This document shows, in pieces, positions 1-64,000 of a DNA stretch of 64,000 nt. Under the pieces are notes generated by a model that searched no databases, was not told the DNA's origin, and was given only the letters and a program-made list of their open reading frames with translations. The stretch covers positions 11,559,453 through 11,623,452 of the forward strand of contig NC_087084.1 in the NCBI RefSeq assembly GCF_026151205.1, written 5' to 3'. How positions within the stretch are numbered: the stretch's first letter is position 1; each line of letters opens with the position of its first letter. Source of the DNA: Bolinopsis microptera (Eukaryota; Ctenophora; Tentaculata; Lobata; Bolinopsidae). Made by a program: the position numbers and the translations under genes.

Positions 1-1527
1 TCATAATGACCACTCAAATCCTAGTTTGAGTACATTGAATTTCCCTGTAATAGCACTCAGTGCTAAGCACTGGACTTAACCATAATACCAAGAATATTTT
101 CCCAGGAACTGTCGAGTATGTCAGAGAAGCACAAAGTAAGGAGAATCAGAATCCCCTAAAGCCTCCAAACCCAGCTTAGGACTGCAAAGCTAATAGCAAA
201 ATTTCGGTGGTGGCATAGCTATTTTAGCCATTTTAGCCATTATCGCTGTGAAGAAAACATGAAATTTTACGATTAAATTCGTATCTCCCTTGGTAATAAA
301 AACATATTATGTTGTATAATGAAGCTATCTCGGTACAAGAAACCTATACAAGTAGCTGGTGACAATCAGCAGATTCCACACCTCCACTTGTACATCATCC
401 ACAGAAATATACAGCGGTGTGGTTATTATTATATCATAATTAATACGTGATATTTAGATAAGTTTTGATAATATAGTAAGATTATCGGTGGATACTGTTA
501 TTTCGGGATAGGCTACAAACCCATATAATGTGTAATAATAATAATATAATATAATGTGTAATATATTAGCATGATTAATGTTCTGTTCTAGAACGTCGCC
601 AGAATGGGGTTTGATAATTTCACTAACTGGAGAAGGACTTATTACTAATAAGTTATTAGTGCTAAATAATTTTCACTTTAAATTTCTTTGGGTTTTGCCT
701 ATTTTTCATGGCGTGTAAAAACTAATATCTTGCCGACAGGACCTGTTTGAAACTTAAAAGAAAAGACGTTTGAAGATACGAAGTAACCATTGACTATTAT
801 AGTATAGAGAAGCACACACATTAGAATACTGGATATCAATTTGGTCTAACTCAAAGTAGTATAATTGTTCTCGTGATTACATTGAAATGAATTCCTGAAT
901 AACGTAAGTCTCAGCACTATTCTGTAGAAAATACTACCAATCGTACAAAGTTTCCAGTAATCACAGCTTATTTAAGTAAATTTCCTAAATTCCGATTAAA
1001 GGATATTCCTAAATTTTAAAACGCTTCAATAACAGAGCGTGGTATCCCACTCATTAAACTTTCGTATAACAATTTGTTGGTTTCTAACGATTTACTGGTT
1101 ATCCTGTTATATTCGGCTTCTCTTCTTTCAAGACACACACACACAACAATTAAAAAGTCACGTGACGATGACCAGGACGTGTTATTAGAGTTTGAGATTT
1201 ATAAGAGATACTCTAGTAGTGTTGACAACGAGTATTAGTTGCCATGGTTACTGGTACTGGTTGCCATGGTATGTTTGTTGAATGGAATGTTGGCTGAAGA
1301 AGTCTTTAGAACAGCTTAACTAAAGAATGAAACCTGTATAGGCTCTAAACGTGTTTAAATCATCAAACTATTTGACTCCAGACTAGGTTTCCGTCATTTT
1401 GTTGGACCTGGTTCATTTCACTGGGCTGTCTTGTTCTGTTATGGAAAATAACTGTAGGTATAAAAAGTCGAAATTAGTTATCGGAAGCTGATAACTTGAT
1501 AATAAGGGTGGAATTTTCTGAAACTGT
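1..1527. other. Intergenic DNA without recognisable gene
   Basis: AT-rich sequence with stops in every frame and only very short open frames. A short CA run lies near 1134-1144 and a nearly duplicated TTGCCATGGT motif near 1239-1269. I see no exon with supporting splice sites, no RNA gene and no transposon end. It leads up to the large inverted repeat. Confidence 0.6.
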
Positions 1528-4500
1528 TACTCTAGTAGCAGGGAATAGTTGAGTGTGCATTTCGATGTGTACTATTTCTGACAACACAGGGTTGTTTGTT
1601 AGGTCATTCTTAACCAAAATCGTGTGGGTGCACAATTTGTTTCGCTAGAGACAACCCTTCAGGGCAAATTTTCTAAATTACCCTCAGTCGCGTATACGAG
1701 ATTTTCGTATTTCGGCTCCTGAAGGTCATAGAGACTTCAATTTTGACTTAAAATTACCGCAATAGCCATATTTATATACAACTTATGAAGCAACATAAGG
1801 TCTCCAGTGCTTTGTTTTATAGATATTGACAAAAAACTGTTTTTTGGCTCAGCGAACCAAAAATGGGACTGAATTTTGGTAACTTGAACTAGGAAGATCG
1901 TAGAGACTTGAATTTTAGCTTAAAATGAGCGCAAACATCACATTTATATACAACTTATAAAGCAATATAAGCCCTTTAATGCTTATTTGTTAAGATATTG
2001 ACAAAAATCGGTCATTTTGACTACACGCGTGAGGAAAAATGCCAAATTGGGCAACAACTTTGGTCTTTTTTTGACCAGTTTTGTGCTCAAGTTATTCAAA
2101 TGTGCTTTGATGTTGTAGATCGGGTGTTTTCTTCCAATATGGGTTTCGGTATAAATCCTGAAGCACCCGGTTCATGGGTGATAGGGGTTAAAAACCCTAA
2201 AATCTCAGGCGATGGGCGAGACAATTGTCTGAATTTGGTTATAAAAACACTTGCACTCTTTGCTAGGGTTTGCTTTTTTCTGCTACATCGATCCGATTTC
2301 TAACTACTAATCATCCCCCTCTACATCATTCTCTTTTAGATACATGATTTCTATAAGTTCTTGAAGGTACATCCGGCATGATGTAAAGTCTATATCAAAG
2401 CATTTTAATGTGGTCTTAACAAGTTGCAAGATATTCAAGTTCACTAATAAAACAGGATATTCTTCTTTTACATATTGAGTAATTGTGGGCTTTTTGAGGG
2501 GAGGCTATAAAATGGCCAAATATAACTTTAACGTAAACGACCCAATAATAATATTAAACGTAGAATGAAACTACTTAAAACTTATACAGATTCATGGTAT
2601 CCTGTTTCAAGACGCTTGCTCCTGATTTTTAGCAACAATATCGACTGACCCCACGACGTTGTAATATAATTGTGGGTAGGCTATCACTTGATGTATAAGT
2701 TTTGAACGGTAGTTTGTAAAAATAATTACATTCTACAAACATTATACGCTCCTACTATGCAATTACTAGCCTCTGGACTAACTCCCAATCATCTGTCCAT
2801 ATAATGGTGTTTCTGGACAGATAGATGGTGTATGATGCCCTCATGCTAAATTCAGCGATCTTCATGCAGGCCTTTTTCTCTTTAGTGTTTACGTTCAGGT
2901 GGTTCATAAAGGTTTGGAGGCTGCAGTTGTAAATGCCTCGAACTCGAACTCGAACTGCTACTGTGTGGAGCTTGCAATCTCTTCTGTCAGCTGCTGATAT
3001 CTCTTAATATTCTTTTCTCTTGATCAGCAAAGTTCTCTTTATTTCAGATGCACCTTCTTCGCTTTATCTGAATAGATTACTACATCTGGTCTCAGTGGTA
3101 TTACACTAATGTAATGTCTAACAATAACGTTTATAAGTGCTAAAATTTCGAACTAGCGGACCATATTCGGAGGAGAAATTTATTCGATTAAATCAGTATT
3201 TCCAAGCAAAAAACTGCCCCAAATTTCTCCTCCGAATATGGTCAGCTAGTTCGAAATTTTAGCACTTATAAACGTTATTGTTAGACATTACATTAGTGTA
3301 ATACCACTGAGACCAGATGTAGTAATCTATTCAGATAAAGCGAAGAAGGTGCATCTGAAATAAAGAGAACTTTGCTGATCAAGAGAAAAGAATATTAAGA
3401 GATATCAGCAGCTGACAGAAGAGATTGCAAGCTCCACACAGTAGCAGTTCGAGTTCGAGTTCGAGGCATTTACAACTGCAGCCTCCAAACCTTTATGAAC
3501 CACCTGAACGTAAACACTAAAGAGAAAAAGGCCTGCATGAAGATCGCTGAATTTAGCATGAGGGCATCATACACCATCTATCTGTCCAGAAACACCATTT
3601 GCATTATATGGACAGATGATTGGGAGTTAGTCCAGAGGCTAGTAATTGCATAGTAGGAGCGTATAATGTTTGTAGAATGTAATTATTTTTACAAACTACC
3701 GTTCAAAACTTATACATCAAGTGATAGCCTACCCACAATTATATTACAACGTCGTGGGGTCAGTCGATATTGTTGCTAAAAATCAGGAGCAAGCGTCTTG
3801 AAACAGGATACCATGAATCTGTATAAGTTTTAAGTAGTTTCATTCTACGTTTAATATTATTATTGGGTCGTTTACGTTAAAGTTATATTTGGCCATTTTA
3901 TAGCCTCCCCTCAAAAAGCCCACAATTACTCAATATGTAAAAGAAGAATATCCTGTTTTATTAGTGAACTTGAATATCTTGCAACTTGTTAAGACCACAT
4001 TAAAATGCTTTGATATAGACTTTACATCATGCCGGATGTACCTTCAAGAACTTATAGAAATCATGTATCTAAAAGAGAATGATGTAGAGGGGGATGATTA
4101 GTAGTTAGAAATCGGATCGATGTAGCAGAAAAAAGCAAACCCTAGCAAAGAGTGCAAGTGTTTTTATAACCAAATTCAGACAATTGTCTCGCCCATCGCC
4201 TGAGATTTTAGGGTTTTTAACCCCTATCACCCATGATCTGAACCGGGTGCTTCCGGATTTATACCGAAACCCATATTGGAAGAAAACACCCGATCTACAA
4301 CATCAAAGCACATTTGAATAACTTGAGCACAAAACTGGTCAAAAAAAGACCAAAGTTGTTGCCCAATTTGGCATTTTTCCTCACGCGTGTAGTCAAAATG
4401 ACCGATTTTTGTCAATATCTTAACAAATAAGCATTAAAGGGCTTATATTGCTTTATAAGTTGTATATAAATGTGATGTTTGCGCTCATTTTAAGCTAAAA

Positions 4501-4885
4501 TTCAAGTCTCTACGATCTTCCTAGTTCAAGTTACCAAAATTCAGTCCCATTTTTGGTTCGCTGAGCCAAAAAACAGTTTTTTGTCAATATCTATAAAACA
4601 AAGCACTGGAGACCTTATGTTGCTTCATAAGTTGTATATAAATATGGCTATTGCGGTAATTTTAAGTCAAAATTGAAGTCTCTATGACCTTCAGGAGCCG
4701 AAATACGAAAATCTCGTATACGCGACTGAGGGTAATTTAGAAAATTTGCCCTGTAGGGTTGTCTCTAGCGAAACAAATTGTGCACCCACACGATTTTGGT
4801 TAAGAATGACCTAACAAACAACCCTGTGTTGTCAGAAATAGTACACATCGAAGTGCACACTCAACTATTCCCTGCTACTAGAGTA
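1528..4885. repeat. 3.36-kb near-perfect inverted repeat (palindrome), 39-bp spacer
   Basis: The left arm 1528-3181 is the reverse complement of 3221-4885. Pairing positions sum to 6402 near the centre and 6413 at the outer ends, so only about 11 bp of net indels have built up across 1.65 kb, plus scattered substitutions. For example, one base differs next to the GCTAGTTCG motif, and about 6 bp are inserted near 3600. The central spacer is 3182-3220. Homology fades outside 1528 and 4885 and I see no target-site duplication. A short frame of unknown function appears in both arms (1998-2303 plus, 4227-4415 minus), simply because the arms mirror each other. It could be a fold-back element, an inverted segmental duplication, or an assembly or library artefact. 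Confidence 0.9.
1715..2015. repeat. Diverged direct repeat of about 150 bp inside the palindrome arm
   Basis: Two consecutive segments, about 1720-1850 and 1885-2015, share the order GTAGAGACTT / TAAAATTA-like / TTTATATACAACTTAT / GATATTGACAAAAA. They are clearly more diverged from each other than the two palindrome arms are. The same pair appears inverted in the right arm at about 4400-4690. The internal duplication therefore predates formation of the palindrome. Confidence 0.7.
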
Positions 4886-5007
4886 TGTGTAAGAATTTCT
4901 ATCACAAAAAGCCTATTAGAGTATCAAAGGGTTAGTAGTCAAAATATCATCAAGTTTTGACCAGATATCACCAGGCAGTACAATCACGTGGTGTAAAGTA
5001 AAGGTCG

Positions 5008-5224
5008 CATGGTGTGGATTTAAAGTCACGTGGTGTGGATTTAAAATCACGTGGTGTGGATTTAAAGTCACGTGGTGTGGATTTAAAATCACGTGGTGTG
5101 GATTTAAAGTCACGTGGTGTGGATTTAAAATCACGTGGTGTGGATTTAAAGTCACGTGGTGTGGATTTAAAATCACGTGGTGTGGATTTAAAGTCACGTG
5201 GTGTGGATTTAAAGTCACGTGGTT
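5008..5224. repeat. 21-bp minisatellite, each unit with a CACGTG E-box
   Basis: About ten copies of a 21-bp unit containing CACGTGGTGTGGATTTAAA. Units alternate between AAAGTCACG and AAAATCACG variants, giving a 42-bp higher-order period. Because 21 is divisible by three, both strands stay open and show a spurious heptapeptide repeat; this is not evidence of a protein. Diverged units continue on the left to about 4982. Confidence 0.92.
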
Positions 5225-5356
5225 TGAAGCGAAGGCACGTGATTTCTCACCTAAAACAGCTCTTCACCTAAGACTTCTACCAAATCAACAGATCTCATAT
5301 TCGCACATGTAAGTGCACATGTAAGTGTACAGACTTGTATAAGTATAACGGAGGGC

Positions 5357-5399
5357 ATGTCTAGTGTCTAGTGTCTAGTGTCTAGTGTCTACTGTCTAC
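5357..5399. repeat. 7-bp tandem repeat (GTCTAGT)n
   Basis: About six consecutive GTCTAGT units, the last ones mutated to GTCTACT. Simple tandem repeat. Confidence 0.85.
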
Positions 5400-8300
5400 A
5401 GGGCCTAATCTGCTGAACAGCTCCCTTTTCTGGCAACCATCTTATAGCTTTATAACCAACGTTATTGAGGACGACCTCATAAGACCTTTCCGGACATCTT
5501 GCAATGAGAAACTGAATTGGAACTAGATATGTTACGTTTGCTCATGTTTGATAGAGATACATGGAGATCGAGAGAAGCGCGGTTATGAAACTCGTTCCAG
5601 ATTTTGATCGACCTGGGATCGACCTGGGTAGAATAATACCTAAAAGTAAGAGATAAAGTTCAACACTGACAATCCGTTCGCGTTATATATCCTTAAGTTT
5701 GTATCACAGTGTTGTATCACAATGTTGTATCACACCACTATAAAGTCAAAAAATACACCAGTTACAACCTGTTTAACCCTACCTTGTACTACTTACCATG
5801 TAATACTTATCTGCAGTAACTACCCTCAGTAACTAACCTGTTAAATCTTTATCCGAAACTTATGGCGTAAGTTTAAACCCAGTAAGTTTTTTACTCAATA
5901 TAGAAATTGTTGGAAAATTTAGAAAGTTTAAACCCGATATATATGATAATATTTACAATAACGTCACTCTACAAGTTGAACTAGTGACACCGAGTAAAGG
6001 TGAACTTGTAAGACACACTGGTTAGTTTGGCCAGTGTTAATTTTATTGTTCTGTAAGACTATGATTACAGCACAACACCAACAGTGGTATTAGTCTAGAA
6101 GTAGTAGTCTAGAAGTGTAGAATACGGGGTTTAAATGTTATTTTAGACACTTTTAACTGGTCATAAGGATTAATGATATTATATAACTTACTTATATATT
6201 TTGCCGTTATTTTAGTTGTGTGAATCAAACAGTTTAACTTTATAATCGCACTGGCACATTGTTGGTAAAGTGGTCACTAGTGCTACTAGGAGTTAACAAC
6301 ACATAACATTTATCTTACATTACTTTGTAGCTTTAATAAAAATAAAATATCATAACCGCCATAAAGACGGGTAAGTGCTAAGGGTTAACAACATATAACT
6401 TACTTTTATTCGGCATTTGGAAGATTACTGATTACTGTCGCGCCTCGATTAGAGGACTTATCTTAATATACCATTGCTATGGTATATAATACAGCATTTA
6501 TTAGACGAACAGTATCGTTGTAGAAATCAAGTCATTCTGGATTAAAAATCAGTATTAAGTACTGTTGACGTTAAGATGTACTCCGAAACGTCAACAACTA
6601 TAAAATTGCACAGCATGGTGAGCAGAGAAAATCAGAACATATCTGGATAGTATCAAAAGTGCATTCACTCCCCACTGAGCTGTGTACGGAGTAACATGTC
6701 CCAAACAGTGTTTAAATAATATCTTAATTCTTAATGATTTAATCGTTATCACAATTTAATATATTGGCCGTCACAATTGCAATAGTAACATGAGTTAGTG
6801 ACAATAGTAGTGTGACAGCACCAATGTTACGACTCGCTGGAGCTCCAATGCTTGTACTACTATTTTATTAACTTATTATCTTTGATAATGCCTGCTACAG
6901 TGTATCTATCGAAAATCTATTGCGTGTTTTTGCGCATATGATATGAGTAAATGTCACATTAAGTTTGTCACTGTTTTATTGACGTCGCACTATTTGACTA
7001 TTACGTAGCATCATACCGAGCACACAATGAACTTGTTAAACATCACGGATTGATTACGTTGCTGACTGAGTCTGAACGAGTCTAATAGTCAATATAAACA
7101 AGCTGACGGCTGTAAACAAGTTTCTTAAAGACTTTCCGACCGACTTTTAACACTGTCTTACTTGGAAGTTGGATACTCAACATGGATGTTTAACTAAATG
7201 TCGTCCTATCTTTCCTTCAAAAGAATCATGGCACCCCAGCTCCCCTGGTGGTAGTCACACTCATCAGTAATCGGGCCGGTGTCTTAAACAAGTAGGTCCT
7301 CTTAACTTTATCAAATGATCACTGTCTATACAGAATACAGATGTAAATAAAGTACTATCTATAGTACTTGGCGGCCCAGGATGTTCCACCACTGTTTTCC
7401 CTTTGAGAGAGAGAGAGATGTCTGGTGTCCCTAAAGGACCAGTATTCGGACAATCCTCGTTATACCCTCTTTGTTATCCCCGGGTCATCATTTATCAGTC
7501 CCGGTATCTTTAACAAGTAAGGAGTGTCTATGCTATGGTTGAAGTGAAGTACTGTGCGGCACAAGTTATGAGTTTCTAATCTAACAAACATAAAGTTATG
7601 ATACTGTTTGTAATTGTTATCAACAAGCCTCCCAACCGTGACTGGATCACAGCTGGAAGTAAGCACAGTATACTCCCTTCCCAGGAAGAAGCTATCAGCT
7701 TCATGTCTGCTGTCTTATCTATGGGCTGTACGCTGACTTGTCTGATAAACTGTATTCAAGATATTAAGATGTGAAGTGTGGACTGTCTTGTTGAGCCATC
7801 GTGTGTGTGGTTCTCAAACGATGATATTGTAAACATTTTATAATGTTATAAGTGAGCAGAAGTTTAAACTGACCCTCGAGATTACTAGTACAATAACTTC
7901 TACCCATTTTCTAGAGGTATTCTAATTGCGAGAATGTAATGGTTAATTTCATCCACTGGAAGCCGCCAACTTGATTAGTTTACCGTCACCACCACTACTG
8001 ACTACCACTCTAACTGTCGCCACTACTATTAATAGTCTACAGAAGTACAGCTAATCTTGCCTGGTACTCGTCTGGTACTGGTATCAGGTAGTGATGATAA
8101 GACATGAACCAGCACTTGTATAATGGAACTTGTATGTAACTGCAAGTGGAACATGAACTCTATTACCATTTGTTTAGCTTCAGCCATCATTCAGCGGAAG
8201 TAACAGGAGCACTGTAACACTGGAAGCGGGTACATTGGAACTATTACAAATAGCTCTTTTGGCGGTCTCAGCGACGAGGATGCAGGGTTTAAGCGAAATA

Positions 8301-10980
8301 AAGAGAGTGCGCGTCATTGATCATTTTGCAACTGCTTTACATAAGCGCAGCTTTTTCTGTGTCCCCCGAACTCATCCTCTGGATCATGTACTGACTTGGG
8401 CGAGTAGTGACTAATAGTTACCAACTATAATATAAATCTAACAAGGTCCACTTTATAGAACGGCACTGGAAGAGCTTCCCCCTTGGCCTTGTTGTTGACA
8501 GACGTTAAGATACTAGCAGAAGAAGCTGCCCAAGCTGGATACAGTAGCCAGCAGTAACAAGCTGGATACTGTACTTATTGTTGTAACGAGACTAGAGATG
8601 ATCAGGACAGTCTGATTATATCTGATAATGTGAGTTGTGTCTAGAGTAACTAGATGTGCTACTCAACTATTGGATAATACCAGCGAGCAGGGAGATGGGA
8701 TATACAAATACATCTGATCTTATAGTGGAACTCAGCTGTATCATTATAAAGTTGACTGCTACTATTTCATTTTGGAGTTTCTGTTACACTTACTCACTTA
8801 TACTGTCTGCTGTGTGCTATTTCTCAGCTCAAAAGTAAATACCTATCTTTTAACAACACCTACAATAGCAGGAAAGCTCTCGTGGGAAAAGTACTTCACA
8901 ATATTGATAGCAGGTATGATGCAGTTATGTCAACATCTAATTATCTTGAGCTTTGGTTGGTTTCCAGAATCAAAGATATTTTAATCACGGCTGGATCACG
9001 TCGATTAAACGGGTAAAAGGTTCTTTAAATCTTCAATCCATCATAGACCTCCGCAAATCATATTTTGCTATTAGTATTATATGTATTATATGATTTAGTA
9101 CACAGCTTTCAGCTCCAAATAAGACTAAGATCGTCGTGTTTTAACTTTTTGAGAATAATGAGATCACCATTTACTACACGGCTTCTAAACTTCTGAATAC
9201 AATTATTATAAATACTAATTACTATCGACGATTAGAGTATTTAAGTGTTTACAGTGCTCTGTAAAAATGCAGCACACTCAATATTGTGTATAATGATCAG
9301 GACAATAGGTATTGAACGTTGTTGAAGCAGGATGAGCTAAAACTTTTCATTAACCGCCATCTTACATCGATATTTTAAATTAAACCCCTAATGACGCTTC
9401 AAATTACAAGAGATTTTCCATCAAATCCACAATAATAAATTCTTTAATTTCGTCATTTACTTCATTCAATCCTCCAAACAATACTAGCGTTTACATAATA
9501 AATATAAATATAAGACATGTTGATTGTTGAATGACAGTTAAAATGTGCATTGTGCAAACAACTCTTAACAAAAGTTTTGCATTTTGTCTACTAAAAGTGC
9601 AGTGTAATCAGACGATATAACATTCCAGCAACACTGACGTTATTAAACGTTTTACAATAATTAGTAATTCTTAATTTATAAGGTCAGACTTTGTGTTAAA
9701 AACCATGTTATTGGTCCACAAGTACACTTGTTCTAGAAATGTCAGAAGAAATGTCAGAAGTATTGTGTTAAAAAAGCGGTGCTTTTGTTCACTTTTAAAG
9801 CTGAATAGTTTTCCATCGGTAAAAGCTTAAAAGGGTTCTGACTTCAGATGCTGTATGACCTTATTTGGTCATGATATTATGGAAAACTCAGTTTTGCAAA
9901 ACACACGTCCATGGAATGAGGAATCAGAAGTTTTAAAATATTATACATTTCGGATTTGGTGTTAAAAGTGATGCGAATTTCAAATTTCCGTCTTATGAGG
10001 CCCTTCATGAACTGTTTCTGGAATGGTATTACAAAATTGAGAAGAATTTGCAAATTTCCCTAGCCATACCAACGAGTAGAAATGTATAATTTATCGCTAC
10101 AAATTGCAAATCATGTGAAAATGTGGAAGAAGAAACCGAAATTTAGCTACCATCGTCTTGGCAATTAAGTGTAACGAAGGGTGACTTGGCTGCCTGGATC
10201 CAGTCATAAAATGGGCTTTTCAAAATAATCTTACTTGACCGTCTTAAAAATGTACAGGTCTTCTTTCTTTGATTCGATAAAAGATGATTAAGCTGTTTTT
10301 TTGGGCGTTTTAATTGCAAACCTATTATACCATGTTCATATTAACGAAATAGTAATTCCCAGTGAGTGCTAGAATGTGGTAAACTGCAGAGAATGTATTT
10401 TCCTTCTAGCATGGTTACTATACGTAACTATGGTAGCGAGGTTACTATACTATTGTAAATCTATAGATTTCGATACTGGTGGAGCTATCAAAGCATATTA
10501 TTTGACACGTGACAGTAACTATGGGTTTTGATTGGCTAATAGTTGGTTTAATGCTGTCACGTGTCAAAAAACTTAACCTCCCCAGTCCCCACCAGAATCC
10601 ACTTCGTATGTCTATCAGCTCATTATCTATATTTTCACACTATATCTGATCAGGCTTCCTATCATTCAGCTTATCTGGGTTTGGAACAGGTCATGTCCTG
10701 TTACGTGTGTCACGTAGTGGGATAGGTTAGTAGTTTCATTATAGTTCACGTATTGTTACATATTATTCACATATTGTTCACATAGTCAGACATTATGGAG
10801 TGTTATTCACAGTTCATGATAACGTTACACTTACCTAAGATAGTGTCGGTCACGTATTAGTGTCGGTCACGTGGGTTAGCTGTGGTTATTAACAGACATT
10901 AATTATTCCTGCATTGTTGCGAATAAAAGAATAGGGATGTGTATAATACAAAATTATAGTTATTGTATAAGTTGCTGGGG
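5400..10980. other. Long gene-poor stretch
   Basis: No open frame here is longer than about 70 codons, and none is bordered by convincing splice sites together with recognisable protein sequence. Small features seen: a triple GTATCACA(G/A)TGTT repeat near 5700-5730, a GA run near 7405-7418, and a CACGTG-containing hairpin at 10498-10568 (listed separately). Promoters or UTRs of neighbouring genes may be present but cannot be recognised. Confidence 0.5.
10498..10568. repeat. Short inverted repeat with TTTGACACGTGACAG ends (MITE-like hairpin)
   Basis: TTTGACACGTGACAG near 10500 pairs perfectly with CTGTCACGTGTCAAA near 10553, leaving a loop of about 40 bp. A second copy of the same design lies at 35237-35318, which suggests a dispersed short element and not a chance hairpin. 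No target-site duplication could be assigned with certainty. Confidence 0.6.
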
Positions 10981-11416
10981 GAGTCTCGGGGAAATATTTG
11001 AATAAAGTAGATAACATTGACATGAACATTCTCTTTGGTAAAAACAATGAGTAGCTATCTCAGAGGTGAACGCAGTTTAATAATATAAATATGGCTGTGT
11101 TTGATTACTAACTAACAATACCCCTTTCAAGATAAGACAAACTCTTACACACCATCCTTCCATAGTCTCATAACATATTATCTAAAACGATACAGAACAC
11201 AATAATAATGACACCAAAATTCAAATGTCCTTTTCATTTAAAAGTGAAATTGACCTCTGCGCTCACTAGAAAGTAAGCACGAATTACAAGAAGAGTTCGC
11301 TATCTAATAACACTAACTCCTTAAACTAGCGTTCGTGCTGGAAAATATCAGTAGGCTGCTGTTAGCTGGCGTCAGGTAGAGGTAGCTGGTGTAGGTAAGC
11401 GCTAAATACTGCTTGG

Positions 11417-12148
11417 CTAGTGCCAGCTAGCGCTAGCTATCGCTATTAGACTATCGCAAAAGAACTGAACAAATTCTTTTTCGCCTCGGGTCAATGGTCG
11501 CTTCATCCCACGGTTAGGAAACTCAGATGAACCAGCAGCAGAGGAGGTGGAAGGGAAGTCATCAGAGGATTTTGTGTCGTTAGCAGGAGACTCCTTATCT
11601 TTTGGAGACACTGCAACTGCTGGGGTTGTTTTAGTGGATGTCAAACTGTGTGACTGCATCAGTCTACTTGCACGTCTCTTCTTAAAACTAAGTTCCCACA
11701 AAAGATTACACATGTGTAGAGCATCATCGCTCGTTTCTATAACCACAATCTTCTTTAATTTGGCCTTAATTGCTACCATACGTTTATTTGCGCGAACAAT
11801 TCTTTCATCTTGGGTCAAGAGTCGCTTCATCCCGCGGTTGGGAAACACCAGTGAAGAAGTAGAAGAGAAATCATCAGAGGGTTCTGCGTTGCTGGTATCA
11901 ACAGGAGGCTTAACAACCTCTGGAGTAACTACAGCTGCAGCGGTTGTTTTATTACACTGTGAACTGTGTGACTGTAGCAGACGACTTGCATCACGCCTCT
12001 TCTTAAAACTTTCGAGCTGGCTCCGGAAGGAGGGGTTGTGAGGAAGAGGGGAGGTAGGAGGAGGAGAGGTAGGAGGATGAGAGGTAGGAGGAGGGGAGGT
12101 AGGTTCGGTGACAGAAAGGCCCTGTTCAGTGGAATCTCTAGAACTCAT
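11417..12148 (-). CDS. Unknown protein, 243 aa, internally duplicated, paralogue of the gene at 13162-13659
   Basis: Function not recognised. The uninterrupted frame starts with MSSRDSTEQG, continues into a Pro/Ser/Thr-rich stretch (about residues 16-38), and then has two related modules. Each module opens with a basic SFKKRR(D)ASRL motif followed by QSHS, then an acidic SDDF(S/P)STSS motif and FPNRGMKR(L/P)LT. Module 1 ends with ETSDDALHMCNLLWEL; module 2 is truncated after GEKEF. No signal peptide or membrane segment is visible. The basic clusters and low complexity suggest a nuclear or intrinsically disordered protein, which is inference. The start is chosen because the neighbouring paralogue starts the same way (MSS-ES/DSTE). 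It may be single-exon; splicing at the 3' end cannot be excluded. Confidence 0.6.
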   Translation of the reverse strand: MSSRDSTEQGLSVTEPTSPPPTSHPPTSPPPTSPLPHNPSFRSQLESFKKRRDASRLLQSHSSQCNKTTAAAVVTPEVVKPPVDTSNAEPSDDFSSTSSLVFPNRGMKRLLTQDERIVRANKRMVAIKAKLKKIVVIETSDDALHMCNLLWELSFKKRRASRLMQSHSLTSTKTTPAVAVSPKDKESPANDTKSSDDFPSTSSAAGSSEFPNRGMKRPLTRGEKEFVQFFCDSLIAIASASWH

Positions 12149-12615
12149 GTTGGGAGAGATAGTTGTAGAAATTGAACTTAAGACGCAATTGAAACGGGGG
12201 ATAATTCATCACTGACCTTGATCAATTTTTGTGACATAAATTACCAATAAATAATTAGTAACGCGTTCAGTTTTACCTGTCAGCATCTTAAAAGATACTG
12301 ACAGTGACATCACAACAGGGTGACAGTCAAATGTGATCCAATTATTGTCTTAATTATTATATTTTAATAACCTAATGTAGTTAGATGATCCCGTCTCAAA
12401 TTTAACAAGCAAGCTGGATAGCAACACAAATGTGACTAGATTTTAGCGGCAGCTATTTCCATCTAACAGTCTTCGTAATATAATGTAGTTTATTTACTTT
12501 ACTGTGAGTTCGTGGATATAAGGATTGAGTATTTGAGTAAAGTAGATATTAAAACGAGCATTTTCTTTGGTAAAAACAATAAGTAGCTATCAAAGAGGCG
12601 AATACAGTATAATAA

Positions 12616-12850
12616 TGGGGGGGATACAACGGTCATTAATGTGCATTAATGGGCATAAATGGGCATAAATAGGCATTAATGTGCATTAATGTATATGTAT
12701 ATTTCAGCAAAATTCTATAATACTGACATTAATGACCAGGTTTTTTTGCAAATTTTGTGGTAGTTCGTGGTAATTTATGTGCATTAATGGGCATAAATGG
12801 GCATAAATGGGCATTAATGTGCATTAAGGGGGCCGGGGGGGGGGGGTCTT
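12616..12850. repeat. 12-bp GCATTAATGG/GCATAAATGG tandem repeats and poly-G run
   Basis: Two clusters (about 12632-12695 and 12775-12830) of 12-bp units alternating GGCATTAATG and GGCATAAATG, separated by about 80 bp of unique sequence. A G-rich run (12829-12847) interrupted by CC follows the second cluster directly. The array lies between the two paralogous genes. Confidence 0.8.
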
Positions 12851-13161
12851 CATCAAAATTCTCTCGAAATTGATTTTATAGTTGTTTCTGATAGAGGGGA
12901 GTGATATCTATCAGCTGCTTTTGGTCCCATGGAAAAATATTGTTCCTAGCCAAAATTATCGCCAGTCAAAGGTCAGCGCTCATGAGTAATTGTATTGCGC
13001 GAGCGATTTTCAATCGCGCGCCCTGAAAATCGAGTCTAAAAATCTATCTTCTCCTACATTTTTTGAGCAATCACCCTGAAACTTTCAGGATATGTTCTAT
13101 GGATCATTTAGAAGATATCTGTCGAGCCGAATTTTGAGATAGGCCTTAGAAGATTTTTTAT

Positions 13162-13659
13162 TCAATTTTGAAAATCTTGGACCTGGAAAAATCGTAAAAA
13201 AATGAGGTCATCGGGTTTACGTTTCCAGTCTTTCCACAAAAGATCGAACAAGCGCAAAACATCCCCAGTTTCAGTTACAATTAAAGGGCTAATAACATTA
13301 CACCCAAGATTTTTTAACTCAAACATTCTCTCTTTAAAGGCGCGTGCTTCGTCTGGGGCAACGGGTCGGTTAACGGGTCGCTTCTCCCAAAGGCTAAGAA
13401 GCATAAGGTGAAAGGTGGAAGGAAAGTCATCAGAAGATTCTGTGTCGTTAGCAGGAGACTCCTTATCTTCTGTTAACACTGCAGCTGCTGCTGGGGTTGT
13501 TTCAGTGGACTTCAAACTGTGTGACTGCATCAGTCTCCTTTCACGGTTCAGTTTACTTGCACGCTTCAGCCTACTTGCACGCCTCTTCGCAACACTTTGA
13601 GGAGGAGGGGCAGGGTCGGTGAGAGAATGGTGGTATTCAGTGGACTCTACAGAACTCAT
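13162..13659 (-). CDS. Unknown protein, 165 aa, paralogue of the gene at 11417-12148
   Basis: Function not recognised. The frame starts with MSSVESTEYHHSLTDPAPPP, matching the start of the gene 1.5 kb away. A basic segment with an amplified RASRLKRASKL-type motif follows, then RRLMQSHSLKSTETTPAAA, an acidic ESSDDFPSTF motif, and a C-terminal part containing ETGDVLRLFDLLWKDW. The last motif corresponds to ETSDDALHMCNLLWEL in the paralogue, so that helix is the best-conserved piece. It carries one module where the paralogue carries two. The 5' flanks of the two genes are also similar, which indicates duplication of the whole gene with its promoter. Confidence 0.6.
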   Translation of the reverse strand: MSSVESTEYHHSLTDPAPPPQSVAKRRASRLKRASKLNRERRLMQSHSLKSTETTPAAAAVLTEDKESPANDTESSDDFPSTFHLMLLSLWEKRPVNRPVAPDEARAFKERMFELKNLGCNVISPLIVTETGDVLRLFDLLWKDWKRKPDDLIFLRFFQVQDFQN

Positions 13660-13984
13660 GTTGGGAAAAACAATAGAGGAAGTAAAACTAGACGTAATTG
13701 AAACAGGGATAATTTATCACTGTTCTTGAGATATTTATATGACATGAATTGCTAATTCGTAACACAATTAGTTATGGTACTGACAGTGATCTGAGCCCTA
13801 ATTAGGTCTAATAATTGGGTCCTAGAACTCATAACTGGGTAGTTACAGTCATGAATGTGATTCAATTATTGTCTTAATCATTATATAATATATTAATGAC
13901 TTAATGAGGTCAGATGATCCCGGTCTCAAATTCAGGACGTGCCCTGATCACAAGCAAGCTGGACAGCAGCAGATTAGATGGCAA

Positions 13985-14042
13985 CTAAAATGAGACTAGA
14001 CTCTAAAATGAGACTAGACTCTAAAATGAGACTAGACTCTAG
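13985..14042. repeat. 18-bp tandem repeat, 3 copies
   Basis: Three copies of AAAATGAGACTAGACTCT in a row, near the downstream edge of the duplicated segment. Confidence 0.9.
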
Positions 14043-14257
14043 ATGCAGCTAATTTTATCTAACAGTCTTTATAACACTTTAATTACTACACTTGAACTGA
14101 GAGTTCGTGGATATTAGATATGTTTTAAACCAATTACAACACTACAAATTTATTACATTTATTGAGGACGTTACAGAAGGAATTCATTTAATGTAGTTTG
14201 AGGAGTCCTCATTCTCCTCACGTCCAACAATGGCGTTTCTCTTGTCGCTTATATGTA

Positions 14258-14343
14258 CAGGGTGTACCGCATAAAGTGTTAGCAATTGCTCCTTCATTTT
14301 ATATCGTTTCTCAAAAAAGTCATACTTTCTGTGGTACACCCTG
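14258..14343. mobile_element. 86-bp mariner-like MITE flanked by TA
   Basis: CAGGGTGTACC at 14258 is mirrored by GGTACACCCTG ending at 14343, and both outer ends are flanked by TA (14256-14257 and 14344-14345). Terminal CAGGGTG with a TA duplication is typical of mariner-type elements. At 86 bp it cannot code for anything and needs a transposase from elsewhere. An overlapping 87-codon minus-strand frame here is therefore unlikely to be a gene. Confidence 0.75.
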
Positions 14344-14345
14344 TA

Positions 14346-17300
14346 ATATGATAATGTCATGTCAGTAATGCTGGAAATCGCCCAGTGAATGACACACTTG
14401 ACACACCCAGATATTTTGGAAATTCTGGTATTTGTCCATTTAACCATGAGCTATGACAGGTATTTTGCCAGGAATGCCTATTTAACCATGTAATGGGCAG
14501 CGTGTGGAGGAGAGTTTACCACTCTGTGCACAGAGCAATAAACCACAACAGCTCTTCACTCTAATTATTTAAATGTATTTCCTCAGAGAGAGAGATTGGC
14601 AGCACATTCCACCAGAACAGGCTGGGTAGTGGGGAAGATACCAGATTTTACCAATTGTACCCCCGCTAATTTGGCTATTATTAGATTTTACCACCCAAGT
14701 TTTGGTTACATTCCTGGATCACATGTCACCCCAGGCCAGCAACTGGAGCTGTCATTATATTGTACAGTTTTAGTGCCGAAAAACATTTCCAATCTGACAG
14801 GAATCTGACAGAAATTTGTCAATTTAAATCAGGAATTTGTCGAGTTAAATCAGGAATTTGTCAAGTTAAATGTACCGTCAATGAACGAGAAACCTGCTAA
14901 ATATCAATTTTAGTTAGCGGTCAAATTAATCCGCCCCTCGTAAATGTGCAGGTTCGGATTTAGACAACACGTTTATGATTAATGAGGATTGTGGAGATGA
15001 CCGTCCTTTATTTGATTTCAAGTCCAAGTCCACAGACATTGGTTAGAGAGGACTGCAAATTTAATAAGTTAATAAGAGTAAACCACACACTCTGCTGTCC
15101 AGCCTCTAAACATCTGCACACTAACCTGGAGCCGGAATTAAGCAGCTAACCACTATTACATACCCACTAATCATGTAATTATACCTACTAATTATGTAAT
15201 TATGCCAACTCATTATGTAATTACGCTATTATAATGATTATTATTATTAATTAGCCTGATAATTTATATAGAGGTGGTAAGGTCGGGTGATCAGCCCGCA
15301 CACATTGCTAACTTAACCAGGTTACAGCGTTTCAAACTAATCCCCTCTCATAATCACATAGAGAGAGGGTATGTCTCATAATCACATACCCCATCTCACA
15401 CACGACCCCTGGTTACCTGGTATAAACCTACAATCCTACATTTAGACTCAAATTTCAGGTTACAACCTGGGATTATAATTTAGGTTTACTCGTATATAAC
15501 ACGGTATCTTTATATCTCGTATCTTATTTTATGTGAGTAAAGTTAAATCCTGATTTGATTTTAGGAGGGTGAGGGGTTTGTGGTTTTTCTGCTGAACATT
15601 CCTGAACACCAGCAATCCTGGTAATCAGTACTTTAGGTCTGCAAAAAGGAGAATATTTATGTTTTGAGCCGGAAATTAAACCTAATGATCATGTTTAACC
15701 AAAATCATGAGTGCATAATCACACGCAGCAGTCAGGACAGTGCACGTTTTATTTTCTGTTTTTCTCTAACAGTGGTCAACACAGCCATGTTGGTTTTCCC
15801 CAATAATGATAATCAAATCACAACACCATATCAAACCATATTTATACAATTATTGGGATAAACAAGATTATAGTTATCTTTGTAAAGGTGTTTACATCTG
15901 CTGATAACGGTCTGAACTTTAAAACCCGTATCCTCAAATGTGATTTTCAATTGTTTACAGTTCTACTGTGTACAATGTTGAACGTATGTGACTTTGTCTG
16001 ATAATATCAGGAGACCTGGCGAGTAGTAATAATCAGAGTAACAATACTGGAGTAACAATACCTGTATTATGTAGGAGTAATGTTCACATAGACACGTAAT
16101 GAACTGATGAACTGTTCATTAGAGATATTATCATTTAATTATTTCCACCTCCTGGTCCTCACGTAATGATTCCGGTCAATGCTCTGATATTATTAACGAT
16201 ATCATGTTTTAGTAGGATATTCTTAACGGATATGCAGTAGTAAGACATTGGGAAAAACGTCGTCATTGTAACTTCCTGATTCATGAATTCTGATCTTTAT
16301 TCAGATTTCTGAAACTCAAAAAAAAAAGGATGGAAGTGTTCATGACGGATACGCAAGCCTAACCAACCAAACTATCTTGTCAGTTGATTCCTAGATTGAG
16401 AAATATAACCAACTCATAGAGGTCTCTCCTTTACATTTAAAAAAATGTTTGAATAAAATAATCCTCATAATTTCTGACTGTATAAAATATACAGGTTACT
16501 ACATCATAGTATAGCTGTAGTATAATACTTGACCTATCTAGGTATAATTTTTACCCCAACATGATCTAGACAAAAAGTAATAGTCTAGGAAGTCTGCCTC
16601 AACAGTGAACATAATATATATAGTGTCGACCACACCCTGTTGACTTGTAACTTGTAATGTACTAACTGTGTTGTGATTGGTTTACAGGATCTTATCGTAT
16701 TTGATAATCCACTTAAACCGCGTGCAGGTGTCAATTACATTTAGCAAATCAAAATTTGTCACTGTAAAGAAAATGTTTGCGGTTAAAACGATTATGCTGA
16801 AACCATTTGAATAAATTTTCAACAATGAACTTTGTGTGATGTATGTTAAGATGTGATACGTGATTTCCGAAATCACTGATTTCGTTAACTATGCAAATAA
16901 CGGTAATATAATGGTGATTACATGGTATTAATGATGATGTCATCTTGTCAAGTTATTTATCATCTAGATTAAGGCACACTATCACAGTGTACCACATAAT
17001 ATCTTTATCTACTCATATTTATTTTGTCAGTACAACCCAAGATTTTATTCGTGTGCACTGCACTGTGTTCATTTGTTGTTTACTTGAGGCTTCAAATATC
17101 ATCAGACTTGATCAGTAGACCGGGCGATTAGGAACGTATTTATTTATGGCTTATTTATTTATCAACAGCACGTTGTGCGGTTGAATTCTTCAATCAGTAT
17201 GATTAAGTAACTATGGCTACTTAATTAAAGTATGATAACATGTTATTGTTATAAGTAAATAAATGTATAATATGTAATGTAAATAAATAAATCTTGTTCA

Positions 17301-17600
17301 AGAACACGTGATGATTTAAATTGCACTGCTTCGTTAATATTTCATGTATCTTAAATTCAATTGTTGTTACGTTTTCATCAGACTTGTGGTCTCTCTGACA
17401 TGAATTTAACAATTTTTATGAATTTAAGAAAAAGAAAAAAATTAATATTATGTAATATTATCATAATATTAACTTTACAGTAAAATGTGAGGATGGGGTG
17501 CTCAAGCGACGGAATTCATTTTACAATAAAGTAAGGTAAGTAAGCTTCATTAATAGTGTGCAACATTTATTTTAGATAGTTGATTATATCGGGACTTCTC
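14346..17600. other. Intergenic DNA without recognised gene
   Basis: Contains a diverged 21-bp tandem repeat (AATTTGTCAAGTTAAATCAGG-like, about 14810-14870), TAATTAT-rich tandem sequence at 15170-15260, and several open frames below 70 codons that lack splice context. The last 50 bases may contain 5' sequence of the membrane-protein gene starting at 17607. I see no RNA gene. Confidence 0.5.
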
Positions 17601-17606
17601 TTTACA

Positions 17607-18182
17607 ATGACCAAAACATGGGACCACCCAGGGCCGTGTGCAATGTCAGAACAGCGGAATAACTTTAGGAGACGATGGGGACTACTCTCTCTACTTATTT
17701 TAGCCATAATATTTCCCTTCGCAATTATAGGTAAGCATGTTTTTGACTCATTATGTAAGATTTCTGATTTTATAGTGCTCATGCTGTATACACATGCTGT
17801 ATACACATCATTTAGTAATTAGACAATTAATGTGTACTATTGCACGGTAAAATGTTGAAAACCGATTTCATAGCCATTTTCTTTTAGCTACGACAATTAA
17901 GGTTAAATGGGTCTGGTTTAGTTTCTGTTAAAGTAACAGGCACTGTCAACTACTTTTAGGTAACAAAGTTTCTCTCTACCAGGAATATTCCTTATATCAC
18001 CCTTGTTCATCATCCTCCTATTCTGTTGTCTATGTTGGTGTCTACTAGCTGTTTGTTTAGTTGAGGTAGAAGATAGATACATACGAGTAGAACACACACC
18101 CCGACACAACGGACCACCGAGTGGGGACTGTGGACCTCCCGTGGGCCCACTGCCTCCTGAGCAGAGACCAAAGGGAGCTTAG
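17607..18182 (+). CDS. Small hydrophobic membrane protein, 107 aa, two exons
   Basis: Exon 1 is 17607-17730 and exon 2 is 17983-18182, joined by a phase-1 intron with GTAAGC donor and a CTCTCTACCAG acceptor. The protein starts MTKTWDHPGPCAMSEQ, has a basic RRRW stop, and then about 45 uninterrupted hydrophobic residues (about 24-66). These are enough for two tightly spaced membrane helices or a hairpin. They include a Cys-rich FCCLCWC core, a likely palmitoylation site. A charged EVEDRY tail and a Pro-rich C-terminus follow. An in-frame TTG lies upstream, but ATG at 17607 is the natural start. Family not recognised. The stop codon lies inside the first unit of a 49-bp tandem repeat. The gene converges with the minus-strand gene 18320-19187. 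Confidence 0.7.
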
Positions 18183-18287
18183 AGCAAGTGTGGGCCCGCT
18201 GCCTCCTGAGCAGAGACCAAAGGGAGCTTAGAGCGAGTGTGGGCCCGCTGCCTCCTGAGCAGAGACCAAAGGGAGCTTAGAGCGACA
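18141..18287. repeat. 49-bp tandem repeat, 3 copies, overlapping a stop codon
   Basis: Units begin at 18141, 18190 and 18239 with GTGGGCCC(A/G)CTGCCTCC and end with GGGAGCTTAG. The first unit codes for the last residues and stop of the 107-aa membrane protein; units 2 and 3 lie in its 3' UTR. Units 2 and 3 differ at one or two bases, so the expansion is recent. Confidence 0.92.
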
Positions 18288-18319
18288 GTCTTAGAATGTG
18301 ACATGTGTAGCTTAGAAGT

Positions 18320-19187
18320 TTAGTTCTCTAAAGAAAATAGCAACATATTGTAAATAATATCTCAATTAAAAAGAATAGAAATCAAAATTGTAATTATGTA
18401 TTAAATTACTTCAATTTAATGTGCGATGAATTGAACAGTATTGTGCGTTCTTACCTTTTTTAAGAGTTTTGGTTGCAGCAGGTGCAGGGTTGAATGCTGC
18501 AAGTTCATTTATCAGGTCGGAAAAATTCTGTCCTCCATTTGTGGTTTCTGTGAAATAAAATTAGGTAACAAAACTATCAGTATACAACTTATAACAGGAG
18601 GAATGCAGCAGGTTATTTTGAGGGGCATCACCCTTTGTTACTAGGACTTCATTTTCAATGTAAAATTATACATACTTCGATGATTTTTATTATTTATTAA
18701 CATAAATTAACACTGTATTCATATATTTGATAGCATAACCTGCATAATAATATAAACTAATACCATTAAAAATTTACCATCTTTGATATCCAGAACATCA
18801 GGGTCTTTCTTTTTTATTATCTCCTAATGTTTTATTAGAGATTCATTTGATGTTAAGTTGAGATTACTTATTTATAGAATATCCTAGTGATTGCACAGTG
18901 AAGATGTTTAAATTTATGTTTAAATTTATGTTTAAATTGATATTTAAATTGTAAAACTATTTAAAAGTAAAATCAAAATTGAATTACAAATAACAGTGCA
19001 TATTATTTTGATTCAATTCTGTACTATGTTGTTTACTGTGATATTCACAACGAATAACAACAATCAAAGCTATCAAGTAACACATGTGATACATGATTAA
19101 AAGACTCACCTTTTTGCGATTGGGTTTGAAATCTATGTCATCTAGCTCACCAATCATAGAATCAATTTCATCAAGTATAGACTCCAT
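18320..19187 (-). CDS. Small acidic protein, 74 aa, four exons
   Basis: Exons in transcript order: 19187-19110, 18823-18778, 18547-18455, 18327-18320. Phases match at every junction (0, 1, 1), and the borders have GTGAGT, GTAAAT and GTAAGA donors with AG acceptors. The N-terminus is MESILDEIDSMIGELDDIDF, an acidic amphipathic helix. The third exon encodes NFSDLINELAAFNPAP, and the protein ends in TKTLKK plus two residues. An in-frame TGA upstream of the ATG supports this start. Exons 1-3 are well supported; the eight-base last exon is the weakest part. The N-terminal style (acidic, D/E-I-D repeats) recalls adaptor-type proteins, but I do not assign a family. It lies directly downstream of the LINE on the same strand and converges with the membrane-protein gene. 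Confidence 0.6.
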
Positions 19188-19547
19188 GGCACAAATAATC
19201 TGAGGTCATGAGCTACCTACAAAAGAGTGAATCAATTAAGATTTGAGACAAGTTATCAATGATCATAAAACTTATCTAGAGCTTTTATTTTTTGTAAGCT
19301 ATCATTGTTTGGGTTTTTAAGTCACAATTTGAATATAATAAGACCCAACTGACAAATAGTGTACCATCTTTAAACAAAACAGTGAGGTTAACTCTAGACT
19401 GAGAACCTACAATAATTTATGTCAAAATTCACAATATACAAATTACCAATCTTATCTTCTACAAGCAATCACTCTGAAATATGCTTGATTTTTACATAAC
19501 TGCACAAACATAACTGTACAAACAATCCGTACAAAAGTCAGAAGAAT

Positions 19548-22500
19548 TTAACTTAGGTAAGGGACACATTTTCTTTTTGCTCTTCTAGTAAGTAGGGTCG
19601 GCTTCCTTGTCGAGCATGTGTAGCCTTCATGTAAGGATATTGGAGCACGAAATTTCATTATCTTGTAGAGCTCGAGGTAACAGTGGTATGTATAGAGATT
19701 TTGGATAGCTAGGATATTATTATGTTTGAATAGCGGTTTAGTATGTTCTTTTATGAAAAACTTGTTGTTAAGTCTTTGGTGCCCTATTGGTCTGGTACGT
19801 GCACAGGTCTTAAACTTATCAAGGTAAGCCTCCCTATCACCGAACATAACCCTAAGACAGTACTTCTGGGCGGTAAACAGAGAGCTTATACGATGCTTCG
19901 CTGCCCCACCCCAGACAGATATACAGTAAGAGAGATGGGATTCAAACAAAGTATAGTATAGTTGTTGATGTAGAAATTCTGGAAGGGAGCAGCGAAGTCG
20001 ACATAAGGTGGAAGTGGAATGATTTAGATTTCGCTTAAGGGCTTTAATGTGTTCTTCCCATGAAAGGTTTTCATCAATTATAACTCCAAGGAATTTAGTG
20101 GATGAAACTTTTTTTATCGGAAAGTTGTCTATAGTAAGTCCTACTTCATCATCTGATAAAATCTCTGACTTAGAACCTTTCATGGGAGGCTTGAAGTGTA
20201 TGTAGCAGCACTTGGACATATTTATATGTAACTTATTTGCTCGCATGTAAGACTGCAATGATGAAAGAAGCTTATTTCCACGTTCATAGGCCTCACGTTT
20301 TGTTTTTCCTACAACAAATATATTGGTATCATCAGCAAATGTAACAAATGATCCTAGTTTAGAACTGTTTGAGATGTCGTTCATGTAGAGGAGAAATAGG
20401 AGAGGTCCAAGTATTGAACCCTGCGGGACACCAAATTGAATAGATAGGGTGTCTGATTTTTCTCCCACAACTTCGGTGTATTGTAGTCTATTTGTTAAGT
20501 AGCTTTTTATAAGGTTATTTGCTACTCCTCTAATTCCACAGCCCTCTAATTTTATAAGTAGTGTTGAATGGTCGATAGTGTCAAAGGCTTTGCTTAAGTC
20601 AATGAATATTCCTAGAACATGATTCTTGAGTTTAAGAGATTTTGTAATTAAATCTACAGAGTAATTGACTGCATGAGATGTAGAATGGGATTGCCTAAAT
20701 CCAAACTGTGTCTCCGATATGGCTCCTTGAGAGCTAACAAATCCGTATATTCTTGAGTAAATGAGCTTTTCGAAGATTTTACCGAAGACAGACAGTGTGG
20801 AGATAGGACGGTAGTTCTCAATTTCTTCAGGGTTACCTTTCTTATATACAGGTGTTATCTTACCAGTTTTCAGGACATCTGGAAATATACCTTCGGCCAT
20901 AAGGATATTGAAGTAATTTGATAAGACAGGTGCAATTATATGAGATGACTTTTTTATTACACTTATTGGAATGTCACTAGCTTTGCCGTTTTCAAACTGA
21001 TTTATAATTTTCAATATTTCGTTCGGGGAGCAATCTTCTAGCATAATAGTTTTTTCATTTCTTTTATTCAGGAAGTCATAAAAAGTTTTCATGGGTAATA
21101 TAGGCATGCCATGAGATAGGTCATTAAGCGTCTCATTCAGCTTGGGTGCAATAGAGACAAACCAAGCATTGAATCCATTAGCGATTGTCCTTCTATCAAC
21201 TATTCTTTGATTATCAATGATAAACGGGGGTTTGGTTTGTCTCTTCTTCTTGCCTCTAAGTTCATTGATAATTTGCCAAGTTTTCTTGCTGTTTTCACAG
21301 TTGTTGAGGATTTCGTTGCAGTAATGCGAACGTTTGGCAGCTTTAATGATGGCTTTAAGCATCCTACGATAATTGCTAAATACTTGGTAGAACAAGAGAT
21401 TACCACCAGGGTTCTTATTGGTAACAGTGTCAGACCACTCCTTACGTAGTTCATGTTTTCTTTCTACCGACTGGATGATACCGTCTGTAATCCATGGGTT
21501 GAGTTTCGGAGTTCTTTTTGTCACTTTTGGTACTTCCAGTTTACAGTGTTTATCAAGTGTCTGGTCAAAACATGCCGTAAACTCATCAAATTGTGTCGAA
21601 GGAGTCAGCTGGTTTACCTTCACCTCAAGTTCAGTTACAAAACTTTTTAATTTGGAGCTTGAGTAATCATAATATCGGACATGTTTCTGGGGCTCTGTAT
21701 TGCGAGGGGTCTCTGCTGAGGTAAAGGTAAATATAGGGGCATGCTCATCAAGCCGCTCCTCGATAACACCTGATAAGACTACATTCTCTATTTTATTTGT
21801 TAAAATGTTATCAATACATGAACTTTTACAGTTTTGACGAAAATGTGTTGCAATGGATATAGTCGGATAGAAGCCATTTCTGTACAATGTATCCTCAAAG
21901 AGCTGGGAACTGGTAGAAATATTAAGTATGTTTGAGTTAAAGTCGCCCAACAAATTGACAGTTTTTCCATTTAGCTGTCTTGCAATTAACTCCAGCGTTT
22001 CACAAAAGCTGTCAAAGCAGCCATTTGGGGGTCGGTACATGACTCCATGAACAATTTTGCAGCCTGCGCTATCTGTGGTTTCAACAAAGAGGCTTTCAAT
22101 ATTTGGAGTACAATGTGATACTTTTTCTAAGACCACAGTGTTTAGATTGTCAGATACATAGAGTGCAACACCAGTGCCTTTCTTCTTGCCCGCCAATGTT
22201 TCCCCATAGAATCCTGTGTATGTTGGAATTTGATACAGACCCTGCTGCGCAGGATCAGTATTGGTTTCAGCAAGGCCTATCATATCAAACGAGTGTCCTA
22301 TACTTCTGAGCTCAATCAAGAAGCTATCAAAGTTGGATGCATTTCCATCCACATTGTAGAATAGAGATGATAACATGGGTTTTTTTAAGGAATTAAGCTG
22401 CTTAATTGCATTTAGAAATTCAATTTTAGAGTAGCGACGACAGCGTTCAAGTACAAGGGAATACGATGCAATCAGGGTATCCTCCTGGTTCCTATTTTCA

Positions 22501-22736
22501 TAGAATCTGTCAGAGTCATAAGATTCTTCATTAGATGGAAATGGATAGTATCGTTCCTCTGCAGAACTAGCACACTCGTAACACATCCACAGACCATTTT
22601 TGCAAGAATATTTGGCAGATTTGAAGCATTTGGTATGGATTGCATTATTGCAGTTTTCACACTCCAGTAAAGGTTGTCCAATGTTAATAGATCTGCTGCA
22701 TGGGCCACACACATCTTTAATCAGTTTTATATTCAT
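19548..22736 (-). CDS. LINE ORF2: PHD-like finger, EEP endonuclease, reverse transcriptase (1062 aa)
   Basis: Domains in order: a Cys/His-rich PHD-like finger (about residues 10-57, CGPC...CENC...H-TKC...CYEC); an apurinic-type endonuclease (about 113-345) with LAETNTD, LLGDFNS and DEHAPIF catalytic blocks; and a reverse transcriptase (about 590-860) with IDLSKAFDTIDHSTLL, GVPQGSILGPLLF and the active-site FADD. A FLGVIIDENLSWEEHI block and a C-terminal thumb-like region follow. This order is that of CR1/L2-group LINEs. The active site is FADD where YADD is commoner, a known variant. It copies its own RNA by target-primed reverse transcription after the endonuclease nicks DNA. All key acidic residues are present, so it looks functional. 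Confidence 0.93.
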   Translation of the reverse strand: MNIKLIKDVCGPCSRSINIGQPLLECENCNNAIHTKCFKSAKYSCKNGLWMCYECASSAEERYYPFPSNEESYDSDRFYENRNQEDTLIASYSLVLERCRRYSKIEFLNAIKQLNSLKKPMLSSLFYNVDGNASNFDSFLIELRSIGHSFDMIGLAETNTDPAQQGLYQIPTYTGFYGETLAGKKKGTGVALYVSDNLNTVVLEKVSHCTPNIESLFVETTDSAGCKIVHGVMYRPPNGCFDSFCETLELIARQLNGKTVNLLGDFNSNILNISTSSQLFEDTLYRNGFYPTISIATHFRQNCKSSCIDNILTNKIENVVLSGVIEERLDEHAPIFTFTSAETPRNTEPQKHVRYYDYSSSKLKSFVTELEVKVNQLTPSTQFDEFTACFDQTLDKHCKLEVPKVTKRTPKLNPWITDGIIQSVERKHELRKEWSDTVTNKNPGGNLLFYQVFSNYRRMLKAIIKAAKRSHYCNEILNNCENSKKTWQIINELRGKKKRQTKPPFIIDNQRIVDRRTIANGFNAWFVSIAPKLNETLNDLSHGMPILPMKTFYDFLNKRNEKTIMLEDCSPNEILKIINQFENGKASDIPISVIKKSSHIIAPVLSNYFNILMAEGIFPDVLKTGKITPVYKKGNPEEIENYRPISTLSVFGKIFEKLIYSRIYGFVSSQGAISETQFGFRQSHSTSHAVNYSVDLITKSLKLKNHVLGIFIDLSKAFDTIDHSTLLIKLEGCGIRGVANNLIKSYLTNRLQYTEVVGEKSDTLSIQFGVPQGSILGPLLFLLYMNDISNSSKLGSFVTFADDTNIFVVGKTKREAYERGNKLLSSLQSYMRANKLHINMSKCCYIHFKPPMKGSKSEILSDDEVGLTIDNFPIKKVSSTKFLGVIIDENLSWEEHIKALKRNLNHSTSTLCRLRCSLPEFLHQQLYYTLFESHLSYCISVWGGAAKHRISSLFTAQKYCLRVMFGDREAYLDKFKTCARTRPIGHQRLNNKFFIKEHTKPLFKHNNILAIQNLYTYHCYLELYKIMKFRAPISLHEGYTCSTRKPTLLTRRAKRKCVPYLS

Positions 22737-22741
22737 TTTTA

Positions 22742-23530
22742 CTAAGTGGGGTTGTTAGACCCCACTGACTGGTTGTGTTTTCCACGTCTTGTCCACTCTT
22801 GCCTCGCTCTCACATACACCCAGTGCTTCACACATCTCACAAATTTTGCAATACCATAAATACCTAAATGTATATCATCACCACTTCTGGTCAGATTAGT
22901 GGCAAGGAGTCCACTACTGTCCAGAAAGTGGCCAACTCCAATGTGCCATACAGTCTGGTTAAAGTTGGCACTCAACAATTCATCGACTAGTCGGTTGAAG
23001 ATCATGATGTTCTTGTTCATTTGGGGCAGTCTGGTTGGGAGGACTGCGGTGACAAAGAGTTTGATTTTAGGGGAGAGCTTTTTTATCTGTTCAATCTTCA
23101 TGCGGAGAATGTCAACCAGCTGATAGATTGCATTCTCTCCTCTAAGGTTGTCTACTCGAAGGTCATTTGTACCACATACAATAACAGCATTGCTGTATCC
23201 GATACAGTGACATGGGTCAATCAAACCAACTTTGCCCGCCTTAACTCTTTCGCCAGGGAAAGACTGACCCATAGTACCAACACCGCTCCCAAACTTGATA
23301 GTTTTGGTGTTGGAATCTCCAAGTATGATGGTGCTTCTTCGAAATTTTTTGTCAACTGTTCTAAGGGTAATTGAGTAACGTCCTATGGACGGGGTTACCT
23401 TGGTCTGTTGGGTAGCTTTAATACCATGTTTGAACCATGCCTGTGAGGAACGTGTCATGATATAAACTGAGTTTGATTCCAGGGACATTTCAGTGTTTTT
23501 TGTGGGTGTTTGTCCTTCGTGGATGGGCAT
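22742..23530 (-). CDS. LINE ORF1: SGNH-hydrolase (esterase-like) protein, 262 aa
   Basis: The first ORF of the LINE ends five bases before ORF2 begins. It carries the blocks of an SGNH esterase: IILGDSNT (nucleophile Ser, about residue 73), a glycine-rich second block, CGTNDLR (Asn block, about 118) and GDDIHLGIYG (Asp/His block, about 218). Esterase-containing ORF1 proteins are known from CR1-group LINEs, where they are thought to bind membranes or nucleoprotein; the substrate is unknown. The close ORF1-ORF2 spacing suggests reinitiation for translation of ORF2. The start is the first Met of the open frame. Confidence 0.85.
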   Translation of the reverse strand: MPIHEGQTPTKNTEMSLESNSVYIMTRSSQAWFKHGIKATQQTKVTPSIGRYSITLRTVDKKFRRSTIILGDSNTKTIKFGSGVGTMGQSFPGERVKAGKVGLIDPCHCIGYSNAVIVCGTNDLRVDNLRGENAIYQLVDILRMKIEQIKKLSPKIKLFVTAVLPTRLPQMNKNIMIFNRLVDELLSANFNQTVWHIGVGHFLDSSGLLATNLTRSGDDIHLGIYGIAKFVRCVKHWVYVRARQEWTRRGKHNQSVGSNNPT

Positions 23531-23899
23531 GAAACTTATTTTTCTGACCTCTCCTATAGAAATTGTGGCTATGTCAGAGTCAGAGTCTACTTATTTGTCA
23601 GGCTGACCCACCTGATAACCATAATACAAGATCAACCAAAATTTTTAACATGATTACTCCAAAAATTAGAATGGATGACTTTACCATGAGTGTGATGTGT
23701 TTGCGGGGAAAGCTTAAACGTGCACTATTAAATAATCAACACAGCCACGCCCCGCTTGATTGGACAATCAAAGATTTTGACTGCAACAATATTGTCTTCG
23801 AAAGATCACTACTTGCTGGTCACACACATGTCAGCGAAATTCCCCTAGTCTAGTGTTTTCCAAGTCTTGTTCTGTGAGAAAAGTATGTGTGAGAAAGTC

Positions 23900-24890
23900 T
23901 TTAATAAAATAAAATGAATGTATATTTTTGAATTTTTAACATTTAATTTGATAATGCAGTATAAAGAAATTTTTAATTAGCACTGTATAGTTTAAGATAT
24001 TTATATTAGCTTATTATAACCATTGATACAACGACCATAATTTTTCAACAGCTCTCCAATATCCATCTTAAAGTTGCATCTTATATCCTCAAACTACACA
24101 ATTTAAACTTAGGCATATATATAGTGTAGACTTTCTGTCACAACAAGACTGTAACCCATAGTAACAAACACAAACAGAACCCCTAACGTCTGCTAACAAT
24201 TTTCTTCTGATCCTCATATGAGCCCTGTCTCTAAAAACTCAACTGAACTAGCGTTTTGGTGTGTGCAAAAGCTTTCAGGCACGCACATTCCCTGCCCCGT
24301 TAGTTGCCTGTCCCTTCAAAATCAAACTAACAGTCAAGGACAAAAAGTCATACATCAAATGAGCATTATATTTTTATAAATTGTTTTACATCTCTTTACT
24401 CTGTAAAATGTGCTAAAAATTAAATTTCTTGTTTCATTGAAAAATTTCTTGTTTCATTGAGTAATATGATTGCAAGAACAGAATGACATTTGGAGCACAA
24501 TTTAGGAAGCATATGATTTAAAATCATTGGGATAAACAGCAAGAAGCAGAGGTTCAGTTCAGACAATACTGCACTAAGCCCTATTCATTGTGATGGCAGG
24601 TTTGTACCTCCCATTTAGGAGGCGATGTTATATGTTTGTTTAATTCGGTCAGAATGTATAAAAATTTCGCCATGCCAGTCATAATCTTTCAGACACTAAA
24701 GATTTGAGGAACTTTTAATTGTTGAGCAAGTAATTGCTCTGATATCTCTGACGACAGTGACACTTTTTTTTTCAGTGATGACTCGTTAAGAGCACTAATT
24801 CCGACCACCCGGTCGAAACTCGAACCGTACCGAAATCAACTAATTTAAGACCCATGTGTATAGCCTATGTCCTGGCCTACAGCATCTAAA
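23900..24890. other. Intergenic DNA between LINE and LINE remnant
   Basis: AT-rich, no open frame with splice support. A 20-bp direct duplication containing AATTTCTTGTTTCATTGA lies at about 24421-24461. Nothing else recognisable. Confidence 0.5.
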
Positions 24891-24899
24891 CTAATGGCA

Positions 24900-25330
24900 G
24901 AGACTCAATGCCTTAAAATTGATGTCGTTGCAACGAAGGAGAGAACGATATACCATCATCCACATGTGGAAAGTGCTGCACGGCAAGTGTTCAAATGATG
25001 TCAACATCCAGTTCTCCGCAACACTCCGACATGGCCAAAAGGCAACTATTCCCACTTTGAATAAATCTAGCTGTCAGCACAACCAAACGCTCTACGACAA
25101 TTGATCGTTTGCAGTAATTGGACCTCCATTGTGGAACTTAAATTAATCCCATCAAACATGCATCCTATCGAAGATCCCCTGCACTTTAAAGAAATGCTTA
25201 CAACGTTTGAGAAATCATTCCCGGATGAGCCTCTAGTGGCAGGATACAGCTGTCGAAATGGAAACTTGTTACTGGATTGTAGTGGAATGAAGGCAACGGT
25301 CGCGGTCTTGCTGTCAGGGTGGTCAGCAAA
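24900..25330 (+). pseudogene. 3' remnant of a LINE reverse transcriptase, frameshifted
   Basis: Two adjacent frames together read as the C-terminal tail typical of CR1/jockey-type reverse transcriptases: SLQRRRERYTIIHMWKVL in one frame (24919-25104), a stop, then GPPLWN, and after a further shift the frame 25101-25346 with FEKSFPDEPLVAGYSC and NLLLDCSG. The order RRERY-IHMWK, GPPLWN, L..F...PD.P..GY, NSLLD matches the tail of these proteins. At least two frame changes make it dead. It is a 5'-truncated relic of a family different from the intact LINE at 19548-23530. Confidence 0.75.
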
Positions 25331-25899
25331 TCTGATGACTCGATAGAGGATACTATGAAGCAGACCAAAGTTACCAAAAAGTAAAAAGCTACTCAAATAT
25401 TATTGTAGGTTTATAACCTACCTAAGACGCACGTTGAGTTGGACTTCACATAGCCATGTGTATACGCATACTGCGTGACGCGCTTGTTTCACAAGTTGTT
25501 TCTTTTGCTGCCTTCGGCGGTCGCGCGCTACTGCAAGCGAGAGGGCTCTGGTTAGAGCAAGAGTTGGACTCAAATAGTTTACGAGTATCACTCGTCAAAA
25601 ATATTAATGCAATATGAAAATTGAAAAACCTACTCCATTGTCAATAAAAATTGCAGCTGATTAAACGAATTAAAAGATTGAAAAGTCAAATTATAATTTT
25701 AATGTCTGATCCAATATAAAATATAACATATAAATTTACGCAAAAAAATGTTGTGGTTCATACAATTTTTATTTTATTTTCGTTTGTTATTTTTGGAATG
25801 TTTACAATTCACAAGTTAATTTTATTAAACACTATTGCAAATGTTTTTAAAAATTTGTTCCGATCAGTAAACACTACATTACTTCAACTATTGTAGCGC

Positions 25900-26060
25900 A
25901 ATGCACTACTAAGCTGCGCCGCGCGCCGCGCATCAAATAATTCTTTTCGCAACCGCACACTTCGGTAGACCACATTTCGGTAAATTGGTTGTAGCGCGAT
26001 GCACTACTGGGTCGCGCGCGCATCAAATAATGCTTCTCGCAACGTATGCAGATCGGCGAG
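25900..26060. repeat. CG-rich direct repeat pair
   Basis: TTGTAGCGC(A/G)ATGCACTACT followed by GCGCGC-rich sequence and GCATCAAATAAT occurs at about 25891-25952 and again at about 25988-26041. This GC-rich, CpG-rich patch stands out in an AT-rich region. It continues with CGCGCG-type sequence to about 26320. Probably part of a repeat family; no coding sequence seen. Confidence 0.6.
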
Positions 26061-26399
26061 ATGCGAAGGATTGACATCGTGAATCAAGTAAATTGGCAAA
26101 ATGCACCGCTGGCCTCGCCGAGCTGTGCAAGATTGACATCGTGATTAACTACAACTATGATTAAAAACAAATCATATGATAACTTTTTGAACAAAAGAAA
26201 TTAACACTGCCCATTGTTACAACGGATTAACTCGGTGCGCGCTTTTTTGTTTCACTTGCCTTTGACACAATGGGACACGTTGCAACCCTTTCTCGCGCGC
26301 GACGCGAAGCTCGCGGCGCGGTGGCCTCCTCTAAGAAAAGATAAAAATATACAACGTGTAGCAACACTTGCCGGTGCGTCCTACTTCAAAAATTTTTAA

Positions 26400-27111
26400 C
26401 GAGTAACGTCGGGTCATCAGCCGTCAAAAAACATAAACATTTAAATTTAGTAGAGATTAGACTGCTAGGTAATTTTATTACAGCATGAAAATGTTAACTT
26501 TGCCTGGCACCCCAATTTTTGTGGGCGGCGCTCTTTTCAAGTTTCACGTGAAAGAACCAAACAATAAATTAGCTAGCTAGGTAAACGTTGGCTGTATTTT
26601 GAAACTTGGTGGCATAATTTATGAATACGATCACTTGCTACAAGTCATTTAATATAGTGTAGCAAATGCTTTTTGTTGCATAGAGATAAAGTTTGTTAAA
26701 TTAGTGTAATTAATGGCCAAAGGTATTTATACGTTTTTAATGCACTGTGAGGATATTTTGCAAACAAAGATGTGTGATGATATGATTTCAAAAATGTTAC
26801 TTACTTACTTACTTATCGGAGTTTTGGGTTCAGTTTTTCATGCCGATTGAGCTAGGACAGCACGTTCAATGAGGTTCCAACAAATGTCATGTCAAGTTCT
26901 AAGGTTAACAGTTGGTTTTCGTGACCAAGCAATTTGATAAAAAGTGTAAATCAAGTGCGTTTGCTTCCATCATCAAAATTTCCAGTTGACAGAGAGATAT
27001 TAACGATGTGACAGATGATAGGTAGTAGTAATTCAATATGAACGGACGAGGTCTCGATTAGACATTGATATCGCTGATCAGTGGTCATATAGCTCTATTT
27101 TGACCGATCCT
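26400..27111. other. Upstream region of the WSC-like receptor gene
   Basis: No gene found. A short (ACTT)n run lies at 26799-26813. The last part presumably contains promoter and 5' UTR of the gene starting at 27112, but no clear TATA box or initiator could be defined. Confidence 0.45.
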
Positions 27112-27921
27112 ATGGGTCTAACTTTCCTGATTATCCTTTGGATTGCTCTGAATTATTCCGTTGCAGCGGGTATGTTTAAAGACACATAATGTATAGTATA
27201 ACAATTAGTCTGTCAAATTAGTCTGTATTGTATGAACTTCTTGTGGAAAGAAAGTTCACACTATTTTGAAAACTTTATAACTAATGGACATTCTTTTACA
27301 GGTGCTCTATCCAACTGCGCAGTGAAACAACTTGGGTGTTGGGCTGACAAATCAAGCAGGGCTATAGTTGGTGGGGTCAGATTCATATCTGACTATCCTA
27401 TTAAGGATTGTCAGAAATATGCAGCTGACAGAAAATGGACTATATTTGCAATCCAATACAGCAATGAGTGTTTTACCGCTGCTAATGCAGGAGACACATA
27501 CTGGAAATATGGTGCTTCACTTGCATGTAGTACAAATGGAAGGGGCGGAACGTGGGCTCAAAATGTTTACAGCATATCCTGTAACACAGACAACGAGAGA
27601 AAAGTGTTTCCAACCGCAGCGATAGTGATATTAGCGATAATGGGGATTGTTTTTATCTGCTTTGTAGCCTATCGGATATACAGAACAAGGCAGTCACCAA
27701 ATAAACTGCTCATTACATCAGATTGTACGGACTATGTTGTGATTGTTAATGAACAAAACGTGCCAATTGACCCATCGGAAGACCCACACATGACCACACC
27801 AGGAACACCACCAAGGATTGCATTTAAAAATGCACTATTTACTGCAATGAGAATTACATCAGACTCAATCAAAACTAAAATTGTTGAAAAAATTAGATCC
27901 CTAGCTATGGAGAGACAATAG
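27112..27921 (+). CDS. Type I membrane protein with WSC-like ectodomain, 225 aa
   Basis: Exon 1 (27112-27169) encodes a signal peptide beginning MGLTFLIILWIALNYSV. A phase-1 intron (GTATGT...TTTTACAG) leads to exon 2 (27302-27921). The ectodomain (about residues 21-120) has LGCWADKSSRAI, spaced Cys residues, FAIQYSNECF, then KYGASLACS and GGTWAQNVYSI. This order is characteristic of WSC-like, carbohydrate-binding-type domains of invertebrate surface proteins. One membrane helix (AAIVILAIMGIVFICFVAY, about 133-151) is followed by a cytoplasmic tail of about 75 residues with several Ser/Thr and basic positions. Likely role: cell-surface recognition of a glycan or protein ligand (inference). The gene lies 0.5 kb upstream of the ANKAR-like gene, same strand. 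Confidence 0.8.
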
Positions 27922-28419
27922 CTAACGGAAATTATATTATATGAGTATATCTCATGATAAATGAGATGGATGTGGATGCTTTTACCTTTGTGGCTGACTT
28001 AACATTCCACAACCTTGATCCTGTTTGCGACTGTCTACAATTAATGTTGTTGTAAAGTTCTCCTTTTCGTGAAAGTTCTGTATATAATTGGTGATCTGAA
28101 ATAGCTTCATAATAGGTTCCTTGACTGACACTGCCAGTCAGCAGAGAATTTAAGTTGCAATTCAATCATCTCATACACTTCCAATAATGGGCATGACATC
28201 TAATAGTGGTCTTTTCGAACACCTTTTTCTCGACCAATAAGTCAAGTTACAAGCAGTTAATAAGAAAATATTTTTACCCTCCATCTCGTATTGTCAAAAG
28301 TTATAATCATTAATTATACTCGATTTATTTGATTTATAGAAGTATTGAAATTATTGAATCTCCTCAATATCCTTAGCATCATTTATTTACTTGAAGATTC
28401 ATGTAGGTGATGACTAGAA

Positions 28420-31400
28420 ATGGAGTCACCAGAAAGCCTAAGTACCCCATCATTAGCCACTGTATTCTTTGATAAGTTTGAGAAGGATGAACTGCAGGAG
28501 TTACTGTCTACTAAACCGCATGACTGGTTGTTTGCTCAGAACATTGTTGATGAGAAGGTAATGTATAATTTAATTGCTATGATCACATTGAACTTCTAAC
28601 AACTTAACCAAAACCCATGTCAAATCAGGGTTTTATTCCTGAGATCATGATTGGTTTGTGTCGTTGATCCTAATATTACAGCAATAAAAGAATAGGAAAA
28701 TCAATCACATCTACAAATTGAAAAGATATTTCATGTTAAAATGGCACTAACTTTTAATTTGTTTGAGAGTTTGTATTAAGTTTGTATTAAGTTGTATTAA
28801 GTTTGTATTAAGTTTGTTATATAGTTTTTGTCAGTTCACTCTGACCATTGTCATATCAAATGTAACAAAGTTTTAAACTTCAGGTATCAGAACTTGGTAA
28901 TGGACTGCTAACAAACATTGCCAATCCAACATTGGAAAACTTGAGCAACTATGTACTTCTCGTTGAAAAAGACAAACCACTTGTAAGCTTTTTGTATCAT
29001 TGGGTTGTCCTGGATTTATGTATTGTTATGTATTACTCTATAAAATCATGATGATACATGACAAAATAATCATCACGTAAAATTATGATACCTACATGAT
29101 AAAATCACCATGTACAACATTGTAAAATTATGAACTAGAGAAGTGTTCGTTTTTATAATAAAAGTACACTATATCATGGACAGGAGAATACATTTATTAA
29201 TAGTTGCATAGTGAAATACAAATTTGAAGTGCAAATATTTCCTTGTACAGTGGCTAAAAAGGATAATATGAAAACCTGAACTGGTCTTACCACAAGATAT
29301 TAATCGCCAAACATCTTCAGAATAAGAAAAAAGAAGAAAGTTTTGACCTGAGGGAGATTCAGCAGATAATAAGGGAGCTGACCGTAGGAATTAACGTTTT
29401 TGAGGAGCTACCTGCAATCTCTCTTAGACCTCGTTATGATAAAGGTAATATACATATTCTCGAAACTTTTCTTTTAATTATTTTTGTGTTATCTGCACAG
29501 TATTAAGTCTTTAAAGTGATTTATTAGTCAAGTATTGATTCTTCTGGTCTTTTAACTAAAAATGCACTTTAATCAGTCTGTTCTCACATTCAGAGTTTAA
29601 AACGTTTGCTTTCACAGGGACATTCGTGGACATCCCCCCAGCTTACATCGACACACACGTAGCTCAGTGCATGCTGGAGTTGGACTACTACATGAAGGGG
29701 CTGTGGCACGGTGCCCATTTTGGCAGGGAGCGGCGCCAGAAGTTTACTGAAAGGTTTGACTGCTTGTGCACGTCATGTTTATAGTTATTGTTAAGAATGT
29801 TTTTTAGTGGCAATACAAATCATCTCTAAATCTTACTGAGTTCTATAAATAGCAACCACGAGTAATGACTTTCAGGTGGGCTGATCTGATGAATGTAAAT
29901 AAAGACGGTAACCCAGAGACTCGTGTAGATAAACAGGCTATATTCAAGGATTATGGAATGTATGACTTCAACAAGGTTTGATTTTGCTACTAGAAGGATT
30001 TTAATCCTTTGATAAGGTCTATGACCCAGTTTCAAATTAAAATCTTAAAATTCGTTTGATCTAATTATTTTTTCGTACTCAGTTTCTCTCTTACAGGATT
30101 CTCAGTGGCACGGTTACTATGCCAACGAACATGAGACACACGATGATATTGAGGAATGTAAAAAGATGAACAAAGAGGTACAGTGAGAAATTAATGAAAT
30201 AAAGTTAACAGCAACAGCAGACACATTTCTGTAGAAAGAATTCTGCAAAGTTTTTTTGACATCGACATGAAACTTATATAGTCTATATCACATTTTGTAT
30301 TGTTTATCGACTTGAAGTTCTATAATTGATAAAACTAACAGTGTATAATAACTTCAGATTCTAGACAGTATTGGAGTGTTCCTGTTGTGCAGTATAAAAG
30401 AGGCTCAGCACCACAGGAACATGCTCGTGTTCTCCGTTCAGCACGACATTTCCTCCTTTACCAGGTTAGTAGTTAGTACTCTACCAACTCTAGTTAGTAC
30501 TCTAGTTAGTACTCTACCAACTATTCTGTTATTTAAAAGCTTAGTCAGTTCGACTGATACGGATAGATAAATACGGATAAAGTCAATATTTCAAATTATT
30601 GTGTAAACTAACTCAGTTGTACATTTTGGCAACAATTTAAAATATTGAATTATTTATCCATACCATGCCACATGTCTCGTGATAGTTGTTTCTGTGACCC
30701 TTAGGAAGGGGCTAGACAAGCTGATAGACGACACGCATCAACCGCTGACCTGTTGGTTACAGTCCCAACGCTCTGCAGTTAGGTTGGTTATATTGTATTG
30801 TTATTGTTAATTAGGTTCAGGTTCTATGTTTACAGTTTTACTGGAACTAAAATATGGGAATTATTGCAAATTTATGTGATTTATGGCATGTATGATTGAC
30901 AAACATCAAATCTACAAAATTTCGCACTGTCATGTTATATTATAAGATTAATCGAAGTTCTAAATTAAATAAAATACCAATGACCAAGCTTTACAGGGAG
31001 TGGTTCACAAAGAAGCCCAAAGTGAGACAGTTACTGTCCAAAGTGAAGTTCATCACAGCTCTCAGCTACTTCTTAGTCAGCATGAAGAAGTTCAGTATGG
31101 TACCAGACATCAGGTTATTAGTTGTTATTTAGAAAAATAAAATACTAAATAAATAAATTTAAAAAAATAAGGTATAGTAGTTAGTTATCGTTATTGATTA
31201 TTTTCGAGGCTGTTTATTATTTAGTCTTGTAAATTCCTGAACTGGTGCCTTTTCATTTGAGTAGACTAGTCATAAAATGATCAGACAATAAACACAAAAT
31301 TCTAACTAACTAACTGCACGATGTTAATTGAGATACAGTTCTAAGTTGAATGATTGATTATTAGCTGCGTATTATATATACACGGCATGTAAACAGGGAT

Positions 31401-32596
31401 TGGCTAGTTAGAGGTGGTCCGTGTAGGCCTTACACTGTGCTTTCAGCAATACTCATATTATGTTATTCCTCAATTAACTTAGCCGTATAATTTCGTTCAA
31501 CAAACCAGCTGCCAGGAGAAATATCTAACATACAAAAGATTACTAAAACCGCCCTTATTAACAGCTGCGTTGTAACCGTTACTAACCACCCAATTTGACA
31601 GTGCGTACCTGCCCTCCCTGACAACTGAACAAGTAAAGACAGAGGACACTCTCCCTCCCCTCATGTTGCACAGCGACAGTGTGACAAGTAACAAGCTGTT
31701 TGTAGACGATGATATGTACTGTCACGTGCACGGTGGTCTTGTTATAGGTGAGGGGTTACTGAGGGGTTACTGAGGGGTTATTAAGGGGTTACTGAGGGGT
31801 TATTGAGGGGTTACTGAGGGGTTACTGAGGGATTACTGAGGGGTTGCTGAGATGTTGCTGAGGGGTTACTGAGGGATTACTGAGGGGTTACTGAGGGGTT
31901 ACTGAGGGGTTACTGAGGGGTTATTGAGGGGTTATTGAGGGGTTACTGAGGGGTTGCTGAGGAGTTACTGAGGGGTTATTGAGGGGTGACTGATGGGTTA
32001 CTGATGGGTTACTGAGGGGTTACTGAGGGGTTGCTGAGGAGTTACTGAGGGGTTATTGAGGGGTTATTGAGGGGTCATTAAGGGGTTATTGACGGGTTAT
32101 TGGGGGGTGACTGATGGGTTACTGATGGGTTACTGAGGGGTTACTGAGGGGTTGCTGAGGAGTTACTGAGGGGTTATTGAGGGGTTATTGAGGGGTTATT
32201 GACGGGTTATTGGGGGGTTACTGGGGGATTACTGAGGGGTTACTGAGGGGTTACTAAGGGGATATTATTTTACAGTACACAATTCTAGGGTTACTTTATT
32301 CATATTCTTCTCAGACAATATGTACACGGTATACCTTGTAATATTAATGTAGACACAAGATAATATCATACCAATCTGTAAGTGTAAAACAGATATAAAC
32401 CTATATCTTCAGTATTCATAATCACCAAATTTCAACATTTCAACATTTCAACACCACTCAGGAAAGAACTGCGTTACTCTGAAGCCAGCTACAGAGAAGT
32501 TAGTTGAGAGCTACGAAAGTATCTGTGAGGTGGCAGTGCAGCAGAACCACAAGAAACTCAAGGGGAGTGGGGATGGGAACCTCTACCCTATGGCAG
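28420..32596 (+). CDS. ANKAR: ANKAR-like ankyrin/armadillo protein, N-terminal exons 1-11
   Basis: First block of one long gene continuing at 36479 and 48738. Exons: 28420-28557, 28884-28982, 29251 or 29297-29444, 29618-29753, 29876-29975, 30097-30177, 30358-30464, 30705-30782, 30997-31113, 31602-31747, 32462-32596. Phases are continuous from exon 4 on. The protein starts MESPESLSTPSLATVFFDKF; this region has no named domain but resembles the N-terminal half of ANKAR proteins, for instance GLWHGAHFGRERRQKFTERW in exon 4. ATG at 28420 has a good context (GAAATGG); two upstream ATGs terminate almost at once. Exon 3 is odd: the strong acceptor at 29250 gives a frame that breaks within about 20 bases, while the coding frame WSYHKILIAKHLQ resumes downstream. 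The symbol is inferred from architecture, not from a search. Confidence 0.75.
31748..32262. repeat. 11-bp G-rich minisatellite (TGAGGGGTTAC)n in an intron
   Basis: Begins at the 5' splice site of the intron after exon 10 and runs for more than 500 bp, about 46 units. Variants include TTATTGAGGGG and TTGCTGAGGGG, and there is some higher-order repetition near 31970-32220. Each unit has a run of four or five G on the plus strand. The donor GTGAGGGG resembles the repeat unit, so the array may have grown from the splice site. Confidence 0.95.
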
Positions 32597-32902
32597 GTTG
32601 GGACTTTGGAGAATTAAGAGATGGTCGATGGAATAGTTTTAATTTCTGAGTTAACAATAGATGAGCACGCGTAACTAATACTATATTTATGACAACAGGA
32701 ACTGTCTACTTGTACTTGATTCTAGGTCTCCTCAATCATTCTAGTGGCATGCACCAATTAAATCCCGTTTGTGTCGTATCATCTTCCTCCAGTGAAAACT
32801 AATTATATGTAGACCTGCTACAAATTACAATAACAACCCTGGCCTGGCTAACCCGGCCTTCATCAACCAAGCATCAAGGATCCTAAGAGTCCCAATAATC
32901 TA

Positions 32903-33175
32903 CCCGTGTAACATCACGTGTAACATCACGGTAACATCACGTGTAACTGTTTAACATCACGTGTAACATCACGTGTAACATCACGGTAACATCACGTGTA
33001 ACTGTTAAACATCACGTGTAACATCACGTGTAACATCACGGTAACATCACGTGTAACATCACGGTAACATCACGTGTAACATCACGTGTAACTGTTTAAC
33101 ATCACGTGTAACATCACGCGTAACATCACGTGTAACATCACGTGTAACATCACGTGTAACATCACGGTAACAAAG
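32903..33175. repeat. 12-bp minisatellite (TAACATCACGTG)n
   Basis: About 20 units of TAACATCACGTG with shortened TAACATCACGG variants and interspersed TAACTGTTTAACATCACG, giving a higher-order pattern of about 80 bp. Every full unit has an E-box CACGTG. On the minus strand the array overlaps the stop codon of the arylsulfatase gene. Confidence 0.93.
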
Positions 33176-35877
33176 TATCATACCGATAAGCTGAAGACGG
33201 CAGGAAATCCCTACTAAAGTCCCACGGAAGATAATAAGGCACACTATCAGTAGGATAACTACCATCAATAGTAGGCAGCTGGCATGTGAGCGGGTTCTGA
33301 TGGGACAGATAATCAGCTATATCACCTGCTAGCTCTGCAACTACATCAGGGTGGGTGTGTGCTATGTTATTCACCTCGTTAGGGTCCTCGAATATATCAA
33401 ATAGCTGTATAATGGTGAAGTCTATAGAGGAAATGTTGAGAGGGTAGAACTTATAGAGACTGCACGCCGCACTGCTCTGCTGCGGTCCTACCAGCAGTTT
33501 ATACTCCTGTTTTAAATACCCGGCTACCCTCTTAACCGGGTCAATATGCAACATGATCTGAGTACGGGGACACACCATATCTGTGTTATCAAACAACAGG
33601 TAGTCAGACTGGTCCACACTGTCCAACTCCGCAGGCATTTCCAGCCCTGTTGCCTCGGTGTACGCGTCCCAGCCCCCTGAGACAGCTATGAGGGTGTGGT
33701 ACCAGTCCGACACGTGCACGTAGCAGTCAGTAGAGCCCCGGTGTTGGAGGATCTCCTCGTTTTCACTGTAGAGGAAACCAACTGTGCGGACCCCGCCCTC
33801 CCACAGGTGGGATTTGGAACCTTTGAGGGGGCCGTTTGAGGTGTACTTGCTTTTTGGGGCTCCGTTATCTGGGGGTTGGTGTTGGTAACAGATGTGGGTT
33901 TTTTGGAATCTTTGAAAATAATGCAAAATGTCGTAAGAAAATTAATAACTGAAGATCATACTCTGTCCTTCTGCTATAAACTATCTACTCGCTCCTTTTA
34001 CCTATCTACTCACCAGAGTGATAAACAAGCAGAGTATTCTCCCACATTCCTGCATCCTTCAAATACTGAATAAAATCAGTTAACAACTCCTCCGCTGCCT
34101 TTAACATAGCCTGCATTGTACAGCGCGGAGAGTCCGTGCAGTCGAAAAACCTGATAATAATATGTGTTTACATGTTTTGTAGTGTGATGTGTCTAACTGA
34201 GCACTATCCTAACTATGGAATCCCTGAGAAGGGGGGGGGGGGGGGGGGGGTTTGATGACGTTATCAGGGGGGTGTGATGACGTCATCATAACAGTCTTTA
34301 ATAGCATTCTCTTCTTAACTAACTTCTTGGGTGCATAGTAGTCCGAGTGTACGGATTGCATGGGAAGGTAAAGGAAAAGGGGCTGGTCAGGGTCATGTTC
34401 CTGCACGATGTGCCTCACTCGTTTGTTATAGAGGTAGAGCGAGTAGATACCCTTATCTTCTGTCAGTATGTCCCAGTTTAGACCCTCCTCATCACTGTAT
34501 GAACACTCGTAGAAGTCGTAGTAACCACTGATCATGTGACTATTATATCCGATCTCTCCGTTTACGTAGCCGTATGCGGTGTCGAAGCCGCGCATGCACG
34601 GGAAACAGGACCAGCGGGCGTACCCCAAGTGCCATTTGCCGACCAAGTGGGTGGCGTAGCCGTTGTGGCGGATAACTTCAGGGAGGAGGAGCTCCTTTTC
34701 GTTTAGACATTCCTCTGTGTGGGGTGAGAATATGTCGTGCTGGATACCTGGTATAGTGGGAGTATTAATTAAATCTAGGTTCTTAATAATGTGTTAATGT
34801 ATAAGATTATTTGGATACTTCGATGGTTTCCTATCGTTATCAATATCTTTAAACCTTATTCATTTTGTGCTGAACTCAAATTCTAGATGATGGGTTCAGC
34901 ATTAGGTTAATAAGTTCAAATTTAATAAAACGTTAAACTAAAAATTTAATAAAACGTTAACTAAAAATGTAATATAACAACAGCTGTTTTACCTAGAGTT
35001 ATAGGGTATTTACCAGTCATGATACTGGCACGTGTAGGAGTACACATCCAAGCTGAGTAGTGTCTGTTCATTATCAACCCTGACAGAGGAAATTTATTAT
35101 TCATTGCGGTTATTATTTAAGCTTGACATTATCTGTATCATGCCTTTTAGTTTTGTCTCATTAAAATTAAAATTATTTGGCTTGTGTTCTCTACAATAGT
35201 TCTGGATACTAGAAGGGAGGTAAACCATATTTGCTTTGACACGTGACATTGATTCTGGGTTTTTATGGTCAATACTGGAAACTGACTGATCAATCACTGT
35301 CAGAGTGTCACGTGACAAACATAGTTCACCTCTCAACAACCAGTAATATTCAGATTTACAACACATCCAACAAAACATGTCCTGAGCTTGTCTGCATATA
35401 ATGGTGCCGCAAGTGCCACATGTTTGATGTTAGTGCCGCAAGTGCCACATGTTAGAGCCGCAAGTGCCATATGTACATGTTAGTGCCGCAAGTGCCACAT
35501 GTAAGTGCCGAAAGTACCACATGTTAGTGCCACAAGTGCCACATGTTAGTGCCACAAGTGTCGCATCATGTTAGAGCCGCAAAAGCCGCAGTGCTGCATT
35601 TACGTAATAAGGTTGGCTAACCTTTAGAAGCGAGACCATCCAACACGGGCGTTTTAATATCTGCCAGGTCAGGGTAGGTGTACCCCACATCCCCGTACCC
35701 CTGATCATCCATAACCACGTACAGAATGTGTGGTTTCTTCGCTGCTTTCTCTAACCATGGGAGGTATTCGTTCAGAGCGTCTAGCCATGAGGCATCTGCT
35801 TTCTTTGCTTTTGTCAGTGATGTTATTGTAAGTGTTAGGAGTAAGGCAAGGATGCAGTTTATTGTTCTGTTCATCAC
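33162..35877 (-). CDS. Secreted/lysosomal arylsulfatase, 529 aa, five exons
   Basis: Exons in transcript order: 35877-35622, 35079-35014, 34747-34324, 34150-34014, 33868-33162, phases continuous. It removes sulfate from sulfated sugars or aryl esters. The signal peptide is about residues 1-24. [14 protein letters not shown] supplies the paired metal-binding Asp. Exon 2 has CTPTR, the Cys being the residue converted to formylglycine (usual form C-x-P-S-R). GKWHLG and the SDNG metal site with SHLWEGG follow. Length and motifs fit the arylsulfatase B/I/J group. The second Met (35874) is an alternative start. Exon 3 most likely ends at a GTTAGT donor (34323), which keeps phase. The gene lies wholly in the intron after exon 11 of the ANKAR-like gene on the opposite strand, and its stop lies in a minisatellite. 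Confidence 0.88.
34231..34251. repeat. Poly-G tract
   Basis: About 20 consecutive G on the plus strand (poly-C in the transcript) within an intron of the arylsulfatase gene, flanked by TGATGACG(T/C) sequence. Likely length-variable. Confidence 0.9.
35237..35320. repeat. Second CACGTGAC hairpin, same family as 10498-10568
   Basis: TTTGACACGTGACA near 35237 is mirrored by TGTCACGTGACAAA near 35307, with about 55 bp between. The left end continues with TTCTGGGTTTTTATGG, which resembles the inner part of the copy at 10498. It lies in intron 1 of the arylsulfatase gene. Confidence 0.55.
35402..35590. repeat. About 22-bp tandem repeat (GTTAGTGCCGCAAGTGCCACAT)n
   Basis: Around eight imperfect units built on TGCCGCAAGTGCCACATGT in the first intron of the arylsulfatase gene, close to exon 1. 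Simple minisatellite, no coding role seen. Confidence 0.85.
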
Positions 35878-35879
35878 CA

Positions 35880-36478
35880 GTCTTTAGCTAGGTCCCCTGC
35901 AGGACCTTGAGGTGCTTCTTCCTTAAACCAATTGTTTAAAAACTTTTTAACACATGTGCTAGGAATGCTCGATGGAATGTAGAACTGAAAATACTATTTT
36001 CAAAATAGAACTGAAGGAAGGAAGGGCTTGCACTGCAATTAAAAGATTGTAATAGTGTTTCAGCTTGCTAGGCTCACATTGTCTATTATAGCTTTATAGT
36101 GTTTGCGGATTTATGTGGGAAACAGTATAACTTATATGATGCGTCATCATAACATCATATTTACTTCATGTCTCATTATCATCAATTATATTTTAAATTA
36201 TATAATTCCCCATTGCTATGATCAAAGTAAATATCTTGAATGAATATTTACTAGCGAACTACTAACCAGGTGTTTGACTCCTTGACCCTTGTGCACCAAC
36301 GTCCCTCGGGTTTGACATGAACCACAAACCTCTAACTGCCCGATACAGGGTCTTGGAGATAAACATATTTAATCTAATAATTTATAGTATAAATACAATC
36401 TAGTGTTTAAATTTATACATAATACCATGTTAGTATATTGCACACATAATTCACCAGTTTAAATATTATCACTTTCAG
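35880..36478. other. Space between arylsulfatase start and ANKAR-like exon 12
   Basis: This should contain the promoter of the minus-strand arylsulfatase and the 3' part of the host intron. No clear promoter element, repeat or exon could be recognised. Confidence 0.45.
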
Positions 36479-38255
36479 AGGTGGACGTAGATGGTAAAAC
36501 CTACGCCATGATAGCAATCGAGCTGGAGAAACTCTACATTCAAACACCTAAATCCCCGCGATGGTAAGTCGTGTAAACTAGTGTGATGTCATTATTTATA
36601 ATTGTTGTAACAGTATTGCAGGTACCGTGATCAGCTAAGTGCTGATGATTATTGTGATGCCAAAGTTTTATAATGGTAAAAACTAAAATTTTTCCGTTGG
36701 CATATTATTTGATAAATTGATAAAAAGTCTTCACCATTTCTATGGTATCGCCAATATTTGTAATGACATCATCACACCTCCATGATGACGTCATCACACC
36801 TTCATGATGACGTCATCACACCTCCATGATGGCGTCATCACACCACTCCGTTGCAGGTTACATCAGATAATAGACGGGGCTTCGCAGACTAAGAAGAGAG
36901 TGTTCCCAGTAAGTGAGACAAGACTTGTGGAACAGTTCAACAGACGCTTTGGGAATGTGAGTAACATTCTTAAACTAACATTCTTAAACTAAAATTGTTC
37001 ACTAACAGTATAATATTTTCTTCATGATTTGTCAGTAAAAATAAAATGCGCAAGTTGTAAAAATGTCTAAAAAAATGTCTATACAATGTTCGCAATAATA
37101 AAACTTAAAAGTCTTAATATTGAGTATTTAATCTTGATAAATGTACAAACAAAAATCAAAAATGAACGATCTCCTCAAAATATCTCCCACTTTCAGCCCC
37201 AGAAAGTATCAACCTCACACCTAATGGTTGCAATACATCTGGGTCGTTCTGCAGTGTTCCAGCAGACAATGACGAAGAGCACAAAGACACGACTTAGTAA
37301 ATGTGACGAGAAGAAGATGTCTATGATGCACTACGCTGCTATGAACGACTATCATAATCTCATTTGTAAGTTGTTTAGTATTTAATTAAGATTAAATCAG
37401 TTGAAAGGCCCCGAAATGATAAATGAAAATTTACTCTCTATATCATTATATTATGAGTATTCTTATGTGGCCCAACTGTGTCAAAAGTAAACATTCAAAC
37501 ATTTAACAAAATATATATAAAAGTTTCAATGATTGATCTCAGTTTCTGTAATGTTCTCGTAACAATCCCCGCACTCCCAGGTGACATGGTGCGCACGTGG
37601 GGGTGTGACGTGAACGTGCGGTGGGAGAGTGATGACCGGACCACATTCGGTCCTGCACCGCTCCACACTGCTGTACGACACGGGGCTATTGAATGTGTGT
37701 ACTGTCTGTTGAGCTACCACGCTGATCTCAACCTGGTAGGGAGATGTGGTTTAGGAGTCTTGTATTTATTGTAGAAGAGTTTTTATATAGATCGGAGTTA
37801 TTGCCCGCTTCTTTTAAAATAAGAATCATACTGTTTTTTCGAAATTATATTTAATAGCTAAACATTTTCAAATAATAATAATATAGTACTGTAATCTCAC
37901 AAGCATCACAAGTTATCTGATAGCTATTGCTTTAAATTACTAATCACTTTTAATTGCTAACCAACATTATTAAACATTACCATAACCTTTAGTTACCAAT
38001 TAGTTACTAATTTCTTTTAATGACTTAATTGCTAACCAACATTATTAAACATTACCATAACCTTTAGTTACCAATTAGTTACTAATTGCTTTTAATTACT
38101 TAATTACTAACCAACATTATTAAACATTACCTGTCAGGTAGATGATAAAGGTTGGTTACCTATCCACACAGCAGCCTACTACAACCAGCATCTCATCGTG
38201 GACATGTTACTCAGCAGGAAACCTAAACTTATTGACAAGCCGTCTTCTAATAGTG
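36479..38255 (+). CDS. ANKAR: ANKAR-like protein, exons 12-16 (ankyrin repeats)
   Basis: Second block of the long gene. Exons: 36479-36563, 36857-36956, 37197-37365, 37581-37735, 38138-38255; phases continue those of exon 11. Ankyrin repeats are visible as MMHYAAMNDYHNLI in exon 14, APLHTAVRHGAIECVYCLLSYHADLNL in exon 15 and LPIHTAAYYNQHLIVDMLLS in exon 16. They have the TPLH-A-A...V..LL pattern of helix-turn-helix units for protein binding. Exon 16 ends in phase 1 (donor GTGAGT at 38256), but the next exon I can identify, at 48738, begins in phase 0. An unrecognised small exon probably lies in between, within a 10.5-kb intron that hosts the sushi-domain gene. Confidence 0.78.
36764..36843. 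repeat. About 23-bp tandem repeat with TGACGTCA palindromes
   Basis: Three to four units of CCATGATGACGTCATCACACC just upstream of exon 13. Each intact unit contains TGACGTCA, the cAMP-response-element core. Related GATGACGTCATCA sequence also occurs near 34279 in the arylsulfatase intron. Confidence 0.85.
37960..38135. repeat. About 76-bp tandem repeat upstream of exon 16
   Basis: Two and a half copies of a unit containing CATAACCTTTAGTTACCAAT followed by TAGTTACTAATT and ACCAACATTATTAAACATTA. The last copy runs into the 3' splice site region of exon 16. Confidence 0.85.
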
Positions 38256-38273
38256 GTGAGTTGGACAGTTAAT

Positions 38274-38324
38274 AGATTTAATTAATTAAGTTAATAGAAT
38301 CTATTAACTTAATTAATTAAATCT
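38274..38324. repeat. Perfect 24-bp hairpin, 3-nt loop
   Basis: AGATTTAATTAATTAAGTTA plus TAG pairs without mismatch with the following arm; the loop is AAT. It lies just inside the intron after exon 16. It could be a tiny fold-back element or form an RNA hairpin; the arms are too AT-rich and the loop too small for a typical microRNA precursor. Confidence 0.85.
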
Positions 38325-38782
38325 GATGTAAGTTAATGTAAAGCTGATTTGGTTATTCTTTAATTTATGATTAAATCATGGATGGTGTTTATGCGATGGC
38401 TTCAATCGCACTGTTAATTAAATCGTACGTTGTGTCTCTAACCCTGAAAAGTAGAAAGATTAAAAAGAGTGTTGCAATCTCATAATGCTAGTCTCATTTT
38501 GAAATTACTACATATGACAATTTATTAGAGTCATAGACATAGTAAGTTTTTTTGTTACTTTATAGTTATACTCTTTTCATTAAAATTGTAAAACACTGAC
38601 CTGAATGGAAGTACATATTTTAAAGATTTAAACTATTCTCAGTCTTTGTGCACAGATAACGCGACAATCATGTCTTATAAGACTAATAAGTGCCCCAGCA
38701 GCCTATAGCCTTATAAGTCATTATTGCTATGACGTTATCAATCAAGCCTATTAGATAACCCTATATAAAACACCTACATTAA

Positions 38783-41700
38783 TTATATATATATTTTGCA
38801 CGCACCTATTTTCTTACAGTGGGGCTTGTCACCTTCCCAACTACCATCTGATTTACACGTCATAGCAGTCTTAGAACCAATCAAAAGGAAGCGTCTTGAG
38901 CACGTGATTGTTGCTACTAAACCCTCTTCTACAGTTCCACTTGGTGAGATGTTTGCGTTCAGGACCGTCAATTGTGGACAGAACCCCGCTGCAGAGGGAT
39001 TATTTAGACTCCTTGATTATTGTTTAAAAAACCTTAATCATTTGGCTTGGTCAGAGTTTTGTCGGCATGATACCGAAAAAACCAGTCCCATAACTCTAAC
39101 CGTTTTCTTGATTAAGCCGCTCGGAAATTACACGCGAACGAACAAACACACATCTCGAGATTATTATAAGGATATTACCATGATATGGACTGTTAACCAA
39201 TCAAACTTATGGTTTCTTAGTGCTATCTGACTTTTTGAGAAGAATTTGCTAAGATGAATGGCTCTCTGGATTCTTATCTCTGAATTCTACTCGTCCCCTC
39301 TCTCTAGGTAACTAATAACTATACCTAATTAGTAATTTCAAAAATGGGAAAATCATTTCTGTACTATCATACCTCTTGAATCCTAATTTCTAAAATCAAA
39401 TGTTAGACTTACCACAAGCAGTTTTCTCTTCGTTTGCTGTTCCAGGAAGGCAAGATGTACAGGAACCAGCATTACCGGTACTGTAGGTCTCACCTTCACA
39501 TTGTTGACAGATATCTATATCGTCAGAGCGGTACTTTCCCGCTGGGCAGGCACCTGAAATTATTGCTCTTGTCAATACTGCACAGTAATATTTATACTTT
39601 TTAACCAGGAATAAAGAATCCAAATATTTCTTAGTATAATTTCAAATTTTCAATATCGTTTCTGGCCTGTTATCAGGCAGACATGATAAAATATACTAAC
39701 TGCACAGAGGCTCTGCAGAGAAGGTAAATATCTGGAACTGATCACAGGTCACTTTTTTATCCCCACTCCGTTCATATCCAGGCTCACATCTGATAATCAG
39801 GGTTGCTCCTTTAGTTATTGGGAATACAGATTCTGGTGTGGGAACCATGTTGGTGGTGCTCCATGTTGGAGTAACGCCATCACAAACCGCAGCTAGAACA
39901 AATAGGAAATTAGAAGAAACAAATAATTCATTATTCAGTCTTGTTAAAGGTGAAACTTGCGATCAAATAGGTATTGACTGCGACTGCTTGGAAGCAAGTT
40001 CAGGATTTAGGTCTTGAAGAAAAGCTTTTAATCCCTCAACTTGTGTCCCGGTTTTAACTCTAAACACTTACTACACTGCGGAGGATCATTTTCGTAGGTG
40101 AACTCTGTGTTCATCTCACACGTGACCGTCGTATCACCACTCATCTGATATCCCCTCTCGCATTTTAGGTCCAGGACTGTTCCTTTAAAAACTGGCAGCT
40201 TCTTTCCCGCAGGTACTAACATGTTCCTCCAAGTTTGCTTGAAGTTATGGCACTGTTCAACTGAAGAGGAATGATATGTTAAAGTGTAAATTTGTGAGGA
40301 ATAATTACTATGGACTTCCCATAGTAAAAGTACTTAAAATAATCAAATTATGTTTAATATTACTTAGAGTAAGTCTGCTAATGAGTCTACCGAAACTCCG
40401 ATAAAACTAATTTAGAATTTTCAAAAGAGAAAAAATATATTTAAAGATACGAACGTACCACACAGTGGTTCTACTACAGCAGTAAACTCAGTATCTGTTA
40501 CACATGTAACTGTATCATCTCCCTTTAGTCCATACCCCTGCTCACAGCTGAGACTCAACTCTGTTCCTTGTATCACAGGAAACATTGTTGTTGTTATCAT
40601 GTTGGTCCATGTTGCTTTAAAGCCGGTGCACTGTTCTGAAAGTTACATTTTATTTGGTAATGATGGTAAATTTTAAAGATATATCTGGAAAAATCATCAA
40701 ATTCAAAGAAAATCAACTATGTTAAGGTAAAATAGTGACTCATTCAAATGATTCAAATAATTTTATTCCCTATCACTAAAACGTTTAGGTTTCACAAGAC
40801 TAGTGTTAGCTGCATTATTTCATTAAAATATCAATAAAACTTACTCTCGCTAGTAGTACACGTAGGCTCACTGGAAAATGCGCATTCTGAAACTGTTTTC
40901 TTCTGTTAGTTTTCATCTGAATTATACTCTAGCCCAGAGATATCAATAACATATACATTTAAATCTGTTAATAGTTCAAAGTAACATTTTTTGAGATTTA
41001 CTCGTTTGATTCATTGTCGTAAAAGTTAAATTATTTAACAAATTTCAATAAGTTTTGTAAGGCATCTGACATGCAAATATTAATTAATTATCAGCAATTA
41101 TTAAACACGCACCTTGAGCCGGCAAGAAGAAGTCAGACGCTGTGTCAGAAATGAACTTTATTCTTTTTATATCTTTACCCCAATAGTTCTTCCAGTTTGC
41201 CTTGTGACTAGAACATATGGAGTCTGACAGCTGGAGGTGTAGAATCTCCGTGTTGTCGCAGTGAATAATCACTCGGACAGGTTGTGAGAGTTTGGTTATT
41301 TTCCAAACCCTATCGTCATTATCACTCGCTGGGAGGCTGACAGGAAATTCTTCAGCGGAATTGCGACAAAACCTAATGTAATACTTTGGTACCGTGGCCA
41401 GATGAATGGAGATGCGTCCTATCTGTTTGGAATCAAAGGAGAAAGTTTGGAAATAGACTGCATGCCTACTTCCTATTGCACTGTCAGTCTTAATTCTGAG
41501 AGGAGAGTTTTCTAGGTCGTACTCAATTAATTTGTTCTTTTCCACTGTTTGCCAGTCTGAAATAAAATTTTGTTACACTTAGCTTTTAGTCTTTTTTGTT
41601 TTTTGACTGGACATAACATCATCTAACTGAAGATTCGTGGAGCATGCTAGGTAAGTTGTTTTTGTGAAACTATGGCAAAAGGTTTGCACAAGACGTGTTC

Positions 41701-44700
41701 ATGTAATGCCGTATTGAAACTTTAAAATTTCGCCATAGAATGCGAATGTTGAATACTCAGTACTGCATACTCACAACATGTAGGTTCCAATGAAAATGTG
41801 TACTCAGTGTCTTTAACACAGATCACTGTCTTATCCCCCTCTATCTCCTCTCCTCCTCTACAACTCAGTGTTAGCACTGTTCCTTCAACAATAGGGAAAT
41901 CCTGGTCTGACAGCACGTTATTCCAGTTTGCGTTGAGACCAGTGCACTCTGTGAATTAATCAAATTGAATTTTGATGCTCCGATAAGTAAAATTTGACCG
42001 ACAGAAATGTTTAGATGTGTACGTGTAGACCTAGTACATAAGTTTAGCCAATACCCAGGTGACAAATTAAATAATTTGTCAGCCATAATATGTACAAGAT
42101 ATCCAACCATTGATAATAAATATTTCATTATTCACCTGGGGGATGCTGATAGAAGTCAGATGCTGTGTCTCCGTGGAAATTTATCTTCTTCATCTCTTTA
42201 TCCCAGTAAGTCATCCAGCTGGTGCTGTGACTTGTACATGTTTCTTCTGAGAACTTGAAGTTTAGGATTTCCTTGTCGTTGCAATCAATAGTTATTCCGA
42301 TAGGATTAGAAGTTTTGGTTATTCTCCAGACCCTGTTATCGTCTTCTGGGAGGCTGGTAGTGAGTTCTGTCCAGGAGGTGCGACAGTTATCGATGGAATA
42401 CCTTGGTTTGGTCATCAGATGAATTTGGATTCGGCCTGCTGATAACTGATCGCCCGAAGAGTAAACGTAAACCGCGATTCGATTTTTAGATCCTATTGAA
42501 CTGTCAGTTTTGATTCTTAGAGGAAAATTTTCTAGATCGTAATCGATCTTTGTGTTGGTAGACACCACTGGTTTCCAATCTGAAATAGTTGAGTGTTGAC
42601 ATGATAAAGTAATTACTTTTATGACTGTTTACAATGTAATGACTGTATTCTCTTAATATGACACGTATAAAGGAGTTGCAGCCTTGATTGACCAGTTACA
42701 ACTACGGATATTAAGGGTACAAAACCCGGTGTCCATGAAAACACCTCCATCTAACACATCTCGGACTATATAACAATCAAAAAGCTGGAAATACTCCAAT
42801 CTAGCGTAAAAGTACTTTTCAGCACAGCAAAAGCTTTTATCTCTCTAATTTATTTAATTTCGCTACTCACAGCATGTAGGTTCCTCAGTATACTGGTACT
42901 CAGTGTCTTTAACACAGATCACTGTTTTATCCCCCTCTATCTCCTCTCCTCCTCTACAACTCAGTGTTAGCACTGTTCCTTCAACAATGGGGAAATCCTG
43001 GTCTGACAGCACGTTGTACCAGTTTGCGTCGAGACCAGTGCACTCTGTGAATGAATTATTTTTACAGCCACTCTGTTTAATTGGGAAAACTCTCTTTCTG
43101 CATTATTCGATCTTAGCATCCACACATAAATTAAATAATTTACAGCCTTATTAATTGAAAAACGTAAAACAAACTTGATAACTTGGATCATTTTGGTCAT
43201 ATAATGTGGCTCGTGGTTCACATGTCAGGCTAATCATCACATATAATAATAATATGGTGCAAAGATAGCCAACCGTATAATGTAAATATTTTATTATTAA
43301 TATTAACCTGGTGGATGCTGATAGAAGTCAGATGCTGTGTCTCCTTGGAAATTTATCTTCTTCATTTCTTTACCCCAGAAATTCATCCAATTATTTGTAT
43401 GACTTGTACATGTTGTCTCTGAAAACTGGATGTTCAGAATTTCTGTGTTGTTGCAGTGAATTGTTAGCCCAACTGGTTGCGAGGTTTTGGTTATTTTCCA
43501 ATCTCTATTATTGTTTTCTGGGAGGTTTGGAGGAAATTCTGTCCAGGATTGACGGCAATTTTTGATCCAATATTGGGGTTTGGCATTCAGTCGAATCTGG
43601 ATTTGTCCTAAAATTCCAGCACTTGAGGAGTAGAGCGAGACAATCATGTTCTTCCTACTTCCTATTGAACTGACAGTTTTTATTCTCAGAGGAGAGTTTT
43701 CAAAGTCGTAATCGATCTTTACGTTGGCGCGTACTGGTATCCAGTCTGGAAAAATTTAGTTTATATCACGTCATAGCTTTTGTAAATCTAATTTCTCTGG
43801 TTTTCATCTCATGATGCCATGTTAAATTATAGTTATTGGTTCACAATTATTAATTCATATGACAATTTGAAATTTTCAAATTTCACTACTCACAACATGT
43901 AGGTTCCTCTGTATACTGGTACTCAGTGTCTTTAACACAGATCACTGTCTTGTCCCCCTTTATCTCCTCTCCTCCTCTACAACTCAGTGTTAGCACTGTT
44001 CCTTCAACAATAGGGAAATCCTGGTCTGACAGCACGTTATTCCAGTTTGCGTTGAGACCAGTGCACTCTGTGAAATTGAAAAGCGTAAAACAACGTTGAT
44101 AACTTTCATCATTTTGGTTATACTTATAGGTGGCTCCGTGATTCAGACGAGCAGATGGCAGGCTAAGCATAAATGGTGCAAAAGGTAGCCAACCTTATAA
44201 TATAAAGCTGAGTAAGTATATCGATTCATTATCGCTATGTATCATTTAATTTTAGAAGTATGAAGACCTTAATATAGTCTTCCGTAAGGGCTGAAATCAC
44301 CTTCGGATTGCAGGTTGCATGTCTAGGTTTTTTCTGTTATGTCGAGGGGGAAAAGGTGCAGGAGACCACCTACTTCACGATGGCATCTGATACAATACAA
44401 TACAATATAACGATTTCATTATTAACCTGGTGGATGCTGATAGAAGTCAGATGCAGTGTCTCCGGAGAAATGTATCTTCTTCATCTCTTTACCCCAGAAA
44501 TTCATCCAGGTATTTCTATGAGTTGTACATGTTGTCTCTGAAAACTGGATGTTCAGAATTTCCGTGTTGTTGCACTGGACAGTTATCCCAGCTGGTTGCG
44601 AAGTTTTGGTTAAAGTCCAAACCTTGTTATCGTCTGCTGGAAGGGTAGTAGTGAATTTTGTCCAGGATTGTTGGCATTTCCCGATGTAATACTTTGGTTC

Positions 44701-46230
44701 GTTCAGCAGATGAATTGCGATTTGTCCTAAGTTATTACCACTTGAGGCATAAAACCAGACATACACTTTATCGTTGCTTCCTATTAAACTGTCCGTTTTT
44801 ATTCTCAGAGGAGAGTTTTCAAAGTCGTAATCGATCTTCACGTTGACGCGTACTGGTAGCCAGTCTGGAAAAATTTAGTTTAACACGTCATAGCTTTTGT
44901 AAATCTAATTTCTCTGGTTTTATCTCATGACGCCATGTTAAATAGTTATTGGTTCACAATTATTAATTCATATGACAATATGAAATTTTCAAATTTCACT
45001 ACTCACAACATGTAGGTTCCTCAGTATACTGGTACTCAGTGTCTTTAACACAGATCACTGTTTTATCCCCCTCTATCTCCTCTCCTCCTCTACAACTCAG
45101 TGTCAGCACTGTTCCTTCAACAATGGAGAAATCCTGGTCTAACAGCACGTTGTACCAATTTGCGTTGAGGCCAGTGCACTCTGTGGATGAATTATTTTTA
45201 CAGCCACTCCGTTTAATTGGGAAAATTCTCTTTCTGCATTATTCGATCTTAGCATCCACACATAAATTAAATAATTTACAGCCTTATTCATTGATGAAAA
45301 TATTGCCAAGAATTTACCTGTCGGATGATAGTAGTAGTCGTATTCTCTGAAATAGGAGTTGAACTGTATTTTCTTAGCCTTTCTGCTCCAGATCTCACTC
45401 CATTTGTTTTGGTTGGTGCAGATGGTGTCAGACAGCTGGATCTTCAATATCTCATGTTCGTTACAGTGGACGATCATTCCTGGTTCCGGGGTCTTTGTTA
45501 TCTTCCAGATTTTCCTGCCGTCTGCTAGAAGATTTGAGGGGAGGCTTGTGGGAGCGTCAGTATAAGAATTGTCGCAATCAGTTAGGTAGTACTTCAGAGT
45601 GGTGTCCAGCTTAATTCTGAGTCCTCCTGCTGCTTGGTTGTTCAGTGCAAAGAAAGTTAACTTCACTTCATCTCCACTTTCAAAGGGACTGTCTGTCCTG
45701 ATCTTTAGTGGGGAGTTTTGTAGATCGTAGTCAATCTTCCCAGTTTTCATCTCTCTCCAGTCTGTAAATTTGGATCTTAAGATATGATCGTACTATCATG
45801 AAAGGCACAGCAAAATATTTTGTATCAACATAGAGTCACACAAAGTTTCAACGCTGTCATGAGCCAAGGTCAAAAGGAAATCGCGGCACGTGCAGAATCG
45901 CGATTTTCCCATTCTCCGTGTCAAATCGTGATTTTTGACGTTTGCCGCGACAAATCGCGATTTTCTCAGATCCTCGCGACAAATCGCTATTTTTCGCAAT
46001 AAATTATGCATTTTTCTTGTTGCGGCGCCTCGATTTTTGGCCTAAGTAATCGTGATTTTCTTTTGTCCTTTAAAAAGTTCATGCTAGCATATAAATCTCT
46101 GTCAAAAAAGTGATTCATGCTAGCAGTGACGATCAAACGACTTTTATTATAAGATTCTACCTGGTTCTGCAGCAGAAGTTCCACTGAATAACAGCATCAC
46201 AAACATGAACTTGAAAAAGCTCTTCACCAT
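38783..46230 (-). CDS. Secreted mosaic protein: five copies of a novel-looking domain alternating with sushi (CCP) domains, 1306 aa, 16 exons
   Basis: Exons in transcript order: 46230-46161 (signal peptide MVKSFFKFMFVMLLFSGTSA), 45761-45318 (D1), 45180-45007 (CCP), 44864-44427 (D2), 44067-43894 (CCP), 43745-43308 (D3), 43044-42871 (CCP), 42579-42136 (D4), 41948-41775 (CCP), 41556-41113 (D5), 40886-40845 (14-residue remnant), 40635-40459 (CCP), 40260-40072 (CCP), 39892-39701 (CCP), 39553-39413 (ephrin-receptor-like Cys module), 38988-38783 (CCP, stop). Every intron is phase 1. CCPs show four Cys, for instance LTLSCRGGEEIEGDKTVIC. The D domain (about 146 aa) runs from KIDYDLENSPLRIKTD through W-I-TKTSQP and CNNTEILNIQFS to DTASDFYQHPPG; I do not recognise it with certainty. 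No membrane anchor, so probably extracellular, adhesive or immune-like (inference). It is nested in the ANKAR-like gene. Confidence 0.82.
43050..45300. repeat. Duplicated intron segments inside the sushi-domain gene
   Basis: Intron sequence next to the CCP exon at 43044 (about 43050-43150) recurs next to the CCP exon at 45180 (about 45185-45290), sharing GAATTATTTTTACAGCCACT and CGATCTTAGCATCCACACAT. The stretch after D2 and D3 (CTAATTTCTCTGGTTTT, TATTGGTTCACAATTATTAA) is also shared between about 43790-43880 and 44890-44990. Conserved introns mean exon-pair duplications are recent, or are kept similar by gene conversion. Confidence 0.8.
45880..46080. repeat. Repeats of AATCGCGATTTTC in intron 1 of the sushi-domain gene
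   Basis: Five to six imperfect copies of (A)AATCG(C/T)GATTTT spaced 25-60 bp, several around the palindrome ATCGCGAT, with GACAAATCGC between. The pattern resembles a short satellite or MITE remnant. It lies between the signal-peptide exon and D1. Confidence 0.65.
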
Positions 46231-48737
46231 TGTGTTGTAAACTTTTATCCTCTCGAGAGCAGAGGGACGGTGTTTACCGTCCATCTTACTATACTAATGA
46301 TTAGCGTTTATAAATGAATATAATTGTTAGATATAATATTTAATAATGAGAACAAGTGGTGTGGTGACAGAAAGCAATTGTGGATTCGGCATCGACTCTG
46401 CTACTTGAATAAATTGTTAAATTGTAATGGGATAACTAGCAAATTACTGACATCTTGGAATTTAAACCAATAATATGCAGCGCCGAACTGTTCAAGATTT
46501 TGTGCCGCTGCTTTCTTACAGATTATTTGTCATTATATCACTATTTCACTATTCGAACATGATAAAGGAAACTACCTTGAACTCCCATAAAGTATGAATG
46601 CTAACATACCAAGGGTCCTTAAGCTTCATATAAAGGACAAAGGTACGTGCAATCAGATAACAGAAATGTAGTTTAACCACAAATTAAACGGGCAATACGC
46701 AAACAATGTATTTATCATGACATTATTCACAAAGCAACATACAGGGAAAGGGACTAGAACATGAAAAACAGTCAGTGTGATGATAAACGTATAAACTTTA
46801 AACAAATGACAAAGAAAACAAACTGAACCGCTCTATTTCTCCTCACTGGATACTGGTCTACACTCTACATTAATCATCTTGTGAACTCAATGTTATTGCC
46901 ATGTTGTTAGCAACTGCTCTGTCTTTATGGTTGATAATATATATAATGTACTGACTCAAAGATCTACATCAAATTGTGTAGATGAAATTTTATCATTAGC
47001 TGTTATAACAGCTAATGATATGTCATAAATAATATTATCTACTAATCTACTTTCACCTTATACAAAATTAAACAATGAAACAAAATGTTAATATCGACAA
47101 AAAGACAAATAATATTATGACGTGTAAGATGTTTGGAAGCCTTTTGTGCTCACATGACCATGGATCACTGTTAAAGTCGATACATAACTGCCATCTATAA
47201 TAATTTGCTCGTGTAGAAAGTTGGACATCTTTCCTTCGAAATTTCGTGAAATTGAGCCCAATGTTGGCTAAATCAGTAAGGTTCCGAGAACTTTATTTTT
47301 CTTTTTTAGCTCACTGATGAACCATTACTTACTTGCACTACTTGGACTGTGTCAAACTACAGTCCAAGTAGCGTACTAGAGTCCGACAGAGTCGAACTGT
47401 AGGGTTTGTCAAACTTCAGTGAGTCAGTGCGTGTACCCTTGGCTAAGAGTACGGGTAATAGGCCCACGACTTGGTATCTTACCAGTACGTGTATTCCAAC
47501 AGAAAGCAAAAGGCCGGTAAATCGTGGAGCCCACAAGAACAACATCCTTAGTACAGTTGAGCACGCATTATGTTAATAATTCAGTAAGCCAAGGCATACT
47601 AACTACATCTTAGAGAGTATGCCTTGGTGGCAAAGTGGGGTAATTGCATTGTTTTCGGGACAGTATGAGTACGATTAACTCTGGTCTCTGAGGGCACGGT
47701 GAGAAGGCTCATTTTCCAGCCGTGCCACAAGTAAGATAGACGATTAACTCTGAGTCTTGTGGCATGGCTGGATAATGAGTGACGTATTTCCTGGGGAAGA
47801 ACTTAATGGCCTGCACAGGAAATTGTAGACTGTTTATGGAGGGATTTTGTGTTTCCTGGAAATCTACACTATCATACTCCTGGAAAAATTGTACAACGTT
47901 AATCTCGGAAGCTACGAGCCACTGATCTCGGTATGGGGTCGAAGGGGACGAAGATGACAAAGGGACAAAGATGACAAAGGCGACAAAGGGGTCTAAGGGG
48001 TCTGACCCTCATGAATATTGGACGATTATTCAGTATATAATTGAGAAGATTGTTCTCACAGCTTAACATATGGCGGGAACATGGTAGCATTTGTACTGTG
48101 TAGAGCAGTTGCTCTCCACGTTAGTACATCTCCATTTAAGAGGGTGACCTGTTTAAGAGGTCACCCTGTAATGGCTGTAATGAAGTATCGCTGCTTCTCA
48201 ATGAGATTAGGGGTTGTTCACATTTTACGTAATTAGCCAAGGGGGGAGGGGTTTCCAAATGAGTACGCTAGTGTAATTTTGGCAAAAGTCAGTACCCATA
48301 CGTTGGCCTTAATAGCTCAGTCACATTCACTGAGTGCTCAATTGAAATTATTCGCTCTGGTACCACCACTGGTTCGAGGAATTTGTCAGATGACCGAAAT
48401 ACGAAGCATAACGAGTTTATTCATTACGTGTGATCAGGTGATTAATATTGAATGGGCGTGGTCTAAAATACTCGAATTTTCAAATTCAAGGGACGGAATC
48501 CTCGAAAAGTATGGACTATGGTACAGTATGCCAATTGCAAGACAACAACTCTCAAATATAACTTATAAGACACGGCGGTGGTATAAGACCTAACGTATGG
48601 ATACTGACTTTTGCCCCCTCCCCCCCTTCCCCTGTAACTTCATAGAGTTTTACACTTACAGGATAAAGTATCACGTAGTTTCATGACACTAACAATTCAG
48701 TAAGCACCTATCTTATCAAAATAGATAAATTTCTCAG
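46231..48737. other. Upstream of the sushi-domain gene; rest of ANKAR-like intron 16
   Basis: No exon could be supported, although a missing ANKAR-like exon may hide here. It contains several hairpins: a 30-bp perfect palindrome at 46991-47020; CTACTTGGACTGT mirrored by ACAGTCCAAGTAG around 47338-47371; CTCATTTTCCAGCC mirrored near 47755-47778; and AGGGTGACCT mirrored by AGGTCACCCT near 48138-48166. An 83-codon minus-strand frame at 47709-47960 overlaps one of these hairpins and is not convincing. Confidence 0.5.
46991..47020. repeat. 30-bp perfect palindrome
   Basis: TATCATTAGCTGTTA is followed immediately by its exact reverse complement with no loop. Possible cruciform or a relic of a fold-back element. 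Confidence 0.9.
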
Positions 48738-51700
48738 ATAACTGACCCCGAGTATCACCCAGATGAGTTGACGCCCCTGCTGTTAGCATGTAGCAGTGGA
48801 GCTCTGGATACAGTGGAGAGGTTACTGGAGCTGGGAGCTACACCTGCACTCTTAACTAGGACTAAGAGGGGGGTTATACACCTGGCTGCTCTCAATAGAC
48901 ATGTCAAGGTTAGGGAGGCGATCACACAATTGCTAATGCCAATAATGCTTTATCTGGTCATTGCTTCATTGATTGAATCCTTGCCGATTCCCATTTCCCA
49001 GTTATGTTTAAAATCGAGCTACAAACCTAATATTTTGATCGGTTTCACCTATAAAATCAAACTGAATATTTCAGGTGCACCTTTAAACTTTAAAAAGAGG
49101 ATTTGAGTTACTATTTACAACTCTCAGGTATTAGAACTGTTCATCAACAAGGACTACCCTGACTTAGCAGTGTGGGATATCCTGGTAGCTATGATGAACA
49201 GTAAGGAAGATACTGAGAAGTACCATGCTGTAGTCGCTCTTGATACTCTCACTAAGAAAGGTAATGGGTAGTGGCCCGATTAACCAAGTAATCAATTGAT
49301 AAATTATAAAGTATGTAATAACATGTTGTTGCTGATGAACTGATCAGTGATCATCATACTGTTCCAGGAGGGAACTGGAATGAGCTATTGGAAGCTAATG
49401 CGATCCCAGCACTGGTGAACATCCTAAAGCCTGATAAAAGTCTGCTGCCGGAGGAGGAGAACAGTGTTCAGAGGATGGAGCTGAAGATGCAGACCTCTGC
49501 TGTTATCAAGTTAGAGCATAGTTTACTTTATTTCTGTTTTTATTTCTGATCTAACAAACAAATGTCTTAAAATTACTGCTTATTCGCTTACAAATCGACT
49601 CAGAACCGTATCGCTAAAACGTCGAAATCTAAAAACATACAGATCACCCCACCTTGATCTCTCCAACAACATACCAAAACTCACTTAACCTCATCTTTAG
49701 TTTTATAACGGGTGATGAATAGAAAATGGGACTACATGTTTTTTAGCCCTCAGATTCCACCTGAACAAAATTTTGATATTTTACCACAACCACCAGTTAC
49801 TCTGAACGATACTCGAACAGTTTCCACCCCCATTTGATAAAATTGGTTGATCTTTGTCCCCGATAATGGTCTCGAACTAGGGGAGGGGTCCTATAAAAAC
49901 TTTACAGTAAAGCTCTGTTCACAGAAGTCGCCTCACAGGTAGTTAAAGCTTCCATACCAAAAAATATTTAGCAGAGAGTATGCCGTATGTTATGCTTAAG
50001 ACGAGGGTTCAACACCCATCAGCGTAGCTAAAACCAGTAAGAAGACATTTGAGCTCAAAACCACCTGAGGGGTAAAATTTTACCATGTGAAAGATCGAGG
50101 CTAGGTCAACTATCGGCTTTAGCATGGTCTATAATGGTACCACGTAAAAATCAAAGTGCTTGAAGCCTTGCCAGGTGTTGTTCCTACAAGAAAATATCCC
50201 CAAAGGGTGGAAGGTGGTTCGTTAGGATGGGGCTAGATCGTATTTTTCTGGGAAAACCACATCTTTATTTGCCATAAGGGCCAATTTCGTCCCAAAAGTT
50301 ATCGACCAAAGTAAATTTTGACAATCTCAACCCATAGAGGACTTCTTTAGAGTCAAAGAAGAGACTGCGCCAACACGATTTTAGGCCCAACTGTACAGAC
50401 GGATTTTTGAGCTTGATGAAAGAAGCCCTCCTGAACCAATCAAAATGGGCTCATGGGCGCTTGTCATTGACCATACTCGTTCAAAATTGCCCGTTTTACA
50501 ACGCTGTTTCATTGGTTTGAACCAAAAATAGTTTTATCGACACTAAAAAGACCCTTGAAAAAAGTCCCATTTTTTAGTCATCACCCGTTAACATCATACC
50601 AAAACTCACTTAACCTCACCTTTAGTTTTATAGTTTTATAATAACATACCAAAACTCACTTAACCTCACCTTTAGTTTTATAGTTTTATAACAACATACC
50701 AAACCTCAATTAACCTCATCTTTAGTTTTATAACATCATACCAAAACTCACTTAACCTCACCTTTAGTTTATAGTTTTATAACAACATACCAAACCTCAC
50801 TTAACCTCACCTTTAGTTTTATAACAACATACCAAACCTCACTTAACCTCACCTTTAGTTTTATAACAACATATCAAACCTCACTTAACCTCACCTTTAG
50901 TTTTATAACAACATACCAAACCTCACTTAACCTCACCTTTAGTTTTATAACAACATATCAAACCTCACTTAACCTCACCTTTAGTTTTATAACAACATAC
51001 CAAACCTCATTAAACCTCACACCCCACCCAGGAACATCTCATATGAGGACGATGTCAGGAAAGCAATTGCAGCCACAAACTCTCTAAAAACCTTCATAGG
51101 TCTCCTCTCACTACCCCACGACGTAGTACAGTCCAACGCAGCTACTATAATCTCAGACGTGTGCCAGGTACTACTTATCTAGTACTTTTTATTCTTTTTT
51201 TTTACACGTTTTAAAATTAATTTTGTAACACTACAGGGATGTTCTCCAAATTGTCACAAGCAGGGAAGTTTCATGAATCAAACTGTGTGCACAACGTGAT
51301 TAGTGTGGTGAGTGTGGTTAGTGTGGTTCATGTTATATCGCCACTTCCAGTTTTACAATACAACCGTCCTCACATGAGTAGGCTAACACTGTTTTCACGT
51401 GATTTGTTTTGTTGTTGCAACACCTACTGACTTGCGAGCAAGCGACTCTTCTTCACTCGGAGTCCTACTCAGGCCCAGATGGTGAGATGGTTATATCCCT
51501 TTTTATTAGGGACGCACATCTGGTACCATTGCTTAGCAATGGCCACGTGATACTGTCCTGTAGTTAGTAAACGAGTTGAAAATTAGTGTACCGTCAGTGG
51601 AAATTAGTCTATACAATCAGTCTATACACTTTTCTATGTTTCACTCGGACCTCCGATGCTGTTTACCGCCAGTTTACGTTCATTGTCCATGCTAACATTA

Positions 51701-54700
51701 AACATGTCATGGTTTTTGTCATGGTTTGACTTTATGACCTATTAACCGATACTGATAGTTGGATAATATCCGGTTGGAAGAGACAAGGACAAATGAAACA
51801 GGAAGTTAGGAATGTAGGCAAATTTTCGGCGTCAACGCCATCTTCAGGCTAAAATTAGTACAAATGACCTATTAAGTATTTAACTTATTTAAGCGAGTCG
51901 TTTGCTAGCCTTTTACTTTGTGAAACATAAGCTTGAATATAACCGAGTAGGTTGTATTTTATGCTGTTTGCTGATTGCTCCAATCCAGCGCGGAATGAAC
52001 GCCTTAAATCTAACACATTATTATTATTATCTAACTTTTAAAACAATCTCGAAATAGTAAAGAAACATCTTAAGAGACTGATAAGTGCCCAAAAAAACAT
52101 AACAGTTCTCTGAAAGATAAAGGTTAATTATGAGGTAAATAATTTTCTCCACAAAACTCTGTTAGAGGCAGTAGCCCTAAGATCATAAAGATCATTAATA
52201 TCACGTAATGGTAGGTTTCTTTTATTCAAATCATTTATAACAAACTTTAAAATATTACTTTGGTGTCGACCAACACGTCCTTTCATGGTAAATAACGCAT
52301 TAACAGCAAATTGAAGAGCTCTCTGAGCTGGTGATGAGCAGTCACTGCGAAGGACATGTCCAAGCATTTTCCAGCGAGCATATGTCACTCGCTCTGACAA
52401 CGGTGTTACACCACAGCGTTCATAGAGTGCTTTATTACTGATAATAATGGGATAAGTCATCTTCAATATTTGACGCAGGTGTCTTCTATGACATGCATCA
52501 AGTTTGTCAAATAGGTTCTGAGGGGTAGCCCAGCTATTGCAGTTATAGAGCATAACAGATGTAACGTATGCTTCGTATATCTTAATCTTGGTCTTCAGAT
52601 TAATCTTAGATCCTTGCATCCAAACTTTCTTGTATTTTTCGAATGCAACATTTCCAAGGATTATACGATGCTGTATGTCTTCTTTACTACATAGCTTAGA
52701 GCCTAGGGACACACACTTCCTCCAAGGTTCTCTATTTCTTAGAGGTTCTCCTTTTTCGTCCTTCTCACTACTTCCAGCCAGATAACACTTTACAAACTCG
52801 GTTTTAGATTCATTTACAAACAAATTCCATTCTGAGAGAATTTCCTTGCAAATTGGAAGGAGCTGGTGTAACGAATCCTCATCTTCATCAGCAAAGTCCA
52901 CATCATCAGCATATTCCCATTCTAAAGGAAGGGAGCTTTCAGATATGGGGGGATTTGGGCGTAGATGTATAACAACAACTCTAAGGTGGTAGAGTGCTCC
53001 AGCTAGGTACATGGTAAACAGCGAGCCAGACAAACAGTCACCTTGAAAGGCTCCTATTGTGACTTCGAACTCTCCCGATGTCGTCTTTTTGATCTTAATT
53101 CTGAGCTTGGTGTTAGCGAGCAGATATCTAACTAGTCTTATGTCATCTTCTGAGCATCCTGCATCTTCGAGTAGCCTGAGGATAGTTGACCGATGTATTG
53201 TGTCGAAGGCTGATGACATGTCTATCCCCATTTTACTAAACTCCCAATGTTTCTCCTTGACAACAGAAATAAGAACCCTTTGTGTCCAGACAATATTAGA
53301 GCAGCTGTGTCCTGATTTATAGGCATTCTGCCATGGCCCAGTGTAGTCTGCTATCTGTTGTTGAATACGCCGGAGTGTTATCATGGAAAGGATTTTCCTG
53401 GTTCCATTGAGAAGGCACAAGGGACGCAGACTCTTAACTGGTCCTTTTGGTTTTCCAGGCTTCTGTAGGGGGGTAAGATATCCCTCAGTGAACGATTGAA
53501 CGTGCTCTTGTTTTTCAAAGGACTCATTGATAAGTGATGCAAACTTCATGTAGAAGGAAGGAGGTGCATACTTAAGGAATTCGTTTGGGAGGTTGTCAGG
53601 ACCAACGGCTTTACCGTTCTTTAGTTTCTTGGCTGCTGTCTCAACTTCAAGTGCAGTTATAGGCGTATCTAATGGCTTAGCAGCTCCAACAAAAGGTTCT
53701 AGTGGGGGTTCTGGGCCTGTGTAATGTTCCATGAACCAGTTCTTGACTATGTCTGCCTTATCTTCGTCATTGAGAGCAAGTTCTTCTGTTTCTGGTAGGA
53801 ATACTGAAATAGGAGGAGTGTCCTTTGTACTTGAAATTGCTCTGGTTGCTTCGAACATTCTTCTGGTATCATCAGTGGAGTTGATCGTCTCAGCTAGAAG
53901 GTCGGCATGAGCGGTTTCAAGTGTAATAAGGCGCTTTGCAATGTCATTCTTGAGTCTGTTGATTTCCTTACGCAGGATAGTTCTGTCACGCATTTTGTTG
54001 TCGTTTAAATGTTGTAGTAATTGGTGTCTCTTTTCTGACATAGAGACGACTTGTGGGTCTGATGTTCTGTGACGTTTGGCTGTGTTTCTTTTCATACCCA
54101 CTGTTTCAGATGCAGCAATTTTAACCGCCTCGAAAAGGTTGTTAAAACTTTCAGTGACTGACTGGGCAGATGTATCAGTTTCAATCTTCTGAGCAGCATT
54201 TTGTTGAAAAGAACTTTGGACATCTTTGCTACAAACCAATGAGTTGGTGTTATACTGCTTGACTTTGTGTTTGGCAGTACTGTAAAGTTTGTAACGTTTA
54301 CTGAGGTCAAAAGTTGCTTTTACAATTTTGTGATCAGATTGAAGTTTTGCACCAGCGTAAGACCTAGCGTCAACAAGCAGAGGGGTACTTCTAGATCTAC
54401 ATAAAACATAATCAATTTGAGAAAACCAGGGTACAGACTTTTTGGATCTACGGTCTTTAATCCATCCTGTAAAAGTGTTGGTGTGTCTGCTCGCATGTGA
54501 AAATGCAGTGTTGGCTGCATAGAGTCCATTAGTGATCATGAAAGCTAGCAACCTTTCGCCATTTTCGTTACGCCGACCAATACCATGTCTTCCCATGTTA
54601 GTTTGAAGACCACTTTCAAAATCTGATTTAGTCCGTTTCCCTAGCCTAGCATTAAAATCACCCATGATGAAAAGTTCATGTCTGGCAGGAATTCTGATAG

Positions 54701-57700
54701 CTTCCTGGAGCTCACAGTAAAACTCATCAGCAATGCGTGGGTTCTGTATAGATTTGACATTAGTTGGACTGTAGCAGTTTATAATACGGGCTTTCAGTGA
54801 TGGTTTCCCATGACACTTTGATGGTAGAGAAAGGTCCATGTATGCTACTCTGTCACTGATTTGATGGTACGAGACAACATTTGATACAAATTTACTGTTG
54901 ATAATAAAACCGAGTCCGCCATGCCAAGACAACTTCTGGTTAAACAAAAGAAGCCTGTGGTTGCCGGGTATAACAGTGTCTGAGTGTTTAGACACCTTAG
55001 TTTCTTGGAGGGCTATAACATCCAAGTTGTATCTGTTGCAATCATTTGTAGCTAGATGCTGCGAGTGTTCCTGACTAATGCCTCTAACATTCCATGTGGC
55101 GAAGTGGAGAGATGCCACCGTGAAAAAACCGAACAAAACAAAGCTGAAGAGAAGAACTGTAGGCTTCTTGGAAGCGTCAGACGTTCTGGTCGTAATAGTT
55201 ACTCCCATGCGTGCCCGTCACAGCAACACACCATCCTATTTCATCCAATCTAACACAAGTATCACAGAATTAATTAATAGGTCATATTAATGTGTCATAT
55301 TGATATGTCATATAGATTGAGCTTTATCATTTAATATGTATTCACTGCTGCAAGCTTTCGTTTTGTTGACTGTGGCAACCTTTTATTAAAAACATCAAAA
55401 AAGATTGAGTACCATAATAGAACTAGACGTGCTACATGTTCATAATAATAATAATATATAAAATATACCGTTTACTTTAATATAAAAACAACATCTAGTG
55501 ACTGTCTCTATTAGTGACAATACGCATAGCTGATAAGAATAAGATATGATTATGCAAGGACTTAGATGCTAAATTATCACATCATGTGAAGATAGTTTCA
55601 GCATGGACAAGATTAGCATTTCGTGGTCGCCGTTTAATGCATACGTTTGAATTTTGTTTTTGTGGATCGATGAATTGTGCTAGAAGGTGCTGGCAATCAC
55701 TTTTTAAAGCAGTAGTTTAGACAATCTAACCGTGTTTCCTTGAAAGCTTGAACTATGATAATAGGAATCTACTAAACTACGGTAGTAACTGAACAATGAA
55801 TTTGTCGATTTGTTACACCCGAGTAACCAAGTGACCGTTGACCAAGTTACTAAGTGACAAAGTTAGAAATTGACCAAGTAACCAAGTAACTGAGCTACCA
55901 AGTAACCAAGTAACCAAGTTACCAAGTTACTAAGTTACCAAGTTACCAAGTAACCACGTTACCAAGTTACCAAGTAACCAAGTTACCAAGTAACCGAGTT
56001 ACCAAGTTACCAAGTAACCAAGTTACCAAGTAACCAAGTTACCACGTTACCAAGTTACCAAGTTACCAAGTTACCAAATTACCAAGTAACTGATTATGTA
56101 ACATAATTACAGGTGAATGATAATGCTCAGAAGGTAGCAGGGGAAGGAGGAATTGTTCCCCTGATCCAGCTCCTCAAAAACTGGCTACCCTCTGTTCTTA
56201 CTTCTGCTATGAGATCTCTCGCTCAACTTGGTTTGTTTTAGTTATTTAACCTTACATATTTACATTCTAAATGTTTTGGCAAACAAATTGGGGGAAAATA
56301 AGACGACCATATGCAGCAATCTTACTGTTTTGTATTCTGTTTATCAAGGGTTTTATTTTATTTACTAGAAGTGTTACGTTATTTTCATTGTGAACAACCA
56401 CCAACATGATGCGCCGTTGCATTTTCCGTTATAATTAGATTATAAAACGTATTTCACTTCAGGAGCGAACTTTGAGAGCAATAAGGACGAGATCGCCAAG
56501 AAGGGAGGTTTAGATCCGCTGGTGCAACTGCTGGACAACTCTGATGCTAAGGTATTTTCGAACACAAGGAAATATTTTTTGATTATAGTTGGTGACGAAG
56601 TGAGAGTCTCCACTCAGTGTTTCAAAACAAATTAGTTGTCGACGTTTCGGCAACATGCCTTTGTCATGGACAGGACGTTACAATAACTTACATAGCTCAA
56701 TAAATGTAATAGATTTATAGTGTTGTAAAATATATGATCGACCCACTCATAAGAGCGAAGAAAGATTACCAACAAGGAAATACTATAATAAACGCTCGCG
56801 ATAAAACACACGTACCAGCATACACTAGCTATTAGTATTGCCATTGGCTGAACTATCGGTTGGTCTACAAGAAACACGACTCAGCTCTCCCAATCTATAA
56901 AGATTGTACATATTTTACATTACTAACCAGGCCCTCGTACAACAGAATACTGGGTACCTAATGACACGTGACTCTCATTACATATTGCACACTCTCGTGG
57001 TGGCCTGCACCAATAACATCCCTGTAAATCAAAAAGAGACAGGTTTTGTTATAGACTCTTGTTGAAAGCAGTTTACCTGGTCTGAGTCATCGTCCTTAAT
57101 TGCTTTAACAAAAGTAACACAGACTAAATACTTGAATAACCGAGTGATGATGCGTTCCGCAATCTGCATATAAAAATATAACACAGTTGAATCATACGTT
57201 AGACCCGTACCTGCATTCTGCATGACAAAGAAGAAGACAACTCATTACTAGCTCCACTATGAGGGCTGCCTTGGTATGAGCATGAGTTACCTTGGTACGC
57301 CTGAGTACTGGTGGACTAAGTGAAATATACGCAATGCCCAGAAAGCCTGTTTAGGCAGTAGGCAGATCAGTGACGATGTATGATCTGCTTAAAAATATGG
57401 TACTCACCTTTAATCTCAGAGAATTGAGAAAAGAGTTGCTAGTTGTTCTAACTTTCTAATTGCTCTCCTGGTTAATTACTAATTATTCTAAATACCCTCA
57501 TGACTAATCACCTCTTCTCTCAGGTACAAGCAGAAGCAGCCAACGCTCTGAACGTAGTGTGTAGAGACAGTATAAATAACCAGAACTTTATAATCTCTAT
57601 TGGTGGAATACCTCCTCTTGTCAAACTTGTTCAGTCTAACAACATCGAGGTAAGATTTATTACAGTTTTAAGTTTAAAAGTGCACGTTTAATAACATCAC

Positions 57701-60700
57701 GTACAAAATCCTGCAAGATTACCAATACATTAAGACTTTAAGACAATAGCTCATGATGATAGTCAAGATAACACGTGACTACTTTATATCGGCCGCATAA
57801 TAGCCACAGAACTGAGCTGCAATACGGAGGTGAACTCAGCTCTGCGGCCTTTCTAAAGCTGTTCTAGTGTTCTGCGGTTGTTCTGCGGCCTTTCTTACGC
57901 TGTTCTGGTGTTCTGCGGTTGTTCTGCGGCCTTTCTGAAGCTGTTCTGGTGTTCTGCGGCCTTTCTGACGCTGTTCTGCCGTCCACATACTAAAAATTCT
58001 AAATTCAAACGGTCGGATAACTACAAATTATGTGGTAAAGTAGTCTGGAATTGTCTGTTCACTGCACTGTTAATCAACGACCACTTAGTTTAATCATTCT
58101 AATTTTAGTCTGGTAACCTCACTCTAGTCCACATTAGAAAAGACACTGCTAGGAGCTAACAGTGCCAAGTGCGCTGTCAATCACAGTGGTCAATGCATTG
58201 AATTGCTTCTCAAAGAGTGAATCATCTATTCAGTTTCTCACTCCATTATTGGTGTGGTCATATACTGTGTTTATCCTGGATACTAATTCGGATTATTTGA
58301 AATCTTCGGTCGAGTTTTGTTACATTTGTTGCTTTTGAGACTTAGATTGATCACGGCTTTGGAGTTTTATCTGTACGAAAAAGCTTTAATCTCTATTTGC
58401 TTAATTTCTCGTCTAAATAAATTGTTCGATATGAATGGTATAAGAGAAAATTACAACTGGGATATTGGTGAAAATGGATTCGAAGACAATCAAGAGGTAA
58501 TATGAAATTTTAAAAACGCAAAACTGTACTACTCCATAAAACCCATACAAATAAAACCACTACTTTTACTCATCTCACTGTCTCCCAGGTACAAGTGAGT
58601 GCTGCGGGTGCGCTCCGCTCCCTTGCTCAGTCCAACTCGGTCTCACAAGGTCGGATAGCTGAGTTGGGTGGGATCAACCCTCTTATCAGACTGCTCAAGT
58701 CTAACCCAAGAAACTTGGACGTAAGTTTATTATATAATATGAGCTTTATTATTATATAATTAGCTATAAATAGCTTATATTTCCTTTATATTTATCTTTT
58801 ACTCTGCTCTAGACTCTGGTCATTATTTTTAGCTTATTTTCTTGACGAAAATTGCAAAATCTCGGTATGGTTATTATTTACAGTGCAGTGGTTTGTCAGT
58901 GATCTGGCTTAATGATCCGTTCACAGATTAACCAATTAGCTAATTAAATAATTAGCTAGTTAAATAATAAGCTAATTAGATAATTACCATCAGGTACAAG
59001 AGAAGGCATCAGGAGCTCTGTGGGCCTTGTCAGGTGATGACCCTACTAAAAGGAGAGATATCGGCACTAAAATAGGGATTGAAATGTTGATAGTTCTCCT
59101 TGAGAGCAAGTCAGAGAAAATCCAGTAAGTTTTCATTTTCATTTTAAGGTCTTTAAAACATAGTGTAGACACTAGACTTGCTGAGATGAATGTTTCTTGG
59201 ATTCAAGACGGAACTAAATTCAGTCAGGTTTTTATGAGGTACTCAGAAGACCAATACCACAGCTTTTGTGAATGTTTATTTGGATGGTCCTAGTATACAC
59301 GTTCATAAAAAGGTGGCACTAGAGATTGATTTTTTACTGCCAAAAATGTGTGAAGTATTTTAAAATACTTGTATCTCAAGGAGTATGCTATGAAAGTTAA
59401 TATATAACAAAATTTTAATATGTGGTCTAAAAAGATTCAAATGTCACATAATTAAGTCATTCATCTCTATTATATATTCAGTTAATTGTGCAAATATGAG
59501 CCAGAAATCACAAGATAATCATTTATTGCCCTCTAATGGCGAATTTACACTCTGTGAGTGTATTCTGAGAGACTAAGAGAGAAAAATGTGACTTTTGGAT
59601 CCCATTAACTGGTTTTAATACTATTGAATGATATTGTGTACCCTAATTAATGATGAATAGCCAAGAAAAACGTTAAGTGATTCAATAAACACAGCTCAAA
59701 ATAGGCTTATTTCCAGCGTTTAAGTTGTGATTATTGAATCATTTTGGCCCCAATAACAATTTCAGATAGGACATTCCATTTCTCACATGCATTATAGCCA
59801 TCAAATCAATTTTGGTGGCTTTGTGAATAATACTTTTCAGATTATCTAGTTTAGAATCATCTTACATTAATTCTTAATGTGTGATTTTTGAATCATTGGC
59901 ACTTAAATAACGATAACTCATGACGTGATATAAACAATAGAGACCCCGTGATTTCAGCATCATGAAATTTAATCGAATTTTTAAAAATTTAGATAGATAT
60001 ATCAACCAACAAAGAGCAATGACTATTTTTTAAACGCATCTCGGAAAATCAATCTCTAGTGCCACCTTTTTATGAACGTGTCCTAGTATAGTAGTATGCA
60101 CACTGATTTATCAATTTTCATATTTAAAATGCCAGGATTAAAAAGAAAAAGGAGCTGGATCAATTAATGAACTATTCAACCAGCAGTTATCGCTCAATTA
60201 ATTAGTTAATTATCACTCAACTAATTAGTTAATTAACAACTAATTAATTAGTTTATTATCAACTAAATACTCAGGTTTGTTGCAGCGAAAGCCCTATCGA
60301 CCCTATCATGTGGCGCTCCAAAACACCAAGCTAAGATAAGGGAGGCAGGAGGAGTGTTACCTTTGGTTAGAATGTTGAAGGGAAGTGCTAGTGAGAGGGT
60401 GTTACTAGCTGTTATTAGTACTTTAGCTGCTCTTTCTATTGGTTAGTGGCTTGTGACGTCACCTTATCTTGGTTATGATATTATCACGTGTTGTTTCGTG
60501 ATGTCACGTGTTTTTTCGTGATATCACGTGTTGTTTTTTGGCATGTTTGTTTACCGGAGATGTCTTTAAACTCAGATCTTGAAAGTTCAATGGAAGCTCT
60601 GTTAAAGCCAATACAATACTTAATATTTCACCATTCACAATTAATGATTTGTACTTAAATGTATTTTGTTCTAATAGAATAAGATAAAATAGATAGTATT

Positions 60701-63016
60701 ATGATCAACATGCTCCATTATTCCAGGATTAGCCCACACACCAGTGAAGCTGAATCAGAGTGCGATTGCTGGCGGAGGAGCGATCAAGTCTCTTGTATCT
60801 CTTGTAACTGGCAATTCTAATGATCTTGCCAAGGTAAATGTGCTAGCACGTCCGAACGTGACTCCTGTCCGAATTAGGTGACCGCAAAACGATTGTTGTC
60901 CGAATCTTAAATCTGATCCGAATACGGCAAAATTTAATGTCGATTTGGTAAATATGGGCAGGCTGTTATCTCCACTTATCTGCTCTTACCTGCTCCTCTT
61001 ATCTAATGTCATCAGAATAATCATACCACATTCAAATTTGCTTTTATCGGTGTTTTGAGACGATTCCATAATTTAGGCTTGCATTTTCTCTATTCTAACA
61101 AGAACGACCTGGTGATTGATAAATCTCTCAAGTAACACAACCTAAACCTAGTTATTTTTCATCAAACTAACACAGCACGATGATACCCATACTACGTTTT
61201 ATACATCTTAATTAATCAAGTGAGATAAAAGTATTATTCAAGTTCATTTTCAGTATATTAATGAATCAGTAGCTCAAGTAGCTTAAGACCTAGTAGTATG
61301 TTGGATCATGTCCATTTTCTGGAATTCTTGATTATCCGGTCCTCTAGCTGATTAATACTATCACTCTTGAAGAGCCGTGTGTTCTCAACTGTATTTCAAG
61401 TTTATTTTATTTCATGTTAATTAGTGAAGTCGTTCGCGCTAAATTTCGGAATAAACTAGTCAAAGTGCGGTTTATTCGGGTTAATTTTCACCATGTCGAC
61501 TAATTTACCGATTAAGATAGGAATTATAGTACTAATTATACAATTATCAGAACCTTCTAATCATTCCAAGTTACGATTGATATTTTAACTAAATATTGAC
61601 TAATTAACACTTTATATAATCATGTATTAAGTGACTAACTTACATGATTATATAACTAAATAATATCAGGTACAATCAGCGTACGCTCTGGCTTGCATAA
61701 CTCTCGCACATGCGGATAATCAGAAACTTCTTCTCAAAGAGAAGTTCACTTTCACTCTACTGATTGATCTGTTGTACAGTTCTACAAGAGAGGTAAGCAT
61801 GACGTCACGTGAGGGAGTGTGACGTCACGTGAGGGAGTGTGACGTCACGTGAGGGAGTCTAATGTCACATGAGGGATTTTTATAATATGCGGCCGGATCT
61901 TTATTCAACGAATAAGGAGGCAAACAATACAGGGATTCTGTAAATGAAAGCTCAATTCTACTACTATATTTTCTATGTTTTTACATTAATTTTCATCAAA
62001 TTTCTTGCCCAAGAATCCCTGATTCGGGACCTGATGCGGGACAGGGATATATGGAGGGGGTTCTCTGGCGTAGATCGGACTTAGTTCCGACATAGTAGTA
62101 GTAGTAGTAGTAGTAGTAGTACATAGTAGTAAGAATCCCTTTTTAACTCAGTTTTCCCTCCTTCAGGTATCTCTTGGAGCTGGACGGGCTCTGACCACAT
62201 TTGCTTACAATCATATTCCTACTCAAAAGAACATTGTCAAAGGAGGTAATGATAAATCAAACAAGTAAATTTAGTAAATCTCGCTCTGGGCACTAATACA
62301 TTCATAGTCTCAACCATGACATCGCAGCAAACATATTAGCTGTATAGTTTTCACAAAGCTGATTCCAACAAATCCACTTGATAAACATAACGCAAGATCT
62401 AGATCCCTGCACAGTGCACCATGTCATAATCCATCACAAACACGTCCAAATTGCCGTCAACAAGCTCGTGTCAATGTGTCAAGTACTTTGCAAGCAATAC
62501 ACCAGCTCTACTCCGCAAGCAATCCGCCAGCCCTACTCCGCAAGCAATCTGCCAGCCCTACTCCGCAAGCAACCCGCCCTGGTGTATTAATTAGATCTGG
62601 TTCATGCTAGTTTCAACCACGTGGCAGTCACGTGGCAGTCACGTGCTAGTTTCAGTCACCTCACGTGTTGTGTAGCGGCGATGTGTCAAGTGGTATATAG
62701 TAGTAGTGGGAGAGTTGTGTAGGTTTCAGTGGATTCTTCTGTTGTTCTGGTCGTGGACTTGTAGATTGGGATTAGCTGATTATGAACATTTATAAAGTTT
62801 AGGTTAGTTCTGTCATGTTAAAGGAAACATGTTGGCTAGAACCATATCGTAAATTTGTATTGGAATTATGCAGCTAAACGATTGTAAACCGTGTGGTAGG
62901 TACTCCCCATGAAAGTTGTAACAAATTATACTTCCTCAGGCGAGATTCGTTACGAGCAGTTTATACAGTTCCTAGATTCAGATGATCAAGAGGAACAAGG
63001 TCACGCTGCTTTCCAG
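48738..63016 (+). CDS. ANKAR: ANKAR-like protein, exons 17-30 (last ankyrin repeats and armadillo repeats)
   Basis: Third block. Exons: 48738-48908, 49128-49260, 49368-49509, 51032-51167, 56113-56230, 56463-56551, 57524-57649, 58589-58720, 58994-59124, 60275-60441, 60727-60833, 61670-61792, 62167-62245, 62940-63016; phases agree throughout. Exon 17 carries ankyrin sequence TPLLLACSSGALDTVERLLE and GVIHLAALNRHVK. From exon 20 on, nearly every exon is about one armadillo repeat, mostly starting with VQ-AA-AL and ending in GGI-PLV-LL, for instance VQAEAANALNVVC and GGIPPLVKLVQS in exon 23. Ankyrin followed by armadillo repeats is the ANKAR layout. The three blocks total about 1,230 residues. Both repeat types bind proteins; the role of ANKAR itself is poorly known. 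The terminal exon was not found; the gene may extend past the window. Confidence 0.8.
49708..50588. mobile_element. 881-bp non-autonomous DNA transposon, TA target duplication
   Basis: The left end ACGGGTGATGAATAGAAAAT is mirrored by the right end, whose reverse complement reads ACGGGTGATGACTAAAAAAT. TA flanks both ends (49706-49707, 50589-50590). Removing the element and one TA restores GTTTTATAACATCATACC, which exists elsewhere in the surrounding 42-bp minisatellite (near 50715), so the insertion point is clear. The interior has no long frame. A TA duplication fits the Tc1/mariner superfamily or relatives. Confidence 0.82.
50589..51015. repeat. 42-bp minisatellite upstream of ANKAR-like exon 20
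   Basis: About nine units of ACATACCAAACCTCACTTAA followed by CCTCACCTTTAGTTTTATAACA, exact period 42 in the later copies (50781, 50823, 50865). One further unit lies left of the transposon at about 49665-49707. The array ends about 20 bp before the exon, so it supplies or borders the pyrimidine tract. Confidence 0.92.
51780..51860 (-). mobile_element. Probable retroelement 3' fragment
   Basis: Read on the minus strand the segment contains CCTGAAGATGGCGTTGACGC followed by CGAAAATTTGCC. This 'CTGAAGATGGC...CGAAA' pattern is familiar from 3' ends of several retroelements. It lies outside the LINE whose boundary is at 52017, so it is a separate, older insertion. No coding part remains. Confidence 0.4.
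52018..55246 (-). mobile_element. Full-length RTE-like LINE with 11-bp target-site duplication
   Basis: AATCTAACACA occurs at 52007-52017 and again at 55247-55257, directly bordering the element. Inside, the minus strand has a 5' UTR of 38 bases, one intact ORF (55208-52128) and a 3' UTR of about 110 bases ending in an (ATA)n tail (52018-52030). Compact UTRs and a trinucleotide tail are typical of RTE-clade LINEs. It lies in the ANKAR-like intron after exon 20, antisense to the host gene. The intact ORF and exact duplication indicate a young insertion. Confidence 0.88.
52128..55208 (-). CDS. LINE protein: EEP endonuclease and reverse transcriptase, 1026 aa
   Basis: Endonuclease blocks: ATWNVRG (about residue 38), VIALQETKV (about 64), IMGDFNARLG (about 160) and SDHKIV (about 290). 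Reverse transcriptase: GPDNLPNEFLKYAPP, GIDMSSAFDTIHRSTIL, IGAFQGDCLSGSLF and active-site YADD (WEYADDVDF). The C-terminal part contains LDACHRRHLRQIL and RWKMLGHVLR, which with the single-ORF layout points to the RTE group. The ORF begins MGVTITTRTSDASKK and a hydrophobic stretch (FSFVLFGFFTVASL) precedes the endonuclease; this could be a signal-like leader or merely non-essential sequence. All catalytic motifs are intact. Confidence 0.93.
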   Translation of the reverse strand: MGVTITTRTSDASKKPTVLLFSFVLFGFFTVASLHFATWNVRGISQEHSQHLATNDCNRYNLDVIALQETKVSKHSDTVIPGNHRLLLFNQKLSWHGGLGFIINSKFVSNVVSYHQISDRVAYMDLSLPSKCHGKPSLKARIINCYSPTNVKSIQNPRIADEFYCELQEAIRIPARHELFIMGDFNARLGKRTKSDFESGLQTNMGRHGIGRRNENGERLLAFMITNGLYAANTAFSHASRHTNTFTGWIKDRRSKKSVPWFSQIDYVLCRSRSTPLLVDARSYAGAKLQSDHKIVKATFDLSKRYKLYSTAKHKVKQYNTNSLVCSKDVQSSFQQNAAQKIETDTSAQSVTESFNNLFEAVKIAASETVGMKRNTAKRHRTSDPQVVSMSEKRHQLLQHLNDNKMRDRTILRKEINRLKNDIAKRLITLETAHADLLAETINSTDDTRRMFEATRAISSTKDTPPISVFLPETEELALNDEDKADIVKNWFMEHYTGPEPPLEPFVGAAKPLDTPITALEVETAAKKLKNGKAVGPDNLPNEFLKYAPPSFYMKFASLINESFEKQEHVQSFTEGYLTPLQKPGKPKGPVKSLRPLCLLNGTRKILSMITLRRIQQQIADYTGPWQNAYKSGHSCSNIVWTQRVLISVVKEKHWEFSKMGIDMSSAFDTIHRSTILRLLEDAGCSEDDIRLVRYLLANTKLRIKIKKTTSGEFEVTIGAFQGDCLSGSLFTMYLAGALYHLRVVVIHLRPNPPISESSLPLEWEYADDVDFADEDEDSLHQLLPICKEILSEWNLFVNESKTEFVKCYLAGSSEKDEKGEPLRNREPWRKCVSLGSKLCSKEDIQHRIILGNVAFEKYKKVWMQGSKINLKTKIKIYEAYVTSVMLYNCNSWATPQNLFDKLDACHRRHLRQILKMTYPIIISNKALYERCGVTPLSERVTYARWKMLGHVLRSDCSSPAQRALQFAVNALFTMKGRVGRHQSNILKFVINDLNKRNLPLRDINDLYDLRATASNRVLWRKLFTS
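55818..56095. repeat. 8-bp minisatellite (GTTACCAA/GTAACCAA)n before exon 21
   Basis: More than 30 units alternating GTTACCAA and GTAACCAA, irregular at the left edge. It ends about 15 bp before the 3' splice site of exon 21. Confidence 0.93.
56632..57217 (-). CDS. Putative membrane protein fragment with Cys-rich motif, nested in ANKAR-like gene
   Basis: Three exons in transcript order: 57217-57077, 57021-56958, 56864 to a stop at 56632 (or a GTACGT donor after 56816). Phases match (0, then 1), and all borders have good signals: ATGCAG and TTTACAG acceptors, GTAAAC and GTACCC donors. The product reads QIAERIITRLFKYLVCVTFV, then GCYWCRPPRECAICNE with four Cys, then MAILIASVCWYVCFIASVYY, a likely membrane segment. 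The first exon is open in both directions; upstream exons may exist (a candidate lies near 57285-57309). The last part of the final exon runs into transposon-like sequence (CCGAAACGTCGAC), so the C-terminus may be artefactual. Family not recognised. It sits in the intron after exon 22, opposite strand. Confidence 0.45.
57845..57980. repeat. About 42-bp tandem repeat (TTCTGCGGCCTTTCT...)
   Basis: Three to four units combining GCTGTTCTGGTGTTCTGCGG, TTGTTCTGC and GGCCTTTCTGA, some units partly deleted. Intron of the ANKAR-like gene. Confidence 0.85.
59298..60080. mobile_element. 783-bp non-autonomous DNA transposon with 10-bp target duplication
   Basis: The left end CACGTTCATAAAAAGGTGGC (continuing CACTAGAGATTGATTTT) is repeated as an exact inverted copy at the right end (60044-60080), giving 37-bp terminal inverted repeats. 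TCCTAGTATA flanks both sides (59288-59297 and 60081-60090). A duplication of 8-10 bp suggests the hAT or Mutator superfamilies. Interior AT-rich with no long frame. It lies in the ANKAR-like intron after exon 25. Confidence 0.88.
60480..60540. repeat. ATCACGTGTTGTTTCGTGAT tandem units
   Basis: Three units of (A/G)T(A/G)TCACGTGTT(G/T)TTTCGTGAT-like sequence, about 22 bp each, every one with CACGTG, immediately downstream of exon 26. Confidence 0.75.
61797..61876. repeat. 20-bp tandem repeat with GACGTCACGTGA
   Basis: Four units of GTGACGTCACGTGAGGGAGT starting four bases after the donor of exon 28, the last unit diverged. Each full unit combines TGACGTCA and CACGTG palindromes. Confidence 0.9.
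62092..62134. repeat. (GTA)n microsatellite
   Basis: About ten GTA/TAG triplets with one interruption (ACATA), in the intron before exon 29. Confidence 0.9.
62492..62580. repeat. 25-bp tandem repeat, 3.5 copies
   Basis: Units AAGCAATCCGCCAGCCCTAC followed by TCCGC. A short open frame covers them but has no splice or homology support. They lie in the intron between exons 29 and 30. Confidence 0.9.
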
Positions 63017-63660
63017 GTTAAACTTTCAAATATATCCAGTTATTTTATTTATATAGCGGTAAGACTGTGAACAATTAATATTATTGTTGGTGATTTTGTT
63101 GAACACTGGGGTATGGTAAGCATTCTGACTGGAATGTTCTAGAATGTTCTAGAACGTTCCAGTAGTATGAGATTTATTTATTTGCGATGACAATGTTCTA
63201 TAAAAATACTAACATCACATTTTTATCACCGCTCTTTAGATCATATTACTGTTGTTGAGCGACCTTTCATCTATTTTAAGACAAATTACCAAATGTTTCG
63301 ATTATGTAACAAAAATCTAAGATTACTGAGATGAACGCATCAATAAAATATGGTTGTTGAGTATCAGTACAATAGGCGCCAGATGAAAAATACCCTAAGC
63401 GAGGCCGCGCTCACATGTGCGGATAATATGGTCACCTCAACCAGTAGTCTGGTTACCATAATGATTTTATCTACTCAAGTAGGTATCAGCTCAGCATGAT
63501 GATTATGATTTAAACCACCCGTAAAATTCAAACCACGTGATACCTCGCTGTTTTAAACCGATCAATGAGTAGAATATCACAAGTATTACCGTTCGTCAAA
63601 TTTGTCCCTTAAAACACTGTCACGTCCCCATCTCACCAATTTGTTACCGTTTAACAGTAA

Positions 63661-64000
63661 TTCCGTGCAATCGTGGAACTGGACTCCACCACCTACTCCA
63701 ACGACACCCTCTTCGGGATACAGCACGAGGGAGAAAGAGCCGTGCTTGCAGCATGGTACCTATTTGTGGTTGTATCCTCTCTCCTCGGAGACACCGCTAT
63801 CTTGGTGGGCTCGATAAAGTACCGGGCATTTGAACTGAACAAGGCTACAGTGGCCTTCATCCAACACATCGCAGCTGCTGACCTAGGATTCACTTCAACT
63901 TACCTCGCCTTCCAGCTCATCTCAATCATCGCAAAGAAACAGATGTACGGTCCCTGGATCTGCTTTGCAATACCCTACTTCGGGCATTACTTCGCCACTG
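63661..64000 (+). CDS. Rhodopsin-class GPCR, N-terminal part (helices 1-3), cut by window end
   Basis: The frame is open from 63661 to the end of the window. It reads a short acidic N-terminus with a possible N-glycosylation site (SNDT), then helix 1 (AVLAAWYLFVVVSSLLGDTA), a basic loop (SIKYRAFELNK), helix 2 with A-A-A-D-L (the conserved Asp), a loop, and the start of helix 3 with the usual Cys after GPW (GPWICFAIPYFGHYFAT). Helix 1 has GDT where most receptors have GN. TAA at 63658-63660 is in frame directly upstream and there is no Met before helix 3, so the start must be in an upstream exon, perhaps joined at the AG before CACGAGGGAG (about 63724). A pseudogene is possible. Ligand unknown. 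Confidence 0.65.

Follow-up and report, generated by a model that had tools for sequence, protein, structure and literature searches.

A sixteen-exon mosaic gene on the minus strand

The window analysed here, a stretch of 64,000 nucleotides from the genome of the ctenophore Bolinopsis microptera (contig NC_087084.1), encodes a gene of 16 exons on its minus strand, from 46230 to 38783. In this model, built from DNA alone, the exons join into an open frame of 1306 codons ending in TAA. All 15 introns have GT-AG borders and each splits a codon after its first base (phase 1). The gene is a mosaic of symmetrical 1-1 exons with every junction in phase 1, as an earlier note on this DNA had described it. 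Its modules are a signal peptide, four pairs of a domain here called D and a CCP (Sushi) domain, a fifth D, a putative CCP relic of 14 codons, three full CCPs, an exon of GCC2/ephrin-receptor-like type and a last CCP. The D exons measure 438-444 nt (146-148 codons), in agreement with the domain of about 146 residues, repeated five times and paired with CCPs, that had been noted before. An independent repeat search also recovered the D and CCP direct repeats in the window. The features are as follows.

46161..46230, minus strand: exon 1, start codon and signal peptide MVKSFFKFMFVMLLFSGTSAAEP (joined frame, hydropathy)
45318..45761, minus strand: exon 2, D1 (joined frame, D alignment)
45007..45180, minus strand: exon 3, CCP 1 (16.4 bits alone, below the Sushi cut-off of 20.7)
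44427..44864, minus strand: exon 4, D2 (joined frame, D alignment; second fold model)
43894..44067, minus strand: exon 5, CCP 2 (joined frame)
43308..43745, minus strand: exon 6, D3 (joined frame, D alignment; first fold model)
42871..43044, minus strand: exon 7, CCP 3 (joined frame)
42136..42579, minus strand: exon 8, D4 (joined frame, D alignment)
41775..41948, minus strand: exon 9, CCP 4 (joined frame)
41113..41556, minus strand: exon 10, D5 (joined frame, D alignment)
40845..40886, minus strand: exon 11, 42-nt micro-exon of phase 1-1, putative CCP C-terminal remnant (CAFSSEPTC)
40459..40635, minus strand: exon 12, CCP 5 (24.2 bits alone, above the Sushi cut-off)
40072..40260, minus strand: exon 13, CCP 6 (joined frame)
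39701..39892, minus strand: exon 14, CCP 7 (joined frame)
39413..39553, minus strand: exon 15, cysteine-rich GCC2_GCC3 / ephrin-receptor-like module
38783..38988, minus strand: exon 16, last CCP (best Sushi stretch 1242-1296) with a short tail and the stop
38521..38526, minus strand: AATAAA polyadenylation-like signal
37457-37774, plus strand: ankyrin ORF, opposite in strand to the gene

The CCPs belong to the Sushi/CCP family (PF00084). The whole protein scored 87.9 bits against a cut-off of 20.7, four stretches passed an E-value of 1 alone, and the four cysteines are present. Exon 11, read by eye from the sequence, resembles the end of CCP 4 (DTEYTFSLEPTC). An exon paralogous to exon 15 matched Ephrin_rec_like at an E-value of 0.0002, slightly below the cut-off. 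Hydropathy along the 1306-residue model peaks in the signal peptide of exon 1, and no other hydrophobic segment was found in the model; the protein is probably secreted. None of the 62 genomic matches to 7tm_2 (E up to 0.01) fell in the window. The gene thus appears to have no GPS-7TM region downstream of its ectodomain, though a 3′ exon may have been missed: since donor-like GTs are present inside exon 16, an additional exon may follow it. An end of the gene near 38783 fits the stop codon, the AATAAA at 38526 and the ankyrin ORF on the opposite strand.

Sequence and predicted fold of the D domain

The alignment of D1-D5 contains 35 invariant columns, and D1 is the most divergent copy (39% identity to D3). 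Among the motifs quoted for D in the earlier note, CNNTEIL is exact in D2 and D3 and DTASDFYQ in D2-D4. Both are inexact elsewhere, and W-I-TKT-QP is degenerate in several copies.

Profile searches of Pfam and of PDB sequences gave no credible family match, and D accordingly keeps the unassigned status that it had been given. When 58 of the 59 listed D domains were scanned singly, 12 Pfam families were matched by any of them at E up to 0.1, and the best match (E 0.00047) was below the cut-off of its family. Identity with a known Pfam domain was rejected for these 58 and for the D domains of the window. A search of PDB sequences with a profile of the five D domains found at best a DBF4 chain (E 0.019), which was absent with the profile of 58. 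A resemblance to the farnesoic-acid-methyltransferase-like domain (PF12248), which is beta-rich and similar in size to D, had been suggested. It was abandoned: PF12248 matched neither D3, D5 nor the whole protein (E up to 1), nor any of the 58 members (E up to 0.1), and the predicted fold is of galectin type. A genome-wide search with the PF12248 profile (140 positions) was silent everywhere, controls included, and hence carries little weight. The first Ig-like domain of Pom152 (PF24519) reached 42.7 bits when summed over the whole protein, against a cut-off of 27. This candidate was rejected because single domains scored under the curated cut-off (D3 20.7 and D2 21.2 bits); 2 of the 58 members matched it at all. 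A prokaryotic import was also rejected, as the 42 pattern matches among genome contigs included no relatives. No description of D or its family was found in the literature searched, which left subscription papers mostly outside, or in passages of ctenophore papers.

Structure prediction, a check that the earlier note had called for, pointed to a galectin-type jelly roll, seen in predicted models only. The AlphaFold models of D3 (the first) and D2 (the second) had pLDDT values of 84.6 and 76.9. The other models of the first run had values of 26-58, and the prediction was made from five sequences. Galectins were the top structural comparison for both D models, at Z of 11-12 over about 126 residues (Z 11.2, rmsd 3.1 Å, and Z 11.8, 3.0 Å; 126 residues each), among the families that Foldseek ranked. 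Foldseek was run with the first model, and its listed rows had TM-scores of 0.40-0.57, normalised to the query; for the second model, VIA-align was the only comparison. Among the 50 Foldseek rows, two entries for PL7 alginate lyase stood beside galectins. The predicted strand order lets the variable strands E3-E5 of D match S3-S5 of galectins, which belong to the sugar-binding sheet.

However, D was rejected as a true galectin. Galectins carry the carbohydrate signature H-x-N-x-R ... W-x-x-E-x-R, and neither H-x-N-x-R nor W-x-x-E/Q-x-R was found in D1-D5, the five copies scanned. PF00337 was not among the 12 Pfam families matched by the 58 D domains at E up to 0.1. An hhalign comparison of the D alignment (102 of its 115 rows) with ten galectin domains from this genome gave a probability of 0.1, and none of the 47 PF00337 places lay within 600 nt of the 177 places of D in the genome. 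D further differs from galectins in that it follows a signal peptide and has been shuffled, as an exon, together with CCPs.

A genome-wide family with variable sites and adhesion GPCR members

D belongs to a large family, which the earlier note missed because it lies outside the window. All 150 scored places of a genome search with D3 matched, 145 of them stop-free. A divergent D as query added 27 places, none with a stop, for a union of 177 places (172 stop-free). The 145 copies form 120 clusters, which are scattered across 13 chromosomes and a single small contig. Two of the 115 profile matches started beyond column 3; a splice acceptor in the phase-1 register was found at 102 of the remaining 113, against 0-1 at four shifted registers. 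Chance is excluded for D, because the exon type recurs genome-wide with this acceptor. A phase-1 GT was present at 112 of the 113, a weak test because GT is common. Elsewhere in the genome, too, D is followed by CCP or GCC exons in the same orientation. At two loci of subfamily B, which look secreted, homology stops right behind the CCP, save for a single match of 90 nt. Some family members apparently are short, secreted D-D-CCP proteins. Near-identical flanks of D exons had prompted the suspicion of a mobile exon. A transposon-borne exon was rejected: homology at the compared loci extends to the CCP and GCC exons as well as to further parts of the gene, so that dispersed gene duplication is simpler.

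Some members are adhesion GPCR genes. A D gene on chromosome C5 matched GPS (7e-9) and 7tm_2 (8e-11) in Pfam, with a weak HRM below cut-off, and D genes on chromosomes C4 and C8 are 98-99% identical to its GPS-7tm_2 region. In these three paralogues, read from DNA, GPS and 7tm_2 lie in one frame behind D-CCP-GCC exons. At the amino acid level the GPS-7TM exon is 96-97% identical, the CCP 93-98% and D 67-84%, and pN exceeded pS in all seven D pairs. Among 44 7tm_2 places (from the 62 matches, with extra fragments near a listed match omitted), nine are preceded within 15 kb by a D of the same orientation. With the strands flipped the count was 0, and 500 random rotations gave a mean of 0.22 and a maximum of 2. 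The nine D-linked places compare with 120 D clusters.

In subfamily A (56 copies, one with a stop removed), median pairwise identity was 0.92-0.93 in the splice-adjacent intron flanks, against 0.82 (nucleotide) and 0.69 (amino acid) in the exon. In 59% of pairs the upstream flank was more similar than the exon, and in 84% the downstream flank was. In a separate comparison of 400-nt flanks, the ten pairs of 55 with more than 75% upstream identity and more than 300 aligned columns were used. In these ten, upstream flank similarity was equal to or above exon similarity, and identity in the first 400 nt downstream was 46-63%. Exon pS (0.155) was roughly double the divergence of the flanks (0.07-0.08), and conversion or a faster rate in the exon may therefore have acted.

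Amino acid diversification above the synonymous rate was found at putative recognition sites in the young subfamilies. With a looser rule that admitted 57 A copies, pN/pS was 1.61 (codon bootstrap 1.35-2.05) at sites taken from other subfamilies and 0.83 at the remaining sites. In 12 B copies, it was 2.31 (1.72-3.53) at sites taken from A and 0.84 at the rest. Maximum likelihood omega in subfamily A was 3.01 at sites from other subfamilies and 1.13 elsewhere. The top 28 variable sites of A and B coincide at 20 positions, against 5.6 expected. Variability alternates along columns 29-67 (lag-1 -0.45, lag-2 0.28), and the same alternating beta-strand positions vary across the young subfamilies. 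Over all codons of subfamily A, the pN/pS bootstrap interval spans 1 (0.98-1.50; second computation 0.92-1.42). Targeted mutagenesis was not supported; positions 1 and 2 of variable codons carry all four bases, adenine most often (420 and 586 of 1243). Amino acid change was not in excess in the window gene, where D1-D5 gave pN/pS values of 0.49 overall, 0.80 at variable sites and 0.40 elsewhere. We read this gene as an old family member under purifying selection.

A candidate recognition repertoire and its alternatives

Because D has many copies and hypervariable positions, and is carried partly on near-identical cell-surface receptors, we favour its reading as an undescribed recognition repertoire. 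D is probably the ligand-binding jelly roll of a large germline family, with the window gene as a secreted multivalent member. Alternate residues of E3-E5, the following loop and E9, probably one face of a beta-sheet, would vary under diversifying selection and bind ligand, while strands E6-E8 and the exon borders would stay nearly constant. The CCP and GCC modules would form a stalk. In the adhesion GPCR members, near-identical GPS-7TM units would bear different D domains, whereas other members would be short secreted D-D-CCP proteins. The five D domains of the window protein, spaced by CCPs, would probably bind glycans or proteins by avidity. Of the earlier suggestion of a recognition or complement-like protein, the recognition part is strengthened by the paralogues, and the complement-like part finds no support beyond the CCPs. 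An immune, allorecognition or other self/non-self role of the family may be suspected.

Snail FREPs, amphioxus VCBPs, sea-urchin 185/333 and Hydractinia Alr are diversified recognition families of invertebrates, and the D family resembles them in being large, germline-encoded and built around a hypervariable domain of presumed recognition function. In contrast to them, the 58 D domains matched no fibrinogen, LRR or Ig-like Pfam family (apart from PF24519, in 2 of 58 and below cut-off), the membrane partner is an adhesion GPCR, and the copies lie far apart, on 13 chromosomes and a small contig. At least three D genes share the GPS-7TM exon of adhesion GPCRs, with an unnamed hypervariable domain as the distal domain; the window gene differs from adhesion GPCRs, having no 7tm_2 in the window.

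An ordinary mosaic of extracellular matrix or mucus, with D as a structural adhesion module copied by unequal crossing-over and varying under relaxed constraint, seems improbable. Matrix proteins often contain CCP and GCC modules, the window copies of D are under purifying selection (pN/pS 0.49), and the D-CCP units resemble tandem duplicates with partly homogenised introns (98% identity over 142 nt between the c1-D2 and c2-D3 introns). However, relaxed constraint would not make pN exceed pS at sites shared by independent subfamilies, and it is at odds with the alternation along strands, the 145 of 150 open frames and the constant 7TM beside a variable D. It is similarly unlikely that the model fuses a D-CCP gene with a downstream CCP-GCC-CCP gene. 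The model was drawn from genomic DNA, and at two subfamily B loci a D-CCP gene seems to stop after one CCP, but every junction keeps one phase and one open frame, and D likewise precedes same-strand CCP or GCC exons elsewhere in the genome. Nor is a second signal peptide evident, because mean hydropathy stays at or below 1.07 in all 19-residue windows beyond the N-terminus.

A chemosensory or prey-recognition repertoire without an immune role is rather doubtful, though less so than these two, and it overlaps the recognition reading, which leaves the use of D open. The linkage of D to adhesion GPCRs speaks for it. In Mnemiopsis, ctenophore-radiated GPCR clades are among the copy-number outliers and lie in selected regions, which the authors read as sensory (PMC13231562); this would be a parallel if those GPCRs carry D. 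Against it, most D clusters have no 7TM detected within 15 kb downstream, and the two subfamily B loci look secreted.

A more specific form of the recognition reading, which we put forward tentatively, is that this ctenophore evolved a variable/constant system of its own. In it, hypervariable galectin-fold D domains, in well over a hundred germline versions, would sit on near-constant adhesion GPCRs and, together with soluble proteins of one or several domains such as the pentavalent window protein, would serve non-self recognition or individuality. The ctenophore lineage is frequently regarded as the sister group of the remaining animals. If the proposal is true, a deep-branching animal has a germline hypervariable receptor repertoire that is invisible to domain-based annotation, since none of the family libraries searched here contains its variable domain. 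Known Pfam domains were the starting point of a recent survey of immune receptors in ctenophores (PMC11797021). Mounted on a constant adhesion GPCR, a variable domain would tie anticipatory recognition to G-protein signalling, and the discrimination of self from non-self, microbe or prey by ctenophores would become testable through one domain.

Architecture of the D-bearing gene

Rebuilt from splice signals and reading frame, the minus-strand gene comprises sixteen exons from an ATG at 46230 to a TAA at 38783 (1306 codons), with introns that are all GT-AG and all in phase 1. The sixteen-exon, phase-1-only mosaic described in the earlier note is thus borne out.

Window gene and its neighbours
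46230-38783, minus, 5′ part: signal peptide; D1-CCP1; D2-CCP2; D3-CCP3; D4-CCP4; D5
46230-38783, minus, 3′ part: 14-codon exon; CCP5-7; GCC2/ephrin-receptor-like exon (GCC); last CCP and short tail
34209-34793, minus: sulfatase gene piece (PF00884, 3.2e-12)
33162-33941 and 35617-35883, minus: ORFs that look like sulfatase parts by eye, with no Pfam match
37457-37774, plus: ankyrin-repeat ORF (PF00023, 6.5e-5), a short way beyond the 3′ end of the D gene, in the opposite orientation
27202-27921, plus: ORF with a weakly scoring WSC domain (2.6e-5, below cut-off); transmembrane segment and tail by eye
37950-38099: AT-rich tandem repeat, two 75-nt copies, 97% identical

The sulfatase pieces together span 33162-35883 on the minus strand. 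In the window protein, the sushi (CCP) modules score above the Pfam cut-off, and the 14-codon exon after D5 resembles the end of a CCP that has otherwise been lost. Since no strongly hydrophobic segment follows the signal peptide in the 1306-codon model, we infer that the product is secreted. CCP1-4 are 88-95% identical in pairs, D2-D4 only 61-69%, and the introns preceding D2 (44865-45006) and D3 (43746-43893) are 98% identical over 142 nt beside differing D exons, a sign of local homogenisation. By these identities, the D-CCP units are duplicates that have been partly homogenised, D having diverged further than CCP.

Pfam contains no credible match for D, in agreement with its earlier description as an unassigned domain. 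PF24519 (Pom152 Ig-like) exceeded the cut-off only when summed across repeats, single D copies remaining below it, and was matched at all by two of 58 family members. Neither a family name for D nor an account of its repertoire was found in the literature searched.

A dispersed family with adhesion-GPCR members

The distribution of D was searched in its own genome and a prokaryote collection. The assembly has 264.65 Mb in 232 contigs, thirteen of which (C1-C13) are 15-26 Mb long; a passage of PMC11797021 describes 13 chromosomes for three ctenophores, and a table there lists the Bolinopsis microptera genome at 265 Mb and 346 scaffolds. D3 as query gave roughly 431 first-look candidates; all 150 that were scored matched (E 7e-14 or better), 145 of them without stops. 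With a divergent D as query all 150 scored places also matched, including 27 new ones, all stop-free, so that the union of both searches amounts to at least 177 places. The 145 copies outside the window in the D3 search form 120 clusters, spread over each of the thirteen large contigs plus a small one.

From 94 fetched stretches and the window's five copies, 115 D domains were sampled. Of 113 copies examined, 102 have a splice acceptor in the phase-1 register, against 0-1 in shifted registers; a phase-1 GT after the exon, which is a weak criterion, is present in 112. Same-strand neighbours in 14 long (10 kb) stretches included CCP in eight and a GCC exon in five. In one fetched stretch (L013:4287-5159) two D domains lie in a single unbroken frame of 463 codons, with no intron separating them; in another, a reverse-transcriptase-like ORF (by eye, L010:55-1041) adjoins a D locus. 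The acceptor flank of subfamily A, the largest young group of D copies, has 49 exact matches, of which four had no adjoining listed D (C1:73580, C1:1855242, C3:7312916 and C3:7328533); these four are probably further D exons outside the scored lists, or broken ones.

On C5, one locus carries D-D-CCP-D-CCP-GCC ahead of a 761-codon frame that contains GPS, 7tm_2 and a weakly matching HRM. Its GPS-7TM region found 14 places in the genome at E 1e-8 or better; one on C4 and one on C8 were 98-99% identical to it over 217 residues, and the 15 kb upstream of each of the next-best two (71% and 61%) contained no listed D. Among C4, C5 and C8, the whole GPS-7TM exon is 96-97% identical (pN 0.012-0.018, pS 0.021-0.049) and CCP pairs 93-98%, and D pairs are 67-84% identical, with pN of 0.089-0.184 exceeding pS in all seven pairs. 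Of 44 7tm_2 places, nine had a D no more than 15 kb upstream in the same orientation; flipping the strands gave none, and rotations averaged 0.22. Three loci with D and 7tm_2 on C11 (17328370, 17376369 and 20769721) have equal D scores and nearly equal 7tm_2 scores and represent a recent triplication. At two loci of subfamily B, homology stops just past one CCP save for one 90-nt match, consistent with short secreted proteins.

Hypervariable sites and predicted fold of D

In subfamily A (55 copies), adjoining intron sequence is more constant than the D exon: median pairwise identity is 0.918 in the upstream flank (62 nt) and 0.932 in the downstream flank (55 nt), against 0.823 for exon nucleotides and 0.688 for amino acids. 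The exon was less similar than the upstream flank in 59% of pairs and than the downstream flank in 84%. All 56 exons have lengths divisible by three. Variation is concentrated in 23 columns above 2 bits, several with at least 12 kinds of residue. At some variable codons the third base is almost fixed (53 of 55 copies at one such column, 50 of 55 at a second); at others it varies. Variable sites alternate along strands (lag-1 -0.45, lag-2 0.28; difference reached by 7 of 2000 permutations).

Circularity was avoided by testing A at sites taken from other subfamilies, and B and C at sites taken from A. At these sites pN/pS (codon-bootstrap range) was 1.61 (1.35-2.05) in A (57 copies), 2.31 (1.72-3.53) in B (12 copies) and 1.99 (1.17-3.81) in C (5 copies), against 0.83, 0.84 and 1.04 at the rest. 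With all codons of A pooled, the bootstrap interval includes 1. A maximum-likelihood codon model (fixed tree, kappa fixed at 1, recombination ignored) gave A an omega of 3.01 at independent sites and 1.13 elsewhere; the value of 17 for B is not independent, because B helped define the sites. D1-D5 of the window tend to vary at matching sites (Spearman 0.53 with A), and their pN/pS of 0.49 overall and 0.80 at variable sites indicates purifying selection. The diversification claim therefore concerns the D family, and the gene in the window belongs to its older, settled members.

AlphaFold models of the five window D domains gave pLDDT 84.6 and pTM 0.81 with D3 first, and 76.9 and 0.73 with D2 first, with the same ten strands within one residue. 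A pLDDT above 80 was reached by a single model out of five in the first run and by no model of the second, so confidence in the predicted fold is moderate. Galectins ranked top in Foldseek for the first model (E 3.5e-4; query-length TM-scores 0.40-0.57 among the matches listed) and in VIA-align for both (Z 11.2 for the first and 11.8 for the second, each across 126 residues). Membership of D in the galectins themselves was ruled out by motif and profile; the genome's own galectins (47 PF00337 places) are separate from D. The variable sites mainly occupy every other residue in strands E3 (32-38), E4 (44-51) and E5 (57-61), the loop after E5, and E9 (129-133); additional ones lie close to residues 5-9 and in the loop at about 111-117. 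By strand order, the predicted E3-E5 would correspond to galectin S3-S5, which belong to the sugar-binding sheet.

Proposed recognition by D

We infer that D binds a ligand, possibly with a preference for glycans, and that specificity resides in its variable residues; the CCP and GCC exons would act as spacers and stiffeners, membrane forms would signal via the adhesion GPCR, and any immune role is likewise putative. The GPCR data agree just as well with chemosensory or prey recognition, and a passage of PMC13231562 interprets GPCR copy-number change in Mnemiopsis as sensory. On the reading of D as a ligand-binding module, putatively secreted forms such as the five-D protein of the window would bind through avidity. 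Germline-diversified recognition families are a known kind of system; what appears to be new here is domain D, its predicted galectin-type scaffold and its candidate adhesion-GPCR partner.
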